Assembly: GCA_017792345.1 (NCBI GenBank)
Contig: CP051228.1
Coordinates: 1,364,001-1,428,000 of the forward strand
Reading direction: 5' to 3'
DNA: 64,000 nt
Origin: Mesoflavibacter sp.
GTDB taxonomy: Bacteria; Pseudomonadota; Alphaproteobacteria; UBA8366; Aestuariispiraceae
Below, one piece after another: positions 1 through 64,000 of this stretch. The notes under the pieces were generated by a model. That model saw nothing but the letters and a program-made list of their open reading frames with translations. It was not told the origin of the DNA and did no database searches. The translations under genes were made by a program, and so were the position numbers. Each line of letters begins with the position of its first letter. Within the stretch, counting starts at the first letter, position 1.

Positions 1-552
1 CAGCTCCTCCGGGCAGGCGATGCGCAGCTTGAACTTGAATCGCGCGGCGGCGTGGATCCAGCTGGTCGCCATGTTGTTGCCGTCGCCGGCCCAGGCCACC
101 GTCTTGCCGGCGATGGAGCCGCGATGCTGTTCATAGGTCATGACATCCGCCATCAACTGACAGGGATGTGTCCGGTCGGTCAGACCGTTGATGACCGGAA
201 CGGTGGCATGCTCCGCCAGCTCCAGCAGCTTCTCTTCTTCCGTCGTGCGGATCATGATCGCATCGACATAACGGGACAGGACGCGGGCCGTGTCGGCGAT
301 GGTTTCGCCGCGGCCGAGCTGTGTCTCCGCCGGGGTCATGACGACGACATGGCCGCCCAGCTGCTTCATGCCGACATCGAAGCTGATGCGGGTGCGGGTC
401 GACGGCTTTTCGAAGATGCAGGCCAGGGCCTTGCCGGCCAGCGGTTTCGGCGCGTCGGCCGGGGCGCCGCGATGGGCGTTCCCGTAATCCAGCATGGTGC
501 GCAGGGTTGCTTCGTCGAACTTGTCGAGATCCAGGAAATGCTTAGGCGTCAT
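1..552 (-). CDS. argF: Ornithine carbamoyltransferase, N-terminal part (cut by window edge)
   Basis: Catalyses carbamoyl phosphate + ornithine to citrulline in cytoplasmic arginine synthesis. The first 184 codons are visible. They contain the carbamoyl-phosphate loop FEKPSTRTR near residue 50, the segment RTHPCQ of the second binding motif, and the start of the ornithine-binding domain ([12 protein letters not shown]). The ATG at 552 lies inside the last codons of argD, whose TAA is at 542-544, so the two genes overlap by 11 bp and are probably translationally coupled. The C-terminal part lies to the left of the window. The argD-argF order is common in alphaproteobacteria. Confidence 0.95.
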
Positions 553-1741
553 CGGACACGCTCCAGGCCGATGCCGTCTTATCCAGGATCGCGACCGCCT
601 CGTCGATATGGGCTTCTTCGACGATCAGCGGCGGCAGAAGGCGAATGACATTCTCGCCCGCCCCGACGGTCAGCAGGCCGTTGTCGCGCAGGGCGTCGAT
701 GAATTTCAGGTTGGTGACGTCCGCCGAGCAGACCAGCCCCTGCATCAGACCCGCGCCGCGATGACCGGCGAAAACTTTCGGATGCTTGGCGATCAGGTCT
801 TCCAGACGGTTCCAGAAATAGGCGCCAACTTTCTCCACGCCTTCCAGGAATCCCGGGGCCAGAATGACATCCATCACGGCATTGCCGACCGCCATGGCCA
901 GCGGGTTGCCGCCGAAGGTCGTGCCATGCGTGCCGGGCGTCAGGCCGCGTGCGGCCTTTTCCGTCGCCAGGATGGCGCCCATCGGGAAGCCGCCGCCGAT
1001 ACCCTTGGCCGTGGCGATGGCGTCCGGTTCGATCCCAGCCCATTCATGGGCCCACATCTTGCCCGTTCGGCCGTTGCCCGACTGAACCTCGTCCAGGATC
1101 AGCAGGATACCGAACTCGTCCGCCGCCGCGCGCAGATCGCGCAGATACTGCAGCGCGCCGGGGCGCAGCCCGCCCTCGCCCTGGATCGGTTCGATCAGAA
1201 TGGCGGCCGTTTCCGGCCCGATGGCGTCGCGCAGGGCGTTCATGTTGCCGAAGGGCACATTGTCGAAGCCTTCGACCGCCGGACCGAACCCGTCGAGGTA
1301 TTTCTTGTTGTTCGCCGCGGCGATGGTCGCCAGCGAGCGGCCGTGGAAGGCCCCTTCGACGGTTACGACCCGGAACTTTTCCGGATGACCGTCAACCGCG
1401 TGATAGCGCCGCGCCAGCTTGATCAGCCCTTCCAGCGCCTCGACACCGGAATTGCAGAAGAACACGCGGTCGGCGAAAGACTTCTCCGTCAGCCGCCGGG
1501 CCAGTTTCTCACCGTCCGGAATGGTATACAGGTTCGTCGTGTGCCACAGCTTCCCGGCCTGGTCGGTCAGGGCCTTGACCAGATGCGGATGGGCATGGCC
1601 CAGCGCGTTCACGGCGATCCCGGCATAGAAGTCGAGATATCGTCGCCCGTCCGTATCCCACAGATAGACGCCTTCGCCCCGGTCCATCGCGATCGGCGAC
1701 CGGGCATAGGTGTTCATCACTGCGGATTGGGACTCAGACAT
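542..1741 (-). CDS. argD: Acetylornithine transaminase
   Basis: PLP-dependent class III aminotransferase that converts N-acetylglutamate semialdehyde to N-acetylornithine. It may also act on succinyldiaminopimelate, as known for the family. The protein has the typical opening for this enzyme ([18 protein letters not shown]), the cofactor segment [14 protein letters not shown] and the PLP lysine in [14 protein letters not shown] use the ATG at 1741 (399 residues, the usual length). A TTG nine codons upstream (1768) is in frame and possible, and the GAGGAG directly before the ATG sits too close to be an ideal ribosome site. A sigma-70-like promoter lies about 90 bp upstream, and argF follows with an overlap. 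Confidence 0.95.
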
Positions 1742-1825
1742 CTCCTCGTTCTCGCTTTTTCCTGACAATCCCGAAATCGCGTCGGGCGATCGATTACCGC
1801 CCTGATCCCGCGCCGGGAACGCGGG

Positions 1826-1854
1826 AAATTGCAGTCCTGCGCAGGTTAAGTCAA
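1826..1854 (-). promoter_or_regulatory. Candidate sigma-70 promoter of argD-argF
   Basis: Read on the minus strand: TTGACT (1854-1849), a 17-base spacer, then CAATTT (1831-1826). A short inverted repeat (CCCGCG/CGCGGG, 1806-1825) lies immediately downstream, so it would fall at the start of the transcript. The -10 match is only partial. The location between the oxidase stop at 1886 and argD fits. Confidence 0.45.
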
Positions 1855-1885
1855 CAATCTGAGGGATGCGCCCAGGGCAGGGAGG

Positions 1886-3865
1886 CTAGAAATTTTCCTT
1901 ATGGAAGCCGAAGCGGAAATCGGCGGCGGTCGCGGCCAGGATTTTCGCCAGCGGGGCCGGACCGCAGAAATAGACGTCGACCTGTTTGCCGGGATTCTCC
2001 TCCGCCACCCGTCGGAAGATCGCGCGCCAGTCCGGGCGGTCCAGATTGGTGCGGTTGCGCAGGCCCGTGAACAGGTCTCGGCCGATCTCGCTGTGATAGA
2101 CATCCATGGCCACATCCAGCGTGGCGGAGGTGACGTCCAGCTTCACCCCGGTCAGATAGACCTGCGCATCCAGCAACGCGCCGTCCGGATCCTCCGCCTC
2201 CAGCCCCGAAATCATGTCCGAAAACCATTCGAACGCGTATTGATCGCGGTTCATCCAGACGAAATGAACCTTCTTCAGGCCCAGATCCGTGTCGCCGGCG
2301 GCGCGGCGGCGGAAGACGGATTTCAGGATCGCGGCAAAGGGCGTGACGCCGATCCCGGCGCCGATCAGCACCGCGACCTCGGATTTGAAGATATGCGTGC
2401 TGGGCGTGCCGTAGGGTCCGTCGATATAGGCGTGGCCCAGATCGGCGTGCTGCGCCTTGGCATGGCCGTGCAATCGCTTCGTCCAGTTGCCCAATCCCCG
2501 GACATGGACGGACAGGATGCCGCTTTCCTCCGGACAGGTGGTGACCGTGAACGGATGCCATTCGCGCTTGGAGATTGGCGGATACTTCACGAAGACATAG
2601 TCGCCCGGCTGATACTTGTAGCCGTCGGGCAGTTGCACCTCCAACCGCGTCACCGAGGACGGCAGCGGTTCGGCCGCGCTGACCAGGAAGGCCCGGCGGG
2701 TATGGCGGAAGCGGATCAGCCGTTCCGCGATATAGCCCAGGATCGGTACGCCGGCCCAGATCCAGAAGACCGGTCCATGCAGCAGGGCCAGCACGAACCA
2801 CAGCAGATAGAGCATATGGGTGAAGTAGAAGAGTTCGAACTTCCCACTGCGCCGAATCCAATCCAGCGCGCAGATCCACATGACCAGAAAGGCGATCATC
2901 AGGATCAGGCCCGTCAGCCCGGCCGAGGTGCCGAACAGGTAGGCCGGGATGCCGCCGTCCAGGGTCGCGTAATTCGCCAGATGCGCGGCGGTGTGCAGGC
3001 CCGCAAAGCCCATCATCGCGTGACCGACCAGCTTGTGGAAGGCGATGGCATGGTCGACCGGCACGACCTCACCGAGGACCGAATGCCGAACCCGGGTCAG
3101 CAGGTGCCGCAGCATCGGAATCAGGATCAGCGCGCCGTTGAAGTTCAGGCAGGCCCCGCCGCCGCGCGCGATCTGGACATAGATATTCGCCCCGGCCTCG
3201 GCATAGGTGACCATGGCGTTCGCGAATAGGGCCACATTGACGGCAGCATAGAGCAGCAGGAAGACGGCGGCGGCGCGGTTGCTGGCGATCTTCTGCCCCA
3301 CTATGCGCAACCGGTCGCCCAGGCTCGGCCCGCGCTTCGGGCGAGGCGGGGGCGGCATCAGCATGGCGGTCGCGGAACGCGACATCTGCGTCTTCAGCTT
3401 GGGATAGGCGTCCAGGACGCTCTGAAACTCCGCGAAATCGATACCGCCATCGCCGTCCGTATCCGCCCGCCGGAACAGCGCATCGGTCAGCCCGTTGACG
3501 GCGACATCCGGCAGGCTGGCCCCATGTTGTGCCAGACTGGCCGACAGGATGCGGTGCAACTCATCCCAGTCGATCTCGCCGCTGTCGTCGGGGTCGTGGA
3601 GATCGAAGGCGAAGCGCAGCCGATCCTCTTCCTTGCCCCGCACGATCTTCTCGGCGAAGGCGATGAATTCATTCGTGTCGATCTCGCCGCTGCCGTCGCG
3701 GTCGACCATCGCGAACAGACGCCCGGCGTAATAGGGGTCGCGCAGGCCCAGCGCCGCGCCCAGTTCCGTGGGATCAATGGACGCATCCGCCCCCGCGATT
3801 TCATCGAAACGCTTACGGATCGTGTCGAGAAACGCGCGGTCTTCCGGCGTCAGATCGTCGGTCAT
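1886..3865 (-). CDS. NOX5-type NADPH oxidase with N-terminal EF-hands
   Basis: Predicted membrane flavocytochrome moving electrons from NADPH through FAD and two b-type hemes to oxygen, making superoxide. The 659 residues hold three canonical EF-hand loops (55-66 DRDGSGEIDTNE, 91-102, 135-146), then about six membrane segments (about 195-385). Heme-ligand histidines are spaced as in human NOX2: H277, H291 and H295 in one helix, H350 and H363 (13 apart) in another. The FAD motif HPFT is at 437-440, NADPH motifs GAGIGVTPF at 502-510 and CGP at 634-636. The last residues, FHKENF, match the conserved NOX C-terminus. The start at 3865 has GGGGGA five bases upstream. A TATAGT (-10-like) lies at 3899-3894. 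A plain ferric reductase is less likely given the EF-hands and tail. Confidence 0.9.
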   Translation of the reverse strand: MTDDLTPEDRAFLDTIRKRFDEIAGADASIDPTELGAALGLRDPYYAGRLFAMVDRDGSGEIDTNEFIAFAEKIVRGKEEDRLRFAFDLHDPDDSGEIDWDELHRILSASLAQHGASLPDVAVNGLTDALFRRADTDGDGGIDFAEFQSVLDAYPKLKTQMSRSATAMLMPPPPRPKRGPSLGDRLRIVGQKIASNRAAAVFLLLYAAVNVALFANAMVTYAEAGANIYVQIARGGGACLNFNGALILIPMLRHLLTRVRHSVLGEVVPVDHAIAFHKLVGHAMMGFAGLHTAAHLANYATLDGGIPAYLFGTSAGLTGLILMIAFLVMWICALDWIRRSGKFELFYFTHMLYLLWFVLALLHGPVFWIWAGVPILGYIAERLIRFRHTRRAFLVSAAEPLPSSVTRLEVQLPDGYKYQPGDYVFVKYPPISKREWHPFTVTTCPEESGILSVHVRGLGNWTKRLHGHAKAQHADLGHAYIDGPYGTPSTHIFKSEVAVLIGAGIGVTPFAAILKSVFRRRAAGDTDLGLKKVHFVWMNRDQYAFEWFSDMISGLEAEDPDGALLDAQVYLTGVKLDVTSATLDVAMDVYHSEIGRDLFTGLRNRTNLDRPDWRAIFRRVAEENPGKQVDVYFCGPAPLAKILAATAADFRFGFHKENF

Positions 3866-3963
3866 GGAAATCCCCCAAATCATCCCCGACGCCACTATAC
3901 CCCGCGTCGCACGGAATGGGGTCTTTAATCCAAGCCTTCGGCAAAAGGTGTTTCGATCAGGTG

Positions 3964-5142
3964 CTACGGCCCGTCATAGAGCCAGGCCAGTCCTTCATAG
4001 GATTGTTCCGGTGTGCGCATGCCCAGGACATGATTGCGCAGATCGGCCCGCACATCGGCGGCGTGATAGATCTCACCCAACAGGCGCGCCATCAACTGCA
4101 CCCGTGCGGTGCGCAGATAGCGGGCGTCGCGATAGGCCTCGAAAGCGCGGGGGAAATCGTCGCCGGCCTGCTCCAGGAAATCGGCCAAGCAGACCGCGTC
4201 CTCCGTCGCCATGCAGGCGCCCTGCGCAAAATATTGCAGCATCGGATGCGCGGCGTCGCCCAACAGGACAACATTGCCCTGGAACCAATCCCGCACCGGC
4301 TCGCGGTCACACAGAACCCAATACCGCCAGTCGGTGATGCGCGACAGCAGGCTCGCGGGGCGCGGATCGACGCCTTCGAACCGCTGCATCAACTCGTCCC
4401 GGTCGCCGGTCAGATCCCAGCCTTCGACATAGCGATCGCTGTGGAACACCGCGACCATGTTGAACAGTTCCTTCCGGCGCAGCGGGTAATGCACCAGATG
4501 GGTTTTCGGCCCGGCCCACAGGCAGGCGGAATCCCAGCGCACATTCTCCGGCACCTGGTCATAGGGCAGCACGGCGCGATAGGCGATATGGCCCGACACG
4601 CGGGGCGGCCCGTCGTTCAGCATCTGCGCCCGGATCTTGGACCACAGCCCGTCCGCGCCGATCAGCGCCCGGCCCTCGCGCGCGGTCCCGTCCGCAAGCC
4701 GGACCGTCACCCGGTCGCCCTGGTCGGTGTAGCCGGTCACCTTGGCCTCGGTCTCCAGCACGATCCGGTCGTCCAGTTCCTGACAGGAATTCAGCAGGGT
4801 CGTGTGCAGATCGCCGCGATGGGTGACGGCATAGGGTTTGCCGAACCGCGCCTCGAAGGGCTGCTTCAGCGGGACCTTCATCACCGCCTCACCGGTCAGG
4901 CTGTCCATGAAGCGGATATCGTCGACGAAAACCGCGTCGGCGCGGATCGCATCCTCGATGCCCAGACGCTCGAACATGCGGAAGACATTGGGGCTCAACT
5001 GGATCCCGGCGCCGATCTCGCCAAAGGCGCGGCCCTGTTCCAACACATGAACCCGGCGCCCGGTCAGGGCGAGCGCCCGCGCCGCCGCCAGCCCGCCGAT
5101 TCCGCCGCCGACGATCAGAATGGGTGCGTCCTGTGCCGCCAT
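3964..5142 (-). CDS. FAD-dependent aromatic monooxygenase (3-hydroxybenzoate 6-hydroxylase/salicylate hydroxylase type)
   Basis: Group A flavin monooxygenase of 392 residues. It has the N-terminal dinucleotide motif VGGGIGGLAAA (about 11-21), the middle segment GADGLWSKIR and the FAD ribityl-binding motif GDAAHPMLQYFAQGA near residue 285. These place it with NAD(P)H-dependent hydroxylases of simple aromatic acids. The substrate cannot be read from sequence, and no ring-cleavage genes lie nearby. The ATG at 5142 has GGAGGGG upstream. It follows the DMT transporter gene by 33 bp on the same strand, so co-transcription is likely. Confidence 0.85.
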   Translation of the reverse strand: MAAQDAPILIVGGGIGGLAAARALALTGRRVHVLEQGRAFGEIGAGIQLSPNVFRMFERLGIEDAIRADAVFVDDIRFMDSLTGEAVMKVPLKQPFEARFGKPYAVTHRGDLHTTLLNSCQELDDRIVLETEAKVTGYTDQGDRVTVRLADGTAREGRALIGADGLWSKIRAQMLNDGPPRVSGHIAYRAVLPYDQVPENVRWDSACLWAGPKTHLVHYPLRRKELFNMVAVFHSDRYVEGWDLTGDRDELMQRFEGVDPRPASLLSRITDWRYWVLCDREPVRDWFQGNVVLLGDAAHPMLQYFAQGACMATEDAVCLADFLEQAGDDFPRAFEAYRDARYLRTARVQLMARLLGEIYHAADVRADLRNHVLGMRTPEQSYEGLAWLYDGP

Positions 5143-5175
5143 CCGTGTCCCCTCCGGTTGCTGTTTTGCCCGGGA

Positions 5176-6090
5176 TTATGCCTTGGCCCGGCGGCGCGGC
5201 AAGACCTCCATCACCCCCGCCCCGGTGATCAGCGCCGCCCCCAGGGCCTGACGCGGACCGAAGGGTTCTTCCGGCAGCAACAATGCGGCGGAAATCACCG
5301 CGACGACGATCTCGCCCAACAGCAGGATGCCGACCGTCGCCGGGGGCAGCCGTTTCGCCCCCCAGATGGTCAGAACATAAATCGGGATCAGCAGCACCAT
5401 CGCCAGCAGGAAGAAGGCGGCGTTCGTGTCCATCACCGTATCCAGTCCCGGCGCGCGGCCGATATCCACCGCCGGAAAGGCGGCAATCAGAAGCGCGCTG
5501 GACAGGACGGTTCCGATCACGAAACAGAAGGACAATTCGAAGGTCGGAACCTTGCGGCCGACAAAGATGCGGGTCGATCCGACGGACCAGGCGATCCCCG
5601 CCGCGATGGCCATCCAATCGCCCAGCGATTCCGGCAGCGGCAGGCCGCTATCGGCTTCCAGCACGACCATCAGCCCGGCGAAGCCGAACAGCAGCGCCCC
5701 GGCCCGGCGCGCCGTCATCCGCTCGCCCAGCCAGATCAGCCCGATGGCGGTGCTCCAGGCCGGCGACAGATAGAACAGCAGGATCGCGCGCACGACCTCG
5801 GTCAGGTTCAGGCTGATGCCGTAGAGGCTGAGCGCAAGCCCCATCAGGAGACCGCTGAGCGCCATGCCGCCGATCCCGTCCAACAGCCGCCGCCAGCGCC
5901 ACAGGGCGATGGGCAGCAACACCAGAAACACGGCGCCGTTCAGGACCAGGGACGGCCAGGCCTTCTCGATCCCCTCCGCCTCCATCTGGCGCATCGGAAT
6001 CCAGTACAGCCCCCACAGGACGGAGCTGAGCAGGATGGCAAGGCTGGGCATAAGGGGCGCGGATGGCGGGGGCGCCGGGCGATCGGACAT
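5176..6090 (-). CDS. DMT-superfamily (EamA-type) transporter
   Basis: Inner-membrane protein of 304 residues with about ten hydrophobic helices arranged as two EamA repeats (about 15-150 and 165-295). The first repeat opens with the characteristic ILLSSVLWGLYWIPMR. Such proteins export or import small metabolites, and the substrate is unknown. It sits 29 bp after the uracil-DNA glycosylase gene and 33 bp before the FAD monooxygenase gene, all leftward, suggesting one transcript. The C-terminus is basic (PRRRAKA). Confidence 0.85.
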   Translation of the reverse strand: MSDRPAPPPSAPLMPSLAILLSSVLWGLYWIPMRQMEAEGIEKAWPSLVLNGAVFLVLLPIALWRWRRLLDGIGGMALSGLLMGLALSLYGISLNLTEVVRAILLFYLSPAWSTAIGLIWLGERMTARRAGALLFGFAGLMVVLEADSGLPLPESLGDWMAIAAGIAWSVGSTRIFVGRKVPTFELSFCFVIGTVLSSALLIAAFPAVDIGRAPGLDTVMDTNAAFFLLAMVLLIPIYVLTIWGAKRLPPATVGILLLGEIVVAVISAALLLPEEPFGPRQALGAALITGAGVMEVLPRRRAKA

Positions 6091-6119
6091 CGGGGCTTTC
6101 CGGAACGTGGAACAACCCG

Positions 6120-6704
6120 TCAGTCGATAATCGCCCGGACCCGGGATCGCAACTCCGGCAGGACGGTTTCGTCGAACCAGGGATTCTTGCGCTGCCAGGC
6201 ATTGGTGCGCCAGGACGGATGCGGCAGGGGCAGAAAGCCGTCTTCCAGATGGGTTTGAAAGTCGCGCACGCTGTCGGTCATGGTCTTCCCCGCCCGCGCG
6301 CCCAGATAGCGCTTCTGCGCATAGGACCCGACCAGCAGGGTCAGGGCGATGCCGGGCAGATGGGCCAGCAGCTTGTCATGCCAGGCGGGGGCGCATTCCG
6401 GCCGGGGCGGATTGTCCCCGCCTTTCGGGTCGCGGCCGGGATAACAGAAGCCCATCGGCATGATCGCGATGCGGCCTTCGTCATAGAAGATTTCCTTGTC
6501 GACCTGCAGCCAATCGCGCAGCCGGTCGCCGGACGGGTCGTTCCAGGGAATGCCGCTTTCATGCACCTTGGTGCCCGGCGCCTGGCCGATGATCAACAGC
6601 CGCGCCGTCGGCAACATCCGCACGATCGGACGCGGCCCCAGCGGCAGGTGGTCGGCGCAGATCGTGCAGGCCCGGACGTCGCGCAGCAGCGGTTCCAGGC
6701 TCAT
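6120..6704 (-). CDS. Uracil-DNA glycosylase family protein
   Basis: A 194-residue protein of the UDG superfamily. It has an N-terminal CTIC motif (about 12-15), a catalytic-loop-like GQAPGTKVHESGIPWND segment near 40-56, and a C-terminal HPSWR motif in the position of the DNA-intercalating loop. Family members remove uracil or related bases from DNA. This subgroup is less studied, so activity is inferred. The ATG at 6704 overlaps the TGA of the upstream sirtuin gene (ATGA at 6704-6701), which makes translational coupling likely. A longer in-frame reading upstream lies inside the sirtuin gene and is not used. Confidence 0.85.
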   Translation of the reverse strand: MSLEPLLRDVRACTICADHLPLGPRPIVRMLPTARLLIIGQAPGTKVHESGIPWNDPSGDRLRDWLQVDKEIFYDEGRIAIMPMGFCYPGRDPKGGDNPPRPECAPAWHDKLLAHLPGIALTLLVGSYAQKRYLGARAGKTMTDSVRDFQTHLEDGFLPLPHPSWRTNAWQRKNPWFDETVLPELRSRVRAIID

Positions 6705-7435
6705 CCGCCACCATACCGGAAAATCTGATCGACGACCTGGGGCACCATTTCGGTAGCTGGGCCATAGACCGTGTCGTGGAACAGGGTGGCGCCCTCCGAC
6801 GGTTCCAGATTGATTTCCACCGTCTGGGCGCGGCCGGCCTGGCGCACCGCCTGGACGAAACCGGCGGCGGGATAGACATTGCCCGACGTCCCGATCGACA
6901 GGAACAGGCCGCATCTCTCCAGCGCCGCATAGATCGTGTCCATCATGAAAGGCATTTCGCCGAACCAGACCACATGGGGCCGCATCGCCCCCTTCCGGCC
7001 GCAAGACGGGCAGGCCGTCCGCACCGACATGTCCAGGGTCCAGGGCGCGACCGTGCCGCAGCGCTCACAGCGCGCCTTCAGCAATTCGCCATGCATATGG
7101 ATCAGGTTCATGCTGCCGGCGCGTTCGTGCAGATCGTCGATATTCTGGGTCACGATCAGCACTTCCCCCGGCCAGTCGCGTTCCAGCCGCGCCAGGGCGT
7201 CATGTGCCGCGTTCGGCTTGATCGACGGGTCGGTCAGCCCGCGCCGCCGGTCGTTATAGAAGGCATGCACCCGATCCGGGTCGCGGGCATAGGCTTCCGG
7301 CGTCGCGACATCGTCGATATTCACCGTCGCCCAAATGCCGTCCGCATCGCGAAAGGTGGATAATCCGGATTCCTTGGAAATCCCGGCGCCGGTCAACACA
7401 ACGATGGAATAGGTCTCTGGATTGCTTTCCGACAT
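6701..7435 (-). CDS. cobB: NAD-dependent protein deacylase (sirtuin, CobB type)
   Basis: Cytoplasmic sirtuin of 244 residues that removes acyl groups from lysines, consuming NAD. Visible motifs are GAGISKESGLSTFRD (16-30), TQNIDDLHERAG (96-107), catalytic histidine H115 in HMHGEL, and four zinc cysteines C123, C126, C142 and C145. Y60 and R63 (FYNDRR) match the pair that gives class III sirtuins desuccinylase/demalonylase activity. A likely client in this window is acetyl-CoA synthetase (51799-53742). The stop overlaps the start of the UDG-family gene. The gene diverges from the LMW phosphatase operon across only 49 bp. Confidence 0.93.
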   Translation of the reverse strand: MSESNPETYSIVVLTGAGISKESGLSTFRDADGIWATVNIDDVATPEAYARDPDRVHAFYNDRRRGLTDPSIKPNAAHDALARLERDWPGEVLIVTQNIDDLHERAGSMNLIHMHGELLKARCERCGTVAPWTLDMSVRTACPSCGRKGAMRPHVVWFGEMPFMMDTIYAALERCGLFLSIGTSGNVYPAAGFVQAVRQAGRAQTVEINLEPSEGATLFHDTVYGPATEMVPQVVDQIFRYGGG

Positions 7436-7484
7436 GACACGGCCATGCTACCCAGGTTCTCTTCACAGTTCGAGGGTTCAGTTC

Positions 7485-7970
7485 ATGACAAAATCGCGAG
7501 CGGCGCGGGTCCTGATGGTGTGCACCGGCAATATCTGTCGTTCGCCGTCGGCGGAGGGTGTGCTGCGTCACCTTGCCGTCGCCGAGGGCCTGGCGGACCG
7601 GATCGAAATCGACAGCGCCGGGACCGCCGACTGGCATGCGGGAGAGCCGCCAAGCCAACGCGCCCAGGTCGCTGCGAAAGCGCGCGGCTATGACATTTCC
7701 GGTCTGCGCGCCCGCCCGCTGCGCCGCGAGGATTATTTCGATTTCGACTGGATGCTGGCCATGGACGAAGGCCATATCGCCCATCTGGTCCGCAACCGCC
7801 CCGAAGACGCGACGGCCGAGATCGTCCTGTTCCTCGACACCGCGCCTCAAGTCGGGCGCGGCGACGTGCCCGACCCCTATTACGGCGGCGAGGACGATTA
7901 CGAATATTCCCTGGATCTGATCGAGGCGGGCTGCCGCGGCTGGCTGGAGCGGCTGAAAGGCAGCAAGTGA
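7485..7970 (+). CDS. Low-molecular-weight protein tyrosine phosphatase family protein
   Basis: A 161-residue LMW-PTP with the C-x5-R-S signature at residues 13-20 (CTGNICRS) and the general-acid segment DVPDPYYGG near the C-terminus, so the active site is complete. The ATG at 7485 follows GAGGGTTC. Its stop overlaps the GTG of a fructosamine-kinase homologue (GTGA). This pairing is known from bacteria and plants, where LMW-PTP homologues dephosphorylate ribulosamine 5-phosphates on glycated proteins before the kinase acts. A sugar-amine phosphatase role is therefore as likely as tyrosine phosphatase. No tyrosine-kinase or exopolysaccharide genes lie nearby. Confidence 0.9.
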   Translation: MTKSRAARVLMVCTGNICRSPSAEGVLRHLAVAEGLADRIEIDSAGTADWHAGEPPSQRAQVAAKARGYDISGLRARPLRREDYFDFDWMLAMDEGHIAHLVRNRPEDATAEIVLFLDTAPQVGRGDVPDPYYGGEDDYEYSLDLIEAGCRGWLERLKGSK

Positions 7971-8848
7971 CCCCCGACCTGCGACGCCGGCTGGAACGCA
8001 TTCTGGGATCCGCCATCGCGCAGAGCCGCCCATTGAGCGGCGGCAACATTGCCGAATGCCTTCGTATCGTTACCCAGGACGGCCGCGCCTTCGCCGTCAA
8101 ATCCATGGCCCCGCTGGCCCAGCCGACCGACCTGCCGCAGGCGACGCTGAAGGACGAGGCCTTCATGCTCGACCGGCTGCGCGCCTCGGGCAAGGTGCCT
8201 GTCCCGGCGGTCCATCACGTCGAACGCGATCTGATGGTGCTGGAATTCATACCCTGCGATGACGGGGTCGCGGCCTCCACCGAACAGGAATGCCTGGCGG
8301 ATATCGTCGCGGATCTGCATTCCGTGACCGTCCCGCGCTATGGCTTCGACCGGCCGACACCGGTCGGCCCCCTGCAACGGCCGAACGACTGGTCCGACGC
8401 ATGGGTGCCGTTCCTGCGCGACCGGCGGCTGATGTTTCTGGGCCGGCTGGCCCATGACGCCGGGCGCCTGCCGGACGGTTGCCTGGCCCGGCTGGAACGC
8501 CTTTGCGCCCGGCTGGAGGACTGGATCCCGGAACGCGGGGCCGCATCGCTGATCCATGGCGACCTTTGGATCGGCAATATCCTGTTCAAGGACCGCAAGG
8601 TCGCCGCGCTGATCGATCCGGCCTGCTATTTCGCCGATCCGGAGATCGAACTGGCATTTCTGACCCTGTTCGGCGGCGTCGGCGAGGCCTTCTTCGACCG
8701 CTACCGGGAGCACCGCTCCGTCGATCCGCTCTTCTTTCAGGAGCGCCGGACGCTGTATCATCTGGAACCGCTGCTGGCGCATGCCTGGTTTTTCGGTGGC
8801 GGTTACGGAATGCGGGCGGATGAGATCTTGATCCGATATCTGGAATGA
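7967..8848 (+). CDS. Fructosamine/ribulosamine 3-kinase family protein
   Basis: A 293-residue aminoglycoside-phosphotransferase-like kinase. It has a nucleotide-binding N-lobe (LSGGNIAECLRIVTQDGRAF), the Brenner-type catalytic motif LIHGDLWIGNILF (about 195-207) and the metal-binding IDPACYFADPEIELAFL. These are hallmarks of the FN3K family, which phosphorylates C3 of sugar amines on proteins so that the adduct breaks down. Bacterial homologues prefer ribulosamines and erythrulosamines. The start is GTG at 7967 inside the stop of the phosphatase gene, and the stop overlaps the ATG of the next gene (ATGA), so all three genes are coupled. Confidence 0.9.
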   Translation: MTPDLRRRLERILGSAIAQSRPLSGGNIAECLRIVTQDGRAFAVKSMAPLAQPTDLPQATLKDEAFMLDRLRASGKVPVPAVHHVERDLMVLEFIPCDDGVAASTEQECLADIVADLHSVTVPRYGFDRPTPVGPLQRPNDWSDAWVPFLRDRRLMFLGRLAHDAGRLPDGCLARLERLCARLEDWIPERGAASLIHGDLWIGNILFKDRKVAALIDPACYFADPEIELAFLTLFGGVGEAFFDRYREHRSVDPLFFQERRTLYHLEPLLAHAWFFGGGYGMRADEILIRYLE

Positions 8849-9729
8849 CACGCCGGGAAGCCTGGATCCGCAGGGAACTGGCCTATGCCCTGACGGCAGC
8901 GCTGATCCTGATCGGATTTCTGGCGGCGCCCGGCCCGCGTCCGGATCTGGGCGAGGGCAGCCGCTTCATGGGCTATGCCCCGCCGGGAATCACCCGGGCC
9001 GAGCCATTCGGTTTCGACGACCCGGATTCCCATATCCTGATCGTCTATCTGAACGGATCGAAGGGCGAAGGGAAGCCGGATCGTTGCGACACCAGCCGGC
9101 CCGGCATCAACGTGCCGCGCACGGCGACGGAACTGGGCGGGCGCAGGGTCGGCGGCTACAGGCTCGCCGTTTTCGCCTTCTGCACCCGGACAAAGATCGG
9201 CGGCTTCCACCGGGATGAGGGGGACGGTGTCCCCAAAGTGGTCCGCCGGGCGGACGAGTTGGACCTGTTGCTGCGGCATATCGCCAAATCGGGTGTCCCG
9301 CCGCAACGCATCTTCGTGATGGGACAGTCGGCAGGCGGCTGGGCCGGTCTGCTGGTTCAGCGCAATAACACAGAGCGATTCGCCGGCCTGATCGCCTTTG
9401 CCCCGGCCTTTGCCGGGTATCACGGTCGCCGGGTCGAGGCCTGGCAGCGGGAACGCGACAAGCAGGCCGATTTCATCGGCCAGGCGAAAAACCTGAACGC
9501 CCTGATCTTCGGCTTCGACCAGGACCGGTTTGAGCCGGTGCGCGCCATGACCTGGCTGCGGGATATTCCCGGCGTGACCTATATCGCGCTGACCGGCGTG
9601 ACGATCGACGGGATCGCCTGTGACGGCCCGGACAGCCATGGCTCGGTCTTCAAGGACTGTTTCCGGCTGACCCAGACCCAGCGCATTCTGGACTTCATCG
9701 AATCCAGTCTGCCTGTTCCGGCAAGCTGA
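8845..9729 (+). CDS. Membrane-anchored or exported alpha/beta-hydrolase-like protein
   Basis: A 294-residue protein with a basic N-terminus and one hydrophobic helix (about 13-27), then a serine-hydrolase-like region. GQSAGGWAG near residue 165 is a nucleophile-elbow motif (G-x-S-x-G). DQDRF near 227 could carry the acidic residue and DSHGSVF near 264 the histidine. The catalytic domain should be periplasmic. The substrate is unknown. The ATG overlaps the stop of the FN3K-family gene, which suggests a common process. The gene converges on hemF with a gap of only 21 bp. Confidence 0.75.
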   Translation: MTRREAWIRRELAYALTAALILIGFLAAPGPRPDLGEGSRFMGYAPPGITRAEPFGFDDPDSHILIVYLNGSKGEGKPDRCDTSRPGINVPRTATELGGRRVGGYRLAVFAFCTRTKIGGFHRDEGDGVPKVVRRADELDLLLRHIAKSGVPPQRIFVMGQSAGGWAGLLVQRNNTERFAGLIAFAPAFAGYHGRRVEAWQRERDKQADFIGQAKNLNALIFGFDQDRFEPVRAMTWLRDIPGVTYIALTGVTIDGIACDGPDSHGSVFKDCFRLTQTQRILDFIESSLPVPAS

Positions 9730-9750
9730 TCGGGTCGATCGTCGCGCCGG

Positions 9751-10659
9751 TCAGGGCCATTTTGCTTCCGGCGGCAGCGACATCAGGACCGCCTCCGGAT
9801 TGCCGCCGGTCATCAGCCCGAACCGTGTGCCGCGGTCATAGACCAGATTGAATTCCGCATAGAGACCGCGTTTGCGCAGCTGCCATTCACGATCTTCGGC
9901 CGTCCAGGTCTCGCCCAGATGGCGGCGCACCAGGGACGGATAGATTTCCAGAAAGCACTCGCCGACCCCGCGCACGAAGGCGAAATCGGCATCCCAGTCG
10001 CCGCTGTCCAGATAGTCGAAGAATATGCCGCCGACGCCGCGCGCCTGATTGCGATGCTTGATGAAGAAATACTCGTCGCACCATTCCTTGTAGCGCGGAT
10101 AGTCGGCGCAGGCATGGGCATCGCAGGTTCGCTTCAGGGCGGCATGGAAATCCGCCGTGTCCTGCGGCACTTCGACCATCGGGTTCAAATCCGTACCGCC
10201 GCCGAACCAGCTTTTCGAGGTCACGATCATCCGCGTATTCATATGGATCGCGGGCACTTTGGGGCTGCGCATATGCGCGACCAGGGATACGCCGCTGGCC
10301 CAGAACGCGCCGCCGCTTTCCGCCGCGCCGGGAATCTCCTTGCGGAACTGGTCGGAAAAGGTGCCCCCGACCTTAGAGATATTGACGCCGACCTTTTCGA
10401 AGACGCGGCCGCCGCGCATCACCGCCATGGTGCCGCCGCCCCCATGACCACCTTTGCCATGACCGCCGCCGCCCGCACCACCGGATTCGTCGGGGCGTTC
10501 CCAGGTCGTGCGCTCGAACTTGCCCGGCGCTAGGTCGGCATGCGGCATGTCGTCGGCCAGTTCGGTCTCCAGCCGTTCGAACTCGGCGCAGATCCGGTCG
10601 CGCAGCGCCGCGAACCAGTCGGCGGCCAGGGTTTTCTTCTCGTCCAGATTATCGGTCAT
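9751..10659 (-). CDS. hemF: Oxygen-dependent coproporphyrinogen III oxidase
   Basis: Decarboxylates coproporphyrinogen III to protoporphyrinogen IX with O2 in heme synthesis. The 302-residue protein shows family segments GRVFEKVGVNISKVGG (84-99), SKSWFGGGTDLNP and FNLVYDRGTRFGL. It carries an unusual glycine/histidine-rich loop at about 60-76 (SGGAGGGGHGKGGHGGGG), longer than the short glycine stretch at this place in enterobacterial HemF. The ATG is at 10659. It lies 31 bp downstream of trmL on the same strand, and the divergent cytochrome bc1 operon also needs heme. Oxygen dependence implies aerobic growth. Confidence 0.95.
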   Translation of the reverse strand: MTDNLDEKKTLAADWFAALRDRICAEFERLETELADDMPHADLAPGKFERTTWERPDESGGAGGGGHGKGGHGGGGTMAVMRGGRVFEKVGVNISKVGGTFSDQFRKEIPGAAESGGAFWASGVSLVAHMRSPKVPAIHMNTRMIVTSKSWFGGGTDLNPMVEVPQDTADFHAALKRTCDAHACADYPRYKEWCDEYFFIKHRNQARGVGGIFFDYLDSGDWDADFAFVRGVGECFLEIYPSLVRRHLGETWTAEDREWQLRKRGLYAEFNLVYDRGTRFGLMTGGNPEAVLMSLPPEAKWP

Positions 10660-10690
10660 GCTCTGTCTTCTTTCTGATCCGGCGGCAGGC

Positions 10691-11155
10691 TTACACGCCG
10701 TCGTCCGAACTGGGAAGCCCGCCGGTCTGGCGCAAAGCCTCGGACAGGATGATTCCGGCACTGACCGCCAGGTTGAACGACCGAATGTTCGGGCGCATCG
10801 GAATCCGGATCCGCGCATCCGCCGCGGCATGGACATAGTCCGGCGCGCCGCTGCTTTCCGACCCGAAGATCAGAATGTCACCGGTCTGAAAGGCGAAATC
10901 GTAAATCGGGACGCTGGCCTTCGTCGTCGCCAGGACCAAACGGCCCGGCCGCTCGGCCCGGAACGCGTCCCAATCCTTATGGACGGTCATATGGGCCTTG
11001 GCGATGTAATCCATGCCCGCGCGTTTCAGTTTGGCATCGGTCATCTGAAAGCCGCAGGGTTCGATAATGTCCAGCGGCACGCCGAAACAGGCACACAGGC
11101 GCAGAACACCGCCCGTGTTCTGGGGAATTTCCGGGTTGTTCAGGGCGATCCGCAT
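10691..11155 (-). CDS. trmL: tRNA (cytidine(34)-2'-O)-methyltransferase
   Basis: A 154-residue SPOUT (trefoil-knot) methyltransferase that modifies the wobble ribose of leucine tRNAs. It has the opening RIALNNPEIPQNTGGVLR and the SAM-knot segments LIFGSESSGAP (about 110) and IPMRPNIRSFNLAVSAGI (about 126-143), both diagnostic for TrmL. The known targets are tRNA-Leu(CmAA) and tRNA-Leu(cmnm5UmAA). The tRNA-Leu in this window has anticodon CAG and is probably not a substrate. The ATG is at 11155. It is likely the first gene of a trmL-hemF transcript that diverges from petABC. Confidence 0.92.
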   Translation of the reverse strand: MRIALNNPEIPQNTGGVLRLCACFGVPLDIIEPCGFQMTDAKLKRAGMDYIAKAHMTVHKDWDAFRAERPGRLVLATTKASVPIYDFAFQTGDILIFGSESSGAPDYVHAAADARIRIPMRPNIRSFNLAVSAGIILSEALRQTGGLPSSDDGV

Positions 11156-11505
11156 GGTTGGCGCGCATCCAAAGTTTCGTCCGTTCGACAGGCGCGCATA
11201 AACCGCGCGACGGGCCGGACTGTCAACCGGCGCAGATCGTTGAAATTCCCCAATTAAGAACGGTTCGCAATGCCGTCGGCAACCTTTTCTTCCGCGCAAC
11301 AATGCAGTATACGGTGCGGCGGTGCCGGGGGGCACTGACGGGAGAGGTTTCCTATGGCATCTTCGCGGACAGACCCCGACAGTGACGTCTTGCGGCAGGT
11401 TGTCGCAAACCGTCTCGATATTCCCGGCGAAGAATTTATGGTAGCGTGGAAAGCTGGGGAAAGCCCCGCTTTTCTAGGGTTTTACGAGTTTCGAGGGGAT
11501 TCGAA
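11156..11505. promoter_or_regulatory. Divergent intergenic region trmL/petA, with a hairpin in the petA leader
   Basis: This 350-bp stretch separates trmL (leftward) from petA (rightward) and must hold both promoters. I see no confident -35/-10 pair. At 11450-11472, AAAGC and GGGG pair with CCCC and GCTTT around an AAAG loop with one bulged T, followed by TTTTC. It resembles a weak intrinsic terminator or attenuator 33 bp before petA. A short reading frame from 11354 overlaps petA and has no recognisable features. Confidence 0.4.
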
Positions 11506-12057
11506 ATGGCGGAAGCGACACAGTCCGGTCATGATGCCGATGAGGGCACGGGCCGGCGCGATTTCCTGAACTATCTGGCCGTCGGGGTCGGTGCCGTCGG
11601 CGCCGGCGTTTTCGCCTGGCCCGTCATCAACAGCATGAACCCGTCCAAGGACGTTCTGGCGCTCGCCTCGATCGAGGTCGATCTGAGCCAGGTCGACGTC
11701 GGGTCCGCCATCAAGGTGTTCTGGCGCGGCAAGCCGGTGTTCATCCGGCACCGGACGGAAGCTGAAATCAGCGAGGCTGCCGAGGTCGATCCGCAGGATC
11801 TGATCGATCCGCAGAGCGACGCGGAACGCGCCGCGCGGCCGGAATGGCTGATCCTGGTCGGCGTCTGCACCCATCTGGGCTGCATTCCGACCGGCACCGC
11901 CGAAGGCGAAACCAAAGGCGAGTTCGGCGGCTGGTTCTGCCCGTGCCATGGGTCGCACTACGACACGTCCGGGCGTATCCGCAAAGGCCCGGCGCCGGCC
12001 AACCTGCCCGTGCCAGAGCATGAATTCCTGACCGATACGACGGTTCGGATCGGTTAA
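11506..12057 (+). CDS. petA: Ubiquinol-cytochrome c reductase, Rieske iron-sulfur subunit
   Basis: The [2Fe-2S] subunit of cytochrome bc1, 183 residues. A twin-arginine-like N-terminus ([12 protein letters not shown], about 15-26) leads into the membrane helix, followed by the hinge and soluble domain. The cluster ligands are in CTHLGC and CPCHGSHYD (about 125-155). The ATG at 11506 follows GAGGGGA; an upstream in-frame ATG at 11446 is less likely. It is the first gene of petABC, 14 bp before petB. Confidence 0.96.
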
Positions 12058-12071
12058 CGGAGGCTTCCCTT

Positions 12072-13388
12072 ATGAGCGATCATCCCGCCCCCAACTTCAA
12101 GAATCCGGTGATCCGTTGGGTCGATTCCCGACTGCCGGTGTTCTCTTATGTGCATGCCGAATACGGCGTGTTCCCGATGCCGAAGAACCTGAACTATTTC
12201 TGGAACTTCGGTGCCCTGGCCATGGTGGTCCTGGTCACCATGATCGTCACCGGCATCATCCTGGCCATGCAATACACGCCGCATGTCGATCATGCCTTCG
12301 TGTCGGTCGAACGCATGATGCGCGACGTGAACAGCGGCTGGCTGCTGCGCTATATCCACATGAACGGCGCGTCGATGTTCTTCATCGTCGTCTATATCCA
12401 CATTTTCCGCGGCATGTATTACGGGTCCTACAAGGCCCCGCGCGAATTGCTGTGGATTCTGGGGGTTATCATCCTGGTCCTGATGATGGGCACGGCCTTC
12501 ATGGGTTACGTGCTGCCTTGGGGTCAGATGAGCTTCTGGGGCGCGACGGTCATCACCAACCTGTTCTCGGCCATTCCGCTGGTCGGCGACTATATCGTCA
12601 CGCTGCTGTGGGGCGGGTTCTCGGTCGATAACCCGACGCTGAACCGCTTCTTCGCGCTGCACTACCTGCTGCCCTTCGTCATCGTCGGCGTGGTCGCGCT
12701 GCATGTCGTCGCGCTGCACGTGACCAAGTCGAACAACCCGGACGGCATCGAGCCGCGCGGGCCGCAGGACACGGTGCCCTTCCACCCGTATTTCACCGCC
12801 AAGGACACGCTGGGCCTGGCCGTCTTCCTGATGGTCTTCGCCTTCTTCGTCTTCTTCGCGCCGAACTATATGGGCCATCCGGACAACTATATCGAAGCCG
12901 ATCCGCTGGTGACGCCGGCGCATATCGTGCCGGAATGGTACTTCCTGCCGTTCTACGCGATCCTGCGGTCCTTCGTTGACGGCTGGTGGGTGCATGAGAT
13001 CTTCTTCGGCTGGTGGGCGACCGCCAAGCTGGCCGGTGTGCTGGCCATGTTCGGGTCGCTGATCATCCTGGCGCTGCTGCCGTGGCTGGACACGTCCAAG
13101 GTCCGGTCCTGCCGCTACCGTCCGATCTACAAATGGGCGACGATCCTGTTCCTGATCAACTTCATCGTCCTCGGCTGGGTCGGCGGCAAACCGGCGGAAG
13201 AACCGTATGTCACGATCGCCCAGGGCACGACGATGTACTACTTCTTCCACTTCCTGATCCTGACCCCGCTGATCGGCTGGATCGAACGCCCGAAACCGCT
13301 GCCCGCCAGCATTTCGGAACCGGTGCTGAAAGCCGGTGGCGGCGCCCAGATCGCCGGAGCCACCGCCGCGAAAATGGAGAAGGCGTAA
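12072..13388 (+). CDS. petB: Cytochrome b subunit of the bc1 complex
   Basis: Integral membrane subunit of 438 residues with eight hydrophobic helices, carrying hemes bL and bH and both quinone sites. The Qo-site motif PEWY occurs in [17 protein letters not shown]. Histidine-rich helices include [14 protein letters not shown] and [10 protein letters not shown], and the loop [14 protein letters not shown] is typical. The length suits an unsplit alphaproteobacterial cytochrome b. Its TAA shares one base with the ATG of petC (TAATG), so translation is coupled. Confidence 0.97.
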
Positions 13389-14299
13389 TGCGTAAACTCG
13401 GTCTTTCCATCGCAACGGCCGCCCTCGTCGCCTTCGGCGCGGGCCAGGCCAGCCAGGAAGCCGCGGCCGCCAGCGCCGCGCATCCGCCCCAGGGAGACTT
13501 CGGGTTCACCGGCTTCTTCGGCAAGTTCGACCGGGACGCGGCCCAGCGCGGTCTGCAGGTCTATGTCGGCGTCTGTGCCTCGTGCCACGGCCTCGACCTG
13601 ATCCGCTATCGCGAATTGTCGGGCCTCGGCTACAGCGAAGAGCAGATCAAGGCCTTTGCGGCGCAGTTCGAGGTGACCGACGGTCCGAACGAAGACGGCG
13701 ACATGTTCACCCGTCCGGGCGAACCCAAGGACCGCTTCGTCAATCCGTACCGCAACGTGCAGGAAGCGGCGGCGATCAACGGCGGGAAAGCCCCGCCGGA
13801 CCTGTCGCTGATCGTCAAGGCCCGTGCCCATGGCCTGGGCTCGATCGGCGCCAACTTCCTGGACATGCTTCAGGGGGGCGAGTTCGCGACCGGCGCGTCC
13901 TATGTGTCGGCCCTGCTCGGCACCGGCTATGTCGAAGAGCCGACCCTGGACGACAAGAAACTGTGCAAGCCGCAGCCGGCCGGCAAGTCCCAGGAAGATT
14001 GGGAAGCCGAGCTGAATGCCTGGTCCCTGCCGCCGGGCACCTATTTCAACAAATGGTTCCCGGGCTGCGCCATCGGCATGCCCAACCCGCTTTACGACGA
14101 TGCCGTCGAATACACCGACGGGACTGCCGCCACGCCGGAACAGATGGGTCAGGATGTGGCCGAGTTCCTGGCCTGGGCGTCGGAGCCGAGCATGGAAGCG
14201 CGTAAGGAAACCGGCATCGCGGTGCTGCTGTTCCTGGCCGTTTTCACCGGCATCATGATCGCCGTGAAGCGCCAGACTTGGGCCAACGTCAAACACTGA
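13388..14299 (+). CDS. petC: Cytochrome c1 subunit of the bc1 complex
   Basis: Periplasmic c-type heme subunit of 303 residues. It has a signal peptide ([17 protein letters not shown], cleavage around 28), the heme motif CASCH (about 63-67), the heme-propionate region KAPPDLSLI, a methionine-ligand candidate in AIGMPNPLYDD and a C-terminal membrane anchor (about 280-296). It accepts electrons from the Rieske subunit. The ATG overlaps the petB stop, and a strong intrinsic terminator follows 25 bp after the stop. An internal insertion with two cysteines (LCKPQ and PGCAIG) resembles the disulfide loop of Rhodobacter-type cytochrome c1. Confidence 0.96.
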   Translation: MRKLGLSIATAALVAFGAGQASQEAAAASAAHPPQGDFGFTGFFGKFDRDAAQRGLQVYVGVCASCHGLDLIRYRELSGLGYSEEQIKAFAAQFEVTDGPNEDGDMFTRPGEPKDRFVNPYRNVQEAAAINGGKAPPDLSLIVKARAHGLGSIGANFLDMLQGGEFATGASYVSALLGTGYVEEPTLDDKKLCKPQPAGKSQEDWEAELNAWSLPPGTYFNKWFPGCAIGMPNPLYDDAVEYTDGTAATPEQMGQDVAEFLAWASEPSMEARKETGIAVLLFLAVFTGIMIAVKRQTWANVKH

Positions 14300-14323
14300 C
14301 AGCGCCGGGTTTCGTGAGAGTTG

Positions 14324-14356
14324 AAGGCCCGCGCCCTGGCGCGGGCCTTTCTCTTT
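14324..14356 (+). terminator. Intrinsic terminator of petABC
   Basis: A perfect 12-bp stem: AAGGCCCGCGCC (14324-14335) pairs with GGCGCGGGCCTT (14338-14349) across a two-base gap, followed by TTCTCTTTT. It starts 25 bp after the petC stop. Confidence 0.92.
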
Positions 14357-14452
14357 TACGGTGCCCACAACAGCCCCCGCTGCACTCCCTTGTCCGAGAT
14401 ATCACTTCCGGTTAAGGATCGAGGGCGTTACGGGATCAGGGAGGAGGGTCGG

Positions 14453-15091
14453 ATGATCACGGTCTATGGCAGACGGAACTCGTCGAGTGTCCAACTCGTT
14501 CTCTGGGCCCTGCACGAGATCGGCGTCGACCACGAACGCCTCGATTACGGACATGGGCACGCATCGACCCAATCCGACGATTTTCTAGTCATGAACCCGA
14601 TGGGCCGCGTGCCCGTCCTGACCGACGGCGCGCTATGCCTGTTCGAAAGCGCGGCGATCCTGCGCTATCTCGGCGCCGCCTATGGCAATGACGTCTTCTG
14701 GCCGAAAGATGCCGGGGCGCGGGCGCGGCTGGATGTCTGGGCGGAATGGGGGAAGAACACTTTCGCCGACGCCGTGCTGGATATCTTCGTCTACGATGTC
14801 CGACTGGATCCGATGACCCGCGACCCGGCCATCCTGACCCGGGCGGTGGAGGCGGTGACCCCGCTCGCCGAAATCCTGGACCGGCGGATCGGACAGGGAC
14901 CATGGCTGGACGGAGAGCGGTTCAGCTTCGCCGATATCGCCTGCGGCTACGTCCTGTATCGGTATTACGCCCTGGACTGGGGCCGGCCCGATCTGGCGAA
15001 CCTCGCCGGTTACTACGAACGGCTTCAGCAGCGCCCCGCCTTCCGGGACCATGTCATGGTCTCCTATGAGGCGCTGCGCGGGACCTACTGA
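14453..15091 (+). CDS. Glutathione S-transferase family protein
   Basis: Cytosolic GST fold, 212 residues. The thioredoxin-like N-domain (1-80) opens with MITVYGRRNSSSVQLVLWAL and has the glutathione-binding NPMGRVPVLTDGALCLFESAAI. The helical C-domain has the capping motif GERFSFADIACG (about 153-164). Serines in RRNSSS are in place for the catalytic hydroxyl. The ATG at 14453 has GGAGGAGGG nearby; frames starting further upstream run through the petC terminator. It converges on the exonuclease gene with 19 bp between them. The substrate is unknown. Confidence 0.88.
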   Translation: MITVYGRRNSSSVQLVLWALHEIGVDHERLDYGHGHASTQSDDFLVMNPMGRVPVLTDGALCLFESAAILRYLGAAYGNDVFWPKDAGARARLDVWAEWGKNTFADAVLDIFVYDVRLDPMTRDPAILTRAVEAVTPLAEILDRRIGQGPWLDGERFSFADIACGYVLYRYYALDWGRPDLANLAGYYERLQQRPAFRDHVMVSYEALRGTY

Positions 15092-15110
15092 CGGTCCGCA
15101 GTCTTCAAGC

Positions 15111-15764
15111 CTAGATCACGCCGCGCCGCCGCAGGACCCGCAAGGTTTCCGCGATGGCCAGCGAATCGTCCATGGCATCATGCGCCCGGCCGATCGTCTT
15201 CAGCCCGACCAGGGTGGGCAGGTCATAGGAGGTCGACTGGGCGAATTCCGGCCCGGCCCGGCGCCCCAGACAGGCGTCCAAGTCCCCGTACCGCCGCCAG
15301 TCCGGCTGTTTCAGCCCATGCAGCCGGCAGTTCTCCGCCAGCACGTCCGGATCGCCGCTATAGGACAGAACCGCCCGGGCGCCGTCGCAGAATTCCTGGA
15401 ACACGTCCCAGGCTTCCGGAAAATCGAACCCTTCATTGTCGAGCGTCGCCTGATCGATGCCTGTCAGATCGGTGATATAGGCGGACAATTGCGGGTTCCG
15501 TTCCGGGCTGACATAGCACAGGAAACGCCCGGTCTCGCCCATGCTGTCGTTGTCGCGTACCCGCACGGCGCCGAACTGAATAATCTCGCGGTGTTCCCAG
15601 GGTTCCGACCAACCGCGCGCCAGGCTGCCTTCCCAGGCGGTGAATTCCAGGTCGAACAGGACGATTTCGCCGCCCAGGCACGCGGGGTCGAACGGGTCGG
15701 CCGCCGGATCGACGACCGAAGGGACTGCAGTCTCGGCAGCACTCTGAGGGGCGGCGTCTGTCAT
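15111..15764 (-). CDS. DEDDh-type 3'-5' exonuclease family protein
   Basis: A 217-residue protein of the RNase T/DnaQ exonuclease fold. Exo I is FDLEFTAWEG (D and E ligands, about 36-45). Exo II probably includes the aspartate region near LSYSGDPDVLAENC. Exo III is RAHDAMDDSLA near the C-terminus, with histidine and aspartate. The N-terminal 30 residues are acidic/alanine-rich and probably flexible. Similar proteins act as inhibitor-of-KinA-like or oligoribonuclease-like exonucleases, but the role here is open. Its ATG overlaps the TGA of the MocR regulator (ATGA at 15764-15761), which is an unusual partnership. Confidence 0.82.
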   Translation of the reverse strand: MTDAAPQSAAETAVPSVVDPAADPFDPACLGGEIVLFDLEFTAWEGSLARGWSEPWEHREIIQFGAVRVRDNDSMGETGRFLCYVSPERNPQLSAYITDLTGIDQATLDNEGFDFPEAWDVFQEFCDGARAVLSYSGDPDVLAENCRLHGLKQPDWRRYGDLDACLGRRAGPEFAQSTSYDLPTLVGLKTIGRAHDAMDDSLAIAETLRVLRRRGVI

Positions 15765-17254
15765 GTCTCCAGCGCTTTGGCCAATCGTTCAACGGCGTCG
15801 GGCATCCGGTCGATGGGTACCGCAGAATAGCCCAGCAGCAAACCCCGGTCCGTCGTCGGCCCGGCATAGTAGGCGCTGAGCGCGGAAACGGTCACGCCAT
15901 GGCGGGCGGCCAAGGTCTGGATTTCACCATCGGCGATTCCCGGCGCCAGGTCCGGTGCCAGACGGGCCAGAAGATGCATGCCCGCCTCGGACGGCGCGAT
16001 GGCGATCCCACCGCCCAGCCGTTGCTCCAATGTCTCGGCCAAAGCGGCCCGGCGTTCGGAATACAGTTTGCGCATGCGCCGCAGATGGGCGGCGAAATGC
16101 CCATCCTCGATGAAGGCGGCCAGTGCCGGTTGGGCGATGGTCGACGGATGGTCGTCCAGGGCCGCGCGGGCCAGACGGAACGGCTCCGCCAGATCGGCCG
16201 GAACGACCAGATAGCCGATGCGCAAGGACGGGAACATCACCTTGGAAAAGGACCCCGCATAGACGACCCGGCCATCCCGGTCCAAGCCCTGAAGCGCCGA
16301 CAGCGGCCGCCCGGCATAGCGGTATTCGCTGTCGTAATCGTCTTCCAGGACCCAGCCGTCGTTGCGCTGGGCCCAATCCAGCAGCTTGAGCCGCCGGGCC
16401 AGGGTCATGGTCACGCCCAGCGGATACTGATGCGACGGCGCGACACAGACCAGGCGTGCCGTCGGGGCCGCCGCCTCGCCCGCGTCGATATCCAACCCCT
16501 CGCCGTCGACCGGCGCGGTTTCGGTGCGCACGCCCGCGCCTAACAGCGCCCCGCGTACGCCGGGATAGCCGGGCTCCTCCATCAGCGCCACATCGCCTTC
16601 GTCCAGTAGGACGTGACAGGCCAGGCCGATCGCCTGCTGCACCCCGGCGACGACGATGACCTGTTCCGCCTCGCACCGGACCCCGCGCGCGGTGCGCAGA
16701 TAGTCGACAATCGCCCGGCGCAGCGGCAGATAGCCGGCCGGCTCGGCATGGGCCAGAAGGTCGCGTGGCGGCCGCCGCCAGGCCTTGGTCATCAGCCGCG
16801 ACCAGACATCGAAGGGAAAGCTATCCAGATCCGGCAGGCCGATGGAAAAGGCCGGGGTGCGGCGGGTGGATCGGCTGCCCCGTAAAGCCGCCAGGCGTGC
16901 GCCGCGCCGCGACAGGCCCTGACGGCGGGGCTGCTGTACGCCGGGCGCGACCGCGTCCCGCCGTGGGGTCAGGGATTCCTCCGGCAACTCATCGGACACG
17001 AAAGACCCGGCCCCGATCTTGCCGACCAGATACCCCTCGGCGAAAAGCTGATCGAAGGCGGCCGTCACCGTATTGCGCGAAATATCCAGCTCCCGCGACA
17101 GGGTCCGGCTGGACGGCAGGCGCGCGCCCGCCTTCAGCCGCCCTTCCAGGATCAGGCCGCGCAATTGGTCGTAGAGCTGGCGATGCATCGGCGTATCGCC
17201 GTCGCGGTCCAGCGCGAGCGGCAGGACCGTGCCATCCGATACCCGGCGGGGCAT
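15761..17254 (-). CDS. MocR/PdxR-type transcriptional regulator (GntR HTH fused to aminotransferase fold)
   Basis: A 497-residue chimera. A GntR-type winged helix (about 20-85, LPSSRTLSRELDISRNTVTAAFDQL) is joined by a basic linker to a fold-type I aminotransferase domain (135-497). PLP-site residues are visible: DDYDSE at 305-310 and the Schiff-base lysine K338 in AGSFSKVMFP. Family members sense PLP or PLP adducts and often control vitamin B6 or amino-acid genes. The gene diverges from a PNPOx-fold gene across 120 bp that contains a direct repeat (17275-17306), which suggests that gene as its target. It overlaps the exonuclease gene downstream. Confidence 0.92.
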   Translation of the reverse strand: MPRRVSDGTVLPLALDRDGDTPMHRQLYDQLRGLILEGRLKAGARLPSSRTLSRELDISRNTVTAAFDQLFAEGYLVGKIGAGSFVSDELPEESLTPRRDAVAPGVQQPRRQGLSRRGARLAALRGSRSTRRTPAFSIGLPDLDSFPFDVWSRLMTKAWRRPPRDLLAHAEPAGYLPLRRAIVDYLRTARGVRCEAEQVIVVAGVQQAIGLACHVLLDEGDVALMEEPGYPGVRGALLGAGVRTETAPVDGEGLDIDAGEAAAPTARLVCVAPSHQYPLGVTMTLARRLKLLDWAQRNDGWVLEDDYDSEYRYAGRPLSALQGLDRDGRVVYAGSFSKVMFPSLRIGYLVVPADLAEPFRLARAALDDHPSTIAQPALAAFIEDGHFAAHLRRMRKLYSERRAALAETLEQRLGGGIAIAPSEAGMHLLARLAPDLAPGIADGEIQTLAARHGVTVSALSAYYAGPTTDRGLLLGYSAVPIDRMPDAVERLAKALET

Positions 17255-17274
17255 GACGTTCCGAACCTTCCCTT

Positions 17275-17306
17275 AAGTGGCCCCATAATTTCTCCCGAAG
17301 CGGTCC
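17275..17306. promoter_or_regulatory. Direct repeat, candidate MocR-regulator operator
   Basis: AAGTGGCCC (17275-17283) and AAGCGGTCC (17298-17306) are direct repeats 23 bp apart, about two helical turns. They lie between the divergent MocR gene (start 17254) and the PNPOx-family gene (start 17375). Dimeric MocR regulators are known to bind direct repeats at such spacing. Seven of nine bases match between the copies. Confidence 0.45.
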
Positions 17307-17374
17307 TTTTGAACAAGCCATTTTTGCGGCATGTCATCGCCCGCCCGCGCCCATTCGTTCAGGAGTGTTTGAGT

Positions 17375-18043
17375 ATGCCCGACAGCGCAGAGGTCTTCGC
17401 GCCGACCGACCGGTCCCGCGTCCGCCGGTCCCATCAACGCGCGCAATACGACAAGGACGCGGTCTTCGCCGTGGTCGATTCGACGCCGCTCTGCCATGTC
17501 GGCTATGTCATCGACGGTCAGCCCTATGTCACGCCGACCATGCAATGGCGCGAGGGCGAAAAGATCTATTGGCACGGATCATCCGCCAGCCGGATGCTGC
17601 GCGCGGTGAAGGGCGGCATCCCGGTCTGCGTCACCGTCACGCATTTCGACGGCATGGTGATGGCCCGGTCGCCGTTCCACCATTCGGCCAATTACCGGAC
17701 GGCGATGCTGTTCGGCCGGGCCCATGCGCTGGAAGACCGCGACGCCAAGGAAGCGTCCCTGAAGATCATGATGGACGGTCTGTTCCCCGGCCGCTGGGAA
17801 GAGTTGCGCGGCAATACCGATCAGGAGCTGAAGGCAACCACCGTGGTCGCGATGGAGATCGAGGACGCCGTCGCCAAGGTGCGCAGCGGTCCGCCCATCG
17901 ACGACGAAGAAGACTATGCGACCGTTCAATGCTGGGCCGGGGTACTGCCGCGCCGGGCGGTCTGGGGCACCCCGGAACCGGACCCGAAAATGGACCGCCC
18001 GCATCCCGTCCCGCCCTATCTGAAGGAAATACCGTATGAGTGA
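17375..18043 (+). CDS. Pyridoxamine 5'-phosphate oxidase-fold (split-barrel flavin) protein
   Basis: A 222-residue FMN-binding split-barrel protein. Visible segments are the N-terminal RAQYDKDAVFAVVDSTPLCH, the core IYWHGSSASRMLRA (flavin-phosphate-binding region) and FDGMVMARSPFHHSANYRTAMLFG. It belongs to the group often annotated as flavin-nucleotide-binding or PNPOx-family proteins; a true PdxH would differ in length and motifs. The ATG at 17375 is preceded by AGGAG nine bases away. It overlaps the GNAT gene by 8 bp and diverges from the MocR regulator that probably controls it. Confidence 0.82.
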   Translation: MPDSAEVFAPTDRSRVRRSHQRAQYDKDAVFAVVDSTPLCHVGYVIDGQPYVTPTMQWREGEKIYWHGSSASRMLRAVKGGIPVCVTVTHFDGMVMARSPFHHSANYRTAMLFGRAHALEDRDAKEASLKIMMDGLFPGRWEELRGNTDQELKATTVVAMEIEDAVAKVRSGPPIDDEEDYATVQCWAGVLPRRAVWGTPEPDPKMDRPHPVPPYLKEIPYE

Positions 18044-18488
18044 TTTGATCATCCGCCCGATCCGCGCCGGGGATTACGAGGCCTGGGATCCGCTGTTTCA
18101 CGGCTATTGTGACTTCTATGAGATCGAGAGCACGAAGGATTCGCGCCGGATCACGTTCGATTGGCTGCTCGACCCGGCGGAAATCCTGGAAGGTCTGGTC
18201 GTGGAGCGGGACGGCGCCCTGATCGGCCTGGCCCATTACCGCGAAATGCCACGCCCGTCGCGGGCCCAGAAAATGGGCTTCCTGGACGACCTTTTCGTCG
18301 ATCCCGCGGCGCGTGGCGGCCGGGTCGGCGAGAAGATTTTCGACGCCCTGCGCGAAATCTGCCGTCAGCGCGGTTGGAAGATGATGCGCTGGCTGACCCA
18401 GGATCACAATTACGCCGCCCGCACCCTGTATGACCGGGTCGGGCAGAAAAGCCTGTTCAATCTGTACGAGATGACGGTGGACGGCTGA
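18036..18488 (+). CDS. GNAT-family N-acetyltransferase
   Basis: A 150-residue single-domain GNAT. The opening is LIIRPIRAGDYEAWDPLF. The beta4/alpha3 acetyl-CoA site is at about 86-100 (LDDLFVDPAARGGRVGEKIF, a variant of the V-x-P-x-x-R-G-x-G-x-G loop), and the C-terminal part has DHNYAARTLYDRVG. The substrate is unknown. It starts within the last codons of the PNPOx-fold gene, so both are probably translated together under the divergent MocR regulator. Confidence 0.9.
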   Translation: MSDLIIRPIRAGDYEAWDPLFHGYCDFYEIESTKDSRRITFDWLLDPAEILEGLVVERDGALIGLAHYREMPRPSRAQKMGFLDDLFVDPAARGGRVGEKIFDALREICRQRGWKMMRWLTQDHNYAARTLYDRVGQKSLFNLYEMTVDG

Positions 18489-18509
18489 CCGCCACCAAGA
18501 GTTCCGGGA

Positions 18510-18782
18510 TCAAAAGTCGAAGCAGCGCCCGGCTTTTTCCCAATCTCCGTAGCGGGTCGGCTCCAGGCCTTTCGGGCCGCCGACCTCGCCATCCCCTGCC
18601 CCGGCCTGCTCCGCAGCCTTGCGGGCACGTTCGCCTGCCGCTTCGGCTTTCAGTTCCGCCAAGCGTCGTTCGTCGACGCCCTTCAGATCGTCCGGGGCGA
18701 CGCCTTCCGGCAGTTCTTCGGCCGTCGGCAGGCGCGGTTGCTTGGGCTTCGAGGCCTTGAACAGGTTCGACAGTTTCGTCAT
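18510..18782 (-). CDS. DUF1674 / SDHAF4-like protein
   Basis: A 90-residue protein with a variable, charged N-terminus and a C-terminal signature GPKGLEPTRYGDWEKAGRC (69-87) ending in FDF. This signature defines DUF1674, the family of the mitochondrial succinate dehydrogenase assembly factor 4, which binds flavinylated SdhA before the complex is assembled. Alphaproteobacteria are the bacterial group where it is typical. No sdh genes lie in the window. It converges with the GNAT gene (21-bp gap) and diverges from the MFS gene. Confidence 0.88.
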   Translation of the reverse strand: MTKLSNLFKASKPKQPRLPTAEELPEGVAPDDLKGVDERRLAELKAEAAGERARKAAEQAGAGDGEVGGPKGLEPTRYGDWEKAGRCFDF

Positions 18783-18867
18783 GCCGTGAGATATAGCGGA
18801 AATTACGGCATCGACAATCCTTCGGGCCCTCTCAGGCTCGTGCGGCGGACGAGAGGGCGGACAGAAA

Positions 18868-20088
18868 ATGGACACCGGCAAGACGCGCGCCATCGCGACC
18901 ATCGCGGTGGCGGAAGTCCTGGCCCTGTCGCTGTGGTTCTCGGCCACGGCAGCCGTCCCGGCATTGAAAGCCGCCCATGGCTTGAGCGATTCCGACGCCT
19001 CCTGGCTGACCGCCGCCGTTTCCCTGGGTTTCGTTGCGGGCACCGTGATCAGTGCGATTTTCGGTCTGGCCGACCGGCTGGAACCCCGAAAATTCTTCAT
19101 GGCCGCGGCCCTGCTGGGCGCGGCGGCCAATGCGGCCGTGACGATCGCGCCGCCTGGATCGATCGAGATGATCCTGCTGCGTGTTCTGACCGGAGCGACC
19201 ATCGCCGGCCTGTATCCGACCGGCATGAAGATGGCCGCCAGCTGGGCCAAGGACGATATGGGCATGCTGATCGGACTGCTGGTCGGCGCCCTGGCGCTCG
19301 GTTCCGCCCTGCCGCATTTGCTGGTGGCGCTGGATCTGATCGGCCACGGTCTCGACTGGCGGATTCCGATGCTGGCCGCCAGCGCCCTGGCTGCCATAGC
19401 GGCGGTTCTTGTCCGTTTCGTACAGCTTGGCGCCGCCCAGGCACGGGCATCCGCCTTCCGGCCGCGTCTGGCGCTTAACGCCTTCACCGTCCCGGCACTG
19501 CGCCTCGCCAATCTGGGCTATTTCGGACATATGTGGGAACTCTATGCCATGTGGGCCTGGATCGGCCTCTTCCTGAAACAGAGCCTGGAAGTCCATCCGG
19601 GCGGCGGCGGGGCGGCCCTGGGCGCGACGCTCCTTACCTTCTGCGTGATGGCGTCGGGCGCGTTGGGCAGCCTGTTCGGCGGCTGGTTCGCCGACCGGAT
19701 GGGACGGACCACATTGACGATCCTGGCCCTGGCGGTCAGCGGTGCCTGTTGCCTGGTCGCAGGTTTCGCCTTCGCCGCGCCGCTGTGGCTGCTGGTCCCG
19801 CTCATGCTGATCTGGGGCTTCGCCGTCGTCGCGGATTCGGCGCAATTCTCGTCCAGCATCATCGAACTGAGCCCGCCCGACCTGCGCGGCACCATGCTGA
19901 CGGTCCAGACCTGCACCGGATTCCTGCTGACCGTGGTCACGATCCAGCTTGTCGCGCCGATCCAGGCCCTGTTCGGCTGGGAAGGGGCCTTCGCCTTCCT
20001 GGCGCTGGGTCCGGCGGTCGGGATCGTCGCGATGCTGCGCCTGCGCGCCCATCCGGACGCCGCGAAACTGGCGGGCGGCCGGCGCTGA
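18868..20088 (+). CDS. MFS transporter
   Basis: Inner-membrane protein of 406 residues with about twelve helices. The first helix region (TIAVAEVLALSLWFSATAAVP) and the motif-A-like loop after helix 2 (IFGLADRLEPRKFF) fit the cyanate/nitrate-type and related families. A second loop, GGWFADRMGRTT, repeats motif A in the C-terminal half. The substrate is unknown. The ATG at 18868 follows GAGAGGGCGG. It lies 79 bp before htpX. Confidence 0.87.
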   Translation: MDTGKTRAIATIAVAEVLALSLWFSATAAVPALKAAHGLSDSDASWLTAAVSLGFVAGTVISAIFGLADRLEPRKFFMAAALLGAAANAAVTIAPPGSIEMILLRVLTGATIAGLYPTGMKMAASWAKDDMGMLIGLLVGALALGSALPHLLVALDLIGHGLDWRIPMLAASALAAIAAVLVRFVQLGAAQARASAFRPRLALNAFTVPALRLANLGYFGHMWELYAMWAWIGLFLKQSLEVHPGGGGAALGATLLTFCVMASGALGSLFGGWFADRMGRTTLTILALAVSGACCLVAGFAFAAPLWLLVPLMLIWGFAVVADSAQFSSSIIELSPPDLRGTMLTVQTCTGFLLTVVTIQLVAPIQALFGWEGAFAFLALGPAVGIVAMLRLRAHPDAAKLAGGRR

Positions 20089-20167
20089 ACGATCTTGATC
20101 CGGCCCGCCGCATTCCCATTTCTAATGCGACCGAACACCCCCTGACCGAAAAGGATCGGATGACGAG

Positions 20168-21115
20168 ATGAATACGCTGCGAACCGGTATGCTGATGGCC
20201 GCGATGACCGCGCTGTTGGGCGTTTGCGGCTATTTGATCGGCGGCCAGACCATCATGCTGATCGCGCTCGCCTTCGCGGGCGTGTCCAACATCATCGCCT
20301 TCTGGAACGCGGACAAGATCGTCCTGCGCATGCACAATGCGCGCGAGGTCGACGCCCAGAGCGCGCCCGGCCTCTACCGGACCGTCGCGGATCTGGCCAG
20401 ACGCGCCGACCTGCCGATGCCGAAGGTCTATATCATCGATACCGACCAGCCGAACGCCTTCGCGACCGGCCGCAATCCGGAAAACGCCGCAGTCGCCGCG
20501 ACCACCGGGCTGATGCGCCTGCTGTCGCAGGAGGAACTGGCCGGCGTCATGGCCCATGAACTGGCGCATGTGAAGAACCGCGATACGCTGACCATGACGG
20601 TGACCGCGACCATTGCCGGTGCGATTTCGGCACTGGCCAATATGGCGATGTTCGCCAGCCTGTTCGGCGGCAGCGACAACCGGAACAGCCCGTTCGGCGC
20701 GCTGGGCGCGATCCTGGTGATGATCCTGGGCCCGATGGCGGCGGCGCTGGTCCAGATGGCGATTTCCCGGACCCGCGAATATTCCGCCGACCGGATGGGC
20801 GGCGAGATCTGCGGCAATCCTCTATGGCTCGCCTCCGCCCTGGACAAGCTGCAGGCCGGCGCGTCGCGCATCGATTATGCGGCGGCTGAACGCAATCCGG
20901 CGACGGCCCATATGTTCATCGTCAATCCGCTGCACGCGAACAAGATGGACGGGTTGTTCACGACCCATCCGAAGACGGAGAACCGCATCGCCGCCCTGGT
21001 CGAACAGGCGCAGGAGATGGGCGTCGGCGGACGCCCGCGCGCCCGCACCGCAACCGGACCCTCCCGGGCGAGCCGCATTCCGGTCACCAAGCCGCGCGGC
21101 CCGTGGTCCCGCTAG
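20168..21115 (+). CDS. htpX: Membrane zinc metalloprotease HtpX (M48)
   Basis: Inner-membrane quality-control protease of 315 residues that degrades damaged membrane proteins with FtsH. Two N-terminal helices (about 5-45) precede the zinc motif HELAH (H130, E131, H134). Two more helices (about 143-165 and 175-200) follow, and REYSAD carries the third ligand glutamate. The basic tail after residue 285 ([11 protein letters not shown]) is probably flexible. The start ATG at 20168 is overlapped by a tiny out-of-frame ATG-ACG-AGA-TGA reading. Confidence 0.93.
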
Positions 21116-21241
21116 CCGTCTCGCGTCACTGCACTTTAAGGTTTTGTTAACTAAATAATATTTCGATCAAGGGTAGACTCGCACGATCTTACCTTGTATA
21201 TCCGCGTTGCGATTAGGTGGCGCCGGTTGGGTGGGGACCCA

Positions 21242-22045
21242 ATGAGCGGTCTCGACATGGCGAAACACCTTTGCGCGTTCCTCGTGCTCACAATATCGAT
21301 CTGCGGTACAGCGTCGGCGAAGACGATTTCCGTCGCGGTCTTCGACTATCCGCCGATCCTTGTCCTCGGCGATGACGAAAACCCCGGCTATTGCTTCGAG
21401 ATCATCGAGAGGATCTTCGAAGCGCGCGACTACCGGGTCGAAAAGCATGAGCTGCCGCTGGCCCGCGCCATCCGTTCGGTGGAAACCGGCGCGATCGACA
21501 TGATCTGTACGATCAACCCGCATAACAGCCGGAATCTTGTTCCGGCCTATATCCCCAATGTCAGTCTGGAATTTCAGTTCTGGAAGCGGGCGGACGACGA
21601 TTTCGTGTTCGGCGGTATCGACACGTTAGCGGATCGCACCGTTCTGAATATCGTCGGATTCAACTATCGGGCCATCAGCCCGATGTATCAGGCCTTCCTG
21701 AATTCCGATACCGGGACCGTGTTGAACCTTTCCGGCGAGGCGCCGCTGTTGAGCGCCTTCCGGATGATCGCCCGGGGGCATGCGGATGTCATCTGCCTGG
21801 ACGCGCACTCTGCTGCGTATCTGCTGAACGAACTGGGATTGCGCGGCAAGATCGTACCGGCAGGCGGCTTCCAGACACCGTTCCTGGCCTATCCCGCCGT
21901 CGGTCCGAACCACCCGCGCGGCACGGAGCTTCTCCGCGAATACGAGGCAGGTTACGAAGTGTTGAGGCAGACAGGTTTCGTCGAGAAGGTGCTTGGCAAG
22001 TATCTCGACGAAACCCTCGCGCCCATGGTGGTAAGCGGGTCCTGA
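21242..22045 (+). CDS. Periplasmic solute-binding protein (PBP2 fold, SBP family 3 type)
   Basis: A 267-residue exported protein. The signal peptide spans about 1-25 (AFLVLTISICGTASA), followed by a type II binding-protein domain (ISVAVFDYPPILVLGDDENPGYCFEIIERIF). No permease or ATPase gene is nearby, so it may be an orphan sensor protein rather than part of an ABC importer. The upstream 120 bp are AT-rich for this genome. I use the ATG at 21242 with GGTGGGGA before it; a TTG at 21194 is in frame. It converges on gltB with 7 bp between the stops. Confidence 0.78.
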   Translation: MSGLDMAKHLCAFLVLTISICGTASAKTISVAVFDYPPILVLGDDENPGYCFEIIERIFEARDYRVEKHELPLARAIRSVETGAIDMICTINPHNSRNLVPAYIPNVSLEFQFWKRADDDFVFGGIDTLADRTVLNIVGFNYRAISPMYQAFLNSDTGTVLNLSGEAPLLSAFRMIARGHADVICLDAHSAAYLLNELGLRGKIVPAGGFQTPFLAYPAVGPNHPRGTELLREYEAGYEVLRQTGFVEKVLGKYLDETLAPMVVSGS

Positions 22046-22052
22046 CCCCGCT

Positions 22053-25000
22053 CTATTCCGCCGGCACTGCCGCCGCTTGACCCGAAGACAGCGGCACATC
22101 CAGCATCTTCAGGATCTCATTCGGCACGACATGCTTGATCGATTGCCGCGTGATGTCCCAGTCGTGCAACAGGCCGTCGGCCCATTTGGAATGGGTGGTG
22201 GCGACATGGTCGACCAGCATCTTGCGGCATTCCTCGGCCCAGTGATCGGTTTCCAGCGCATAGACGCCAACCGATTCCGGGTTGAGGTGCAGCGGCAGAC
22301 GGTCGTCCGGGTCATAGATGAAGGCCATGCCCCCGGTCATGCCGGCCGCGAAATTGTCGCCGACATCGCCCAGGATACAGACCCGGCCGCCGGTCATGTA
22401 TTCGCAGCCGTTGGACCCGACGCCTTCGACCACCGCATAAGCCCCGGAATTGCGCACCGCGAACCGGTCACCCGCCATGCCGGCCGCGAACAGACGGCCG
22501 TCCGTCGCGCCGTATAGGCAGGTATTCCCGATGATGGCGTTGCGGTTGCTTTCCAGCGGGCTGGTCGTGATCGGACGGATCACGATCTCGCCGCCGCTGA
22601 GCCCCTTGCCGACATAATCGTTGGCATCGCCCAGCACTTCCAGCTTCAGCCCCTGGACCGCGAAGGCGCCCAGCGACTGGCCGGCCGACCCGCGCATGCG
22701 GACCGTCAGATGGCCCGGCTTCAATGTCTTCATGCCGAAAGTGCGGGTGATCTTGGACGAGATCTTCGTGCCGATGGCGCGGTAGGTATTCCGGATATTG
22801 TACTGAAGCTGCATCTTCTCCCGGTCGCGGAACAGGTTTTCCGCATCCTGGATCATCAGGGCGTCCAGCGTTTCCGGCACTTCGTTCCGGCCCTCGGCGT
22901 CGGCCTTGTGATTGACCCGTTTCATGCCCGGCTGGGCCAGCAGCGGGTTCAGGTCCAGATCGTCCAGATGGGCCGCGCCGCGGCTGACCTGGGCCAGCAG
23001 ATCGGTCCGGCCGACGATATCAGCCACAGTCCGCGCACCCAAACGGGACAGGATCTCACGCACTTCCTCGGCAATGAAGCTGAACAGGTTCATCACCTTT
23101 TCTGGAGAGCCGGTGAACTTGTCGATCAGCCGGTCATCCTGGGTGCAGACCCCGACCGGGCAGGTGTTGGAATGGCACTGACGCACCATGATACAGCCCA
23201 TGGCAACCAGGCTGGCCGTCCCGATGCCGAATTCATCGGCGCCCAGAATGGCGGCGGTGACCACATCGCGCCCGGTCTTGATCCCGCCGTCGACGCGCAG
23301 GCGCACCCGGTGGCGCAGACCGTTCAGGGTCAGCACCTGATGTGCCTCGGCCAGGCCCATTTCCCAGGGCAGACCGGCATATTTGATCGACGTCTGCGGC
23401 GACGCGCCCGTCCCGCCGGAATGGCCGGAAATCAGGATCGTGTCGGCATGCGCCTTGGCGACGCCCGCCGCGACCGTGCCGATCCCCGCCTTGGACACCA
23501 GCTTCACGCAGACCCGCGCTTCCGGGTTGATCTGCTTCAGGTCATAGATGAGCTGCGCCAGATCCTCGATCGAATAGATATCGTGATGCGGCGGCGGGCT
23601 GATCAGGGTCACGCCCGGCGTCGAATGCCGCAGCTTCGCGATCAGGCCGGAGACCTTGAAGCCGGGCAACTGCCCGCCCTCGCCGGGCTTCGCGCCCTGC
23701 GCCATCTTGATTTCGATCTCACGGCAATTGTTCAGATATTCGGCCGTGACCCCGAAGCGGCCGCTGGCCACCTGCTTGATCGCGGACGAAGCGTTGTCGC
23801 CGTTTTCCTTCGGCTTGTAGCGCGCCGGATCCTCGCCGCCCTCGCCGCTGTCCGACTTCGCGCCGATGCGGTTCATGGCAATCGACAGGGTCTCATGCGC
23901 GATCGGCGACAGGGCGCCCAGCGAAATCCCCGGGGCGACGAGGCGCTTACGGATTTCGGTGATGCTCTCCACCTCGTCAATCGGGGCGGCGGGACCGTCA
24001 TATTTGAAGTCCATCAGATCGCGCAGGCTGATCGGCGGCAATTTGGCGACCTGTTCGGCATAACGCCGGTAGACGGCATAGGAATCCGACCCGACCGCCG
24101 TCTGCAGCGTATGGATCAGATTGCCTTCCCAGGCATGGGCCTCGCCGCCGCGGCGATAGCGGTAGAACCCGCCGATCGGCAGGGCCGCGACCGCCTCGTC
24201 ATAGGCCGGGCGATGCCGGTCCAGCACGTTTTCGCGCAGCCCGGTCAGGCCGACGCCGGAAATCCGGCTGGGCAGACCGGGGAAGAATTCCGCGACCAGC
24301 GACCGGCTGAGGCCGACCGCCTCGAAATTGTATCCACCGCGATAGGAGCTGACGATGGAGATGCCCATCTTGGACATGATCTTCAGCAACCCGTCCTCGA
24401 TGGAGGTCTTGAAGTTCAAGACCGCATCCGCAAGCGACAGGCCGGGCAGTAGATCGCGGCGGTGCCGATCCGCGATGGCTTCCTGCGCCAGATAGGGGAC
24501 GATGGCGGTGGTACCAACGCCGATCAGCACCGCAAAGGAATGGGTATCGATCGCTTCCGACGTGCGGGCGATCAGGCTGGCGAAGGTCCGCAGATCGGCC
24601 CGCACCAGATGGGTGTGCACCGCGCCGGCCGCCAGAATCATGGGGATCGCCGCACGCTCTGGCGTGGTCGCGGAATCGTCCAGGATCAGGTGTTGCGCGC
24701 CTTCGCGCACGGCGTCTTCGGCGCGCGCCTGAATGGCATGCACCGCATCGCGCAGCGCCGACGGATTGTCGTCGACGGGGAAGGTGCAGTCGATTTCGAC
24801 CGCCGCCCCGCCCAGATGACGGCGCAGCGCGCGGTAATCGCCGTCCAGCAGGACCGGCGAGGGCAATTGCACGATTTCAAGCTGCCGCGCGTCCTCTTCC
24901 AGGATGTTCCCCAGATTGCCCAACCGCGTCGCCAGCGACATCACATAGCGCTCGCGCAGGCTGTCGATCGGCGGGTTGGTCACCTGGCTGAAATTCTGAC

Positions 25001-26594
25001 GGAAGTAATGATGCATGCCGCGATAGCTGTCCGACAGGACCGCGACCGGCGTATCGTCGCCCATGGAGCCGGTGGCTTCCTTGCCGCCTTCCGCCATCGG
25101 CTGCAGGATCAGTTCCAGATCCTCCATCGACCAGCCGTTCGCGACCATGCGGCGGCGCAGCTCGTCCTTCGACATCTGGCCGCAGGTGCCGGTGCCGGAC
25201 CCGTCCAGTTCGGACAGGTTGGTGATGCCCTTCACCCATTCGCCGAACGGGCTCAGCGCCGCGACGTGATCCTTCAATTCGCGGTCATGGCACAGGCGGC
25301 CTTCATTCAGATCGACGGCGATCATCTGGCCCGGGCCCAGGCGGCCCTTTTCGATCACCGTGGTCTCGTCGACCTTCACCATGCCGGTTTCGGACCCGAC
25401 GACCAGAAGGCCGTCGCCGGTGACGACATAGCGCAGCGGACGCAACCCGTTCCGGTCCATCCCGGCCAGGGCCCAGCGGCCGCCATAGGCGCAGATCGCC
25501 GCCGGGCCGTCCCAGGGTTCCATGACGCCATTGGCATATTGATAGAAGTCGCGATGGGCCTGCGGCACCGTCTTCGACTGTTCCCAAGCCTCAGGAATCA
25601 GCAGCGATTTCACTTCCGGCAATTCGCGATGGGTGCGGGCCAGGACCTCGAAGACCGCGTCCAGCGACGCACTGTCCGAACTGCCGGGCTGCACGATCGG
25701 CTTGATGTCGTCGACATAGGGGCCAAGTTGCGGATCGTCCAGCTTGGTCTCGTGGCTCTTCATCCAGTTGGTATTGCCGGTGATCGTGTTGATCTCGCCG
25801 TTATGGGCCAGAACCCGGAACGGCTGGGCCAGCGGCCAGCTGGGGAAGGTGTTGGTCGAATAGCGCTGGTGATAGATCGCGAAGTTCGACGTGAACCGCT
25901 CGTCTTCCAGGTCGGGATAGAAGGACGTCAGCTGCTCCGCCAGGAACAAACCCTTATAGATAACCGACCGGCAGGATAGGGAGCAGATATAGGCTTCGGT
26001 GATGTTCTCGGCCAAAACCGCCTTTTCGATGCGGCGGCGGATGACATACAGATCGGCCTCGAACTGCGCGACCTTCACGTCGCGGGCGTTCTCGACCATG
26101 ATCTGCTCGATCTCGGGCCGCGTCGCATTGGCCTTCTCGCCGATGACGGAGATATCCACCGGCACCTGGCGCCAGCCATAGATGCGGTGCCCCATGCGCA
26201 GGATTTCGCTCTCAATGATCTGGCGCGTGCGTTCCTGACGGCCCAAATCGGTGCGTGGCAGGAAGACCATGCCGACGGCCAGCCGGCCCTTGCCGAGCTG
26301 ATGGCCGGTGCGCTGAACGTGTTCCTTGAAGAAATCCTGCGGGATCTGGACGTGGATGCCCGCACCGTCGCCGGTCTTGCCGTCGGCGTCGACGGCGCCG
26401 CGGTGCCACAGGACCTTCAGCGCCTCGATGGCGCGCAGCACCACTTCGCGGCGGGGCTTGCCGTCGATGGCGGCGACCATGCCGACGCCGCAATTCGCGG
26501 TTTCGGTCTGCGGCAGATACATGCCTTCCTTCGCCAGACGCTCCGCATCGGCGCGGTATTGGTCGACCCAGCTTTCCTTATTCATGTCGGACAT
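22053..26594 (-). CDS. gltB: Glutamate synthase (NADPH), large subunit
   Basis: The alpha subunit of GOGAT, 1513 residues, makes two glutamates from glutamine and 2-oxoglutarate. The N-terminal glutaminase nucleophile is Cys35 (TANCGVGM), exposed after removal of a 34-residue propeptide. The central and FMN-binding synthase domains follow. The 3Fe-4S ligands are in CIMVRQCHSNTCPVGVC, and the C-terminal beta-helix has the glycine-rich repeats of GXGXG type. Ammonia is channelled from the glutaminase to the FMN site. It starts 11 bp after the gltD stop; gltD lies upstream, so the transcript order is gltD-gltB. Confidence 0.98.
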   Translation of the reverse strand: MSDMNKESWVDQYRADAERLAKEGMYLPQTETANCGVGMVAAIDGKPRREVVLRAIEALKVLWHRGAVDADGKTGDGAGIHVQIPQDFFKEHVQRTGHQLGKGRLAVGMVFLPRTDLGRQERTRQIIESEILRMGHRIYGWRQVPVDISVIGEKANATRPEIEQIMVENARDVKVAQFEADLYVIRRRIEKAVLAENITEAYICSLSCRSVIYKGLFLAEQLTSFYPDLEDERFTSNFAIYHQRYSTNTFPSWPLAQPFRVLAHNGEINTITGNTNWMKSHETKLDDPQLGPYVDDIKPIVQPGSSDSASLDAVFEVLARTHRELPEVKSLLIPEAWEQSKTVPQAHRDFYQYANGVMEPWDGPAAICAYGGRWALAGMDRNGLRPLRYVVTGDGLLVVGSETGMVKVDETTVIEKGRLGPGQMIAVDLNEGRLCHDRELKDHVAALSPFGEWVKGITNLSELDGSGTGTCGQMSKDELRRRMVANGWSMEDLELILQPMAEGGKEATGSMGDDTPVAVLSDSYRGMHHYFRQNFSQVTNPPIDSLRERYVMSLATRLGNLGNILEEDARQLEIVQLPSPVLLDGDYRALRRHLGGAAVEIDCTFPVDDNPSALRDAVHAIQARAEDAVREGAQHLILDDSATTPERAAIPMILAAGAVHTHLVRADLRTFASLIARTSEAIDTHSFAVLIGVGTTAIVPYLAQEAIADRHRRDLLPGLSLADAVLNFKTSIEDGLLKIMSKMGISIVSSYRGGYNFEAVGLSRSLVAEFFPGLPSRISGVGLTGLRENVLDRHRPAYDEAVAALPIGGFYRYRRGGEAHAWEGNLIHTLQTAVGSDSYAVYRRYAEQVAKLPPISLRDLMDFKYDGPAAPIDEVESITEIRKRLVAPGISLGALSPIAHETLSIAMNRIGAKSDSGEGGEDPARYKPKENGDNASSAIKQVASGRFGVTAEYLNNCREIEIKMAQGAKPGEGGQLPGFKVSGLIAKLRHSTPGVTLISPPPHHDIYSIEDLAQLIYDLKQINPEARVCVKLVSKAGIGTVAAGVAKAHADTILISGHSGGTGASPQTSIKYAGLPWEMGLAEAHQVLTLNGLRHRVRLRVDGGIKTGRDVVTAAILGADEFGIGTASLVAMGCIMVRQCHSNTCPVGVCTQDDRLIDKFTGSPEKVMNLFSFIAEEVREILSRLGARTVADIVGRTDLLAQVSRGAAHLDDLDLNPLLAQPGMKRVNHKADAEGRNEVPETLDALMIQDAENLFRDREKMQLQYNIRNTYRAIGTKISSKITRTFGMKTLKPGHLTVRMRGSAGQSLGAFAVQGLKLEVLGDANDYVGKGLSGGEIVIRPITTSPLESNRNAIIGNTCLYGATDGRLFAAGMAGDRFAVRNSGAYAVVEGVGSNGCEYMTGGRVCILGDVGDNFAAGMTGGMAFIYDPDDRLPLHLNPESVGVYALETDHWAEECRKMLVDHVATTHSKWADGLLHDWDITRQSIKHVVPNEILKMLDVPLSSGQAAAVPAE

Positions 26595-26605
26595 GTTCGT
26601 GCCTC

Positions 26606-28051
26606 TTATTCGGCGGCGGCCGGCGCGATGGCGGCGCGGGCCCGGATGTAATCGTGAATTGCGGCGGCGGCATCACGCCCGTCGCGGATCGCCCAGACGA
26701 CCAGACTGGCCCCGCGGACGATATCGCCGGCGGCGAAGACCCCGTCCATCGCGGTCATCTTGGTCTTGTGGTCGATCTTGATCGTGCCCCAGCGGGTGAC
26801 CGGTAGGTCCGCCTCGCCCCACAGGCCCGGCAGGTCTTCCGGATCGAAGCCCAGCGCCAGGATCGCCAGATCGGCATCATGGGTGTCCATCGCGCCGTCG
26901 ACCGGCTGCGGCGTGCGGCGGCCGGTGGCGTCGGGTTGTCCCAGGCGCATGCGTTGGGCCTTCACGCCTTCGACCTTGCCGTCGCCGGTGAAGCCTTCGG
27001 GCTGGCTCAGCCAGACGAATTCGACGCCTTCTTCCTCGGCATTCGCCACTTCGCGCTGCGAGCCCGGCATGTTGGCGCGGTCGCGGCGATAGAGACATTT
27101 CACCGATTTCGCGCCCTGGCGCACGGCGGTGCGGACGCAGTCCATGGCCGTGTCGCCGCCGCCGATGACAACGATGTTCTTGCCCTCGGCATGCAGTGTG
27201 CCGTCTTCGAATTGCGGCACCGTATCGCCCAGACCGGCCCGGTTGGATGCCGTCAGGAAATCCATGGCGGGGACGATATTCTCCTGCCCGATGCCCGGCG
27301 CCTTCAGATCGCGCGCCTTATAGACCCCGGTCGCGATCAGCACCGCATCGTGCTGCGCCCGCAGATCGGCGAAGGAGATGTCGCGGCCGATCTCGACATT
27401 CGTCTTGAACGTCACGCCGGACTGGATCAGCCATTCCGTGCGCCGCAGGACGATGTCCTTGTCCAGCTTGAAGTTCGGAATGCCGTAGATCAGCAGTCCG
27501 CCGACCCGGTCATACCGGTCATAGACGGTGACCTGATATCCCTTGCGGCGCAGCTGTTCGGCGGCGGCCAGACCGCCCGGCCCGGCGCCGATCACACCAA
27601 CGCTCTCGGCGCGCTCGCGCAGCGGCTTGACCGGCTGGACCCAGCCTTTTTCCCAGGCGGTATCGGTGATGTACTTTTCGATCGCGCCGATGGTCACGGT
27701 GCCATGGCCCGATTGTTCGATGACGCAGTTGCCTTCGCACAGGCGGTCTTGCGGACAGATGCGCCCGCAGACTTCTGGGAAGGTATTGGTCGCGCTGGAC
27801 ACTTCATAGGCCTCTTCTAGGCGGCCTTCCGCCGTCAGCATCAGCCAATCGGGGATATTGTTGTGCAGCGGGCAATGGACTTGACAGAAGGGCACGCCGC
27901 ATTGGCTGCAGCGGCCGGCCTGATCGGCTGCGCCGGTATCCGAATAGCCGTCATAAATCTCACCGAAATCGGCGCGGCGCTGTTCGACATCCCGCTTGTC
28001 GGGCGTCGCCTGCTGCCGGTCGACGAATTGAAGCATGCGTTTGGTGGTCAT
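26606..28051 (-). CDS. gltD: Glutamate synthase (NADPH), small subunit
   Basis: The beta subunit of GOGAT, 481 residues, passes electrons from NADPH via FAD and 4Fe-4S clusters to the large subunit. Cysteine clusters are CSQCGVPFCQVHC (48-60) and CGRICPQDRLCEGNC. The FAD motif GAGPGGLAAAE starts at 155 and an NADPH motif GGGDTAMDCVRT follows. The protein strongly resembles the Azospirillum brasilense subunit. I place the start at the ATG at 28051 (MTTKRMLQFVD). In-frame starts further upstream (28132 and 28111) would add up to 27 residues with no family similarity. Confidence 0.96.
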   Translation of the reverse strand: MTTKRMLQFVDRQQATPDKRDVEQRRADFGEIYDGYSDTGAADQAGRCSQCGVPFCQVHCPLHNNIPDWLMLTAEGRLEEAYEVSSATNTFPEVCGRICPQDRLCEGNCVIEQSGHGTVTIGAIEKYITDTAWEKGWVQPVKPLRERAESVGVIGAGPGGLAAAEQLRRKGYQVTVYDRYDRVGGLLIYGIPNFKLDKDIVLRRTEWLIQSGVTFKTNVEIGRDISFADLRAQHDAVLIATGVYKARDLKAPGIGQENIVPAMDFLTASNRAGLGDTVPQFEDGTLHAEGKNIVVIGGGDTAMDCVRTAVRQGAKSVKCLYRRDRANMPGSQREVANAEEEGVEFVWLSQPEGFTGDGKVEGVKAQRMRLGQPDATGRRTPQPVDGAMDTHDADLAILALGFDPEDLPGLWGEADLPVTRWGTIKIDHKTKMTAMDGVFAAGDIVRGASLVVWAIRDGRDAAAAIHDYIRARAAIAPAAAE

Positions 28052-28383
28052 CTTGATCGGATCCGTACCCGGTTGCTGAAACGAAACTATGTCACGCTGG
28101 GGCAATTTCATGGCCCGGGCAGCGTTTCCCACCCCAGCCCAGATAGCCGCAAGCGCGATCTATAGACGGAAGCGAATGGGAGTTCCAGCAAAAAGATGAA
28201 ACTAGTACACATATGTTAACTATATTCTTGCTGGAACAAGTGTTCGCCACCGCACGCGGCATCTGATAATCACTTTTAGTCCCATTTTGATACCGTTTCG
28301 GTACAACCTGCCCCAATCATGACAGATGCAACCGCGCCGGACCGGTGCTATACAATCGCTTGTACGAATTCTTGGGGGTCAGC
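28052..28383. promoter_or_regulatory. Divergent intergenic region gltD/uppP
   Basis: About 330 bp, clearly richer in A+T than its surroundings in its middle part (28180-28310). It must hold the promoters of gltDB (leftward) and uppP (rightward), but I find no convincing -35/-10 pair. It contains a 10-bp inverted repeat (28182-28237) and a small palindrome TACCG-TTT-CGGTA (28291-28303). No credible gene is seen. Confidence 0.5.
28182..28237. repeat. Inverted repeat, candidate operator of gltDB or uppP
   Basis: GTTCCAGCAA (28182-28191) and its exact complement TTGCTGGAAC (28228-28237) flank 36 bp of AT-rich sequence. The arms are about 46 bp centre to centre. They may be two sites for a dimeric regulator acting between the divergent genes. 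Confidence 0.5.
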
Positions 28384-29193
28384 GTGCTACTCCACCATAT
28401 CTTGGTCCTCGCCGCAGTTCAGGGAATCACCGAATTCCTGCCGATCAGTTCCTCCGGGCACCTGATTCTGGCCGGGCAGGTGATGGATTGGCCGGATCAG
28501 GGCCTGACCGTGGACGTCGCGGTCCATATCGGCAGCCTGTTCGCGGTCTGCCTCTATTTCTGGCGCGACATGTGGCAGATGGCGGTCGGCGTCGGCCGGA
28601 TCGCGACCGGGCGCGGCGGCCCTCAGGCACGGTTGATCGGCAATATCATCGTCGCGACGATCCCGATCGTCGGCGCCGGCTATTTTTTGAAGGACCAGGT
28701 CGAAACGCTGTTCCGCACGATGGAAGTCATCGGCTGGACCACGCTGGGCTTCGGCATTCTGCTGTGGCTGGCGGACCGGGTCGGCATGACCATCCGCCGG
28801 GTCGAACATATCGCGTGGCCGACGGCGCTGGTGATCGGCATCGCCCAGGTGCTGGCGCTCGTGCCCGGCACCAGCCGGTCCGGCATCACCATGACCGCCG
28901 CCCGGTTCCTGGGCATGGAGCGGGAGGACGCGGCGCGGTTTTCGATGCTGATTTCGATCCCGACCATCCTCGCGGCCGGTCTGCTGAAAGGCTACGATGT
29001 GTACCTGGCGGGCGATCTGGCGCTGACCGTCGACCTGGGCATCGCCGCGGGCCTGTCCTTTATCACGGCGCTGATTTCCATCGCCCTGATGATGGCCTGG
29101 CTGCGCCGGGCCGGATTCGGCCCCTTCGTCCTGTACCGGATCGCGCTGGGCAGCGCCCTGCTCTATTGGGTGTATTGGGGCGCGGCCGGCTGA
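28384..29193 (+). CDS. uppP: Undecaprenyl-diphosphate phosphatase
   Basis: Inner-membrane BacA/UppP enzyme of 269 residues that recycles the C55 lipid carrier for peptidoglycan and LPS synthesis. The two signature loops are present: QGITEFLPISSSGHL (about 11-25) and PGTSRSGITM (about 163-172). There are about eight hydrophobic helices. I use GTG at 28384, preceded by GGGGGTCA; another GTG lies 13 codons upstream. Resistance to bacitracin is a known effect of higher dosage. Confidence 0.95.
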   Translation: MLLHHILVLAAVQGITEFLPISSSGHLILAGQVMDWPDQGLTVDVAVHIGSLFAVCLYFWRDMWQMAVGVGRIATGRGGPQARLIGNIIVATIPIVGAGYFLKDQVETLFRTMEVIGWTTLGFGILLWLADRVGMTIRRVEHIAWPTALVIGIAQVLALVPGTSRSGITMTAARFLGMEREDAARFSMLISIPTILAAGLLKGYDVYLAGDLALTVDLGIAAGLSFITALISIALMMAWLRRAGFGPFVLYRIALGSALLYWVYWGAAG

Positions 29194-29218
29194 TCCCAGC
29201 CGGGCCATTTCCTCACAT

Positions 29219-29260
29219 CGGCTGGTTCGTCACACCGGTTGGTTCATCATACCGGTTGGA
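29219..29260. repeat. Short 17-bp tandem repeat, about 2.5 copies
   Basis: CGGCTGGTTCGTCACAC (29219-29235), CGGTTGGTTCATCATAC (29236-29252) and a partial CGGTTGGA (29253-29260). The array spans the stop codon of the leftward NDUFA9-like gene (TCA at 29247-29249). Confidence 0.6.
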
Positions 29261-30197
29261 CTGGGCTGTAACGGCCGCCCTTGCGGTAGATGTCGACATA
29301 GGTCGGCAGGACGATCTCGGCCGATTTCGGCTCAATTCCCAGATCCCGCAGGCCGGGCAGGTTCCCGCTGCAGACATTGTCCGCCTTCAGCAACTCGACC
29401 TGATCCCGCGTCATCGGCGGCACCGGCAGCAGTTCCATGAAGAAGCCCATGACCTTCGCCAGATCATAGGGCAGCGGCACCAGACCGACATGGCGGCCGG
29501 TTTCGCGCATGATCAGTTCCAGGATTTCCTTGAACGAATAGACCGTCGGCCCGCCCAGTTCGAAGGTCCGGCCTTTCTGTGCGCCGTCCGTCAGGGCCTT
29601 CAGGATGGCGTCGGCCACGTCGCCCACATAGACCGGCTGGAACTTGGTGTGGCCGCCGCCGACCAGCGGCAGCGCCGGGGCGATGCGCATCATCGACGCG
29701 AAACGGTTCACGAAATCGTCCTGCGGGCCGAAGACGACGCTGGGCCGGATGACGACCGCTTCCGGGATGACGGCGCGAACCGCCGCCTCGCCCGCCGCCT
29801 TGGACCGGGCATAGAGCGAACTGGATTCCGACGAGGCGCCCAGGGCGGACAATTGCACGAAGTTCGAAATCCCCTCCGCCTTCGCGGCTTCGGCGATGCG
29901 GCGCGCGCCTGCTTCATGCACGGTTTGGAACCGCTGATTGCCGCTTTCATACAGGATGCCGACCAGGTTCACGACCGCGTCGGCGCCCCGAACCGCGGCG
30001 CGGACCGAACCCTCATGGCGGATATTCGCCTGAATCGGCGTGATCTGCCCGACATCGCCGGCCGGCTTCAGCGCCAGGGCCTGTTCCGGATCGCGGCAGG
30101 CGACGCGGACACGGCAGCCCAGCGCCGCCAATTCCCGTACGACCTGGCGGCCGATAAAGCCGGCGCCGCCGAACACAGTGACCAGATTGGGCGTCAT
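29247..30197 (-). CDS. NDUFA9-like NAD(P)-binding SDR protein (complex I-associated family)
   Basis: An atypical short-chain dehydrogenase of 316 residues with the nucleotide motif TVFGGAGFIGRQVVREL (about 7-23). It has the SSLYARSKAAGEAAVR segment, in which Y-x3-K appears as YARSK. Its closest named group is the alphaproteobacterial complex I NDUFA9 family, whose mitochondrial member is an accessory subunit of NADH dehydrogenase. No nuo genes lie in this window, so that role is only by family. The ATG at 30197 follows GAGGGGGA. Confidence 0.85.
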   Translation of the reverse strand: MTPNLVTVFGGAGFIGRQVVRELAALGCRVRVACRDPEQALALKPAGDVGQITPIQANIRHEGSVRAAVRGADAVVNLVGILYESGNQRFQTVHEAGARRIAEAAKAEGISNFVQLSALGASSESSSLYARSKAAGEAAVRAVIPEAVVIRPSVVFGPQDDFVNRFASMMRIAPALPLVGGGHTKFQPVYVGDVADAILKALTDGAQKGRTFELGGPTVYSFKEILELIMRETGRHVGLVPLPYDLAKVMGFFMELLPVPPMTRDQVELLKADNVCSGNLPGLRDLGIEPKSAEIVLPTYVDIYRKGGRYSPVQPV

Positions 30198-30373
30198 GAT
30201 CGCATCCCCCTCAATTGGCAGAGGCCGTCAAACCTCGAAAGCTAAGGGAAGGGTATAGCGAAAGACGGGGTCGCTTCCAAGCCTATGCTGTCTCGTCGAA
30301 CGGGCGCAAATGGCCGCATTGCGGCGGATTTCGACGGCCGGAAAAAATCTTTCGAAACCCCTGAATCAGGCGC

Positions 30374-30402
30374 TTGACAAGCTTCCGGCAAATCGACATG
30401 TT
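30374..30402 (+). promoter_or_regulatory. Promoter of tRNA-Leu
   Basis: TTGACA (30374-30379), a 17-base spacer and CATGTT (30397-30402), ending 21 bases before the tRNA. The -35 box is a perfect consensus match. Confidence 0.7.
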
Positions 30403-30423
30403 CCCGGCCCGCACCGACGGAAT

Positions 30424-30510
30424 GCCCAGGTGGCGGAATTGGTAGACGCGCAGGTTTCAGGTACCTGTGTCCGAAAGGACGTGGAAGTTCGAGTCTTCTC
30501 CTGGGCACCA
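30424..30510 (+). tRNA. tRNA-Leu (anticodon CAG)
   Basis: The acceptor arm GCCCAGG (30424-30430) pairs with CCTGGGC (30500-30506), followed by discriminator A and an encoded CCA (30508-30510). The anticodon stem CAGGT/ACCTG encloses the loop TTCAGGT, giving anticodon CAG for codon CUG, the dominant leucine codon in this genome. The D-arm has GG in GAATTGGTAGAC. A long variable arm (TGTCC-GAAA-GGACG) marks a class II tRNA, and the T-loop reads TTCGAGTC. It stands alone, 22 bp downstream of its promoter. Confidence 0.97.
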
Positions 30511-30725
30511 TCTTAAGAACGCTCCGTTGCGGTTTCCCCATCAAGGATCGTCCGCGCGCCCCCGGCGCCCCGCCGCAGCGCATGCGGCCAAAAGGCTGTA
30601 CGCTTGCCCGCGATTCTTGATAGGATTCAGCGGATTGGCGGGTCGAACGGCGTTCAACCCGCCCGACGTGCTTTCGCGATGACCGAATTCGGGGCGGTGT
30701 CGTGCATCGATAAGGGAGTGACCGG

Positions 30726-31340
30726 TTGACCATCCATCTGCACAAGGGCGACCTGCCCGCCGACGTCGATTTCGGCGCGGCGGTGGCGATCGACACTGAA
30801 ACCCAGGGCCTGAACCCGTTGCGCGACCGGCTGTGTGTCGCCCAGTTATCCGCGGGGGATGGGACCAGTCATCTGGTGCAGTTCGCGCCGGGACAATACG
30901 ACGCGCCGAACCTGAAACGCCTGCTGGCCGACCGGTCGGTCCTGAAAATCCTGCATTTCGCCCGGTTCGACGTCGCCATCTGCCGGCAATGGCTGGGCGT
31001 GACGATGGGGCCGATCTACTGCACCAAGATCGCGTCCAAGCTGGTCCGCACCTATACCGACCGCCATTCGCTGTCGACCCTTGCGAAGGAACTGCTGGGC
31101 ATCGATATGTCTAAACAGCAGCAATCGTCGGATTGGGCGGCGGAGGATCTGACGCCGGCGCAGCAGGAATATGCCGCAGCGGATGTCCTCTATCTGCACC
31201 AGATCAAGGACCGGCTGGACACCATGCTGGCCCGCGAAGGCCGCGCCGACATGGCCCAGGCCTGTTTCGATTTCCTGCCGACCCGGGCCGAACTGGACCT
31301 GAAGGGCTGGGCGGAAACGGATATTTTCGCGCATTCCTGA
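30726..31340 (+). CDS. rnd: Ribonuclease D-like 3'-5' exonuclease
   Basis: A DEDDy exonuclease of 204 residues, the short alphaproteobacterial form without the HRDC domain of E. coli RNase D. Exo I is AIDTETQGL (about 21-29), Exo II lies around LHFARFDVAI, and Exo III is YAAADVLYL with the Y-x3-D pair. It should trim 3' ends of tRNAs and other small RNAs. The start is a TTG at 30726 preceded by AAGGGAG; no in-frame ATG is close. Its position ahead of kdsD-lptC is common in this class. Confidence 0.88.
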   Translation: MTIHLHKGDLPADVDFGAAVAIDTETQGLNPLRDRLCVAQLSAGDGTSHLVQFAPGQYDAPNLKRLLADRSVLKILHFARFDVAICRQWLGVTMGPIYCTKIASKLVRTYTDRHSLSTLAKELLGIDMSKQQQSSDWAAEDLTPAQQEYAAADVLYLHQIKDRLDTMLAREGRADMAQACFDFLPTRAELDLKGWAETDIFAHS

Positions 31341-31385
31341 CGCGCCCGGGCCCGGCAACGGGCCGAACCAGTTTTCGAGGTGACG

Positions 31386-32432
31386 ATGACGGCCCGTGAC
31401 ACCAACGGTGCGAAACTCTCCCTGGCCTCCGATGCGGAAGCACCGGACCATCCCGACATTGCGGCCGGCCGCGCGGTCCTGACGACGGAAGCCGACGCCT
31501 TGACCGCCCTGGCGGCGACGCTGGACGCGCGCTTCGTCGCGGCACTGGACATTCTGGACGATGTCGCCCGGGAAGACCGCAACGGCCAGCACCCGCCGGG
31601 CCGGGTCATCGTCAGCGGCATGGGCAAGAGCGGCCATATCGGGCGTAAGATTGCCGCGACCCTGGCATCGACCGGAACGCCCGCGCAATTCGTCCATCCC
31701 GCCGAGGCCAGTCACGGCGATCTGGGCATGATCACCGAACGCGACGCCGTCATCGCGCTGAGCAATTCCGGCGAAACGCAGGAACTGTCCGACCTGATCC
31801 GGCATGTCACGCGCTTCGGCATTCCGCTGATTTCGATCACCGGCCGGGGCGACAGCACACTGGCCCGCGCCGCGACCGTGCCGCTGGTCCTGCCCGATTA
31901 TCCGGAGGCTGGGGCGCTGGGCCTGGCGCCGACGACGTCGACCACGATGACACTGGCCCTGGGCGACGCGCTGGCCGTGGCGCTGCTGGAGCGCAAGGGC
32001 TTCACCGCGGCCGATTTCCGCATCCTGCATCCGGGCGGCAAGCTGGGTCATCAATTGTCCATGGTCGGCGACCTGATGCATCGCGGCGATGAATTGCCGT
32101 TGGTCCCCGACACCGCCCGCATGCCGGAAGCCATGCTGGCCATGACATCGAAGCATTTCGGCTGCACCGGCGTCGTGTCGGCGGACGGCGTCCTGGCCGG
32201 GATCATCACCGACGGCGATTTGCGCCGGCATATGTCGCCGGAACTGACGACGCTGCCGGTGACGCAGGTCATGACCGCCCGGCCGGTCACGCTGGGCGCC
32301 AATACGATGGCCGCCGAAGCCTTGAAACTGATGAACGGACGCCAGATTACCGCCGCATTCGTGGTGGACGATGCGGAACGCCCGGTCGGGATCGTGCATA
32401 TCCACGACTTCCTGCGTTCCGGGGTCGCCTGA
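31386..32432 (+). CDS. kdsD: Arabinose-5-phosphate isomerase (KpsF/GutQ family)
   Basis: Interconverts ribulose 5-phosphate and arabinose 5-phosphate, the first step to Kdo of lipopolysaccharide. The 348-residue protein has a SIS domain (about 40-180) with GMGKSGHIGRKIAATLASTGTPA and SNSGETQEL, a conserved histidine in AEASHGDLGMI, and two C-terminal CBS domains (about 215-348). I use the ATG at 31386 (GAGG five bases upstream); a GTG two codons earlier is possible. Genes for LPS transport follow directly. Confidence 0.93.
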   Translation: MTARDTNGAKLSLASDAEAPDHPDIAAGRAVLTTEADALTALAATLDARFVAALDILDDVAREDRNGQHPPGRVIVSGMGKSGHIGRKIAATLASTGTPAQFVHPAEASHGDLGMITERDAVIALSNSGETQELSDLIRHVTRFGIPLISITGRGDSTLARAATVPLVLPDYPEAGALGLAPTTSTTMTLALGDALAVALLERKGFTAADFRILHPGGKLGHQLSMVGDLMHRGDELPLVPDTARMPEAMLAMTSKHFGCTGVVSADGVLAGIITDGDLRRHMSPELTTLPVTQVMTARPVTLGANTMAAEALKLMNGRQITAAFVVDDAERPVGIVHIHDFLRSGVA

Positions 32433-32462
32433 TCGCGCTATCGGAAGCCCGCACCCGGACAT

Positions 32463-33140
32463 ATGGCCATGGCAAGCACCGACACCAGACAAGGAGACCC
32501 GACGCCCAAGACGCGCGGCGCCGGCATCCCCTTGTCGGTCGGCCAGCGCCGCCACAGCCGCGGTTACGGCATGGTGGTCGGCTGGCTGAAGGTTCTGCTG
32601 CCGACGCTGGCGGTGGTGCTGATCGCGCTGGTCATCATCTGGCCCTATCTGGAAGACGAGGGCCGGCGCATTACCGACACGCTGACCAATGCCGGGCAGT
32701 TGATCTCCGAACATCTGGAGGTCAATCAGGCGCGCTATTCCGGGGTCAGCGAGGATGGCCAGCGCTATACGGTGACGGCGGAGACGGTGCAGCAGCAGTC
32801 GGTCGACGCGATGATGGTCGCCTTCACCCAGCCGCGCGCCGATATCAGCCTGAACGACGGCAGCTGGGCCCTGGTCACCGCAGAAACCGGTACGCTGGAC
32901 CGCGAGACCAATGTTCTGGAGCTGAACACCACCGTCAATCTGTTCCACGACCAGGGCTATGAATTCCGGACGGAAAGCGCGACCTTCGATTTGATGGGCG
33001 GCAGCGCCTACGGCTTCGATCCGGTCTTCGGCCAGGGACCCTTCGGCTATCTTCAGGCCGAAGGCTTCCAGGCCACGAACCGGGGAGAGCGGGTGCAGTT
33101 GACCGGCAAATCCAAGGTCGTCATTTACAGCACCGACTGA
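32463..33140 (+). CDS. lptC: LPS export system protein LptC
   Basis: A 225-residue bitopic protein that hands LPS from the LptBFG extractor to LptA. A basic N-terminus (RQRRHSRGYG) precedes one membrane helix (about 42-60), followed by the periplasmic beta-jellyroll (DUF1239). The stop is 13 bp before lptA. Sequence similarity among LptC proteins is low. The identification rests on topology, the beta-strand pattern (ITADTGTLDRETNVLEL-like repeats) and the gene order. Confidence 0.88.
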   Translation: MAMASTDTRQGDPTPKTRGAGIPLSVGQRRHSRGYGMVVGWLKVLLPTLAVVLIALVIIWPYLEDEGRRITDTLTNAGQLISEHLEVNQARYSGVSEDGQRYTVTAETVQQQSVDAMMVAFTQPRADISLNDGSWALVTAETGTLDRETNVLELNTTVNLFHDQGYEFRTESATFDLMGGSAYGFDPVFGQGPFGYLQAEGFQATNRGERVQLTGKSKVVIYSTD

Positions 33141-33153
33141 CGAAAGAGAGACG

Positions 33154-33951
33154 ATGCGGGTTGCGTTCCTATTCCTGTGTTTCGCCATCGCGATGGGCGC
33201 CCTGACGCCGGGCCAGGCCCGCGCGCAGGAAGGGATCGTGTCGAATGACGGCGATGGCGCGATCGAGATCGAGGCCGATGACGGCATCGAATGGATCCGC
33301 GATCTGCAGCAGTACCGTGCCTATGGCAACGCGACCGCCAAGCGTGACGGCGTGACCATCGTCGCCGACACCCTGATCGCCTATTACCGGGAAGAGGACG
33401 GCCGTCAGGTCATTTTCCGCCTGGATGCGGAGAACAACGTCGTCATCACATCCGACGGATCCGAGGCGTCTGGCGACAAGGCCGTCTACCACATGGACAA
33501 GAAGGTCGCGGTCCTGGTTGGTGAGGATCTGCAGATGGTCACGGACAGCGGCACGATCACGGCGGAAGAAAGCCTGGAATACTGGGAGGAACGCCGGATC
33601 GCGGTGGCGCGCGGCAACGCCCTGGTCATTCAGAACGAGCGCCGTCTGAAGGCGGGCGTTCTGACCGCCTTCATCACCGATGACGAAAAGACCGGCAGCG
33701 CCCGTGTGACACGCATCGATGCGACCGGCGGCGTCCATATCTCCACCCCGACCGATATCGTCACCGGTAACGAAGGCGTCTACATGGTCGACGAGGAAAA
33801 GGCGACTTTGTGCGGCGGGGTTAAAATCACCCGCGACAATAACCAACTGAATGGCTCCTGCGCGGTGGTCAACATGACCACGGGGCGCAGTACGCTGACC
33901 GGCGGCGGAGAAACCGGCAAGGTCAAGGGACTGATTCTGCCGACGCAGTGA
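33154..33951 (+). CDS. lptA: LPS transport periplasmic protein LptA
   Basis: A 265-residue OstA/LptA-family protein. The signal peptide is about 1-24 (MRVAFLFLCFAIAMGALTPG to AQA), then repeating beta strands (AIEIEADDGIEW, YRAYGNATAKRDGVTIVADTLIAYY, ITAEESLEYWE) form the jellyroll that bridges the periplasm. It is longer than E. coli LptA (about 185 residues) and appears to carry additional strands with IDATGGVHISTPTDIVTGNEG. A promoter for the next gene, lptB, lies in the 183-bp gap that follows. Confidence 0.9.
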   Translation: MRVAFLFLCFAIAMGALTPGQARAQEGIVSNDGDGAIEIEADDGIEWIRDLQQYRAYGNATAKRDGVTIVADTLIAYYREEDGRQVIFRLDAENNVVITSDGSEASGDKAVYHMDKKVAVLVGEDLQMVTDSGTITAEESLEYWEERRIAVARGNALVIQNERRLKAGVLTAFITDDEKTGSARVTRIDATGGVHISTPTDIVTGNEGVYMVDEEKATLCGGVKITRDNNQLNGSCAVVNMTTGRSTLTGGGETGKVKGLILPTQ

Positions 33952-34031
33952 CCGGCACCGCGCCGGCATCGTTGGTCCCGCGTCAAAACCGCGGTTTGTT
34001 TGCAAATCCAGTGCCAACCGCCCGGATCGTC

Positions 34032-34060
34032 TTGGCGAAGGACCGGAAAGCCGTTAGACT
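34032..34060 (+). promoter_or_regulatory. Candidate promoter of lptB-rpoN
   Basis: TTGGCG (34032-34037), a 17-base spacer and TAGACT (34055-34060). The expected start near 34067 coincides with a 7-bp inverted repeat ATTCGCG/CGCGAAT (34069-34089, loop ACAAAGA), so the transcript would begin with a hairpin. A palindrome AAACCGCGGTTT lies upstream at 33986-33997. Confidence 0.5.
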
Positions 34061-34134
34061 CACGGTCGATTCGCGACAAAGACGCGAATGCGTGGGTGGA
34101 AAAATCAATCTGTTGAAAGGGGCGACAGCGCCCA

Positions 34135-35802
34135 ATGTCGGATCGCGACGACGAAGACGATAGCAACGACGCGACGAGCGATCGGCCCGTCCCGCAATTG
34201 GGCCTGCCCATCGACCCGCCGCCGCAGGATACGTCGCCGCGCCTGCGCGAACCGCGCCTGTCCCGCGCGCCGTCTTTCTCCGCCCCTGCAAACGACCGGC
34301 CCGGGACGTCCGGCGACCGTGCGCGCCTGTCCGCGCCGCCACGCACAGACGGCACATTGTTCGACCGCCAGCCGCCGCCTTTCCGCCGGCCCAGCACCGC
34401 ACCGCCACCCCTGCCGCTCGGCCCGGCGGACGACAGCGTGTCGAGCAAAACCGCACCGGTGAACAAGCCTGCCCCGGCCCAGGACAAGGACAAGGTCAGG
34501 GCCACGCAGGACACGCCGCCGCGCCAGGCTCAATCGGGCCCGGAACACGCACCCCCACAGCAAGCTACCCCTAAGCAAACGGCCCCGGTGCAATCTTCGC
34601 CGACACAATCGTCGCCCGCTCAATCGTCGCCAAGACAGTCGCCCCCGGCGATGCAAACGCCGTCCCGCGACCCCGCACCTCATCCCACCGCGCAGAAACC
34701 GGTGGTGCGGGCGAAGACCCCTAGCGAGAGCGCCGACAAGGATGGCGATACGCCGCAATTGCGCGCCCGCCCCGAACCGCGTGTGGCCGACGATTTCAAG
34801 GATCTGCCGGAACCGCCCCGTCCGCGCCTGACGGAACCACGCCCCGCCCCGGAAGCGGCGGCGCAGAAGCCCGCGCAAACCGCAGCCCCCGTTTCTCCCA
34901 GCCCCACCGCGCCTGTCGCGCCGAAGGCAACGGACACGGCGCGCCCGAAGCCCGCGACGGAGTCGCCACCGAAAGCCCAGACCGAACCGACCCAATTGCG
35001 GCCCCGCCGGACGGCAGAGGCGCCCTCCTCCGCACAGAAGAAGCCCGCGGCCAAGGCCAAGCCGGTCCTGGTCGCCAAGAATGAAGGGCTGGTGGTTCAT
35101 TCGCTGGGCAAGCAGTTCAAGAAGCGCCCGGTTCTGCGCGATGTCTCGCTGCGGGTTCAGCGCGGCGAGGCGGTCGGGCTGCTGGGGCCGAACGGCGCCG
35201 GCAAGACGACGTGCTTCTATATCGTCACCGGCCTGATCTCCGCCGATTATGGGCAGATCGAACTGGACGGCGTCGACATCACGGAATTGCCGATGTACCG
35301 CCGGTCGCGCCTGGGCATCGGCTATTTGCCGCAGGAATCGTCGATCTTTCGCGGCCTGACCGTCGAACAGAACATCATGGCGGTGCTGGAACTGATCGAG
35401 AAGAACCGCGAGCGCCGGGAAATCACGCTGGAGAGCCTGCTGGCCGAGTTTTCGATCAGCCATTTGCGGCGCACCCCGGCCATTGCCCTGTCAGGGGGCG
35501 AGCGGCGACGGCTTGAGATCGCGCGGGCATTGGCCAGCCAGCCGAATTTCGTCCTGCTGGACGAACCGCTGGCCGGGATCGACCCGATCGCCGTGCGCGA
35601 CATTCGCGAATTGGTCAGTCATCTGAAGGATCGCGGGATCGGCGTGCTGATCACCGATCACAATGTGCGCGAAACGCTGGATATCGTCGACAGGGCCTAC
35701 ATCCTGCATGACGGCAACGTGCTGATGGAAGGCACCCCCGATGAAATCGTCGCCAATCAGGAAGTGCGGCGGGTTTACCTCGGGGACCGCTTCTCGCTGT
35801 AG
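34135..35802 (+). CDS. lptB: LPS export ABC transporter ATPase LptB with a long disordered N-terminal extension
   Basis: The ATPase that powers LPS extraction by LptFG. The LptB domain covers about 316-555 and is complete: Walker [10 protein letters not shown] (351-359), Q-loop Q400, signature LSGGE (452-456), Walker B FVLLDEP (472-478) and H-loop H509. Residues 1-310 are unusual, rich in proline, alanine, serine, glutamine and basic residues, with QSSP-type repeats at 152-168. They are almost certainly disordered. Typical LptB is about 240 residues. No good start lies near the domain boundary, and codon use stays G+C-rich with no stop, so a true extension is likely. rpoN follows after 17 bp. 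Confidence 0.9.
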
Positions 35803-35819
35803 CGCGGGGCGATCCGGCG

Positions 35820-37355
35820 ATGTCCATTTCCCAACGACTGGATCTTCGGCAGAGCCAGAACCTTGTCATGACGCCGCAATTGCAGCAGGCGATCAAGCTG
35901 CTGCAATTGTCGAGCATGGATCTGGCCGCCTTCGTCGAGACCGAGCTGGAACAGAATCCGATGCTGGAACGGGACGAGGGTCCCGCCGCCGGCCGCGAGG
36001 AAGGGCCGCGATCCACGGAAGACGACCGCCCGGCCATCGATGCGGGCAAGGCCGACAGCGCCGATCTGTTATCGCCCGACGCCATGCCCGGCGCGTCGGC
36101 GGACAGCCCGCTGGATACGGATTACGCCAACACCTATGACGGCGACATCGCCGGCCCCGGCATGATGGAGGGCGGCGACTATCGGCCCGGCAGTACCGGC
36201 CCCGATTTCGCCAAGGGCGGCTATGACGAAGACCTGCCGGGATTGGAAGCGACGCTCAGCCGCGAGAAGACCCTGACGGAGCATCTGGAAGAGCAGTTGC
36301 AGGTCGAACTGGACGGCCCGCGAGAACGCCTGATCGGCCGCCATCTGATCGACGCCCTGGACGATAACGGCCGGCTGGCGGAGCCGCTGGAAGATATCGC
36401 CGAACGGTTGGGCTGCCCGCTGACCGATGTCGAGGCGGTGCTGGCGTCGGTTCAGAAATTCGATCCGCCGGGCATCTTCGCCCGGTCGCTGCAGGAATGC
36501 CTGCGGCTGCAATTGGAAGACCGGAACCGGTTCGACCCGGCCATGGCGGCGCTTCTGGATAATCTGGAACTGCTGGCGCGGCAGGAGGTCTCCAAACTGT
36601 TGCGGCTGTGCGGCGTCGATGCCGAGGATCTGGCGGAGATGGTCGCCGAGATCCGCGCGCTGAACCCGCGCCCGGCGTCCGATTACGGGTTCGAGCCCGC
36701 CCAGCCGGTCGTGCCGGACGTGTTGGTCCGCGTCGGACCGGACGGCGACTGGCTGGTGGAATTGAACCAGGATTCGCTGCCGAAGGTGCTGGTCAACGAG
36801 CGCTACTACGCCCGCGTCGCTGGCAGCGCCCGCGACAAGTCCGACAAGGAATTCATCGCCGAGCGGTTCCATACCGCCAACTGGCTGGTCAAAAGCCTGC
36901 AGCAGCGCGCAACGACGATCCTGAAAGTGTCGACGGAGATCGTGCGCCAGCAATCGGCCTTCCTGCATCACGGGGTCAGCCATCTGAAGCCGCTGATCCT
37001 GCGCGATATCGCCGAGGCGATCGAAATGCACGAATCGACCGTCAGCCGTGTCACGTCGAACAAATATATGGCGACGCCGCGCGGCCTGTTCGAACTGAAG
37101 TATTTCTTCACCACGGCCATTGCCGGGATGGACGGCGACACCCATTCCGCCGAATCCGTGCGGCATCGGATTAAAACGCTGATCGATGCGGAACCCGCAG
37201 ACGCCATTCTGTCGGACGACAAGCTGGTCGAAATGCTGAATGCGGAAGGGGTCGATATCGCGCGCCGAACGGTAGCGAAATACCGGGAAGCGATGCGGAT
37301 TCCGTCATCCGTGCAGCGCCGGCGGCAGAAGAAAGCCGCCTTCCAGACGAAATAA
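35820..37355 (+). CDS. rpoN: RNA polymerase sigma-54 factor
   Basis: A 511-residue sigma-54. The glutamine-rich activator-interaction region I (SQRLDLRQSQNLVMTPQL, about 4-21, and QQAIKLLQLS) is followed by an acidic region II, the core-binding domain (from about 140), the helix-turn-helix (HESTVSRVTSNKY) and the RpoN box ARRTVAKYR (481-489). It directs transcription of nitrogen, motility and other genes with activator ATPases. The 17-bp distance from lptB suggests co-transcription from the promoter at 34032-34060. Confidence 0.97.
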   Translation: MSISQRLDLRQSQNLVMTPQLQQAIKLLQLSSMDLAAFVETELEQNPMLERDEGPAAGREEGPRSTEDDRPAIDAGKADSADLLSPDAMPGASADSPLDTDYANTYDGDIAGPGMMEGGDYRPGSTGPDFAKGGYDEDLPGLEATLSREKTLTEHLEEQLQVELDGPRERLIGRHLIDALDDNGRLAEPLEDIAERLGCPLTDVEAVLASVQKFDPPGIFARSLQECLRLQLEDRNRFDPAMAALLDNLELLARQEVSKLLRLCGVDAEDLAEMVAEIRALNPRPASDYGFEPAQPVVPDVLVRVGPDGDWLVELNQDSLPKVLVNERYYARVAGSARDKSDKEFIAERFHTANWLVKSLQQRATTILKVSTEIVRQQSAFLHHGVSHLKPLILRDIAEAIEMHESTVSRVTSNKYMATPRGLFELKYFFTTAIAGMDGDTHSAESVRHRIKTLIDAEPADAILSDDKLVEMLNAEGVDIARRTVAKYREAMRIPSSVQRRRQKKAAFQTK

Positions 37356-37405
37356 TCCTTCATTATCAAAATTTTAACACATTCATGTTTGATTGTTACG
37401 CAGGC

Positions 37406-37434
37406 TTGACACTCAGGCAAGGCGACACTAGGTT
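37406..37434 (+). promoter_or_regulatory. Sigma-70-type promoter of hpf
   Basis: TTGACA (37406-37411), exactly 17 bases, then TAGGTT (37429-37434). It lies in a 291-bp gap after rpoN and gives hpf a leader of about 205 bases. Confidence 0.75.
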
Positions 37435-37543
37435 CCGCCCGCGCTTGAGGAGGGTAGTCTGAACGTCCCGCCTCGCGCCGGGGGCCTCGCCAAAAAATGT
37501 GATGCGGCCCGCCAAGGTTTCGCAGTAGCATGGACGGTCAGAG

Positions 37544-37587
37544 GGCGGCCCAACGGTGCATCGGGTCCCTCCGATACGCGGGCCGTC
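37544..37587 (+). other. Predicted stem-loop in the hpf leader
   Basis: GGCGGCCC (37544-37551) pairs with GGGCCGTC (37580-37587, one G-U pair). Inside it, ATCGG (37560-37564) pairs with CCGAT (37571-37575). Another small stem, GCCGT/ACGGC, follows at about 37596-37611. The leader from 37441 to 37646 has no open reading frame I can support. Confidence 0.5.
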
Positions 37588-37646
37588 GATAAATGGCCGT
37601 CGGTCAACGGCGGCTAGAACGACCGTGAAAGGGTTACGGACGCACC

Positions 37647-38225
37647 ATGCAACTCTCCGTCAAAGGAAAACAGGTCGATATCGGTGACGCACTGCGCACG
37701 CATATCGAAGACACACTGCCGGACGCAATCGGCAAGTATTTCGACAACACGACGGACGCCACCGTCACGATTTCGAAGGATGGCGGCCGGTTCAGCGTCG
37801 ATATACAGGTGCATGTGTCCAAGCGGGTTCTCGTCCATGGCCATGGCGCCGGCAACGACGCCTATGGCGCTTTGGAAGAAGCGACGGAACATGCCACCAA
37901 GCGGCTGCGCCGCTACAAGCGCCGACTGCGCGACCACAAACACAAACTGTCGACCTCTGAGGCCCTGCCGGCCCTGCAATACGTGTTGCAGGCCGAGGCC
38001 GAAGTGTCGAATGACGACGACATTCACGAGCAGGACGAACCGATTATCGTCGCGGAAATGCCGACCGAAGTGGAAAGCATGACCGTCGGCGAAGCGACAA
38101 TGCGGATGGATCTGGCGAATCATCCGGCTTTTCTGTTCCGGAACGCCAAGAACGGACGGATCAACATGGTCTATGTCCGGCCCGACGGGAATATTGGGTG
38201 GGTTGATCCCCAATCGGGCGCATAA
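37647..38225 (+). CDS. hpf: Ribosome hibernation promoting factor, long form
   Basis: A 192-residue HPF/RaiA protein that blocks the 30S decoding centre and pairs ribosomes as 100S dimers in stationary phase. The N-terminal S30AE domain (1-100, beta-alpha-beta with basic RLRRYKRRLRDHKHK) is joined by an acidic linker to the C-terminal dimerisation domain (about 130-192, MTVGEATMRMDLANHPAFLFRN). The long form does not need RMF. A position between rpoN and ptsN is common in proteobacteria. Confidence 0.95.
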   Translation: MQLSVKGKQVDIGDALRTHIEDTLPDAIGKYFDNTTDATVTISKDGGRFSVDIQVHVSKRVLVHGHGAGNDAYGALEEATEHATKRLRRYKRRLRDHKHKLSTSEALPALQYVLQAEAEVSNDDDIHEQDEPIIVAEMPTEVESMTVGEATMRMDLANHPAFLFRNAKNGRINMVYVRPDGNIGWVDPQSGA

Positions 38226-38255
38226 CCGACTACCCTGGCTAATTGAGTGCGCACC

Positions 38256-38280
38256 GCGCCGTCCGGTCTCCGGGCGGCGC
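38256..38280 (+). other. Hairpin between hpf and ptsN
   Basis: GCGCCGTCCGG (38256-38266) pairs with CCGGGCGGCGC (38270-38280) over 11 bp with one T-G pair and a TCT loop. It lacks a T-tract, so it may be an mRNA-stabilising element or a weak terminator rather than a strong stop. Confidence 0.6.
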
Positions 38281-38317
38281 AGGGCGCGAACGAGACTCGA
38301 AGAAAGAGTGATACGTA

Positions 38318-38785
38318 ATGGAATTGTGCGATCTTTTGACGTCCGACTCGGTGATCGAAAAGCTTGCCGTCACCTCCAAGAAGCAGGCGCTTCAGGAAGT
38401 GGCGCGGCGCGGCGCGCTGATCACCGGCATGGACGAACGTGCGATTTTCGACACCTTGCTGGAGCGTGAACGCCTGGGCACGACCGGGGTCGGGAACGGG
38501 ATCGCCATTCCTCATGGCAAGCTGCCCGGGCTGGAACGCCCCTATGGCATCTTCGCCCGTCTGGCGCGGCCGATCGATTTCGACGCGATCGACGATCAGC
38601 CCGTCGACATCGTCTTCGCGCTGCTGGCCCCGACCGATGCGGGCGCCGACCATCTGAAAGCGCTGGCGCGGGTCTCCCGCCTGTTCCGGGATCGCGAAAT
38701 GTGCGAGAAACTGCGCGGCTCCGACCGGGCGGATGCGCTTTACGGCCTGCTGACCGAGCCGACGGCAACCAGCCACGCCGCCTAG
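38318..38785 (+). CDS. ptsN: PTS IIA-like nitrogen regulatory protein
   Basis: EIIA-Ntr of 155 residues, the last acceptor of the nitrogen phosphotransferase chain (PtsP-PtsO-PtsN). The phosphorylated histidine is H66 in GNGIAIPHGKLP. It controls potassium uptake, (p)ppGpp and carbon/nitrogen balance in other proteobacteria through protein contacts. Genes for PtsP or NPr are not in the window. The ATG at 38318 follows GAAAGAG. Confidence 0.95.
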   Translation: MELCDLLTSDSVIEKLAVTSKKQALQEVARRGALITGMDERAIFDTLLERERLGTTGVGNGIAIPHGKLPGLERPYGIFARLARPIDFDAIDDQPVDIVFALLAPTDAGADHLKALARVSRLFRDREMCEKLRGSDRADALYGLLTEPTATSHAA

Positions 38786-38803
38786 GCCCTGGCCGACGCC
38801 CCG

Positions 38804-40075
38804 TTAACTTGCCTGCATGACCTGATTGCGGCCATTCCGCTTGGCGCCGTACAGCGCCTTGTCTGCGGCCTCGGTCAGTGCCTCGACCCCGTCATTGATC
38901 GGGAAAGTCGCCACGCCGCAGGACAGGGTCACCCGGAACGGACCGATATGGCTGGGCTGCTCGATCTCCGAGAAGCCTTCGCGGATGTCGTTCAATACCC
39001 GTGTCGCGTTGGACAGCGGCGTTTCCGGTAAGGCGACGACGAATTCCTCCCCGCCGTAACGGCCGATAATATCGGTCGTGCGCAGCCGCTGCTTCAAGAG
39101 AAGCGACAGCGAGCGCAGAACCTGGTCGCCGACCGGGTGGCCGTAGGTATCGTTGACGCCCTTGAACATGTCGATGTCCAGCATGGCGAAGGCGAGGTCC
39201 TGACCGCGCCGCCGGGCGCCGGCCAGCGCGATCGATACCTGTTCCTTGGTCGCCGTATGGTTCAGCAGGCCGGTCAGGCTGTCCCGCAGCATCATCGCGC
39301 GCAGCGACCGGAAGCGCCGCGCCCGCAGCAGAACCGCGCCCAGAAGATGGTCCGGCCGGATCGGCTTGGTCAGGAAGTCGTCGCCGCCGATGCGCATGAC
39401 ACGCTGCTGCACATCGCGGTCACCCTCGCCGGACAGGAAGACGATCGGGATCGAATCGTAGGCCGGCTCCTGGCGGATCGCCGCTGCCAGTTCGCGGCCG
39501 TCATAATCCGGCATGTAGAAATCCATCAGGATCAATTCCGGCCGGAATTCCGTCATGACATTCAGCGTCTCGGACGCGTCGGGCACAATCACCGTCGTGA
39601 TGTTTGCCTGATGCAGGATCGCTTCGTGATACCGGGCGATCTGCGGATCATCGTCGACGATCATCACGCGATAAGGCTGATCCTGATTGAGACCGCCGAG
39701 GGATTCCAACCGGTCGACAATGTCGAACGCGCTGTAGGGGGCCGTGATATAGGCCGTCGCGCCGCACCGGATCGCATTGACCCTGGCATTCAGCGATCCC
39801 TGATCGGTCAGGAATATGATCGCCGTTTCCGGGATTTCTTCACAGAGTTCGGTCAGGGCCTTACGCCGTTCAGCGTCGATCTCGGGCGCGCGTGTCCGAA
39901 CCAGAAGGAAGGGCGCATCGGTTTCCCGCACCGTCGCGATCAGGTCGGAGGCCGACGCGACATGGGTCACCGCGTAACCGAAAGGCGCCAATTGCAGGTC
40001 GAGTGTCCGGGATTCATCGCCGCAATCGTCGAAAATGACGATGCCGGTCGGCATTTTGGCAATCGAATCCGTCAA
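38804..40075 (-). CDS. Diguanylate cyclase with two receiver domains (PleD-like)
   Basis: Makes cyclic di-GMP. The architecture is REC-REC-GGDEF over 423 residues. The first receiver (about 10-125) lacks both the phospho-aspartate and the switch lysine (VRTRAPE, YITAPYS) and is probably only a dimer adaptor. The second is complete: D141/D142, D185 in LMDFYMPD and K237 in FLTKPIR. The GGDEF domain has GGEEF at 341-345 and an inhibitory site RTTD at 332-335. The start is TTG at 40075; an ATG at 40054 is an alternative. No partner kinase is adjacent. Confidence 0.93.
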   Translation of the reverse strand: MTDSIAKMPTGIVIFDDCGDESRTLDLQLAPFGYAVTHVASASDLIATVRETDAPFLLVRTRAPEIDAERRKALTELCEEIPETAIIFLTDQGSLNARVNAIRCGATAYITAPYSAFDIVDRLESLGGLNQDQPYRVMIVDDDPQIARYHEAILHQANITTVIVPDASETLNVMTEFRPELILMDFYMPDYDGRELAAAIRQEPAYDSIPIVFLSGEGDRDVQQRVMRIGGDDFLTKPIRPDHLLGAVLLRARRFRSLRAMMLRDSLTGLLNHTATKEQVSIALAGARRRGQDLAFAMLDIDMFKGVNDTYGHPVGDQVLRSLSLLLKQRLRTTDIIGRYGGEEFVVALPETPLSNATRVLNDIREGFSEIEQPSHIGPFRVTLSCGVATFPINDGVEALTEAADKALYGAKRNGRNQVMQAS

Positions 40076-40150
40076 AGTCCCAGCCCCAGCCTCAGAGTTA
40101 TCGGGTTTTTTTAGCGCGCGCGGAACGGGGCGACAATAAGGGAACCGCGC

Positions 40151-41311
40151 TTAATTCCGGCGATAGGGTGACATTTCGGCGAGGGCGTCGCGCAGGCTCG
40201 CCTCATGGTCGCGCTCCCCCACCAAAAACCGCGCGATGGCATCCCGGAATGCCGGATCGGGGATCAAATGCGCGGAATATGTCGTCACCGGCAGATAACC
40301 GCGCTGAATCTTGTGTTCGCCCTGGGTTCCGGCTTCGACCCGGGCCAGGCCGCGCGCGATCGCAAAGTCGATCGCCATGTAATAGCACAGTTCGAAATGC
40401 AGGAACTTGTAGTCCGCGACGCAGCCCCAGTTCCGGCCATAGAGGGCGTCGCCCCCGATCAGGTTCAGCGCCCCGGCGATGGGCCGGCCTTGCCCGTCGA
40501 ATGCCAGCATCAGTGCCACCCGGTCCCGCATCCGCGCATGCAGCAGATCGAAGAAGTCCCGCGTCAGATACGGCCCGCCCCATTTCCGGTCATAGGTGTC
40601 GGTATAGAAGTCATAGAACGCGTCCCACAGATCCGGCGTGATCGCGTCTCCGGTCAGGGCCTTGGTCGTCAGCCCGGCGTCGATCACCGCGCGGCGTTCC
40701 TTGCGGACGGCCTTGCGCTTGCGCGACGCCAGGGCGGCGAGAAAATCGTCGAAACAGCCATAGCCGTCATTGCGCCAGTGGAACTGGTGGCCGTGCCGGA
40801 CCAGGAACCCCGCCTGTTCCAGGGCGCGGGCCTGGGGTTCTTCCAGGAAATTGACATGCAGGCTGGATACGCCGTGCCGTTCGGTCAGTTGCGCCATCGC
40901 GCTGATCAGATACTGCGCGGCGGTGGACGGGTCCGGCGTCCCGGCGGTCAGCAGACGCGGCCCCGGGACCGGCGTGAAAGGCACGGCGGACAGAAGTTTC
41001 GGATAGTATTGCCCCCCCGCATTCTCATAGGCATGGGCCCAGCCGTAATCGAAAATGTATTCGCCCTGGGAATGGCCTTTCAGGTAAAGCGGCATCGCCG
41101 CGACCAGTTTTTCCGCCCCGTCCCGCACCAAGAGGTGCTGCGGCAGCCAACCGGTTTCGGCGCGCACGGATCCGCTTTCTTCCAAACTGGACAGAAAGGC
41201 GTGAGACAGGAAGGGATTGCCGGGACCGGCGCACGCATCCCATTCCGCTGCGGAAACATCCGCCAGGGACGCGCAGACTTCGACAATCGCAGTATGTTCG
41301 CCGTCGGGCAT
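40151..41311 (-). CDS. FemAB-like/GNAT acyltransferase (DUF482 family)
   Basis: A 386-residue protein of the PF04339-type family, related to FemAB peptidyltransferases and GNAT enzymes. Conserved pieces are NPFLSHAFLSSLEESGSV (about 31-48), the basic RKRKAVRKERR (about 195-206), GGDALYGRNWGC and EAGTQGEHKIQRGYLP. The family is often described as peptidoglycan biosynthesis/recognition, but its reaction has not been firmly shown. I use the ATG at 41311 with GAGGATCGGG upstream. It lies between two diguanylate cyclase genes on the same strand. Confidence 0.83.
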   Translation of the reverse strand: MPDGEHTAIVEVCASLADVSAAEWDACAGPGNPFLSHAFLSSLEESGSVRAETGWLPQHLLVRDGAEKLVAAMPLYLKGHSQGEYIFDYGWAHAYENAGGQYYPKLLSAVPFTPVPGPRLLTAGTPDPSTAAQYLISAMAQLTERHGVSSLHVNFLEEPQARALEQAGFLVRHGHQFHWRNDGYGCFDDFLAALASRKRKAVRKERRAVIDAGLTTKALTGDAITPDLWDAFYDFYTDTYDRKWGGPYLTRDFFDLLHARMRDRVALMLAFDGQGRPIAGALNLIGGDALYGRNWGCVADYKFLHFELCYYMAIDFAIARGLARVEAGTQGEHKIQRGYLPVTTYSAHLIPDPAFRDAIARFLVGERDHEASLRDALAEMSPYRRN

Positions 41312-41358
41312 CCCGATCCTCGCCTTTCCGAACCAACTTGTCCCGCCGTATAGCGGAT

Positions 41359-43035
41359 TCAAGAGGCAGAGCTGAGGCTTTTATTGGAAGGCATGAATTT
41401 GCCCCGGCTGTGGACATCTTCGGCGAAGGCATAGCCGCTTTTGCCCGCTTCCTTGGCGGCATAGAGCGCGCTGTCGGCCCGTTCGAACAGTTCGGCGACG
41501 GTGTCCGCGTCGGCCGGCAGGAAGCCGACACCGACACTGCAACCGATCGAGACGGTACGGCCGTCCGCATCGAACGGAACCATCATCGCGCGAACGATCC
41601 GGTCGGCGATCACTCCGGCCTCGCTGCGCGCCGCATCGTCATCGACCAGGACGACCATGACGAACTCATCGCCACCCAGCCGAGCTGCAATTTCTCCACC
41701 GCGCCGGATATCCGTCAAACGTCCGGAGACGCCCTTCAGCACCAAGTCGCCCGCCGCATGGCCCAGGGTGTCATTGACCGGTTTGAAATCGTCCAGGTCG
41801 ATATAGAGCAGCGCGACCTGTTTGTGCTCCCGTTTCGCGCGGGGAACCGCGGTTTCGAAATAGCTTTCCAACGCCATTCGATTGGGCAGCCCCGTCAGCT
41901 GGTCGTGCAGCGCTGCCATCGACATGCTGTCCAACGCCTTTTCGGTATGCCGCAACCCGTCGATTAGCCGGTTGAGCGCATCGGACAGGGCCGCGATTTC
42001 GCTCGGCCCTCGGAAATGGGGGATTTCCGTCGCACTGCCCTGTCGAATGCGCTCGGCCGCCGCCCCGATCTCCGCCAGTGGCCGGGTCAGGAGGCCGATG
42101 CCCAACCAGCCAAGAGCCGCCGCGACCAGCGCCAGGCCAATGCCCCAGACCGCGACTTGGCGCCCCAAGGATTCGATCGGTGCGAAGGCGGCGGCGGTCG
42201 ATTGCCGGGTCAGCACCGTCCAGCCAAACCCCTCGAAATCCTGATGGCCGGTCGCCGCGGCATATCCGGTGACATAGGTTTCCCCGTCCGGCCAAACTTC
42301 TTGTGTCCAGCCAATGCCGCCGGTTTCCCGCGCCGCGCGGATCGCCGTGAGGTCCAAGTGAGTGCCGATCTCCGTCGCGTCGTCGGCCAGCAGCACCGTG
42401 TCGTCCTTGGCGACGATGTAGATCGCGACATCCGACCGCTGGGCAGCGTTCTGCAGCAGGGATCTGCGGACGTCCTTGGCCCAGGCCCAACTCAAATGCG
42501 TTGCCAGAACCCCGGTCGCGACACCGTCCGCATCCCGCAAGGGATAAGCGATATCGACAAATTTCATCGGCTCGCCGGTCGGATTCGGCAGCAGGGATGC
42601 CAGCAGGACCGCATCGTGGACGTCGCCGATAAAGCGGCTTTGAATACCTTCCTGAAAGACCGGGCGCTGGGCGATGTTCACGCCCTCCAGAATTCCACCG
42701 GATGCGACCAGAACCGTGCCATCCGACGACAGCAGTCCGATCCAGGAGAATGCCGGGATCGCCTCCTGCAAGGCGTCGATCAGCTTCCGGGCGCGCTCCG
42801 GATCGTCCGGTGTGCTCAGATCGTCGATGACCGTCAGGGTGCGGACCTCGCTGGAGCGGGTCCACATGTCGCGATCCAGCTTGTCCGCCATCTGGAACGC
42901 GAGCTCCGCCAAGCCGTCGCCGATGTCGGTTTCCAGCCTTTCCGCCGCCAGATGCGTGACCATCGCGCCGACCGCCAGACTGACGGCAAGAATCGCGGCG
43001 GCCAACGCCATGGCCGTCTGAAGACGTAAGCTCAT
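41359..43035 (-). CDS. Membrane diguanylate cyclase with periplasmic sensor and HAMP
   Basis: A 558-residue protein. Helix 1 is about 8-30, a periplasmic dCACHE-like sensor spans about 31-290, helix 2 about 294-316, HAMP 317-365 and GGDEF from 370. The active site is RLGGDEF (452-458). The inhibitory-site position reads RGGE (445-448) instead of RxxD, so product inhibition may be weakened. The ATG at 43035 is preceded by an in-frame TTG. It diverges from the PYROXD2-like gene across about 170 bp. Confidence 0.92.
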   Translation of the reverse strand: MSLRLQTAMALAAAILAVSLAVGAMVTHLAAERLETDIGDGLAELAFQMADKLDRDMWTRSSEVRTLTVIDDLSTPDDPERARKLIDALQEAIPAFSWIGLLSSDGTVLVASGGILEGVNIAQRPVFQEGIQSRFIGDVHDAVLLASLLPNPTGEPMKFVDIAYPLRDADGVATGVLATHLSWAWAKDVRRSLLQNAAQRSDVAIYIVAKDDTVLLADDATEIGTHLDLTAIRAARETGGIGWTQEVWPDGETYVTGYAAATGHQDFEGFGWTVLTRQSTAAAFAPIESLGRQVAVWGIGLALVAAALGWLGIGLLTRPLAEIGAAAERIRQGSATEIPHFRGPSEIAALSDALNRLIDGLRHTEKALDSMSMAALHDQLTGLPNRMALESYFETAVPRAKREHKQVALLYIDLDDFKPVNDTLGHAAGDLVLKGVSGRLTDIRRGGEIAARLGGDEFVMVVLVDDDAARSEAGVIADRIVRAMMVPFDADGRTVSIGCSVGVGFLPADADTVAELFERADSALYAAKEAGKSGYAFAEDVHSRGKFMPSNKSLSSAS

Positions 43036-43167
43036 CAATTCCGGGACCCGAAGGCCCCTCCCCTACTTTTGCCCGACCGAAATTTACCATGATCGGGGCC
43101 GACTTGTCTCTCGGAAGGTCGGGGCGTATTGGTCAATGCGCTTTCGTGTGGCGCCGTTTTATGTTTC

Positions 43168-43185
43168 TTTGAACGATCGCTCAAA
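43168..43185. promoter_or_regulatory. Palindrome, candidate TetR-family operator
   Basis: TTTGAACGATCGCTCAAA is an 18-bp palindrome with one mismatched pair, 23 bp before the ATG of the PYROXD2-like gene. Its GAACGATCG-type core resembles TetR-family operators. The regulator gene is not in the window. Confidence 0.5.
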
Positions 43186-43208
43186 ATAAATAATCAGGAG
43201 TTAGAGGA

Positions 43209-44816
43209 ATGTCTGTGGAGTCGACGGATGCGATCGTGATCGGCGCGGGCCATAACGGCCTGACCTGCGCGGGTTACCTGGCGCGCGCCGGGCTGAAGGT
43301 GACGGTGCTGGAACGGCGCGACGTGATCGGCGGCGCGGCCCTGACGGAGGAATTCCATCCCGGCTTCCGCAACTCCGTTTTCTCCTATCTGGTCAGTCTT
43401 CTGGACCGGGCGGTCATCCAGGACCTGGATCTCTACAATCACGGCCTGACCCTGCTGGAACGGCCCGGCGGAAGCCTGTCGATCCTGGACGGGGACCACA
43501 TGTATCTGCCGCGCGACCTGAACGGCGCGCAGCAGGCGCTGTCCCGGTTCTCCAAGGCCGATGCCGAGGCCTATGGCGCGTTCGAGGACGTGCTGGAGTC
43601 GCTGGGCGATGCGATCCGCGCGATCGCCAGCGAAGTGCCGCCCAATCTCGGCGGCGGCCTGGGCGATCTGTGGAAGCTGTTGGGACAGGCCAATGTCCTG
43701 CGCAAACTGTCAGCCGAGCGGCAAGCCGATCTAGCCGAATTGATGACCATGTCCGTCGGCGACTATCTGGATCGCTGGTTCGAAAGCGACCCGATCAAGG
43801 GACTGTACGGGTTCGAGGGCGTGATAGGCAATTTCGTCGATCCCTATGCCCAGGGATCCGCCTATGTCCTGCTGCACCATGTCTTCGGACAGGTCGACGG
43901 CCGTACCGGCGCCTGGGCCTATGCCAAGGGCGGGATGGGGGCGATCACCCAGGCCATGGCGAATAGTTGCCGCGCCAAGGGCGTCGACATCCGCACCGAT
44001 GCGGGCGTGAAAGAGGTGATCGTCGAGAACGGCAAGGCGGCGGGCGTCGTGCTGGAGGACGGGTCGGTCCTGAAGGCGAAGATCGTCTCGGCCAATGTCC
44101 ATCCGCAGATCCTGTTCGGCCAATTGATCGACCCCGCCCTGGCCCCGGACCGGTTCGCCAAGCGGATCGATGGCTGGCGCAGCGAAAGCGCCACTTTCCG
44201 CATGAATGTCGCGCTGAGCGAGTTGCCGCGTTTCGACAGCGTCGACCACAACGAGGCGGGCCTGACCGCCATGAAGAACACGATCGATATCTGCCCGTCG
44301 CTGGATTATATCCGCGACGCCTATGACGACGCCAAGCGGGACGGTTGGGCCAAGGGGCCGATCGTGTCGATGTGCATCCCGACCCTGATGGACGACAGCC
44401 TGGCGCCCGAGGGCTGTCATGTCATGAGCCTGTTCTGCCAGCATTTCCGCCGCAACCTGCCGGACGGCAAATCCTGGGACGATGTGCGCGAGGATGTGGC
44501 GGATCACATCATCGACACGGTCGCGCGGTACAGCCCGAATTTCCGCCAGGCCATCGTCGGCCGGCAGATCAACAGCCCGCTGGACATCGAGCGCAAATTG
44601 AATATGGTCGGCGGCGATATTTTCCACGGTGCGTTGCACCTGGACCAAATCTTCTCCCTGCGCCCGGCCCCCGGGCATGCCGACCATAGAATGCCGGTAC
44701 ACGGCGTCTATCTGTGCGGATCCGGCGCCCATCCGGGCGGCGGCGTCAGCGGCATTCCGGGTCGAAACGCGGCGCGGGAGATCCTGAAAGACGTGAAGAG
44801 GAGACGGGTCGCGTGA
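43209..44816 (+). CDS. PYROXD2-like FAD-dependent oxidoreductase (phytoene desaturase fold)
   Basis: A 535-residue flavoprotein with the FAD motif VIGAGHNGLTCAGYLARAG (about 10-28) and the C-terminal dinucleotide-site piece VYLCGSGAHPGGGVSGIPGRNAA. Together with VIGGAALTEEFHPGF this matches the group of mammalian PYROXD2, not a true carotenoid desaturase. No carotenoid genes are near. The substrate is unknown. A palindromic operator candidate sits 23 bp upstream. Its stop overlaps the GTG of an MFS gene (GTGA), so uptake or export of a related compound is plausible. Confidence 0.88.
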   Translation: MSVESTDAIVIGAGHNGLTCAGYLARAGLKVTVLERRDVIGGAALTEEFHPGFRNSVFSYLVSLLDRAVIQDLDLYNHGLTLLERPGGSLSILDGDHMYLPRDLNGAQQALSRFSKADAEAYGAFEDVLESLGDAIRAIASEVPPNLGGGLGDLWKLLGQANVLRKLSAERQADLAELMTMSVGDYLDRWFESDPIKGLYGFEGVIGNFVDPYAQGSAYVLLHHVFGQVDGRTGAWAYAKGGMGAITQAMANSCRAKGVDIRTDAGVKEVIVENGKAAGVVLEDGSVLKAKIVSANVHPQILFGQLIDPALAPDRFAKRIDGWRSESATFRMNVALSELPRFDSVDHNEAGLTAMKNTIDICPSLDYIRDAYDDAKRDGWAKGPIVSMCIPTLMDDSLAPEGCHVMSLFCQHFRRNLPDGKSWDDVREDVADHIIDTVARYSPNFRQAIVGRQINSPLDIERKLNMVGGDIFHGALHLDQIFSLRPAPGHADHRMPVHGVYLCGSGAHPGGGVSGIPGRNAAREILKDVKRRRVA

Positions 44817-46039
44817 CCGATACCAGCGCCACCGCCGGGCGACAGAGCCTTCCCGAGTTCATTGCCCTTGTGGCGCTGCTGATTTCCATGGTCGCCCTGA
44901 CCATCGATGCCATGCTGCCCGCCCTGCCGGCCATCGGCCGCGATCTGGCGGTCCCGCGGGCCAATGACACACAATTGGTCGTGTCCCTGTTCTTCCTGGG
45001 ATTCGCCGTCGGACAATTGATCTACGGTCCGCTGTCGGATTCGCTTGGCCGGAAAGGTGTGATCCTGGCCGGGCTTGTCGTGTTCGGCGCGGGCTGCGTC
45101 CTGTCGATGACGGCGTCGGATTACACCGTGATGCTGATCGGCCGGGTGCTGCAGGGATTGGGGGTCGCCGCGCCGCGCATCGTCACCCTGGCCATCGTGC
45201 GCGACCGTTACGCCGGGCGCGGCATGGCCCGGATCATGTCGTTCGTCATGGCGGTCTTCATCGTCGTGCCCGCCCTGGCACCCAGCCTGGGGCAAGGCAT
45301 CGAACATCTGGCCGACTGGCGGGCGATCTTCTTCAGCCTGATCGCGCTGGGTCTTATCGGTGGATTGTGGATGCATGTCCGGCTGGAGGAGACGCTGCCG
45401 CGCGAGAACCGTGCGCCCTTATCCGCCGGCCGGGTCTGGTCGGCCGTGGTGGAAACCCTGAATACCCGCGTCGCGGCCGGTTATACCGTCGCGGGCGGTT
45501 TCATCTTCGGGGCCTTCGTCGGCTATCTCAGCACCGCGCAGCAGGTGTTCCAGACGGTCTATGGCGTCGGCGACGATTTCCCGATCTATTTCGCGGTCCT
45601 GGCCTTGTCGATCGGTGCCTCGTCGTTTCTGAACGCACGGCTGGTCATGCGTCTGGGCATGCGGTTCCTGTCCTTCCTCGCGGTCTTCGCCATGTCCGCC
45701 CTGTCGGCCGGATTCGCCCTAGCGGCATACTTCCTGGACGGCGGCCTGCCCTTCCTCGGCTTCATGGCCTGGGGGGTGCTCAGCTTCTTCTGGGTCGGGT
45801 TGCTGTTCGGCAATCTGAACGCGCTGGCCATGGAACCGTTGGGCCATATCGCGGGCACCGCCGCATCGGTCATCGGCGCCGGCAGCACCTTGCTGTCCAT
45901 GGTCTTCGGCGTCGCCGTCGGTCAGGCCTTCGACGGGTCCGCCGTGCCCTTGATCGGGGGATTCGCGGTTCTGGGCCTGGGATGCGGCATTACCATGCTG
46001 ATCACCAATCGCGGGTGGCATGGCGCTGATTCCGCATAA
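44813..46039 (+). CDS. MFS multidrug exporter (Bcr/CflA type)
   Basis: A 408-residue, twelve-helix transporter. Helix 1 ends in the ALTIDAMLPALPAIGRDL segment typical for drug:H+ antiporters of the Bcr/CflA group. Motif A is GPLSDSLGRKGVI (about 66-78), and motif-C-like glycines occur in helix 5 (FIVVPALAPSLGQ). The start is GTG at 44813 with GAGGAG upstream, inside the stop of the flavoprotein gene. The substrate cannot be inferred. Confidence 0.87.
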   Translation: MTDTSATAGRQSLPEFIALVALLISMVALTIDAMLPALPAIGRDLAVPRANDTQLVVSLFFLGFAVGQLIYGPLSDSLGRKGVILAGLVVFGAGCVLSMTASDYTVMLIGRVLQGLGVAAPRIVTLAIVRDRYAGRGMARIMSFVMAVFIVVPALAPSLGQGIEHLADWRAIFFSLIALGLIGGLWMHVRLEETLPRENRAPLSAGRVWSAVVETLNTRVAAGYTVAGGFIFGAFVGYLSTAQQVFQTVYGVGDDFPIYFAVLALSIGASSFLNARLVMRLGMRFLSFLAVFAMSALSAGFALAAYFLDGGLPFLGFMAWGVLSFFWVGLLFGNLNALAMEPLGHIAGTAASVIGAGSTLLSMVFGVAVGQAFDGSAVPLIGGFAVLGLGCGITMLITNRGWHGADSA

Positions 46040-46088
46040 CATTCTGTAACCGCGCACAAAACCCAATCTCTGTATATTTTCCGCAGCG

Positions 46089-46102
46089 CGGAATTAATTC
46101 CG
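46089..46102. promoter_or_regulatory. Palindrome upstream of the TRAP operon
   Basis: CGGAATTAATTCCG is a perfect 14-bp palindrome, 16 bp before the -35 box of the TRAP promoter. It may be a second regulator site. Confidence 0.4.
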
Positions 46103-46117
46103 ACTGATGGATTCTCG

Positions 46118-46145
46118 TTGCCATTGGTAAGACCAATTGTAATAG
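46118..46145 (+). promoter_or_regulatory. TRAP-operon promoter with an embedded GntR/FadR-type operator
   Basis: TTGCCA (46118-46123), a 16-base spacer and TAATAG (46140-46145). The spacer is occupied by ATTGGTAAGACCAAT (46123-46137), a perfect palindrome around a 3-base centre that fits the TNGTNNNACNA pattern of FadR-subfamily GntR regulators. Binding there would block RNA polymerase. The start would be near 46152, giving a leader of about 80 bases. Confidence 0.65.
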
Positions 46146-46232
46146 TTCTAATTCTTGGGTCGCGCGCTACGGACCGCGAAAAAAGACGGTTCGACTCACG
46201 ACCTTCCACGGGAGTTAGGAGGAAACCGTCCC

Positions 46233-47375
46233 ATGGCAGACACGAAGCAACCGAAGCCGGGTATCGACCGGCGCAATTTCTTTAAAACAGCCGCCATCAC
46301 CGGGGCCGCATTCGTCGGCACCGGCGCGACGGCGGGCGGGCTGGCGAAGCCCTGGATCCGCACCGCCGCGGCGGCCGGCACCAACTGGAAAATTCAGACA
46401 TCCTGGCCGGGCGGCGTCGGCCTGCAGATCTTCAAGGATTGGTGCGGCAGCATCGCCGAGAAGACTGGCGGCGAACTGTCCCTGGAACCGTTCGGCGCGA
46501 AGGATGTCGTCGGCGACTTCCAGCTTTTCGACGCGGTGAAGAACGGCGTGTTGCAGGCGATGAACCCGTTCACGCTCTATTGGGCGGGCCGGATTCCGGC
46601 GTCGGTGTTCCTGAGTTCCTATCCGTTGGGCCTGCGCAATCCGCATGAATGGGATGTCTTCTATTACAGCCTGGGCGGGCTGGAGAAGGCGCGCGCGCTG
46701 TTCGCGGAACAGGGCATGCACTATGTCGGACCGATCCATCACGGCCCGAACATCATCCATTCGAAAGTGCCGATTCAGTCGATCGACGACTTCCGGGGCC
46801 GCAAGATGCGCCTGCCCGGCGGCATGGTCGCGGAAGTGTTCCAGGCGGCCGGCGCCAAGACGACGCTGCTGCCCGGATCGGAAATCTTCCCGGCGCTGGA
46901 AAAGGGCACGATCGACGTGGCGGACTATGTCGGCCCGGCGATCAACTATGCGCTCGGCTTCCACCAGGTCACCAAATACATCTCCATGGGCCCGCCGGGC
47001 TTCATGTCGCTGTATCAGCCGGTCGACCTGATGGACCTGACCGTCGGCATGGATGCCTGGAACGCCCTGTCGCCGCAGATGAAGCAATTCGTCGAAATGG
47101 AAGTCCACGTCTATTCCGACATGCATCACGCGGCGATCCAGAAGGCCGATCAGGAGGCCTGGAAGAAGTTCGACGAAGCCGGGACCATCGTCACGCGGCT
47201 TGGCGAATCCGATGTCGAGAAGTTCACCGAATTGGCGATCCCGCGCTGGTACGCCTGGGCGAACAAGGACAAGCACGCGGCCGAGATCTTCAAGATCCAG
47301 CTCGACTACATGATGTCGGGCAGCCTCGGCTATGTGACGCCGGGCATGGTCAAGGATCAGAAGCTCGACCTCTAG
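46233..47375 (+). CDS. TRAP transporter solute-binding protein (TakP/FcbT1-like)
   Basis: Periplasmic receptor of a TRAP importer, 380 residues. A twin-arginine signal (DRRNFFKTAAITGAAF, about 12-27) leads into the binding fold, starting TNWKIQTSWPGG. Segments such as RKMRLPGGMVAEVFQAAGA and KGTIDVADYVGPAINYALG resemble the group that includes Rhodobacter TakP (2-oxo acids) and FcbT1 (chloroaromatics). An organic acid ligand is likely, but its identity is open. The ATG at 46233 follows AGGAGGAA. A hairpin separates it from the permease genes. Confidence 0.9.
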   Translation: MADTKQPKPGIDRRNFFKTAAITGAAFVGTGATAGGLAKPWIRTAAAAGTNWKIQTSWPGGVGLQIFKDWCGSIAEKTGGELSLEPFGAKDVVGDFQLFDAVKNGVLQAMNPFTLYWAGRIPASVFLSSYPLGLRNPHEWDVFYYSLGGLEKARALFAEQGMHYVGPIHHGPNIIHSKVPIQSIDDFRGRKMRLPGGMVAEVFQAAGAKTTLLPGSEIFPALEKGTIDVADYVGPAINYALGFHQVTKYISMGPPGFMSLYQPVDLMDLTVGMDAWNALSPQMKQFVEMEVHVYSDMHHAAIQKADQEAWKKFDEAGTIVTRLGESDVEKFTELAIPRWYAWANKDKHAAEIFKIQLDYMMSGSLGYVTPGMVKDQKLDL

Positions 47376-47411
47376 TCGGCTCCCCTGTCGGTAGTTCCCT
47401 GTACCGGCGGT

Positions 47412-47450
47412 CCTGGGGGCGCGCGTCCGAAAGGAAGCGCGCCCCGCAGG
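47412..47450 (+). other. Stable hairpin between TRAP receptor and permease genes
   Basis: GGGGCGCGC (47416-47424) pairs with GCGCGCCCC (47437-47445). The top continues as TCC-GAAA-GGA, and the foot as CCTG/CAGG with one bulged G. There is no T-tract. It probably protects the 3' end of the receptor mRNA, so that receptor is made in excess over permease. Confidence 0.7.
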
Positions 47451-47492
47451 TACCGCATCCTATTCGCATATCGACGGTTCGGAGTGACATGA

Positions 47493-48611
47493 ATGCCTGA
47501 TTTGGAATTCGTACTGCCGCACTGGCTGTACTGGGCGGGGCTTGTCGCCTTCCCGCTCATCGCCATGGCGCTGGTCAAGCGCGCCTCGGCCAAGGGCGGC
47601 ACCAACCAGACCAATATCGGCGTCGGCTATCTCTGCCTGATCACGGGCGGGTTCGTCGGCATGCACCGGCATTACCTGAAAAGTGTGCTGGGCTTTCTGT
47701 ATCTCATCCCCTTCATCGGCATCCTGGTCTGCAACACGTCGGGCCGGGACGCGCGCATCGTCCTGTCGCAGGTCAAGAACGACATCCTGTCCTACGAATT
47801 CGAGGTGAAGCATTTCGGCAAACGCGTCGCCGACGGGTATGACGATCAGGACAAGCTGACCGCCGCGCAAACCGCGCTGGAAACCGCCCAACAAGCGGTA
47901 ACCGAGGCGCAGGAAACCGTCGTCTTCTATAACGATCTGGCCGGCTGGCTGGCGATCGCCATTGCCGTGGGCCTGTTGATCGACGCGATCCTGTTGCCCC
48001 GGATGGTCGCCCGATACCGTGCGACCGAGCCGGTGCGGGCCGACGACCCGCCGGTCGACGACAACCGGATCGATCTGTCCGGCAAGCCGTCCTGGTACCG
48101 CCCGATCGCGCATCTGAGCCGCCTGAGCGGTGAATTCGTGGCCTATTGGTGCGTCATCGCGGTCTTCGTCTACTACTACGAAGTCCTGGCGCGCTATGTC
48201 TTCAATTCGCCGACGAACTGGGCCCACGAAAGCATGTTCCTGATGTTCGGCATGCAGTATCTGATCTGCGGTGCCCATGCCTATCTGACCGACAGCCATG
48301 TGCGGGTCGATGTGTTCTATGCCCGGTTCAGCCGCCGCAAGAAGGCGCTGGCCGATATCGCGACATCGTTCTTCTTTTTCGTCTTCGCCGGGACCCTGCT
48401 GATCACCGGCTGGATCTTCGCGATGGACGCAATGCGACAGATGTCGGGCCCGTCCACAAGCTGGGAGGTCAGCTTCACCGAATGGGCGATCCAGTACTGG
48501 CCGGTCAAGCTGGCCATGGTTCTGGGCGCGCTGCTGCTGGTCCTGCAGGGCCTGGCGAAACTGGGCGAGGATATCGCGATCGCGGTCCAGCCAGATGTGA
48601 AGGAGGGCTGA
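47493..48611 (+). CDS. TRAP transporter small permease (DctQ) with an extra TM2-like N-terminal module
   Basis: A 372-residue inner-membrane protein, about twice the usual DctQ length. Residues 205-365 form the DctQ four-helix domain (YYYEVLARYVFNSPTNWAHE). Residues 1-190 are additional: helix 12-28; a TM2-domain-like hairpin (GVGYLCLITGGFVGMHRHYL at 43-62, then helix 67-82); a charged, probably coiled-coil stretch (about 95-145); and a helix at 150-168. Nothing suggests a frameshift, and the gene is spaced normally (3 bp) before the large permease. The extra module's role is unknown. Confidence 0.85.
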   Translation: MPDLEFVLPHWLYWAGLVAFPLIAMALVKRASAKGGTNQTNIGVGYLCLITGGFVGMHRHYLKSVLGFLYLIPFIGILVCNTSGRDARIVLSQVKNDILSYEFEVKHFGKRVADGYDDQDKLTAAQTALETAQQAVTEAQETVVFYNDLAGWLAIAIAVGLLIDAILLPRMVARYRATEPVRADDPPVDDNRIDLSGKPSWYRPIAHLSRLSGEFVAYWCVIAVFVYYYEVLARYVFNSPTNWAHESMFLMFGMQYLICGAHAYLTDSHVRVDVFYARFSRRKKALADIATSFFFFVFAGTLLITGWIFAMDAMRQMSGPSTSWEVSFTEWAIQYWPVKLAMVLGALLLVLQGLAKLGEDIAIAVQPDVKEG

Positions 48612-48614
48612 TCC

Positions 48615-49967
48615 ATGGGCCTCGATATCCCGATTGAATGGCTCACCCTTCTGATGTTCGGCAGCCTTTTGGTGCTGCTGATGGCGGGCCTGCCGCTCGC
48701 CTTCGTCACCGGGGGGCTGGCCTGTGTCTTCCTGTTCCTGGTCGGCGACAGCGCCAAGATCCTGAACATCGTGCCGTCCCGCATATTCCCGCTGATGACC
48801 GATTATCAGCTCTCCGCCATACCCCTGTTCATCTTCATGGCGGCTATACTGGAAAGGGCGGGCATCATTCAGGACATGTTCGACGTCATCTATAAGCTGC
48901 TGGGCGGTCTGCGCGGCGGTCTGGCGTCGGCGACGATCCTGGCCTCCACGATTCTGGCCGCCATGGTCGGCGTGATCGGTGCGGCGGTCGTGACGATGGG
49001 CATCATCGCCCTGCCGTCGATGCTGAAACGCCAATACGATCCCAAGATCGCCATGGGCGCGATCATGGCCGGGGGCACGTTGGGCATCCTGATCCCGCCG
49101 TCGATCCTGGCCATCATCTATGCCGTCGTTGCGGAACAGTCGGTCGGGGAGCTGTTCATCGGCTCCGTCATTCCGGGCCTGCTGCTGTCGGGCATGTATA
49201 TCGCCTATGTCTCGATCCGGTGTGCCCTGGACCCGAAGAAGGGCCCGGCCATTCCGATCGAGGAACGCATTTCGGTCCGGCAGAAGTTCGCGCTGATGCG
49301 TGAGATGCTGGCCCCGACCGTCCTGATCCTGCTGGTACTGGGCGTCATCTTCACCGGGGTCGCGACACCGGTGGAGGCTGCAGGGATCGGTACGTTCGGC
49401 GCCTTCATGGTGGCGGCCCTGCATCGCCGGCTGAGCTGGATCACGGTGCGCGAGGCGTGCGTCACCACGATCAAGGCCTCGTCCATGGTGCTGTGGATCA
49501 TCTTCGGCGCCACGGTCTTCGTCGGCCTTTATGTCTTCGAAGGCGGCCAGACCTTCGTGCAGGAGGCGATCGACGCCACCGGCCTGGGCGATTGGGGCGT
49601 CCTGATCCTGATGATGTTCATCCTGGTCATTCTGGGCATGTTCCTGGACTGGGTGGGCATCCTGTTGCTGTGCGTTCCGATCTTCATCCCGATCATCAAG
49701 ACCATGACTTTCGGCGGCCATGTGGCGCCGGAGGAAATCATGGTCTGGTTCGGGGTCCTGTATCTCGTGAACATGCAGATGTCGTTCCTGTCCCCACCAT
49801 TCGGCTATGCGCTGTTCTACCTTCGGGGTGTGGCGCCGCCGGAAATTCCAATGAGCGACATCTTCAAATCAGCCCTGCCCTTCCTGGCTCTCCAGATCCT
49901 GGGCCTGGTGCTGTGCATGACGTTCCCCGGTCTGATCACCTGGTTGCCGAGACTGGTCTACGGTTGA
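48615..49967 (+). CDS. TRAP transporter large permease (DctM)
   Basis: The 450-residue transport subunit with about twelve helices. It shows family features LPLAFVTGGLA (helix 2), IPLFIFMAAILERAGI (about 58-73), AGGTLGILIPPSI (about 155-167) and, near the end, QMSFLSPPFGYALFYLRG. It works with the small permease in sodium-driven uptake of the solute delivered by the receptor. The ATG has AGGAGGG seven bases upstream, overlapping the end of the small-permease gene. Confidence 0.94.
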   Translation: MGLDIPIEWLTLLMFGSLLVLLMAGLPLAFVTGGLACVFLFLVGDSAKILNIVPSRIFPLMTDYQLSAIPLFIFMAAILERAGIIQDMFDVIYKLLGGLRGGLASATILASTILAAMVGVIGAAVVTMGIIALPSMLKRQYDPKIAMGAIMAGGTLGILIPPSILAIIYAVVAEQSVGELFIGSVIPGLLLSGMYIAYVSIRCALDPKKGPAIPIEERISVRQKFALMREMLAPTVLILLVLGVIFTGVATPVEAAGIGTFGAFMVAALHRRLSWITVREACVTTIKASSMVLWIIFGATVFVGLYVFEGGQTFVQEAIDATGLGDWGVLILMMFILVILGMFLDWVGILLLCVPIFIPIIKTMTFGGHVAPEEIMVWFGVLYLVNMQMSFLSPPFGYALFYLRGVAPPEIPMSDIFKSALPFLALQILGLVLCMTFPGLITWLPRLVYG

Positions 49968-50004
49968 TCCGCCACACGGAACGAAACCTCAGAAAGTATC
50001 CCTG

Positions 50005-50037
50005 GGCGGGCCGGGAAACCGGCCCGCCGCTTTGTTC
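50005..50037 (+). terminator. Terminator of the TRAP operon
   Basis: GGCGGGCCGG (50005-50014) pairs perfectly with CCGGCCCGCC (50019-50028) around a GAAA tetraloop, followed by GCTTTGTT. The stem is strong and the T-tract short. Confidence 0.75.
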
Positions 50038-50076
50038 GTTGCCGCACTGCAAGATCGGCGCTATATGCGAAGCGTC

Positions 50077-50745
50077 ATGATGCTTCTCTACCACCTCTGG
50101 CTTTCCCCGCATTGCCGCAAGGTCCGGCTGATGCTGGGCGAAAAGCAGCTGTCCTTCGAGACACGGATCCAGAAGACCTGGGATCGCGACGAGGCCTTTC
50201 TTGCCGTCAATCCGACGGGCGAGGTGCCGGTGCTGGTCGACGAGGACGGCAACCGGGTCTGCGGGTCGCAGCCGATCTGCGAGTATCTAGACGAGATGTA
50301 TGGCGATCAGCCGCTGATCGGCACCGGCGCCGTGATGCGCGCCGAGGTGCGCCGCCTGATCGAGTGGTTCGACAACAAGTTTCACGAAGAGGTCGGCGTC
50401 AATCTGGTCGAAGAAAAGATCATGAAGCGGTTCCTGGGCCTGGGCGAGCCCAGTTCGTCCGCCGTGCGCGCCGGGGGCCGGAACATTCACACGCATCTGG
50501 GCTATATCGGCTGGCTGGCGGAACGCCGGACCTGGCTGGCGGGGGACGAATTGACCCTGGCCGACCTGACGGCCGCGGCCCATCTGTCCTGCGTCGACTA
50601 TGTCGGCGACGTGCCCTGGGACGATCATCCGGAGGCCAAGGATTGGTACGCGCGCATCAAGTCGCGCCCGTCCTTCCGGCCGATCCTGGGCGATCACATT
50701 CCCGGCGCGCCGCCGCCGAAACATTACGCGGATCTGGATTTCTGA
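50077..50745 (+). CDS. Glutathione S-transferase family protein
   Basis: A 222-residue GST-fold protein. The N-domain opens LLYHLWLSPHCRKVRLML, with a cysteine (SPHCRK) at the usual redox position, and has NPTGEVPVLVDEDGNRVCGSQPI. The C-domain contains the capping box GDELTLADLTAAAHL. The C-terminal HIPGAPPPKHYADLDF is typical of a proteobacterial subgroup. The start is uncertain (ATG at 50065, 50077 or 50080, none with a good ribosome site). It is followed after 26 bp by the SDR gene. Confidence 0.87.
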   Translation: MMLLYHLWLSPHCRKVRLMLGEKQLSFETRIQKTWDRDEAFLAVNPTGEVPVLVDEDGNRVCGSQPICEYLDEMYGDQPLIGTGAVMRAEVRRLIEWFDNKFHEEVGVNLVEEKIMKRFLGLGEPSSSAVRAGGRNIHTHLGYIGWLAERRTWLAGDELTLADLTAAAHLSCVDYVGDVPWDDHPEAKDWYARIKSRPSFRPILGDHIPGAPPPKHYADLDF

Positions 50746-50771
50746 CCGCGAAGGCTTAAGGGAGCGAAACC

Positions 50772-51533
50772 ATGAACATCGACGGAATGCCCGCCATCGT
50801 GACCGGTGCTGCGTCGGGTCTGGGCGAAGGCACGGCCCGCGCGCTGGCCGCCAAGGGCGCGAAAGTCACCTTGCTGGACATGAACGGCGACCGGTTGGAG
50901 CAGGTGGCGGCGGAGATCGGCGGCCTGCCGATCCTGTGCGACGTCACCGACGCGACCGATGCCGAAGTCGCCGTCGCCAAGGCGCATGAGACTCACGGCG
51001 CCTGCGCCATCGCGGTGAATTGCGCCGGGATCGCCCCCGCCGCCAAGATCGTCGGCCGCGACGGCCCGATGGATCTGGATGCCTTCCGCCGGGTGATCGA
51101 GGTCAACCTGATCGGCACCTTCAACATGCTGCGCCTGACCGCCGCCGACATGGCGACCCGGGAGCCGAACGAGGACGGCGAGCGCGGCGTCATCGTGAAT
51201 ACGGCATCCATTGCCGCTTTCGAAGGCCAGATCGGCCAGGCGGCCTATGCCGCGTCGAAGGGCGGCGTGGTCGGCCTGACCCTGCCGGCGGCACGGGAAT
51301 TCGCGCGTACCGGTGTGCGCGTCAATGCCATCGCGCCGGGCCTGTTCGGGACGCCGATGCTGCTGGGCATGCCGCAGGAAGTCCAGGACAGCCTGACATC
51401 GACCCTGCCCTTCCCACAGCGTTTCGGGAAGCCGGAAGAGTACGCCGCACTGGTCGTCCACATGGTCGAGAACACGGTCATGAACGGCGAATGCGTCCGG
51501 CTGGACAGCGCGCTGCGCATGCAGCCGCGTTAA
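50772..51533 (+). CDS. SDR-family dehydrogenase (type II 3-hydroxyacyl-CoA dehydrogenase-like)
   Basis: A classical short-chain dehydrogenase, 253 residues. It has the NAD site [16 protein letters not shown] (about 9-24), an aspartate at the end of beta2 (LLDMNGD) indicating NAD rather than NADP, NCAG at about 80, catalytic serine in [11 protein letters not shown] and the Y-x3-K pair in AAYAASKGG. The overall pattern resembles 17-beta-HSD10/3-hydroxyacyl-CoA dehydrogenase type II. With acetyl-CoA synthetase downstream, a fatty or organic acid role is plausible. Confidence 0.88.
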
Positions 51534-51659
51534 CATCGCCGAGAAGCGCGAACCCTATTTCGTTATCAGATTGACGACCGGCGTCAGCTCGGAACCGGGC
51601 GGAAAACGCCGTTCGATCGCCGGTGCTGCAGGGATGGTGACCGGGCCCCGTTTTCATGC

Positions 51660-51703
51660 GACCATCCGCGCAGTTGCGTACCGCGCGGGCCATTGCGATG
51701 GTC
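51660..51703. repeat. Nested inverted repeat upstream of acs
   Basis: GACCAT (51660-51665) pairs with ATGGTC (51698-51703). Inside, CCGCGC (51666-51671) pairs with GCGCGG (51683-51688). It lies in the 265-bp gap before acs, about 95 bp ahead of its ATG. It may be a regulator site or an RNA structure. I find no convincing promoter in the gap. Confidence 0.45.
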
Positions 51704-51798
51704 TGTGGTGCTAGAACGCGGAAAGACGGGTGTTTCAAGCCCGCGCTGGTCAATTCGAGCCCCTGGAATGGGGTGGTCTGAACGAGGGGAAACGCATA

Positions 51799-53742
<1,944 letters not shown>

Positions 53743-53768
53743 AAAGCGCTCTACGGAGGCGTAGTTGC

Positions 53769-53798
53769 AAAGGGGCTGCTTCGGTGGCCCCTTTTTTG
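53769..53798 (+). terminator. Intrinsic terminator of acs
   Basis: AAAGGGGC (53769-53776) pairs with GCCCCTTT (53787-53794) around a 10-base loop, then TTTTG. It begins 27 bp after the acs stop. Confidence 0.88.
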
Positions 53799-54089
53799 TT
53801 GCCTGGATATGGATGTCCTCGAAGTAGGCCGGCGCGCATTGTACAGATCTTCCGCCGCCGCATGCCGGATGCAGGTTGGTTGATTCCACCCTTTTTGGTT
53901 GCTGTTCGTGATATTTTTGACGCAGTCACTCCTTCGCCAAGCATTTAGATTGCGTGAATACTTGCGGGCGGCGAGTCCGGACGCCTAGGATAACGGAGCT
54001 TACCTTGGGGGCAGGGTTGGCAGGGTACGGTTCGCGGATAAGCGGGCGAGTACCTTAGGTATTGGTGGGATTCGGGTAGTTAACAGGTA
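53799..54089. other. Intergenic region before the histidine kinase
   Basis: About 290 bp without a supportable gene. It contains an AT-rich patch (53885-53960) and an 11-bp palindrome TACCTTAGGTA (54051-54061) close to the kinase start. No clear promoter is seen. Confidence 0.35.
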
Positions 54090-55229
54090 ATGGACGACGA
54101 GAAGAAGGCCGTTTCACGGCGCCTCTCAGATGACGAAACCCGTGCGCGGCGTGCCGCCGCGATTGCCAAGCTGGGCTATTGGGACGCGGATCTGGAGAAC
54201 AACATCCTTCACCACTCCAGCGAGTATGTCAGCGTGCACGGCCTGCCGCCGGGCACGGTCGTCACACGCCAAGAACAGGTCCTGGAATTGATCCATCCGG
54301 ACGATATCGAGCGCGTTACAATTGAATTCGATATGGTCGACCGTGCGAAGATGGCCTATTCGACCGAATACCGGATTATCCGGCCCGACAATGGTGAAAT
54401 CGCCCATATCCAGGAGATCGGCGAGATCGTTACCGACGAGGCCGGCGCGATCATCGGCCACACCGGCACCTCTCAGGATGTTACCGAACAACGGTACAGT
54501 CAGGCCAAGCTGGAACGCGCGCTGGCGGAATCGGAAATGAACCTTCGGTCCCGCGATCTGTTCCTGGCGAATATGAGCCATGAGTTGCGCACGCCGCTGA
54601 ATGCGATCAGCGGCTATGCCGAGCTGCTGACCACCCTGGACGCGTCCCGGCTGACGGCGGAAAAGGCCAATGGCTATGTCCAAGCGATTCTGCGGGCGTC
54701 GCAGCATCTGACGAACATTATCAGCGACATCCTGCTTCAGGTCGAATTGCAGCGCGACATGCGCCCCGCCGAGCACCAACAGGTCGATGTCGCGGAATTC
54801 ATCGATGACGCGATCGGCATATCCGGCCTGCGCCTGGAGCCGCATTTCGGCAATATCGCGATCGATATCCAACCGGCCGGCGCCGTCGCGCGGTTCGACA
54901 CGCGCCTGGTCAGCCAGGCGTTGATCAATGTGCTGGGCAATGCCGTCAAATATGCCGGTCTGGAAAAGGGCATCACCGTCGGTTTCCGGCCCGATGCGGC
55001 CGGGTTCTACATTTTCGTGGAAGACCGGGGAGACGGCATGACGAAGCTGGAGATCCAGCGCGCGCGGGAGCCTTTCTTTCGCGGTGCCCAGGCGGTCCGC
55101 AAGGCCATACCCGGCACCGGCCTGGGCCTGTCACTGACCCACCGAATCATGGCCCTGCACGGTGGCAGGCTGGAGATCACAAAAGCCGAACACGGCGGCA
55201 CCCGCGTGACCTTCTATTTCCCGTCCTGA
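54090..55229 (+). CDS. Soluble PAS-domain sensor histidine kinase
   Basis: A 379-residue kinase without membrane helices. A PAS_3-type domain (about 25-135, LGYWDADLENNILHHSSEY) precedes the dimerisation domain with phospho-accepting H164 (NMSHELRTPLNAISGY). The ATPase domain has the N-box LINVLGNAVKYAG, G1 VEDRGDGM and G2 GTGLGLSLTHRI (about 346). No response regulator is adjacent, so it is an orphan kinase here. It ends 95 bp before the caspase-fold gene. Confidence 0.92.
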   Translation: MDDEKKAVSRRLSDDETRARRAAAIAKLGYWDADLENNILHHSSEYVSVHGLPPGTVVTRQEQVLELIHPDDIERVTIEFDMVDRAKMAYSTEYRIIRPDNGEIAHIQEIGEIVTDEAGAIIGHTGTSQDVTEQRYSQAKLERALAESEMNLRSRDLFLANMSHELRTPLNAISGYAELLTTLDASRLTAEKANGYVQAILRASQHLTNIISDILLQVELQRDMRPAEHQQVDVAEFIDDAIGISGLRLEPHFGNIAIDIQPAGAVARFDTRLVSQALINVLGNAVKYAGLEKGITVGFRPDAAGFYIFVEDRGDGMTKLEIQRAREPFFRGAQAVRKAIPGTGLGLSLTHRIMALHGGRLEITKAEHGGTRVTFYFPS

Positions 55230-55324
55230 ATTCCCGTTCCGGCTCCGCGCGCCGAGCAAAAACTTCCATATTCCTGCCATTGCGGTACCGTAAGAGGGCT
55301 CAGGAGGAAAAGCGGGGGAATGTC

Positions 55325-57772
55325 ATGGACGCGCCACCTCAGCGTCATTGGTTGTTCAAGGCCGTGGGATGGCTCGCATTACTGATCTGCGCGACGGCCT
55401 GGTCGACGCAATCCCAAGCCGAACGGCGGCTGGCACTGGTAATCGGAAACGGCGCCTATACGGTCGGCCCGTTGGCGAATCCGGTCAACGACGCGGCGTT
55501 GATGGCGGATACCCTGCGCGGCGCGGGCTTTGAGGTCAGCCAGCATGAAAATCTCGGCTATCGCGATCTGCAGCGGGCGGTCGTCGCGTTCGGCCGCGAT
55601 CTGAAGGCGGCGGGCGAAGACACCGTCGGCATGGTCTTCTACGCCGGACACGCCGTCCAGGCGGATGGCGAGAACTACCTGATCCCGGTCGACGCCAATA
55701 TCCAGGATTCCCTGGATCTGCGCATCACGACCCTGGAAGTATCGACCTTGATGGCCAGCCTGCGCTCCGCCGGGAACCGTCTCAACCTGGTCGTCCTGGA
55801 TGCCTGCCGCAACAACCCTTTCCCGTCGATCAGCCGGTCCGGCTCCGGCGGTCTGGCCAAGATCGAGGCGGCCTATGGCACGCTGCTGGCCTATTCGACG
55901 GCGCCGGGAGAGGTTGCGGCGGACGGTACCGGGCGCAACTCCCCCTATACGGCAGCCCTCGCCAAGGCAATCCGGACACCGGGCCTGGCGGTCGAACATG
56001 TATTCAAACGGGTCCGCGTCGATGTGATGGAGCGTACCGGGAACCGTCAGGTACCGTGGGAAAGCTCGTCCCTGACCGGCGACTTCATCTTCATTGACCG
56101 GCCGCCGGAACCGGTCGTCGCCGCCCCCCAGGCGCCGGCCCCGGTACCCAACAACACGGCGGAGATCGAGTACTGGAAGGGCGTCGCGGCCAGCAACGAC
56201 CCGGCCGCCATCCAAACCTATCTGGACGCCTATCCGGACGGATTGTTCACCGCACTGGCACAACAACGTATCGCCGCGCTGCAGGCCGGCCAGGCACAGG
56301 CTGCGCGCAGCCAGCACGAAGCCGCGGCCCGGTCGGCGTGGGACGCCGTGAAGGACAGCGACGATCCAGTGCTGTTGCAATCGATCGTCGATCGCTATGG
56401 CGACACCGTCTATGCCGAAATCGCCCGGGTGAAACTGGACAGCCTGGCGCAGCGGGCCGAAGCGCCACCACAACAGATCGCCGCGCTGCCGCCCCCCGCC
56501 GCCGCGCCGCCGCCGGGCGGAACGGAACGCTATGAAGGGTCCTTCGTGGCGCAGCGGACCTGTTACGGCGGCGGCACCTGGTGCGGCGGCAATACGACGT
56601 TCGACATGGCGATCGAAGTGATGGGGAAGTCCGTTACGCTGACACTCAGCGGTGCACGGACCAGTCTGACCTTGAACGCCGAAATGCGCGGCGACCGCTT
56701 CGCCGCCACCAAATACGTCACCGGCGTGAGCGGCAGCGAAGCCTTCTACTTCACAGGAACGCGTGTCGGGAATTCCTTCCAGGTCGATGCGAAGCGCGGC
56801 ACCCCCGATGCCGTCTTCCTTGGCGAGGCGAAGCGGGTCGATTCCGGCCTTCCCGCCACCGCCGCCTCTATCCCTGTGAACAATCAGGCGGAGTTGCTGT
56901 TCTGGGATTCGATCAAGGATAGCCCGAACAAATCCGACTATGAGGCCTATCTGTCCCAGTTCCCCAATGGCGTATTCGCCGCCATCGCACAGGACCGCGC
57001 GCAACGGGGCTATCAACCCCAAATTGCCAGTCTGCCCCCCGCGGGCCACAGCTTTGACGGCACGTGGCAGGGCCGATTTGTACGCGACTATGTCGATCGG
57101 GGCGATCGATACACGAAATTCGCTTATTTCTGTAAAGAAGAGGAGACCCTCATTGCAGGGGTCGGCATTCAAAACGGCAGGTTCACCGGCACCTTGGTAT
57201 CGCCGGACGGTTATGCGCGAAGTTGGGATACCGTCGTTGCCCCCGACGGAAGGATTGAAGGACGGATCGGTACCGATGTTCAGGTAAGCGGGCAGGCCTC
57301 CGGCAATACGATTGCATTGAAGCTTTCCTACGAACTGACCGGATATGGCGGCTGCAGCGGGGAACTGACGCTGACAAGGCACGCCCAGACACAGGTCGCC
57401 GCGCTGCCGCAAGCGGTCGTCCCCGCCGCGCCCCCACAGGCGCCGCTGGACGGGGAATGGAAACTGATCATCGAGACGGATATCCCGAACCCGCAAGCAA
57501 GATGGTGCCGGTGGGGCGAAAGCGTCGAAGAGCTGGTTACGGTGAACGACGGGACGTTGGATACCCGCGTCTCAACGAATATGGGACACAGCGCCCAGAT
57601 AAAACTATCCCTGGCCGAAACCGGCGCCGACTATTTCGCCAAACCGCAGGGATGGGGACAGCATTTATTCTATGGCGATCTGGACCGGCGGGGCGATGAC
57701 TTCCACGGCGAGATCTTCATCACCATGTCGAACGCCAGATGCAATCAGATCGTCACCTTGCGCCGCCCCTGA
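55325..57772 (+). CDS. Secreted caspase-fold (C14) protein with helical repeats and C-terminal beta domains
   Basis: An 815-residue exported protein. The signal peptide is about 11-32 (GWLALLICATAWSTQSQA), then a caspase-like p20 domain (33-258, RRLALVIGNGAYTVGPLANP). The catalytic dyad is H109 (FYAGHAV) and C161 (LDACRNNPF). Three related 35-40-residue helical units follow (about 279-316, 334-371 and 519-558), spaced by proline/alanine-rich linkers. Then come three beta-rich modules (403-503, 577-688, 709-814), each with paired cysteines. The start at 55325 has GGGGGA six bases upstream. The family is known from alphaproteobacterial orthocaspases, but targets are unknown. No p10-like partner gene is near. 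Confidence 0.9.
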   Translation: MDAPPQRHWLFKAVGWLALLICATAWSTQSQAERRLALVIGNGAYTVGPLANPVNDAALMADTLRGAGFEVSQHENLGYRDLQRAVVAFGRDLKAAGEDTVGMVFYAGHAVQADGENYLIPVDANIQDSLDLRITTLEVSTLMASLRSAGNRLNLVVLDACRNNPFPSISRSGSGGLAKIEAAYGTLLAYSTAPGEVAADGTGRNSPYTAALAKAIRTPGLAVEHVFKRVRVDVMERTGNRQVPWESSSLTGDFIFIDRPPEPVVAAPQAPAPVPNNTAEIEYWKGVAASNDPAAIQTYLDAYPDGLFTALAQQRIAALQAGQAQAARSQHEAAARSAWDAVKDSDDPVLLQSIVDRYGDTVYAEIARVKLDSLAQRAEAPPQQIAALPPPAAAPPPGGTERYEGSFVAQRTCYGGGTWCGGNTTFDMAIEVMGKSVTLTLSGARTSLTLNAEMRGDRFAATKYVTGVSGSEAFYFTGTRVGNSFQVDAKRGTPDAVFLGEAKRVDSGLPATAASIPVNNQAELLFWDSIKDSPNKSDYEAYLSQFPNGVFAAIAQDRAQRGYQPQIASLPPAGHSFDGTWQGRFVRDYVDRGDRYTKFAYFCKEEETLIAGVGIQNGRFTGTLVSPDGYARSWDTVVAPDGRIEGRIGTDVQVSGQASGNTIALKLSYELTGYGGCSGELTLTRHAQTQVAALPQAVVPAAPPQAPLDGEWKLIIETDIPNPQARWCRWGESVEELVTVNDGTLDTRVSTNMGHSAQIKLSLAETGADYFAKPQGWGQHLFYGDLDRRGDDFHGEIFITMSNARCNQIVTLRRP

Positions 57773-57890
57773 TCCCGCCCCCGATGGGCGCGCCCTCGCC
57801 TCTCGACCTAAAGTTTATCTTTCGACGTGTCTATTTCATTTTCAGACAGACTTTGGTTAGCTTGGCGCGTACCTGAACCGGAGCATAGTC

Positions 57891-58397
57891 TTGGCGCTGT
57901 CGATCGATTTTAGTTTCGTCCGTTCGCGAAAGGTCATCGCGCTCGCGGAATACTGGCGGATGAAATGCAATGGCGGCACCTGGCCGACACGGGGCGATCT
58001 CGCACCGACGGATCTCAAGGAACTTCTGCCGAATATCGTCCTAAGTGAGGTAACGCGCAGCCCAATGCAGGTCTATTACCGTTTGGTCGGGACGCGGGTT
58101 GCGGAAATGTCGCGTTTCGATTTCACCGGGCGTTGGCTCCACGACATGAACCCGGCCTCCGTCGACCCCGGGATTTGGCACAAAGGTTATGAAATGCTGT
58201 TGGAAACCGGGCAGCCGGTTTTCGGCCGGACGGGAATCCCCATCGCCGAGGGCAGCGAGATCATGCTGGAGGAGGAATTCGGCCTGTTTCCCCTTGAACT
58301 GGGCGTTTCCGACCGGTTCCAATGCGTCGCTGTGGAGGATTACGGCGACGCCCAGCATATCGATCCGGAGATTCTGCGCGCCATGCAGCCGCGCTGA
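57891..58397 (+). CDS. PAS_5-type single-domain protein
   Basis: A 168-residue protein matching the alphaproteobacterial PAS_5 (PF07310) pattern: ALAEYWRMKCNGGTWPTRGDL near the N-terminus, then PNIVLSEV and YYRLVGTRVAEMSRFDFTGRWL. The function is not established; it is a possible small-molecule sensor without an output domain. The start is a TTG at 57891 with GGAG seven bases upstream. It lies 118 bp after the caspase-fold gene and 36 bp before the VOC gene. Confidence 0.83.
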   Translation: MALSIDFSFVRSRKVIALAEYWRMKCNGGTWPTRGDLAPTDLKELLPNIVLSEVTRSPMQVYYRLVGTRVAEMSRFDFTGRWLHDMNPASVDPGIWHKGYEMLLETGQPVFGRTGIPIAEGSEIMLEEEFGLFPLELGVSDRFQCVAVEDYGDAQHIDPEILRAMQPR

Positions 58398-58433
58398 CGG
58401 CCGGGTCCTGAAATTAGACCGGGAGGAGGAAGG

Positions 58434-58925
58434 ATGTCCGAGATCCAGGGTTTACACCACAACGCCTATCGCTGCCGCGATTCCGAGGCAACCCGTGCCT
58501 TCTATGAGGGTTTCCTGGGCCTGCCGCTGGTCCATGCGTTCGAGATCCGCGAAACCAAGACCGGGCGGGACACACGGGTCCTGCACAGTTTCTATCAAAT
58601 GAAGGACGGGTCCTGTCTGGCCTTCTTCGAAGTCCCCGGATCGCCTTTCGACTTCAGGGACCAGCATGATTACGACCTGCATATCGCCCTGCAAGTGGAT
58701 CGCGAGACGCTGGTCGCCATGTTCGAAAAGGGCAAACAGGCCGGCATCGAAACGCGCGGCATCGCGGATCATCACTTCATCGAATCGATCTATTTCCGCG
58801 ACCCGAACGGCTATGTCATCGAATTGACCACGCCGACCAGCAAGGCCCCCGAAATACTGCAAAAGGCGAAGGACGAGGCACACGGAATCCTGTCCCACTG
58901 GCAGGACACCAAACCGTCGGATTAG
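58434..58925 (+). CDS. VOC-family (glyoxalase/dioxygenase fold) protein
   Basis: A 163-residue vicinal-oxygen-chelate protein with paired beta-alpha-beta-beta-beta modules. GLHHNAYRCRDSEATRAFYEGFLGLPL carries the first metal histidine, DYDLHIALQV the second, and FRDPNGYVIELT the metal glutamate. It could be a lyase, dioxygenase or resistance protein. The ATG at 58434 follows GGAGGAGGAAGG. It converges on the CBS-domain gene (27-bp gap). Confidence 0.88.
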   Translation: MSEIQGLHHNAYRCRDSEATRAFYEGFLGLPLVHAFEIRETKTGRDTRVLHSFYQMKDGSCLAFFEVPGSPFDFRDQHDYDLHIALQVDRETLVAMFEKGKQAGIETRGIADHHFIESIYFRDPNGYVIELTTPTSKAPEILQKAKDEAHGILSHWQDTKPSD

Positions 58926-58952
58926 CCGCCGAGCCCCCGTCCGATCAAACGG

Positions 58953-59402
58953 TCACCCGCCGGGTGTCGCATCGCCTGAAAAGAACGCCTGGAACGCCTT
59001 CGCCCGCGCCGCGGGGGAGGTCTCCTTCTCGAAATGACGCAGCAGGTCCGACATGCTGATCACCCCGACGATCGCACCGGCCTGGGCGACCGGCATATGG
59101 CGGAACTTTCCGGCCGTCATGCGTTCGAAGATGTCGTGCGGATCGTCCGTCGGCAGACAGGTCTTCACCGCCGTCGTGGCAATACCGGAAACCGGCCGTT
59201 TCGCGTAATCGCCACCGCCGACCGCAACGTCATGGACAATATCGCGTTCCGATATTACGCCGAACAGCGACCCGTCCGCGTTCAGAACCAGCAGAAAGCC
59301 GATCCGGTGTTCGGACATGATCTCGGCGGCGTTCTGGATCGTGTTATCCGGTGCTACGCTCAGCGGCGCCGGATGGCCTTCGATTATCGTTGCGATGGTC
59401 AT
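58953..59402 (-). CDS. CBS-domain pair protein
   Basis: A 149-residue protein that is little more than a Bateman module: two CBS motifs (about 8-65 with IGFLLVLNADGSLFGVISERDIV, and 75-130 with FRHMPVAQAGAIVGVISMSDLL). Such stand-alone proteins bind adenosine nucleotides and tune partner enzymes. The C-terminal 25 residues (AARAKAFQAFFSG) form a likely helix. The partner is unknown. It lies 86 bp from the methyltransferase gene on the same strand. Confidence 0.92.
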   Translation of the reverse strand: MTIATIIEGHPAPLSVAPDNTIQNAAEIMSEHRIGFLLVLNADGSLFGVISERDIVHDVAVGGGDYAKRPVSGIATTAVKTCLPTDDPHDIFERMTAGKFRHMPVAQAGAIVGVISMSDLLRHFEKETSPAARAKAFQAFFSGDATPGG

Positions 59403-59488
59403 TTTTCTTTCCCAAACCTCCCCAGCAAACTAGGCCTAACGCGACCCCGTAAAGGCCGCAAAGCAAACCTTTGTGAACGCTGCCCGTT

Positions 59489-60262
59489 TCAGCCCGCGCC
59501 ACCAACCCGCAAGGACGGTTCGGCACGGCCTCTTCCGGCCACTGCCGGGCCGATTTCCGATACCGGGACCAGGCGCGGTCGGAAGGCGACGCGGCGCGCG
59601 GGCGTGGCGGCGTAGACCTGTTTATGCGCCTCGACAAACAGCGCGCCGCCCAATCGCGGGCACCAGCGCCGACCGATCCGCTCCACCGCCGGCCCGGTCC
59701 GCAAAACCAGGTCCCAATCGCTTGGCGGCATGTACAGCGCCCGGGTCGTCAGCAAGGGTTCGAACAGGCTGTCTTTCAGCAGCTTTTCCATCTGATACTT
59801 GCTGTAGGGCTTGCCATGGCCGAAGGGGGTCCGTTCGCTGCGCGCCCAGATTCCCCGCCGGGCCGGAACCACCGCCAGCAGCCGGCCATGCCCGGATAGG
59901 ACCCGCCAGCATTCGCGCATCATGGCGCGCAGATGTTCGCTGTTCTCCAAGGCGTGTACCAGCAACAGCCGGTCGATGGACAGATCGTCGAAAGGAAGCG
60001 ACGTCTCATCGGCCAAGGCAACCCGGTTCGGCTTGCCGCGCGGCCAATGGGTCACGCCTTGATGGGCGGGCATGATGGCCAGGATCCGGTTGGCCTCGCC
60101 CTCGAACTGTTTCAAATAGGGTGTCGCATAGCCGATCCCGGCGATGGTGCAGCCGGTGACGTCCGGCCAATGGGCGCGGATCTCCGCCTGCACGATCCCG
60201 CGCGCGGCCTTGCCGAGACGGCTTCGATAGAAGCGATTGAAATCGACGACGTCACTCCACAT
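59489..60262 (-). CDS. SAM-dependent methyltransferase (type 11)
   Basis: A 257-residue class I methyltransferase. The SAM motif I is atypical (CTIAGIGYATPYLKQF, about 38-53, with one glycine pair). Motif II-III features are ALADETSLPFDDLSIDRLLLVHALENSE and LRAMMRECWRVLSGHGRLLAVVP. Homologues commonly lie beside gloB in proteobacteria, as here (divergent, 107 bp apart). The C-terminal 60 residues are basic. I use the ATG at 60262; the substrate is unknown. Confidence 0.85.
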   Translation of the reverse strand: MWSDVVDFNRFYRSRLGKAARGIVQAEIRAHWPDVTGCTIAGIGYATPYLKQFEGEANRILAIMPAHQGVTHWPRGKPNRVALADETSLPFDDLSIDRLLLVHALENSEHLRAMMRECWRVLSGHGRLLAVVPARRGIWARSERTPFGHGKPYSKYQMEKLLKDSLFEPLLTTRALYMPPSDWDLVLRTGPAVERIGRRWCPRLGGALFVEAHKQVYAATPARRVAFRPRLVPVSEIGPAVAGRGRAEPSLRVGGAG

Positions 60263-60369
60263 GACGCGCACTATATCAGGGACGACAGGTCGGCACATCC
60301 GCCGATCGCGTCCCTTGCCAAACCGCCCGGGCCCGTGAAACTGTAGCGCCCGAACCAGGGAGAGTAGCC

Positions 60370-61134
60370 ATGCTGGATATCCGCCAAATCCCCGTCCTGA
60401 ACGACAATTACGTCTATCTGGTCCGTGAAACGGAAACCGGATCGACCGCCGTCGTCGATCCCGCCGTCGCCGCGCCCGTGCTGGCCGAGGCGGACCGGCT
60501 GGGCTGGAAAATCACCCATATCCTGAACACCCACCATCACGGCGACCATGTCGGCGGCAATATCGAAATTCAGTCGGTGACGGGCTGCCACATCGTCGGG
60601 CCGCGCGCCGACCGCGACCGGATTCCGGGCATCCAGACAGAGGTCGGCGACGGCGATGTCTATCGCTTCGGTGCGGCGGAGGCCCAGGTCTTCGATGTGC
60701 CGGGTCATACACGGGGCCATATCGCCTATTGGTTCGCGTCCGACGACGCCTTGTTCTGCGGCGACACGCTGTTCGCGCTGGGCTGCGGGCGGGTTTTCGA
60801 GGGCACCCATCCGCAGATGTGGCACAGCCTGGGCAAGCTGCGCGCCCTGCCGGACAGCGCGCGGGTATTCTGCGCCCATGAATATACCCAGGCCAATGCC
60901 CGCTTCGCCCTTTCCGTCGATTCGGCCAATGGCGCGCTGAAGGAGCGCGCGGCGCGGATCGACGCGGCCCGCGCGAAGGGCGAACCGACCGTGCCGTCGC
61001 GCCTGAGCGAAGAGAAGGAAACGAATCCTTTCCTGCGGGCGGACGACCCGGATCTGGCCGCGGCCCTCGGCCTGACCGGTGCCAGCGCCGCCGAGGTCTT
61101 TTCCGAAGTCCGGACCCGCAAGGACAATTTCTAA
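60370..61134 (+). CDS. gloB: Hydroxyacylglutathione hydrolase (glyoxalase II)
   Basis: Hydrolyses S-lactoylglutathione to lactate and glutathione, completing methylglyoxal detoxification. The 254-residue protein has the metallo-beta-lactamase motif THHHGDHVGG (about 56-65), the later ligands in DVPGHTRGHIAYW, GDTLFALGCGR and AHEY, and the C-terminal helical domain with KETNPFLR for glutathione binding. It complements the GST and VOC genes nearby and the deglycation module at 7.5-8.8 kb. Confidence 0.95.
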   Translation: MLDIRQIPVLNDNYVYLVRETETGSTAVVDPAVAAPVLAEADRLGWKITHILNTHHHGDHVGGNIEIQSVTGCHIVGPRADRDRIPGIQTEVGDGDVYRFGAAEAQVFDVPGHTRGHIAYWFASDDALFCGDTLFALGCGRVFEGTHPQMWHSLGKLRALPDSARVFCAHEYTQANARFALSVDSANGALKERAARIDAARAKGEPTVPSRLSEEKETNPFLRADDPDLAAALGLTGASAAEVFSEVRTRKDNF

Positions 61135-61165
61135 CGCGAACCGTCGACCCTGGAGGAAAATGCGA

Positions 61166-61774
61166 ATGAAACTGCTGTTCAGCGACACGTCCCCCTATGC
61201 CCGAAAATGCGTTGTTGCCGCCCATGAAAAGGGCCTGGCCGACCGGATCGAGATCGAGCGCGTCAATCCGTTCGAAACCGACTTCCACGAGGTGAACCCG
61301 CTAAACAAGGTGCCCTGTCTGGTGCGGGAGGATGGGCCCAGCCTGTTCGACAGCTTTGTCATTTGCGACCACCTGGACCGCTTGGGCGGGGGCAATCCCT
61401 TGATCCCGGCTGCCGGGACCGACCGCGACCGGGTGCTGCGCCTGCATGCCATCGGTCAGGGCATAACGGACGCCGCCCTGAACCTGCGCAGTCAGGTCAT
61501 GCGCGACGCGAAGCTGGATACGCCGCTGCCGAAGGACTGGTTCATCGATCGGCAATGGTCGGCGATCCAGAAAAGCTGCAAGCTGTTGGATCAGGAAATC
61601 GACAGTCTTCAGGGCACTCTGGATCTGGGACAGATCTCTGTCGGGACGGCGCTGGGCTATCTCGATCTGCGCTTCCCGGAATCGGCCTGGCGGCATCACG
61701 CCCCGGCTCTGGCGACCTGGTACGAGACATTCTCGCAGCGCCCGTCCATGCAGGCGACCGCACCCAAGGGCTGA
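61166..61774 (+). CDS. Glutathione S-transferase family protein
   Basis: A 202-residue GST. The N-domain opens KLLFSDTSPYARKCVVAAHEKGL, then NPLNKVPCLVREDGPSLFDSFVICDHL for glutathione contact. The helical C-domain has the capping stretch LDLGQISVGTALGYLDLRF. The serine in DTSPYARK is the likely catalytic residue. The start is the second of two ATGs (61160 and 61166); GGAGG at 61152-61156 is better spaced to the second. It follows gloB by 31 bp and precedes the cupin gene by 9 bp. Confidence 0.88.
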   Translation: MKLLFSDTSPYARKCVVAAHEKGLADRIEIERVNPFETDFHEVNPLNKVPCLVREDGPSLFDSFVICDHLDRLGGGNPLIPAAGTDRDRVLRLHAIGQGITDAALNLRSQVMRDAKLDTPLPKDWFIDRQWSAIQKSCKLLDQEIDSLQGTLDLGQISVGTALGYLDLRFPESAWRHHAPALATWYETFSQRPSMQATAPKG

Positions 61775-61783
61775 GCATAAGCC

Positions 61784-62242
61784 ATGTCCGATCTGACGGC
61801 ACAGCGGATCGTCGAAATGCTGAACCTGCAGGCGCATCCCGAAGGCGGCTGGTACAGCGAAACCTACCGCCACGATCCCGGCACTGGCGGACGCGGCGCC
61901 TCGACGGCGATCTATTATCTGCTGGAGGCGGACGACCGGTCGGCGTGGCACCGGGTAAAGGATGCCGATGAAGTCTGGCATTGGCATGCCGGGGCGCCGC
62001 TGGCCATGACCCTGTCGCCGGACGGGCGGATCAGCACGTCCCATCGGCTGGGGCCGGATCTGGTGTCGGGACAGCGCCCGCAACTGGTCGTCCCGGCCGG
62101 TCATTGGCAGACGGCCAAGAGCGTCGGGCATTGGACCCTGGTCGGCTGCACCGTCGCCCCGGCCTTCCAGTTCGAAAGCTTCGAAATGGCCCCGCCCGAT
62201 TGGGAACCCGGACAAGGCCCGCCGGACGGTCCAGCGACATGA
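61784..62242 (+). CDS. Cupin_5 (DUF985) family protein
   Basis: A 152-residue cupin of the DUF985 type: LQAHPEGGWYSETYRHD (about 15-31), STAIYYLLEADDRSAWHRVKDADEVWHWHAG and, near the end, GHWTLVGCTVAPAFQFESFEMA. The conserved histidines could bind a metal, but the family's reaction is unknown. The stop overlaps the ATG of the Fe-S protein (ATGA), and the GST stop is 9 bp upstream, so a gloB-GST-cupin-FeS operon is plausible. Confidence 0.9.
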   Translation: MSDLTAQRIVEMLNLQAHPEGGWYSETYRHDPGTGGRGASTAIYYLLEADDRSAWHRVKDADEVWHWHAGAPLAMTLSPDGRISTSHRLGPDLVSGQRPQLVVPAGHWQTAKSVGHWTLVGCTVAPAFQFESFEMAPPDWEPGQGPPDGPAT

Positions 62243-62895
62243 CCTACGATGGGATCGCGGCGGATCTGGCGGCGGTCGGCCTGGCCGCGCGTGGCGGATT
62301 TCACCCCGGCCCGGCGGATGCGGCCCCGACGACCTGCCGCAGTATCATCCTGGTCGGCAATGTCGGGCCGGAGTTCTGGCCGCATTTCGAGGCCGGACGC
62401 CGGGACGAGCCCAACGCGCTGGATTCCTGGACCAAACGCCAGGTGGACCGGATCGCGGCCAAAGCCGGCGGCTGGGCCGTCTATCCGTCCGACGGACCGC
62501 CTTACTTCCCGTTCCAGCGCTGGGCCATGAAGGCGGAACCGGTTCATCCGTCCCCCATCGGCATGTTGATCCATCCCGATTTCGGCCTGTGGCACGCCTA
62601 TCGCGCGGCGATCTGCCTGCATGATGTGCTACCTTTGCCGGCGCGGGACGAAAGACCCAGCCCCTGCGCGGCCTGTGCCGACAAGCCTTGCCTGACCACC
62701 TGTCCGGTCGGCGCGTTTACAGGACAAGGCTATGACGTGCCGGCCTGCGCCGCGCATCTGCGCACGGAAGACGGCCGCGATTGCGTCGAGCAGGGATGCC
62801 GGGCGCGCCGCGCCTGTCCGGTTGCCGGGCCCGACCTTTACGCCGCCGGTCAGGCCGCTTTCCACATGCGTGCCTTCGTCGCCGCTCGCGACTGA
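62239..62895 (+). CDS. 4Fe-4S ferredoxin-like protein, distantly QueG-like
   Basis: A 218-residue cytoplasmic protein I cannot name with certainty. The ferredoxin motif is C-x2-C-x4-C-x3-CP in CAACADKPCLTTCPVGAF (about 145-162). Further cysteines follow (VPACAAHL, DCVEQGCRARRACPV). The upstream segment IGMLIHPDFGLWHAYRAAI resembles the cobalamin-site region of epoxyqueuosine reductase QueG, but the protein is much shorter. A redox enzyme or electron carrier is likely. It overlaps the cupin gene by 4 bp. Confidence 0.7.
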   Translation: MTYDGIAADLAAVGLAARGGFHPGPADAAPTTCRSIILVGNVGPEFWPHFEAGRRDEPNALDSWTKRQVDRIAAKAGGWAVYPSDGPPYFPFQRWAMKAEPVHPSPIGMLIHPDFGLWHAYRAAICLHDVLPLPARDERPSPCAACADKPCLTTCPVGAFTGQGYDVPACAAHLRTEDGRDCVEQGCRARRACPVAGPDLYAAGQAAFHMRAFVAARD

Positions 62896-62992
62896 ATCGA
62901 CTGCCCGCCGAAAACACCCCATCAGAAAAAACGCCTGCCCCTTCGATAGCCGGTTCCGAAAGAAACCCGAACCGACCGATCGGAGGTCACCC

Positions 62993-63556
62993 ATGCGCAC
63001 CGACCCGTCCCCCATTCTGCGCCGCGCCCTGTTCGCCACGATCGCCGTGGCCGCGCTTGGCGCCTGCACCCTGAACAATCAGAAGCCGACCGACGAGGGG
63101 ATAGGCTTCCGCAGCCAGCGCTTCGACGACATCGCCGCCATGCGGGAATATCGATCCTGCGTCGATGATGCGGCCGAGCTCGACCGTCAGGCCTATGCGA
63201 CACGGGCGACCGCCAAATACCTGGCCAGCGCCCGCCTTCTGGAAAGCTGCGAAGCGAAACTGGGCGCGGGTGCGGCGACCCTTCCGCCGGAAGAACGGAT
63301 GCACGCTTACGGACTTGCCGTTCAAAACTACATCAAGGGCGGCGACATCGATAAGGCGCGGGAAACGCTGAGCCGGTTCGAAACCGCCTTTGCCGGGCAG
63401 GATCTCTACTATTCGGACGGCTCATCCTTCACCGACACGATGGGCGCCCTGTTGGGCCGGTATGACGGCAAGGATTTCGGTCAGTTCTCGACCCTGAACG
63501 TCAGTGCGGACCTGAAGGCGGAAATGCGCCGCGTGTCCTACTGGGCGCAGAATTGA
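62993..63556 (+). CDS. Predicted lipoprotein of unknown function
   Basis: A 187-residue protein with a lipoprotein signal: basic RTDPSPILRRA, hydrophobic LFATIAVAAL and the lipobox LGAC (cysteine about 25). The mature part has two cysteines (YRSCVDD, LESCEAKL) and a helical tail resembling tetratricopeptide-like sequence (NYIKGGDIDKARETLSRF). The ATG has CGGAGGTCACCC upstream. It is followed after 13 bp by another exported protein gene, probably in the same operon. Confidence 0.8.
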   Translation: MRTDPSPILRRALFATIAVAALGACTLNNQKPTDEGIGFRSQRFDDIAAMREYRSCVDDAAELDRQAYATRATAKYLASARLLESCEAKLGAGAATLPPEERMHAYGLAVQNYIKGGDIDKARETLSRFETAFAGQDLYYSDGSSFTDTMGALLGRYDGKDFGQFSTLNVSADLKAEMRRVSYWAQN

Positions 63557-63569
63557 GGAGGAGCCGGAG

Positions 63570-64000
63570 ATGCAACGCCTTCGATCCCTCAAGCGCCGAT
63601 TGACCGCCGGGGCCGCCCCTTTCGCCCTGGCCGCCGCCCTCTCGTTCAGCCCGCCTCCCGCCTTCGCGGCAACGGATGGCCCAACCTGGGCGCCGACGGC
63701 CTCCGAACGGCTGGTCAAACTGCCGACCGTCTATCTGAAGAAGTCGATCGACCGGGATTTCCAATCCTCCGGTCTGGCCGCCGCGATCCGCGACCGCACG
63801 GACGAGTTGGGGTCGACGCAGCAGGCAATCCTGGAACTGCAGGACGCCATGGAGATGGCCGAGGGCGAGGTGCGGATCGAGCTGAAGCATCAGCTGCTGG
63901 CCCATAAACAGGCCTTCGTCCAGGCCTTGGGCACGCGCATCGATCTGCAGCGCCGCGAGGCGGAAACCCGCGCGAAGCTTTACGAGAAACTATTGGACCG
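63570..64000 (+). CDS. Exported coiled-coil protein, N-terminal part (cut by window edge)
   Basis: An open frame from the ATG at 63570 (GAGGAGGAG just upstream) to the window end, 143 codons visible. The signal peptide is about 1-33 (LKRRLTAGAAPFALAAALSF, then AFA). A helical, heptad-like region follows, with QAILELQDAMEMAEGEVRIE and HKQAFVQALGTRIDLQRREA. I do not recognise the family. The lipoprotein gene 13 bp upstream suggests a joint envelope function. Confidence 0.75.
   Translation, partial: MQRLRSLKRRLTAGAAPFALAAALSFSPPPAFAATDGPTWAPTASERLVKLPTVYLKKSIDRDFQSSGLAAAIRDRTDELGSTQQAILELQDAMEMAEGEVRIELKHQLLAHKQAFVQALGTRIDLQRREAETRAKLYEKLLD

Follow-up and report, generated by a model that had tools for sequence, protein, structure and literature searches.

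NOX5 is the calcium-switched NADPH oxidase of animals. The question raised by this locus is whether an alphaproteobacterial genome encodes a genuine bacterial NOX5, and whether such an enzyme would pass its electrons to oxygen. A NOX5-like gene had been proposed in an earlier note on the stretch of DNA analysed here (64,000 nucleotides, hereafter the window), and the presence of a NOX5-type gene at 1886-3865 was confirmed. The gene is termed noxA below and its features are collected in the table, in which coordinates are window positions and features of the minus strand are numbered on the forward strand.

Table. Features of noxA and related genes (window positions, except for the last line, which lies outside the window).
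Feature	Position	Strand	Basis or remarks
noxA, EF-hand NADPH oxidase (NOX5-like), 659 aa	1886..3865	-	ORF, Pfam, alignment to solved structures
Degenerate EF-hand 1, about residues 25-36	3758..3793	-	Alignment to human NOX5
EF-hand loop 2, residues 55-67	3665..3703	-	Pfam, loop pattern
EF-hand loop 3, residues 91-103	3557..3595	-	Pfam, loop pattern
EF-hand loop 4, residues 135-147, Gly at loop position 7	3425..3463	-	Pfam, loop pattern
Membrane domain, six predicted helices, residues 197-389; heme His 277, 291, 350, 363; oxygen-site R234 and H295; T318-G319; W356	2699..3277	-	Pfam, alignment, model
FAD-binding domain, residues 397-489	2399..2677	-	Pfam FAD_binding_8
NAD(P)H-binding domain, residues 497-644	1934..2377	-	Pfam NAD_binding_6
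Segment matching the NOX5 EF-hand-binding region, D577 to D597	2075..2137	-	Alignment; role from PMC7317449
C-terminus FHKENF with terminal Phe	1889..1906	-	Sequence
FAD_binding_3 monooxygenase-type gene beside noxA	3964..5142	-	Pfam; accompanies noxA in variable slot, any functional link hypothetical
NoxB of the window's genome, EF-hand NOX with altered oxygen-site residues	L044:7912-9993 (G000:C1, 43911-45992)	-	Outside the window

The 659-residue frame starts with an ATG at 3865, with a GGGGGA run shortly before it; a longer frame from a GTG at 3895 is possible. The Pfam domains found above cut-off follow the order of NOX5: EF-hand_1 (E 2.7e-18, three stretches), Ferric_reduct (E 1.7e-13), FAD_binding_8 (E 3.6e-17) and NAD_binding_6 (E 1.5e-24). 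The dehydrogenase comprises FAD and NAD(P)H domains and its C-terminal residue is Phe. Among the 14 Pfam matches with E up to 1, no DUOX-type N-terminal peroxidase-like domain was found. The motifs given in the earlier note were all recovered, namely heme His spaced by 14 and 13 residues (H277/H291 and H350/H363), HPFT (residues 437-440), CGP (residues 634-636) and a NOX-type C-terminus, FHKENF.

Three ligand-complete EF loops, also reported in that note, are acidic at ligand positions 1, 3 and 12. The strict PROSITE EF-hand pattern is matched by two of the three, and EF4 departs from it in having Gly, an unusual residue there, at position 7 of the loop; at least one such EF loop was present in 23 of 10,000 shuffled NoxA proteins. 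An additional degenerate EF-hand (about residues 25-36), previously missed, aligns with EF1 of human NOX5, so that the count becomes one plus three, as in human NOX5, whose EF-hands are described as one degenerate and three canonical (PMC11088703). The activity of the cyanobacterial csNOX5 increases with Ca2+, and replacement of D611 or D631 strongly reduces or abolishes the Ca2+ activation (PMC7317449); the same pair is numbered 639/649 in PMC11088703. The counterparts in NoxA are D577 and D597, which were placed via human D638/D658 (PMC11088703) and alignment to human NOX5.

Four positions (His101, His119, Thr178 and Gly179, in NOX2 numbers) separate ROS-generating NOX from metalloreductases (Zhang et al., 2013, PMC3591440), and this signature is complete in NoxA (H277, H295, T318 and G319). 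Published descriptions of the oxygen-reducing centre name two His and one Arg close to the outer heme (PMC8956913, PMC11564096). By alignment, it corresponds to H291, H295 and R234 in NoxA. The csNOX5 counterparts of the oxygen-site Arg and His are presumably R256 and H317. The alignment register was set by csNOX5 W378, which is printed in the literature (including PMC11088703). All 11 tested positions were kept in NoxA (R, H, H, H, T, G, H, W, H, D and D), as was the terminal F. These conserved residues strongly suggest that NoxA would be under Ca2+ control, with superoxide as its output.

The same positions were scored across the bacterial EF-hand NOX rows, including those of NoxB, a sister copy described below. 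Seven bacterial rows in which the Arg/His site is intact have Ser at the Thr178 position (six from cyanobacteria, one from Spirochaetes), as do three of five NoxB rows, and Thr178 is therefore not universal. Both the Arg and the His of the oxygen site are kept in 14/22 rows; the eight rows without the full pair are the five of NoxB and three of the four Myxococcota rows. In these last (L025, L029 and L031, so labelled in their records) the His is replaced by Phe, Phe and Tyr, respectively, and L031 also lacks the Arg. These replacements are apparently independent of those in NoxB.

The best sequence match of NoxA among solved structures was human NOX5 (E 4.3e-134), spanning the EF-hands, the membrane domain and the dehydrogenase; the dehydrogenase domain of csNOX5 came second (1e-82), and the membrane part alone matched the csNOX5 transmembrane domain at 3.7e-62. 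A structure prediction and a NOX/ferric-reductase tree, both proposed in the earlier note, were run. The AlphaFold2 model, built with 14 sequences, had a mean pLDDT of 83.8 and a pTM of 0.74, and contained the six helices of the membrane domain. Foldseek ranked human NOX5 (8u87) as the best match of the predicted fold (E 2.7e-40), followed by DUOX1, NOX2 and csNOX5, with SpNOX (Streptococcus pneumoniae NOX) lower (E 5.5e-12). Superposition on full-length human NOX5 was loose (rmsd 7.3-10.2), against 2.0-3.0 on csNOX5 domains, which moving domains or an uncertain domain arrangement in the model would explain.

For the tree, the outgroup consisted of five alphaproteobacterial proteins and no eukaryotic FRE; they are called FRE-like here as a label for FRD-FNR proteins without EF-hands, to which no function is assigned. 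NoxA fell in the EF-NOX/NOX group and was split from all five FRE-like proteins at 100/100, so that the position among ferric reductases, named in the earlier note as contrary to its reading, was not observed with this set. The NOX5-like assignment thus stands on the agreement of sequence match, structural match, tree placement, NOX signature, oxygen-site residues and the two regulatory Asp. Within the tree, NoxA paired with a copy from a second genome of the genus (G003, 90% identity) and with a Rhodospirillaceae MAG protein (L016, 62%). This group joined NoxB at 99/97 (98/96 with rows added) to form an alphaproteobacterial clade, in which the NoxB stem branch is long (0.86 and 0.91 in the two trees). 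In both trees, warnings were raised for long branches and uneven composition, which limits interpretation to the starred groups. For the relative placement of the two human proteins (NOX5 and NOX2) and the groups of bacterial sequences, p-AU values ranged from 0.155 to 0.527, without one arrangement being favoured; a clade of NoxA and metazoan NOX5 without NOX2 gave 0.155, with two human rows. A direct cyanobacterial origin of the NoxA clade was considered. Under the model applied, the corresponding joining was rejected (p-AU 0.002), the test groups having been chosen after the first tree had been viewed.

A collection of genome contigs was scanned with two peptide patterns, which miss some relatives, and EF-hand NOX was confirmed in 17 of 52 candidate stretches (17 loci). 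Six loci are alphaproteobacterial, four of them being NoxB of the window's genus; the remainder comprise four cyanobacterial loci, four loci spread over three MAGs labelled Myxococcota, and single loci labelled Burkholderiales, Spirochaetes and 'bacterium'. Most of these loci are MAG contigs, and the taxon labels were taken as deposited. In searches of genomes, a match was found in 6/14 at the level of the family and 3/385 at that of the class, in both cases all from the window's genus, and in 1/398 at that of the phylum, the window's own genome. The gene is thus unusual for its class. The corresponding counts were 5/244 for the cyanobacterial phylum and 2/235 for the phylum to which the Myxococcaceae MAG belongs; known positives are included in both. 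Carriage on a plasmid was considered and set aside, as no tblastn match was obtained at E 1e-20 in 72,556 plasmid records, a set that may lack close relatives of the window's genome.

Searches of open-licence papers returned no report of EF-hand NOX5 in Alphaproteobacteria, none of NOX5 as an EF-hand NADPH oxidase in Myxococcota, and unrelated titles only for NADPH oxidase together with superoxide in Rhodospirillaceae. A 2017 paper found 996 prokaryotic NOX-like sequences, and some of the sequences presented here may already be catalogued there. Bacterial NOX5 is described in the papers found as few, mainly cyanobacterial sequences; it is also found, rarely, in records of Alphaproteobacteria, Burkholderiales, Spirochaetes and Myxococcota. 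By itself NoxA is a new representative of an established class, bacterial NOX5, from hosts in which these searches found none reported, and the more novel elements are its pairing with NoxB and the wider spread. The few bacterial NOX5-like sequences, including that of Acaryochloris marina, have been placed among eukaryotes and a transfer from eukaryotes proposed (PMC3591440, PMC5676040); NOX5 has been published as having reached cyanobacteria from a eukaryote (PMC9421330). The multi-phylum spread invites a re-examination of this proposed transfer.

The noxA gene lies in a slot between argD and a uracil-DNA glycosylase-like gene (named by eye) whose content varies within the genus. In the window (1886-6090) and in G003 the slot holds NoxA, the FAD_binding_3 protein and an EamA transporter; in G002, G004 and G005 the glycosylase-like gene directly follows argD, and in G001 it is occupied by a gene that resembles a CoA-transferase by eye, together with a relative of the window's transporter. 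An operon partner was sought by inspection of ORFs at the window, G003, the NoxB locus, L016 and L019, with Pfam searches on six, and was discarded, no neighbour being common beyond the window and G003. At the same five loci no obvious ROS enzyme or Ca2+ transporter was seen beside the NOX gene. A promoter and terminator scan of 1700-4100 gave nothing above shuffled expectation. At L019:5962-7942, in another Rhodospirillaceae MAG, a NoxA-like gene is frameshifted over two overlapping frames, by assembly error or decay.

All six genomes of the genus searched contain NoxB, with an interrupted frame in the G004 assembly, and two of them (G000, the window's own, and G003) contain in addition a NoxA of the window type. 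NoxA sits in a species-variable slot and is absent from most of these genomes; it is therefore accessory, and NoxB is present throughout. NoxB is about 46% identical to NoxA and has the same architecture, with four heme His, the dehydrogenase and the terminal Phe, and forms the sister clade described above; its three EF loops all fit the strict pattern. It differs from NoxA in that the oxygen-site Arg is replaced by Gln, the His by Tyr and the first regulatory Asp by Glu, in 5/5 intact rows (L012, L013, L020, L021 and L026). The interrupted copy (L030) has equal QGAA and HVGGY stretches. Without the oxygen-site Arg and His, NoxB would probably use O2 less efficiently or pass electrons to another acceptor, and these replacements suggest that it probably differs from NoxA in acceptor or in rate. 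Two points call for caution. Human NOX5 also departs at the Arg position, which is Lys, and SpNOX, described as lacking the whole oxygen site, is still active in cytochrome c assays (PMC11564096).

At the NoxB locus in the window's genome, the genes that come next are one of the glyoxalase family and one with hexapeptide repeats, and an ORF on the plus strand a few kb away (L044:14361-15761) appears by eye reverse transcriptase-like, with a YIDD motif. Three NOX copies had seemed to be present in this genome; this count was set aside, as the second and third matches encode one identical protein and sit in the repeated ends of the contig. The ends of G000:C1 repeat over roughly 59 kb (1-59132 versus about 4849132-4907657; L042, L043, L046 and L047). 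The bases compared were identical (2869/2869 and 3000/3000); the offsets are not equal but vary by a few hundred bases, which places small indels between. The simplest reading is probably an untrimmed circular assembly, in which case the genome has two NOX genes and gene counts in the end region are doubled; a real duplication is a possible alternative.

From the domain make-up, key residues, predicted fold and tree placement observed for NoxA, we consider it to be, with a probability of about 0.7, a genuine bacterial NOX5, i.e., a Ca2+-sensing, single-chain inner-membrane enzyme that passes electrons to O2 and delivers superoxide into the periplasm. The cytosolic EF-hand domain would sense a rise in cytosolic Ca2+ and dock on the dehydrogenase domain via the D577-D597 segment. 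Electrons would then pass from NAD(P)H to FAD, to the inner heme (H277/H350), to the outer heme (H291/H363) and to O2 at R234/H295. The superoxide would be released into the periplasm; the cell being Gram-negative, the product would enter this compartment first, which corrects the earlier note. The Ca2+ activation, docking, NADPH use, superoxide product and orientation are proposed by analogy with csNOX5 and human NOX5. The Cu/Zn SOD family had no match in the window's genome (the control was positive in 4/14 named genomes), so the product would not be quenched by a periplasmic SodC. Ca2+ entry on envelope damage or contact as the trigger, and signalling or a competitive burst as the output, are speculative.

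Even for the model enzyme, superoxide as the product deserves some reserve, because csNOX5 was assayed by cytochrome c reduction (PMC7317449) and direct, O2-free reduction of cytochrome c is described for SpNOX (PMC11564096); both enzymes may use other acceptors (PMC11031084). NoxA could accordingly be a Ca2+-regulated transmembrane reductase for ferric iron, a quinone or a periplasmic protein, with superoxide at most a by-product. This would agree with the ferric reductase activity and O2-independent cytochrome c reduction of SpNOX, whose authors leave a non-O2 physiological acceptor open (PMC11564096), with the outer heme being openly accessible through short loops in SpNOX and csNOX5 (PMC11031084), and with a sister copy of altered oxygen site in the same genome. 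We nevertheless regard it as unlikely, since NoxA keeps the oxygen-site Arg and His that both NoxB and SpNOX lack, as well as the His119-type and Thr178-type residues tied to ROS-generating NOX by Zhang et al. (PMC3591440).

That NoxA is an ordinary ferric reductase (FRE) fused to EF-hands is hardly credible. The Pfam names of its parts (Ferric_reduct, 'Ferric reductase NAD binding domain') and the deposition of csNOX5 as 'Putative ferric reductase' would suit such a fusion, but names of the Ferric_reduct type are superfamily names, and the FRE-like proteins separated from NoxA in the tree lack both the His119-type His and the Thr178-type Thr (5/5). A recent, non-functional or passing import is very improbable as well: it would fit the presence of NoxA in 2/6 genus genomes, the changing slot and the frameshifted relative at L019, but the NoxA frame is open with every tested residue in place, the G003 copy likewise keeps them all, and the NoxA/NoxB clade is alphaproteobacterial.

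Beyond the reading of NoxA as a bacterial NOX5, it is tentatively proposed, as a possibility for which the odds are well below even, that the genus possesses two Ca2+-switched transmembrane electron exporters of common ancestry: an O2-reducing accessory NoxA, and a genus-wide NoxB with a dismantled oxygen site that would feed another periplasmic acceptor. On this view, EF-hand NOX would be an ancient bacterial family, retained patchily across several phyla, and not the product of one eukaryote-to-cyanobacterium transfer. The pair amounts to a natural experiment, in which an equal calcium switch occurs with and without the oxygen-site residues, and could reveal what NOX5-type enzymes do in bacteria. 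Extracellular superoxide of marine bacteria is well documented, but according to a 2019 account the only enzyme identified for it in these organisms was a peroxidase from a single Roseobacter strain (PMC6414704). What SpNOX and csNOX5 do in the cell is, by a published account, not known (PMC11031084). The genus includes a named strain, Pacificispira spongiicola KN72, which has NoxB only, and the role of a bacterial NOX could be addressed there by gene removal.

Compared with known systems, SpNOX shares the bacterial NOX core fold with NoxA but is described as lacking EF-hands, constitutively active and devoid of a canonical oxygen site (PMC11564096); NoxA has both the EF-hands and that site. 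Human NOX5 (6sz5, 8u7y, 8u85-8u87) has the same one degenerate and three canonical EF-hands and an equal domain order, with 40% identity over 638 aligned columns. It differs from NoxA in being eukaryotic, in having Lys where NoxA has the oxygen-site Arg, with Val at the position of W378, and in the longer insertions of its dehydrogenase domain. The closest characterised bacterial relative is csNOX5 (Cylindrospermum stagnale; PDB 5o0t, 5o0x and 8cak), published as Ca2+-activated, in line with the earlier statement that EF-hand NOX is known in cyanobacteria. EF-hands, a di-heme core, the dehydrogenase, the oxygen site and the two regulatory Asp are common to csNOX5 and NoxA; csNOX5 is cyanobacterial, and its close cyanobacterial relatives, 46-48% identical to NoxA, have Ser and not Thr at the Thr178 position.
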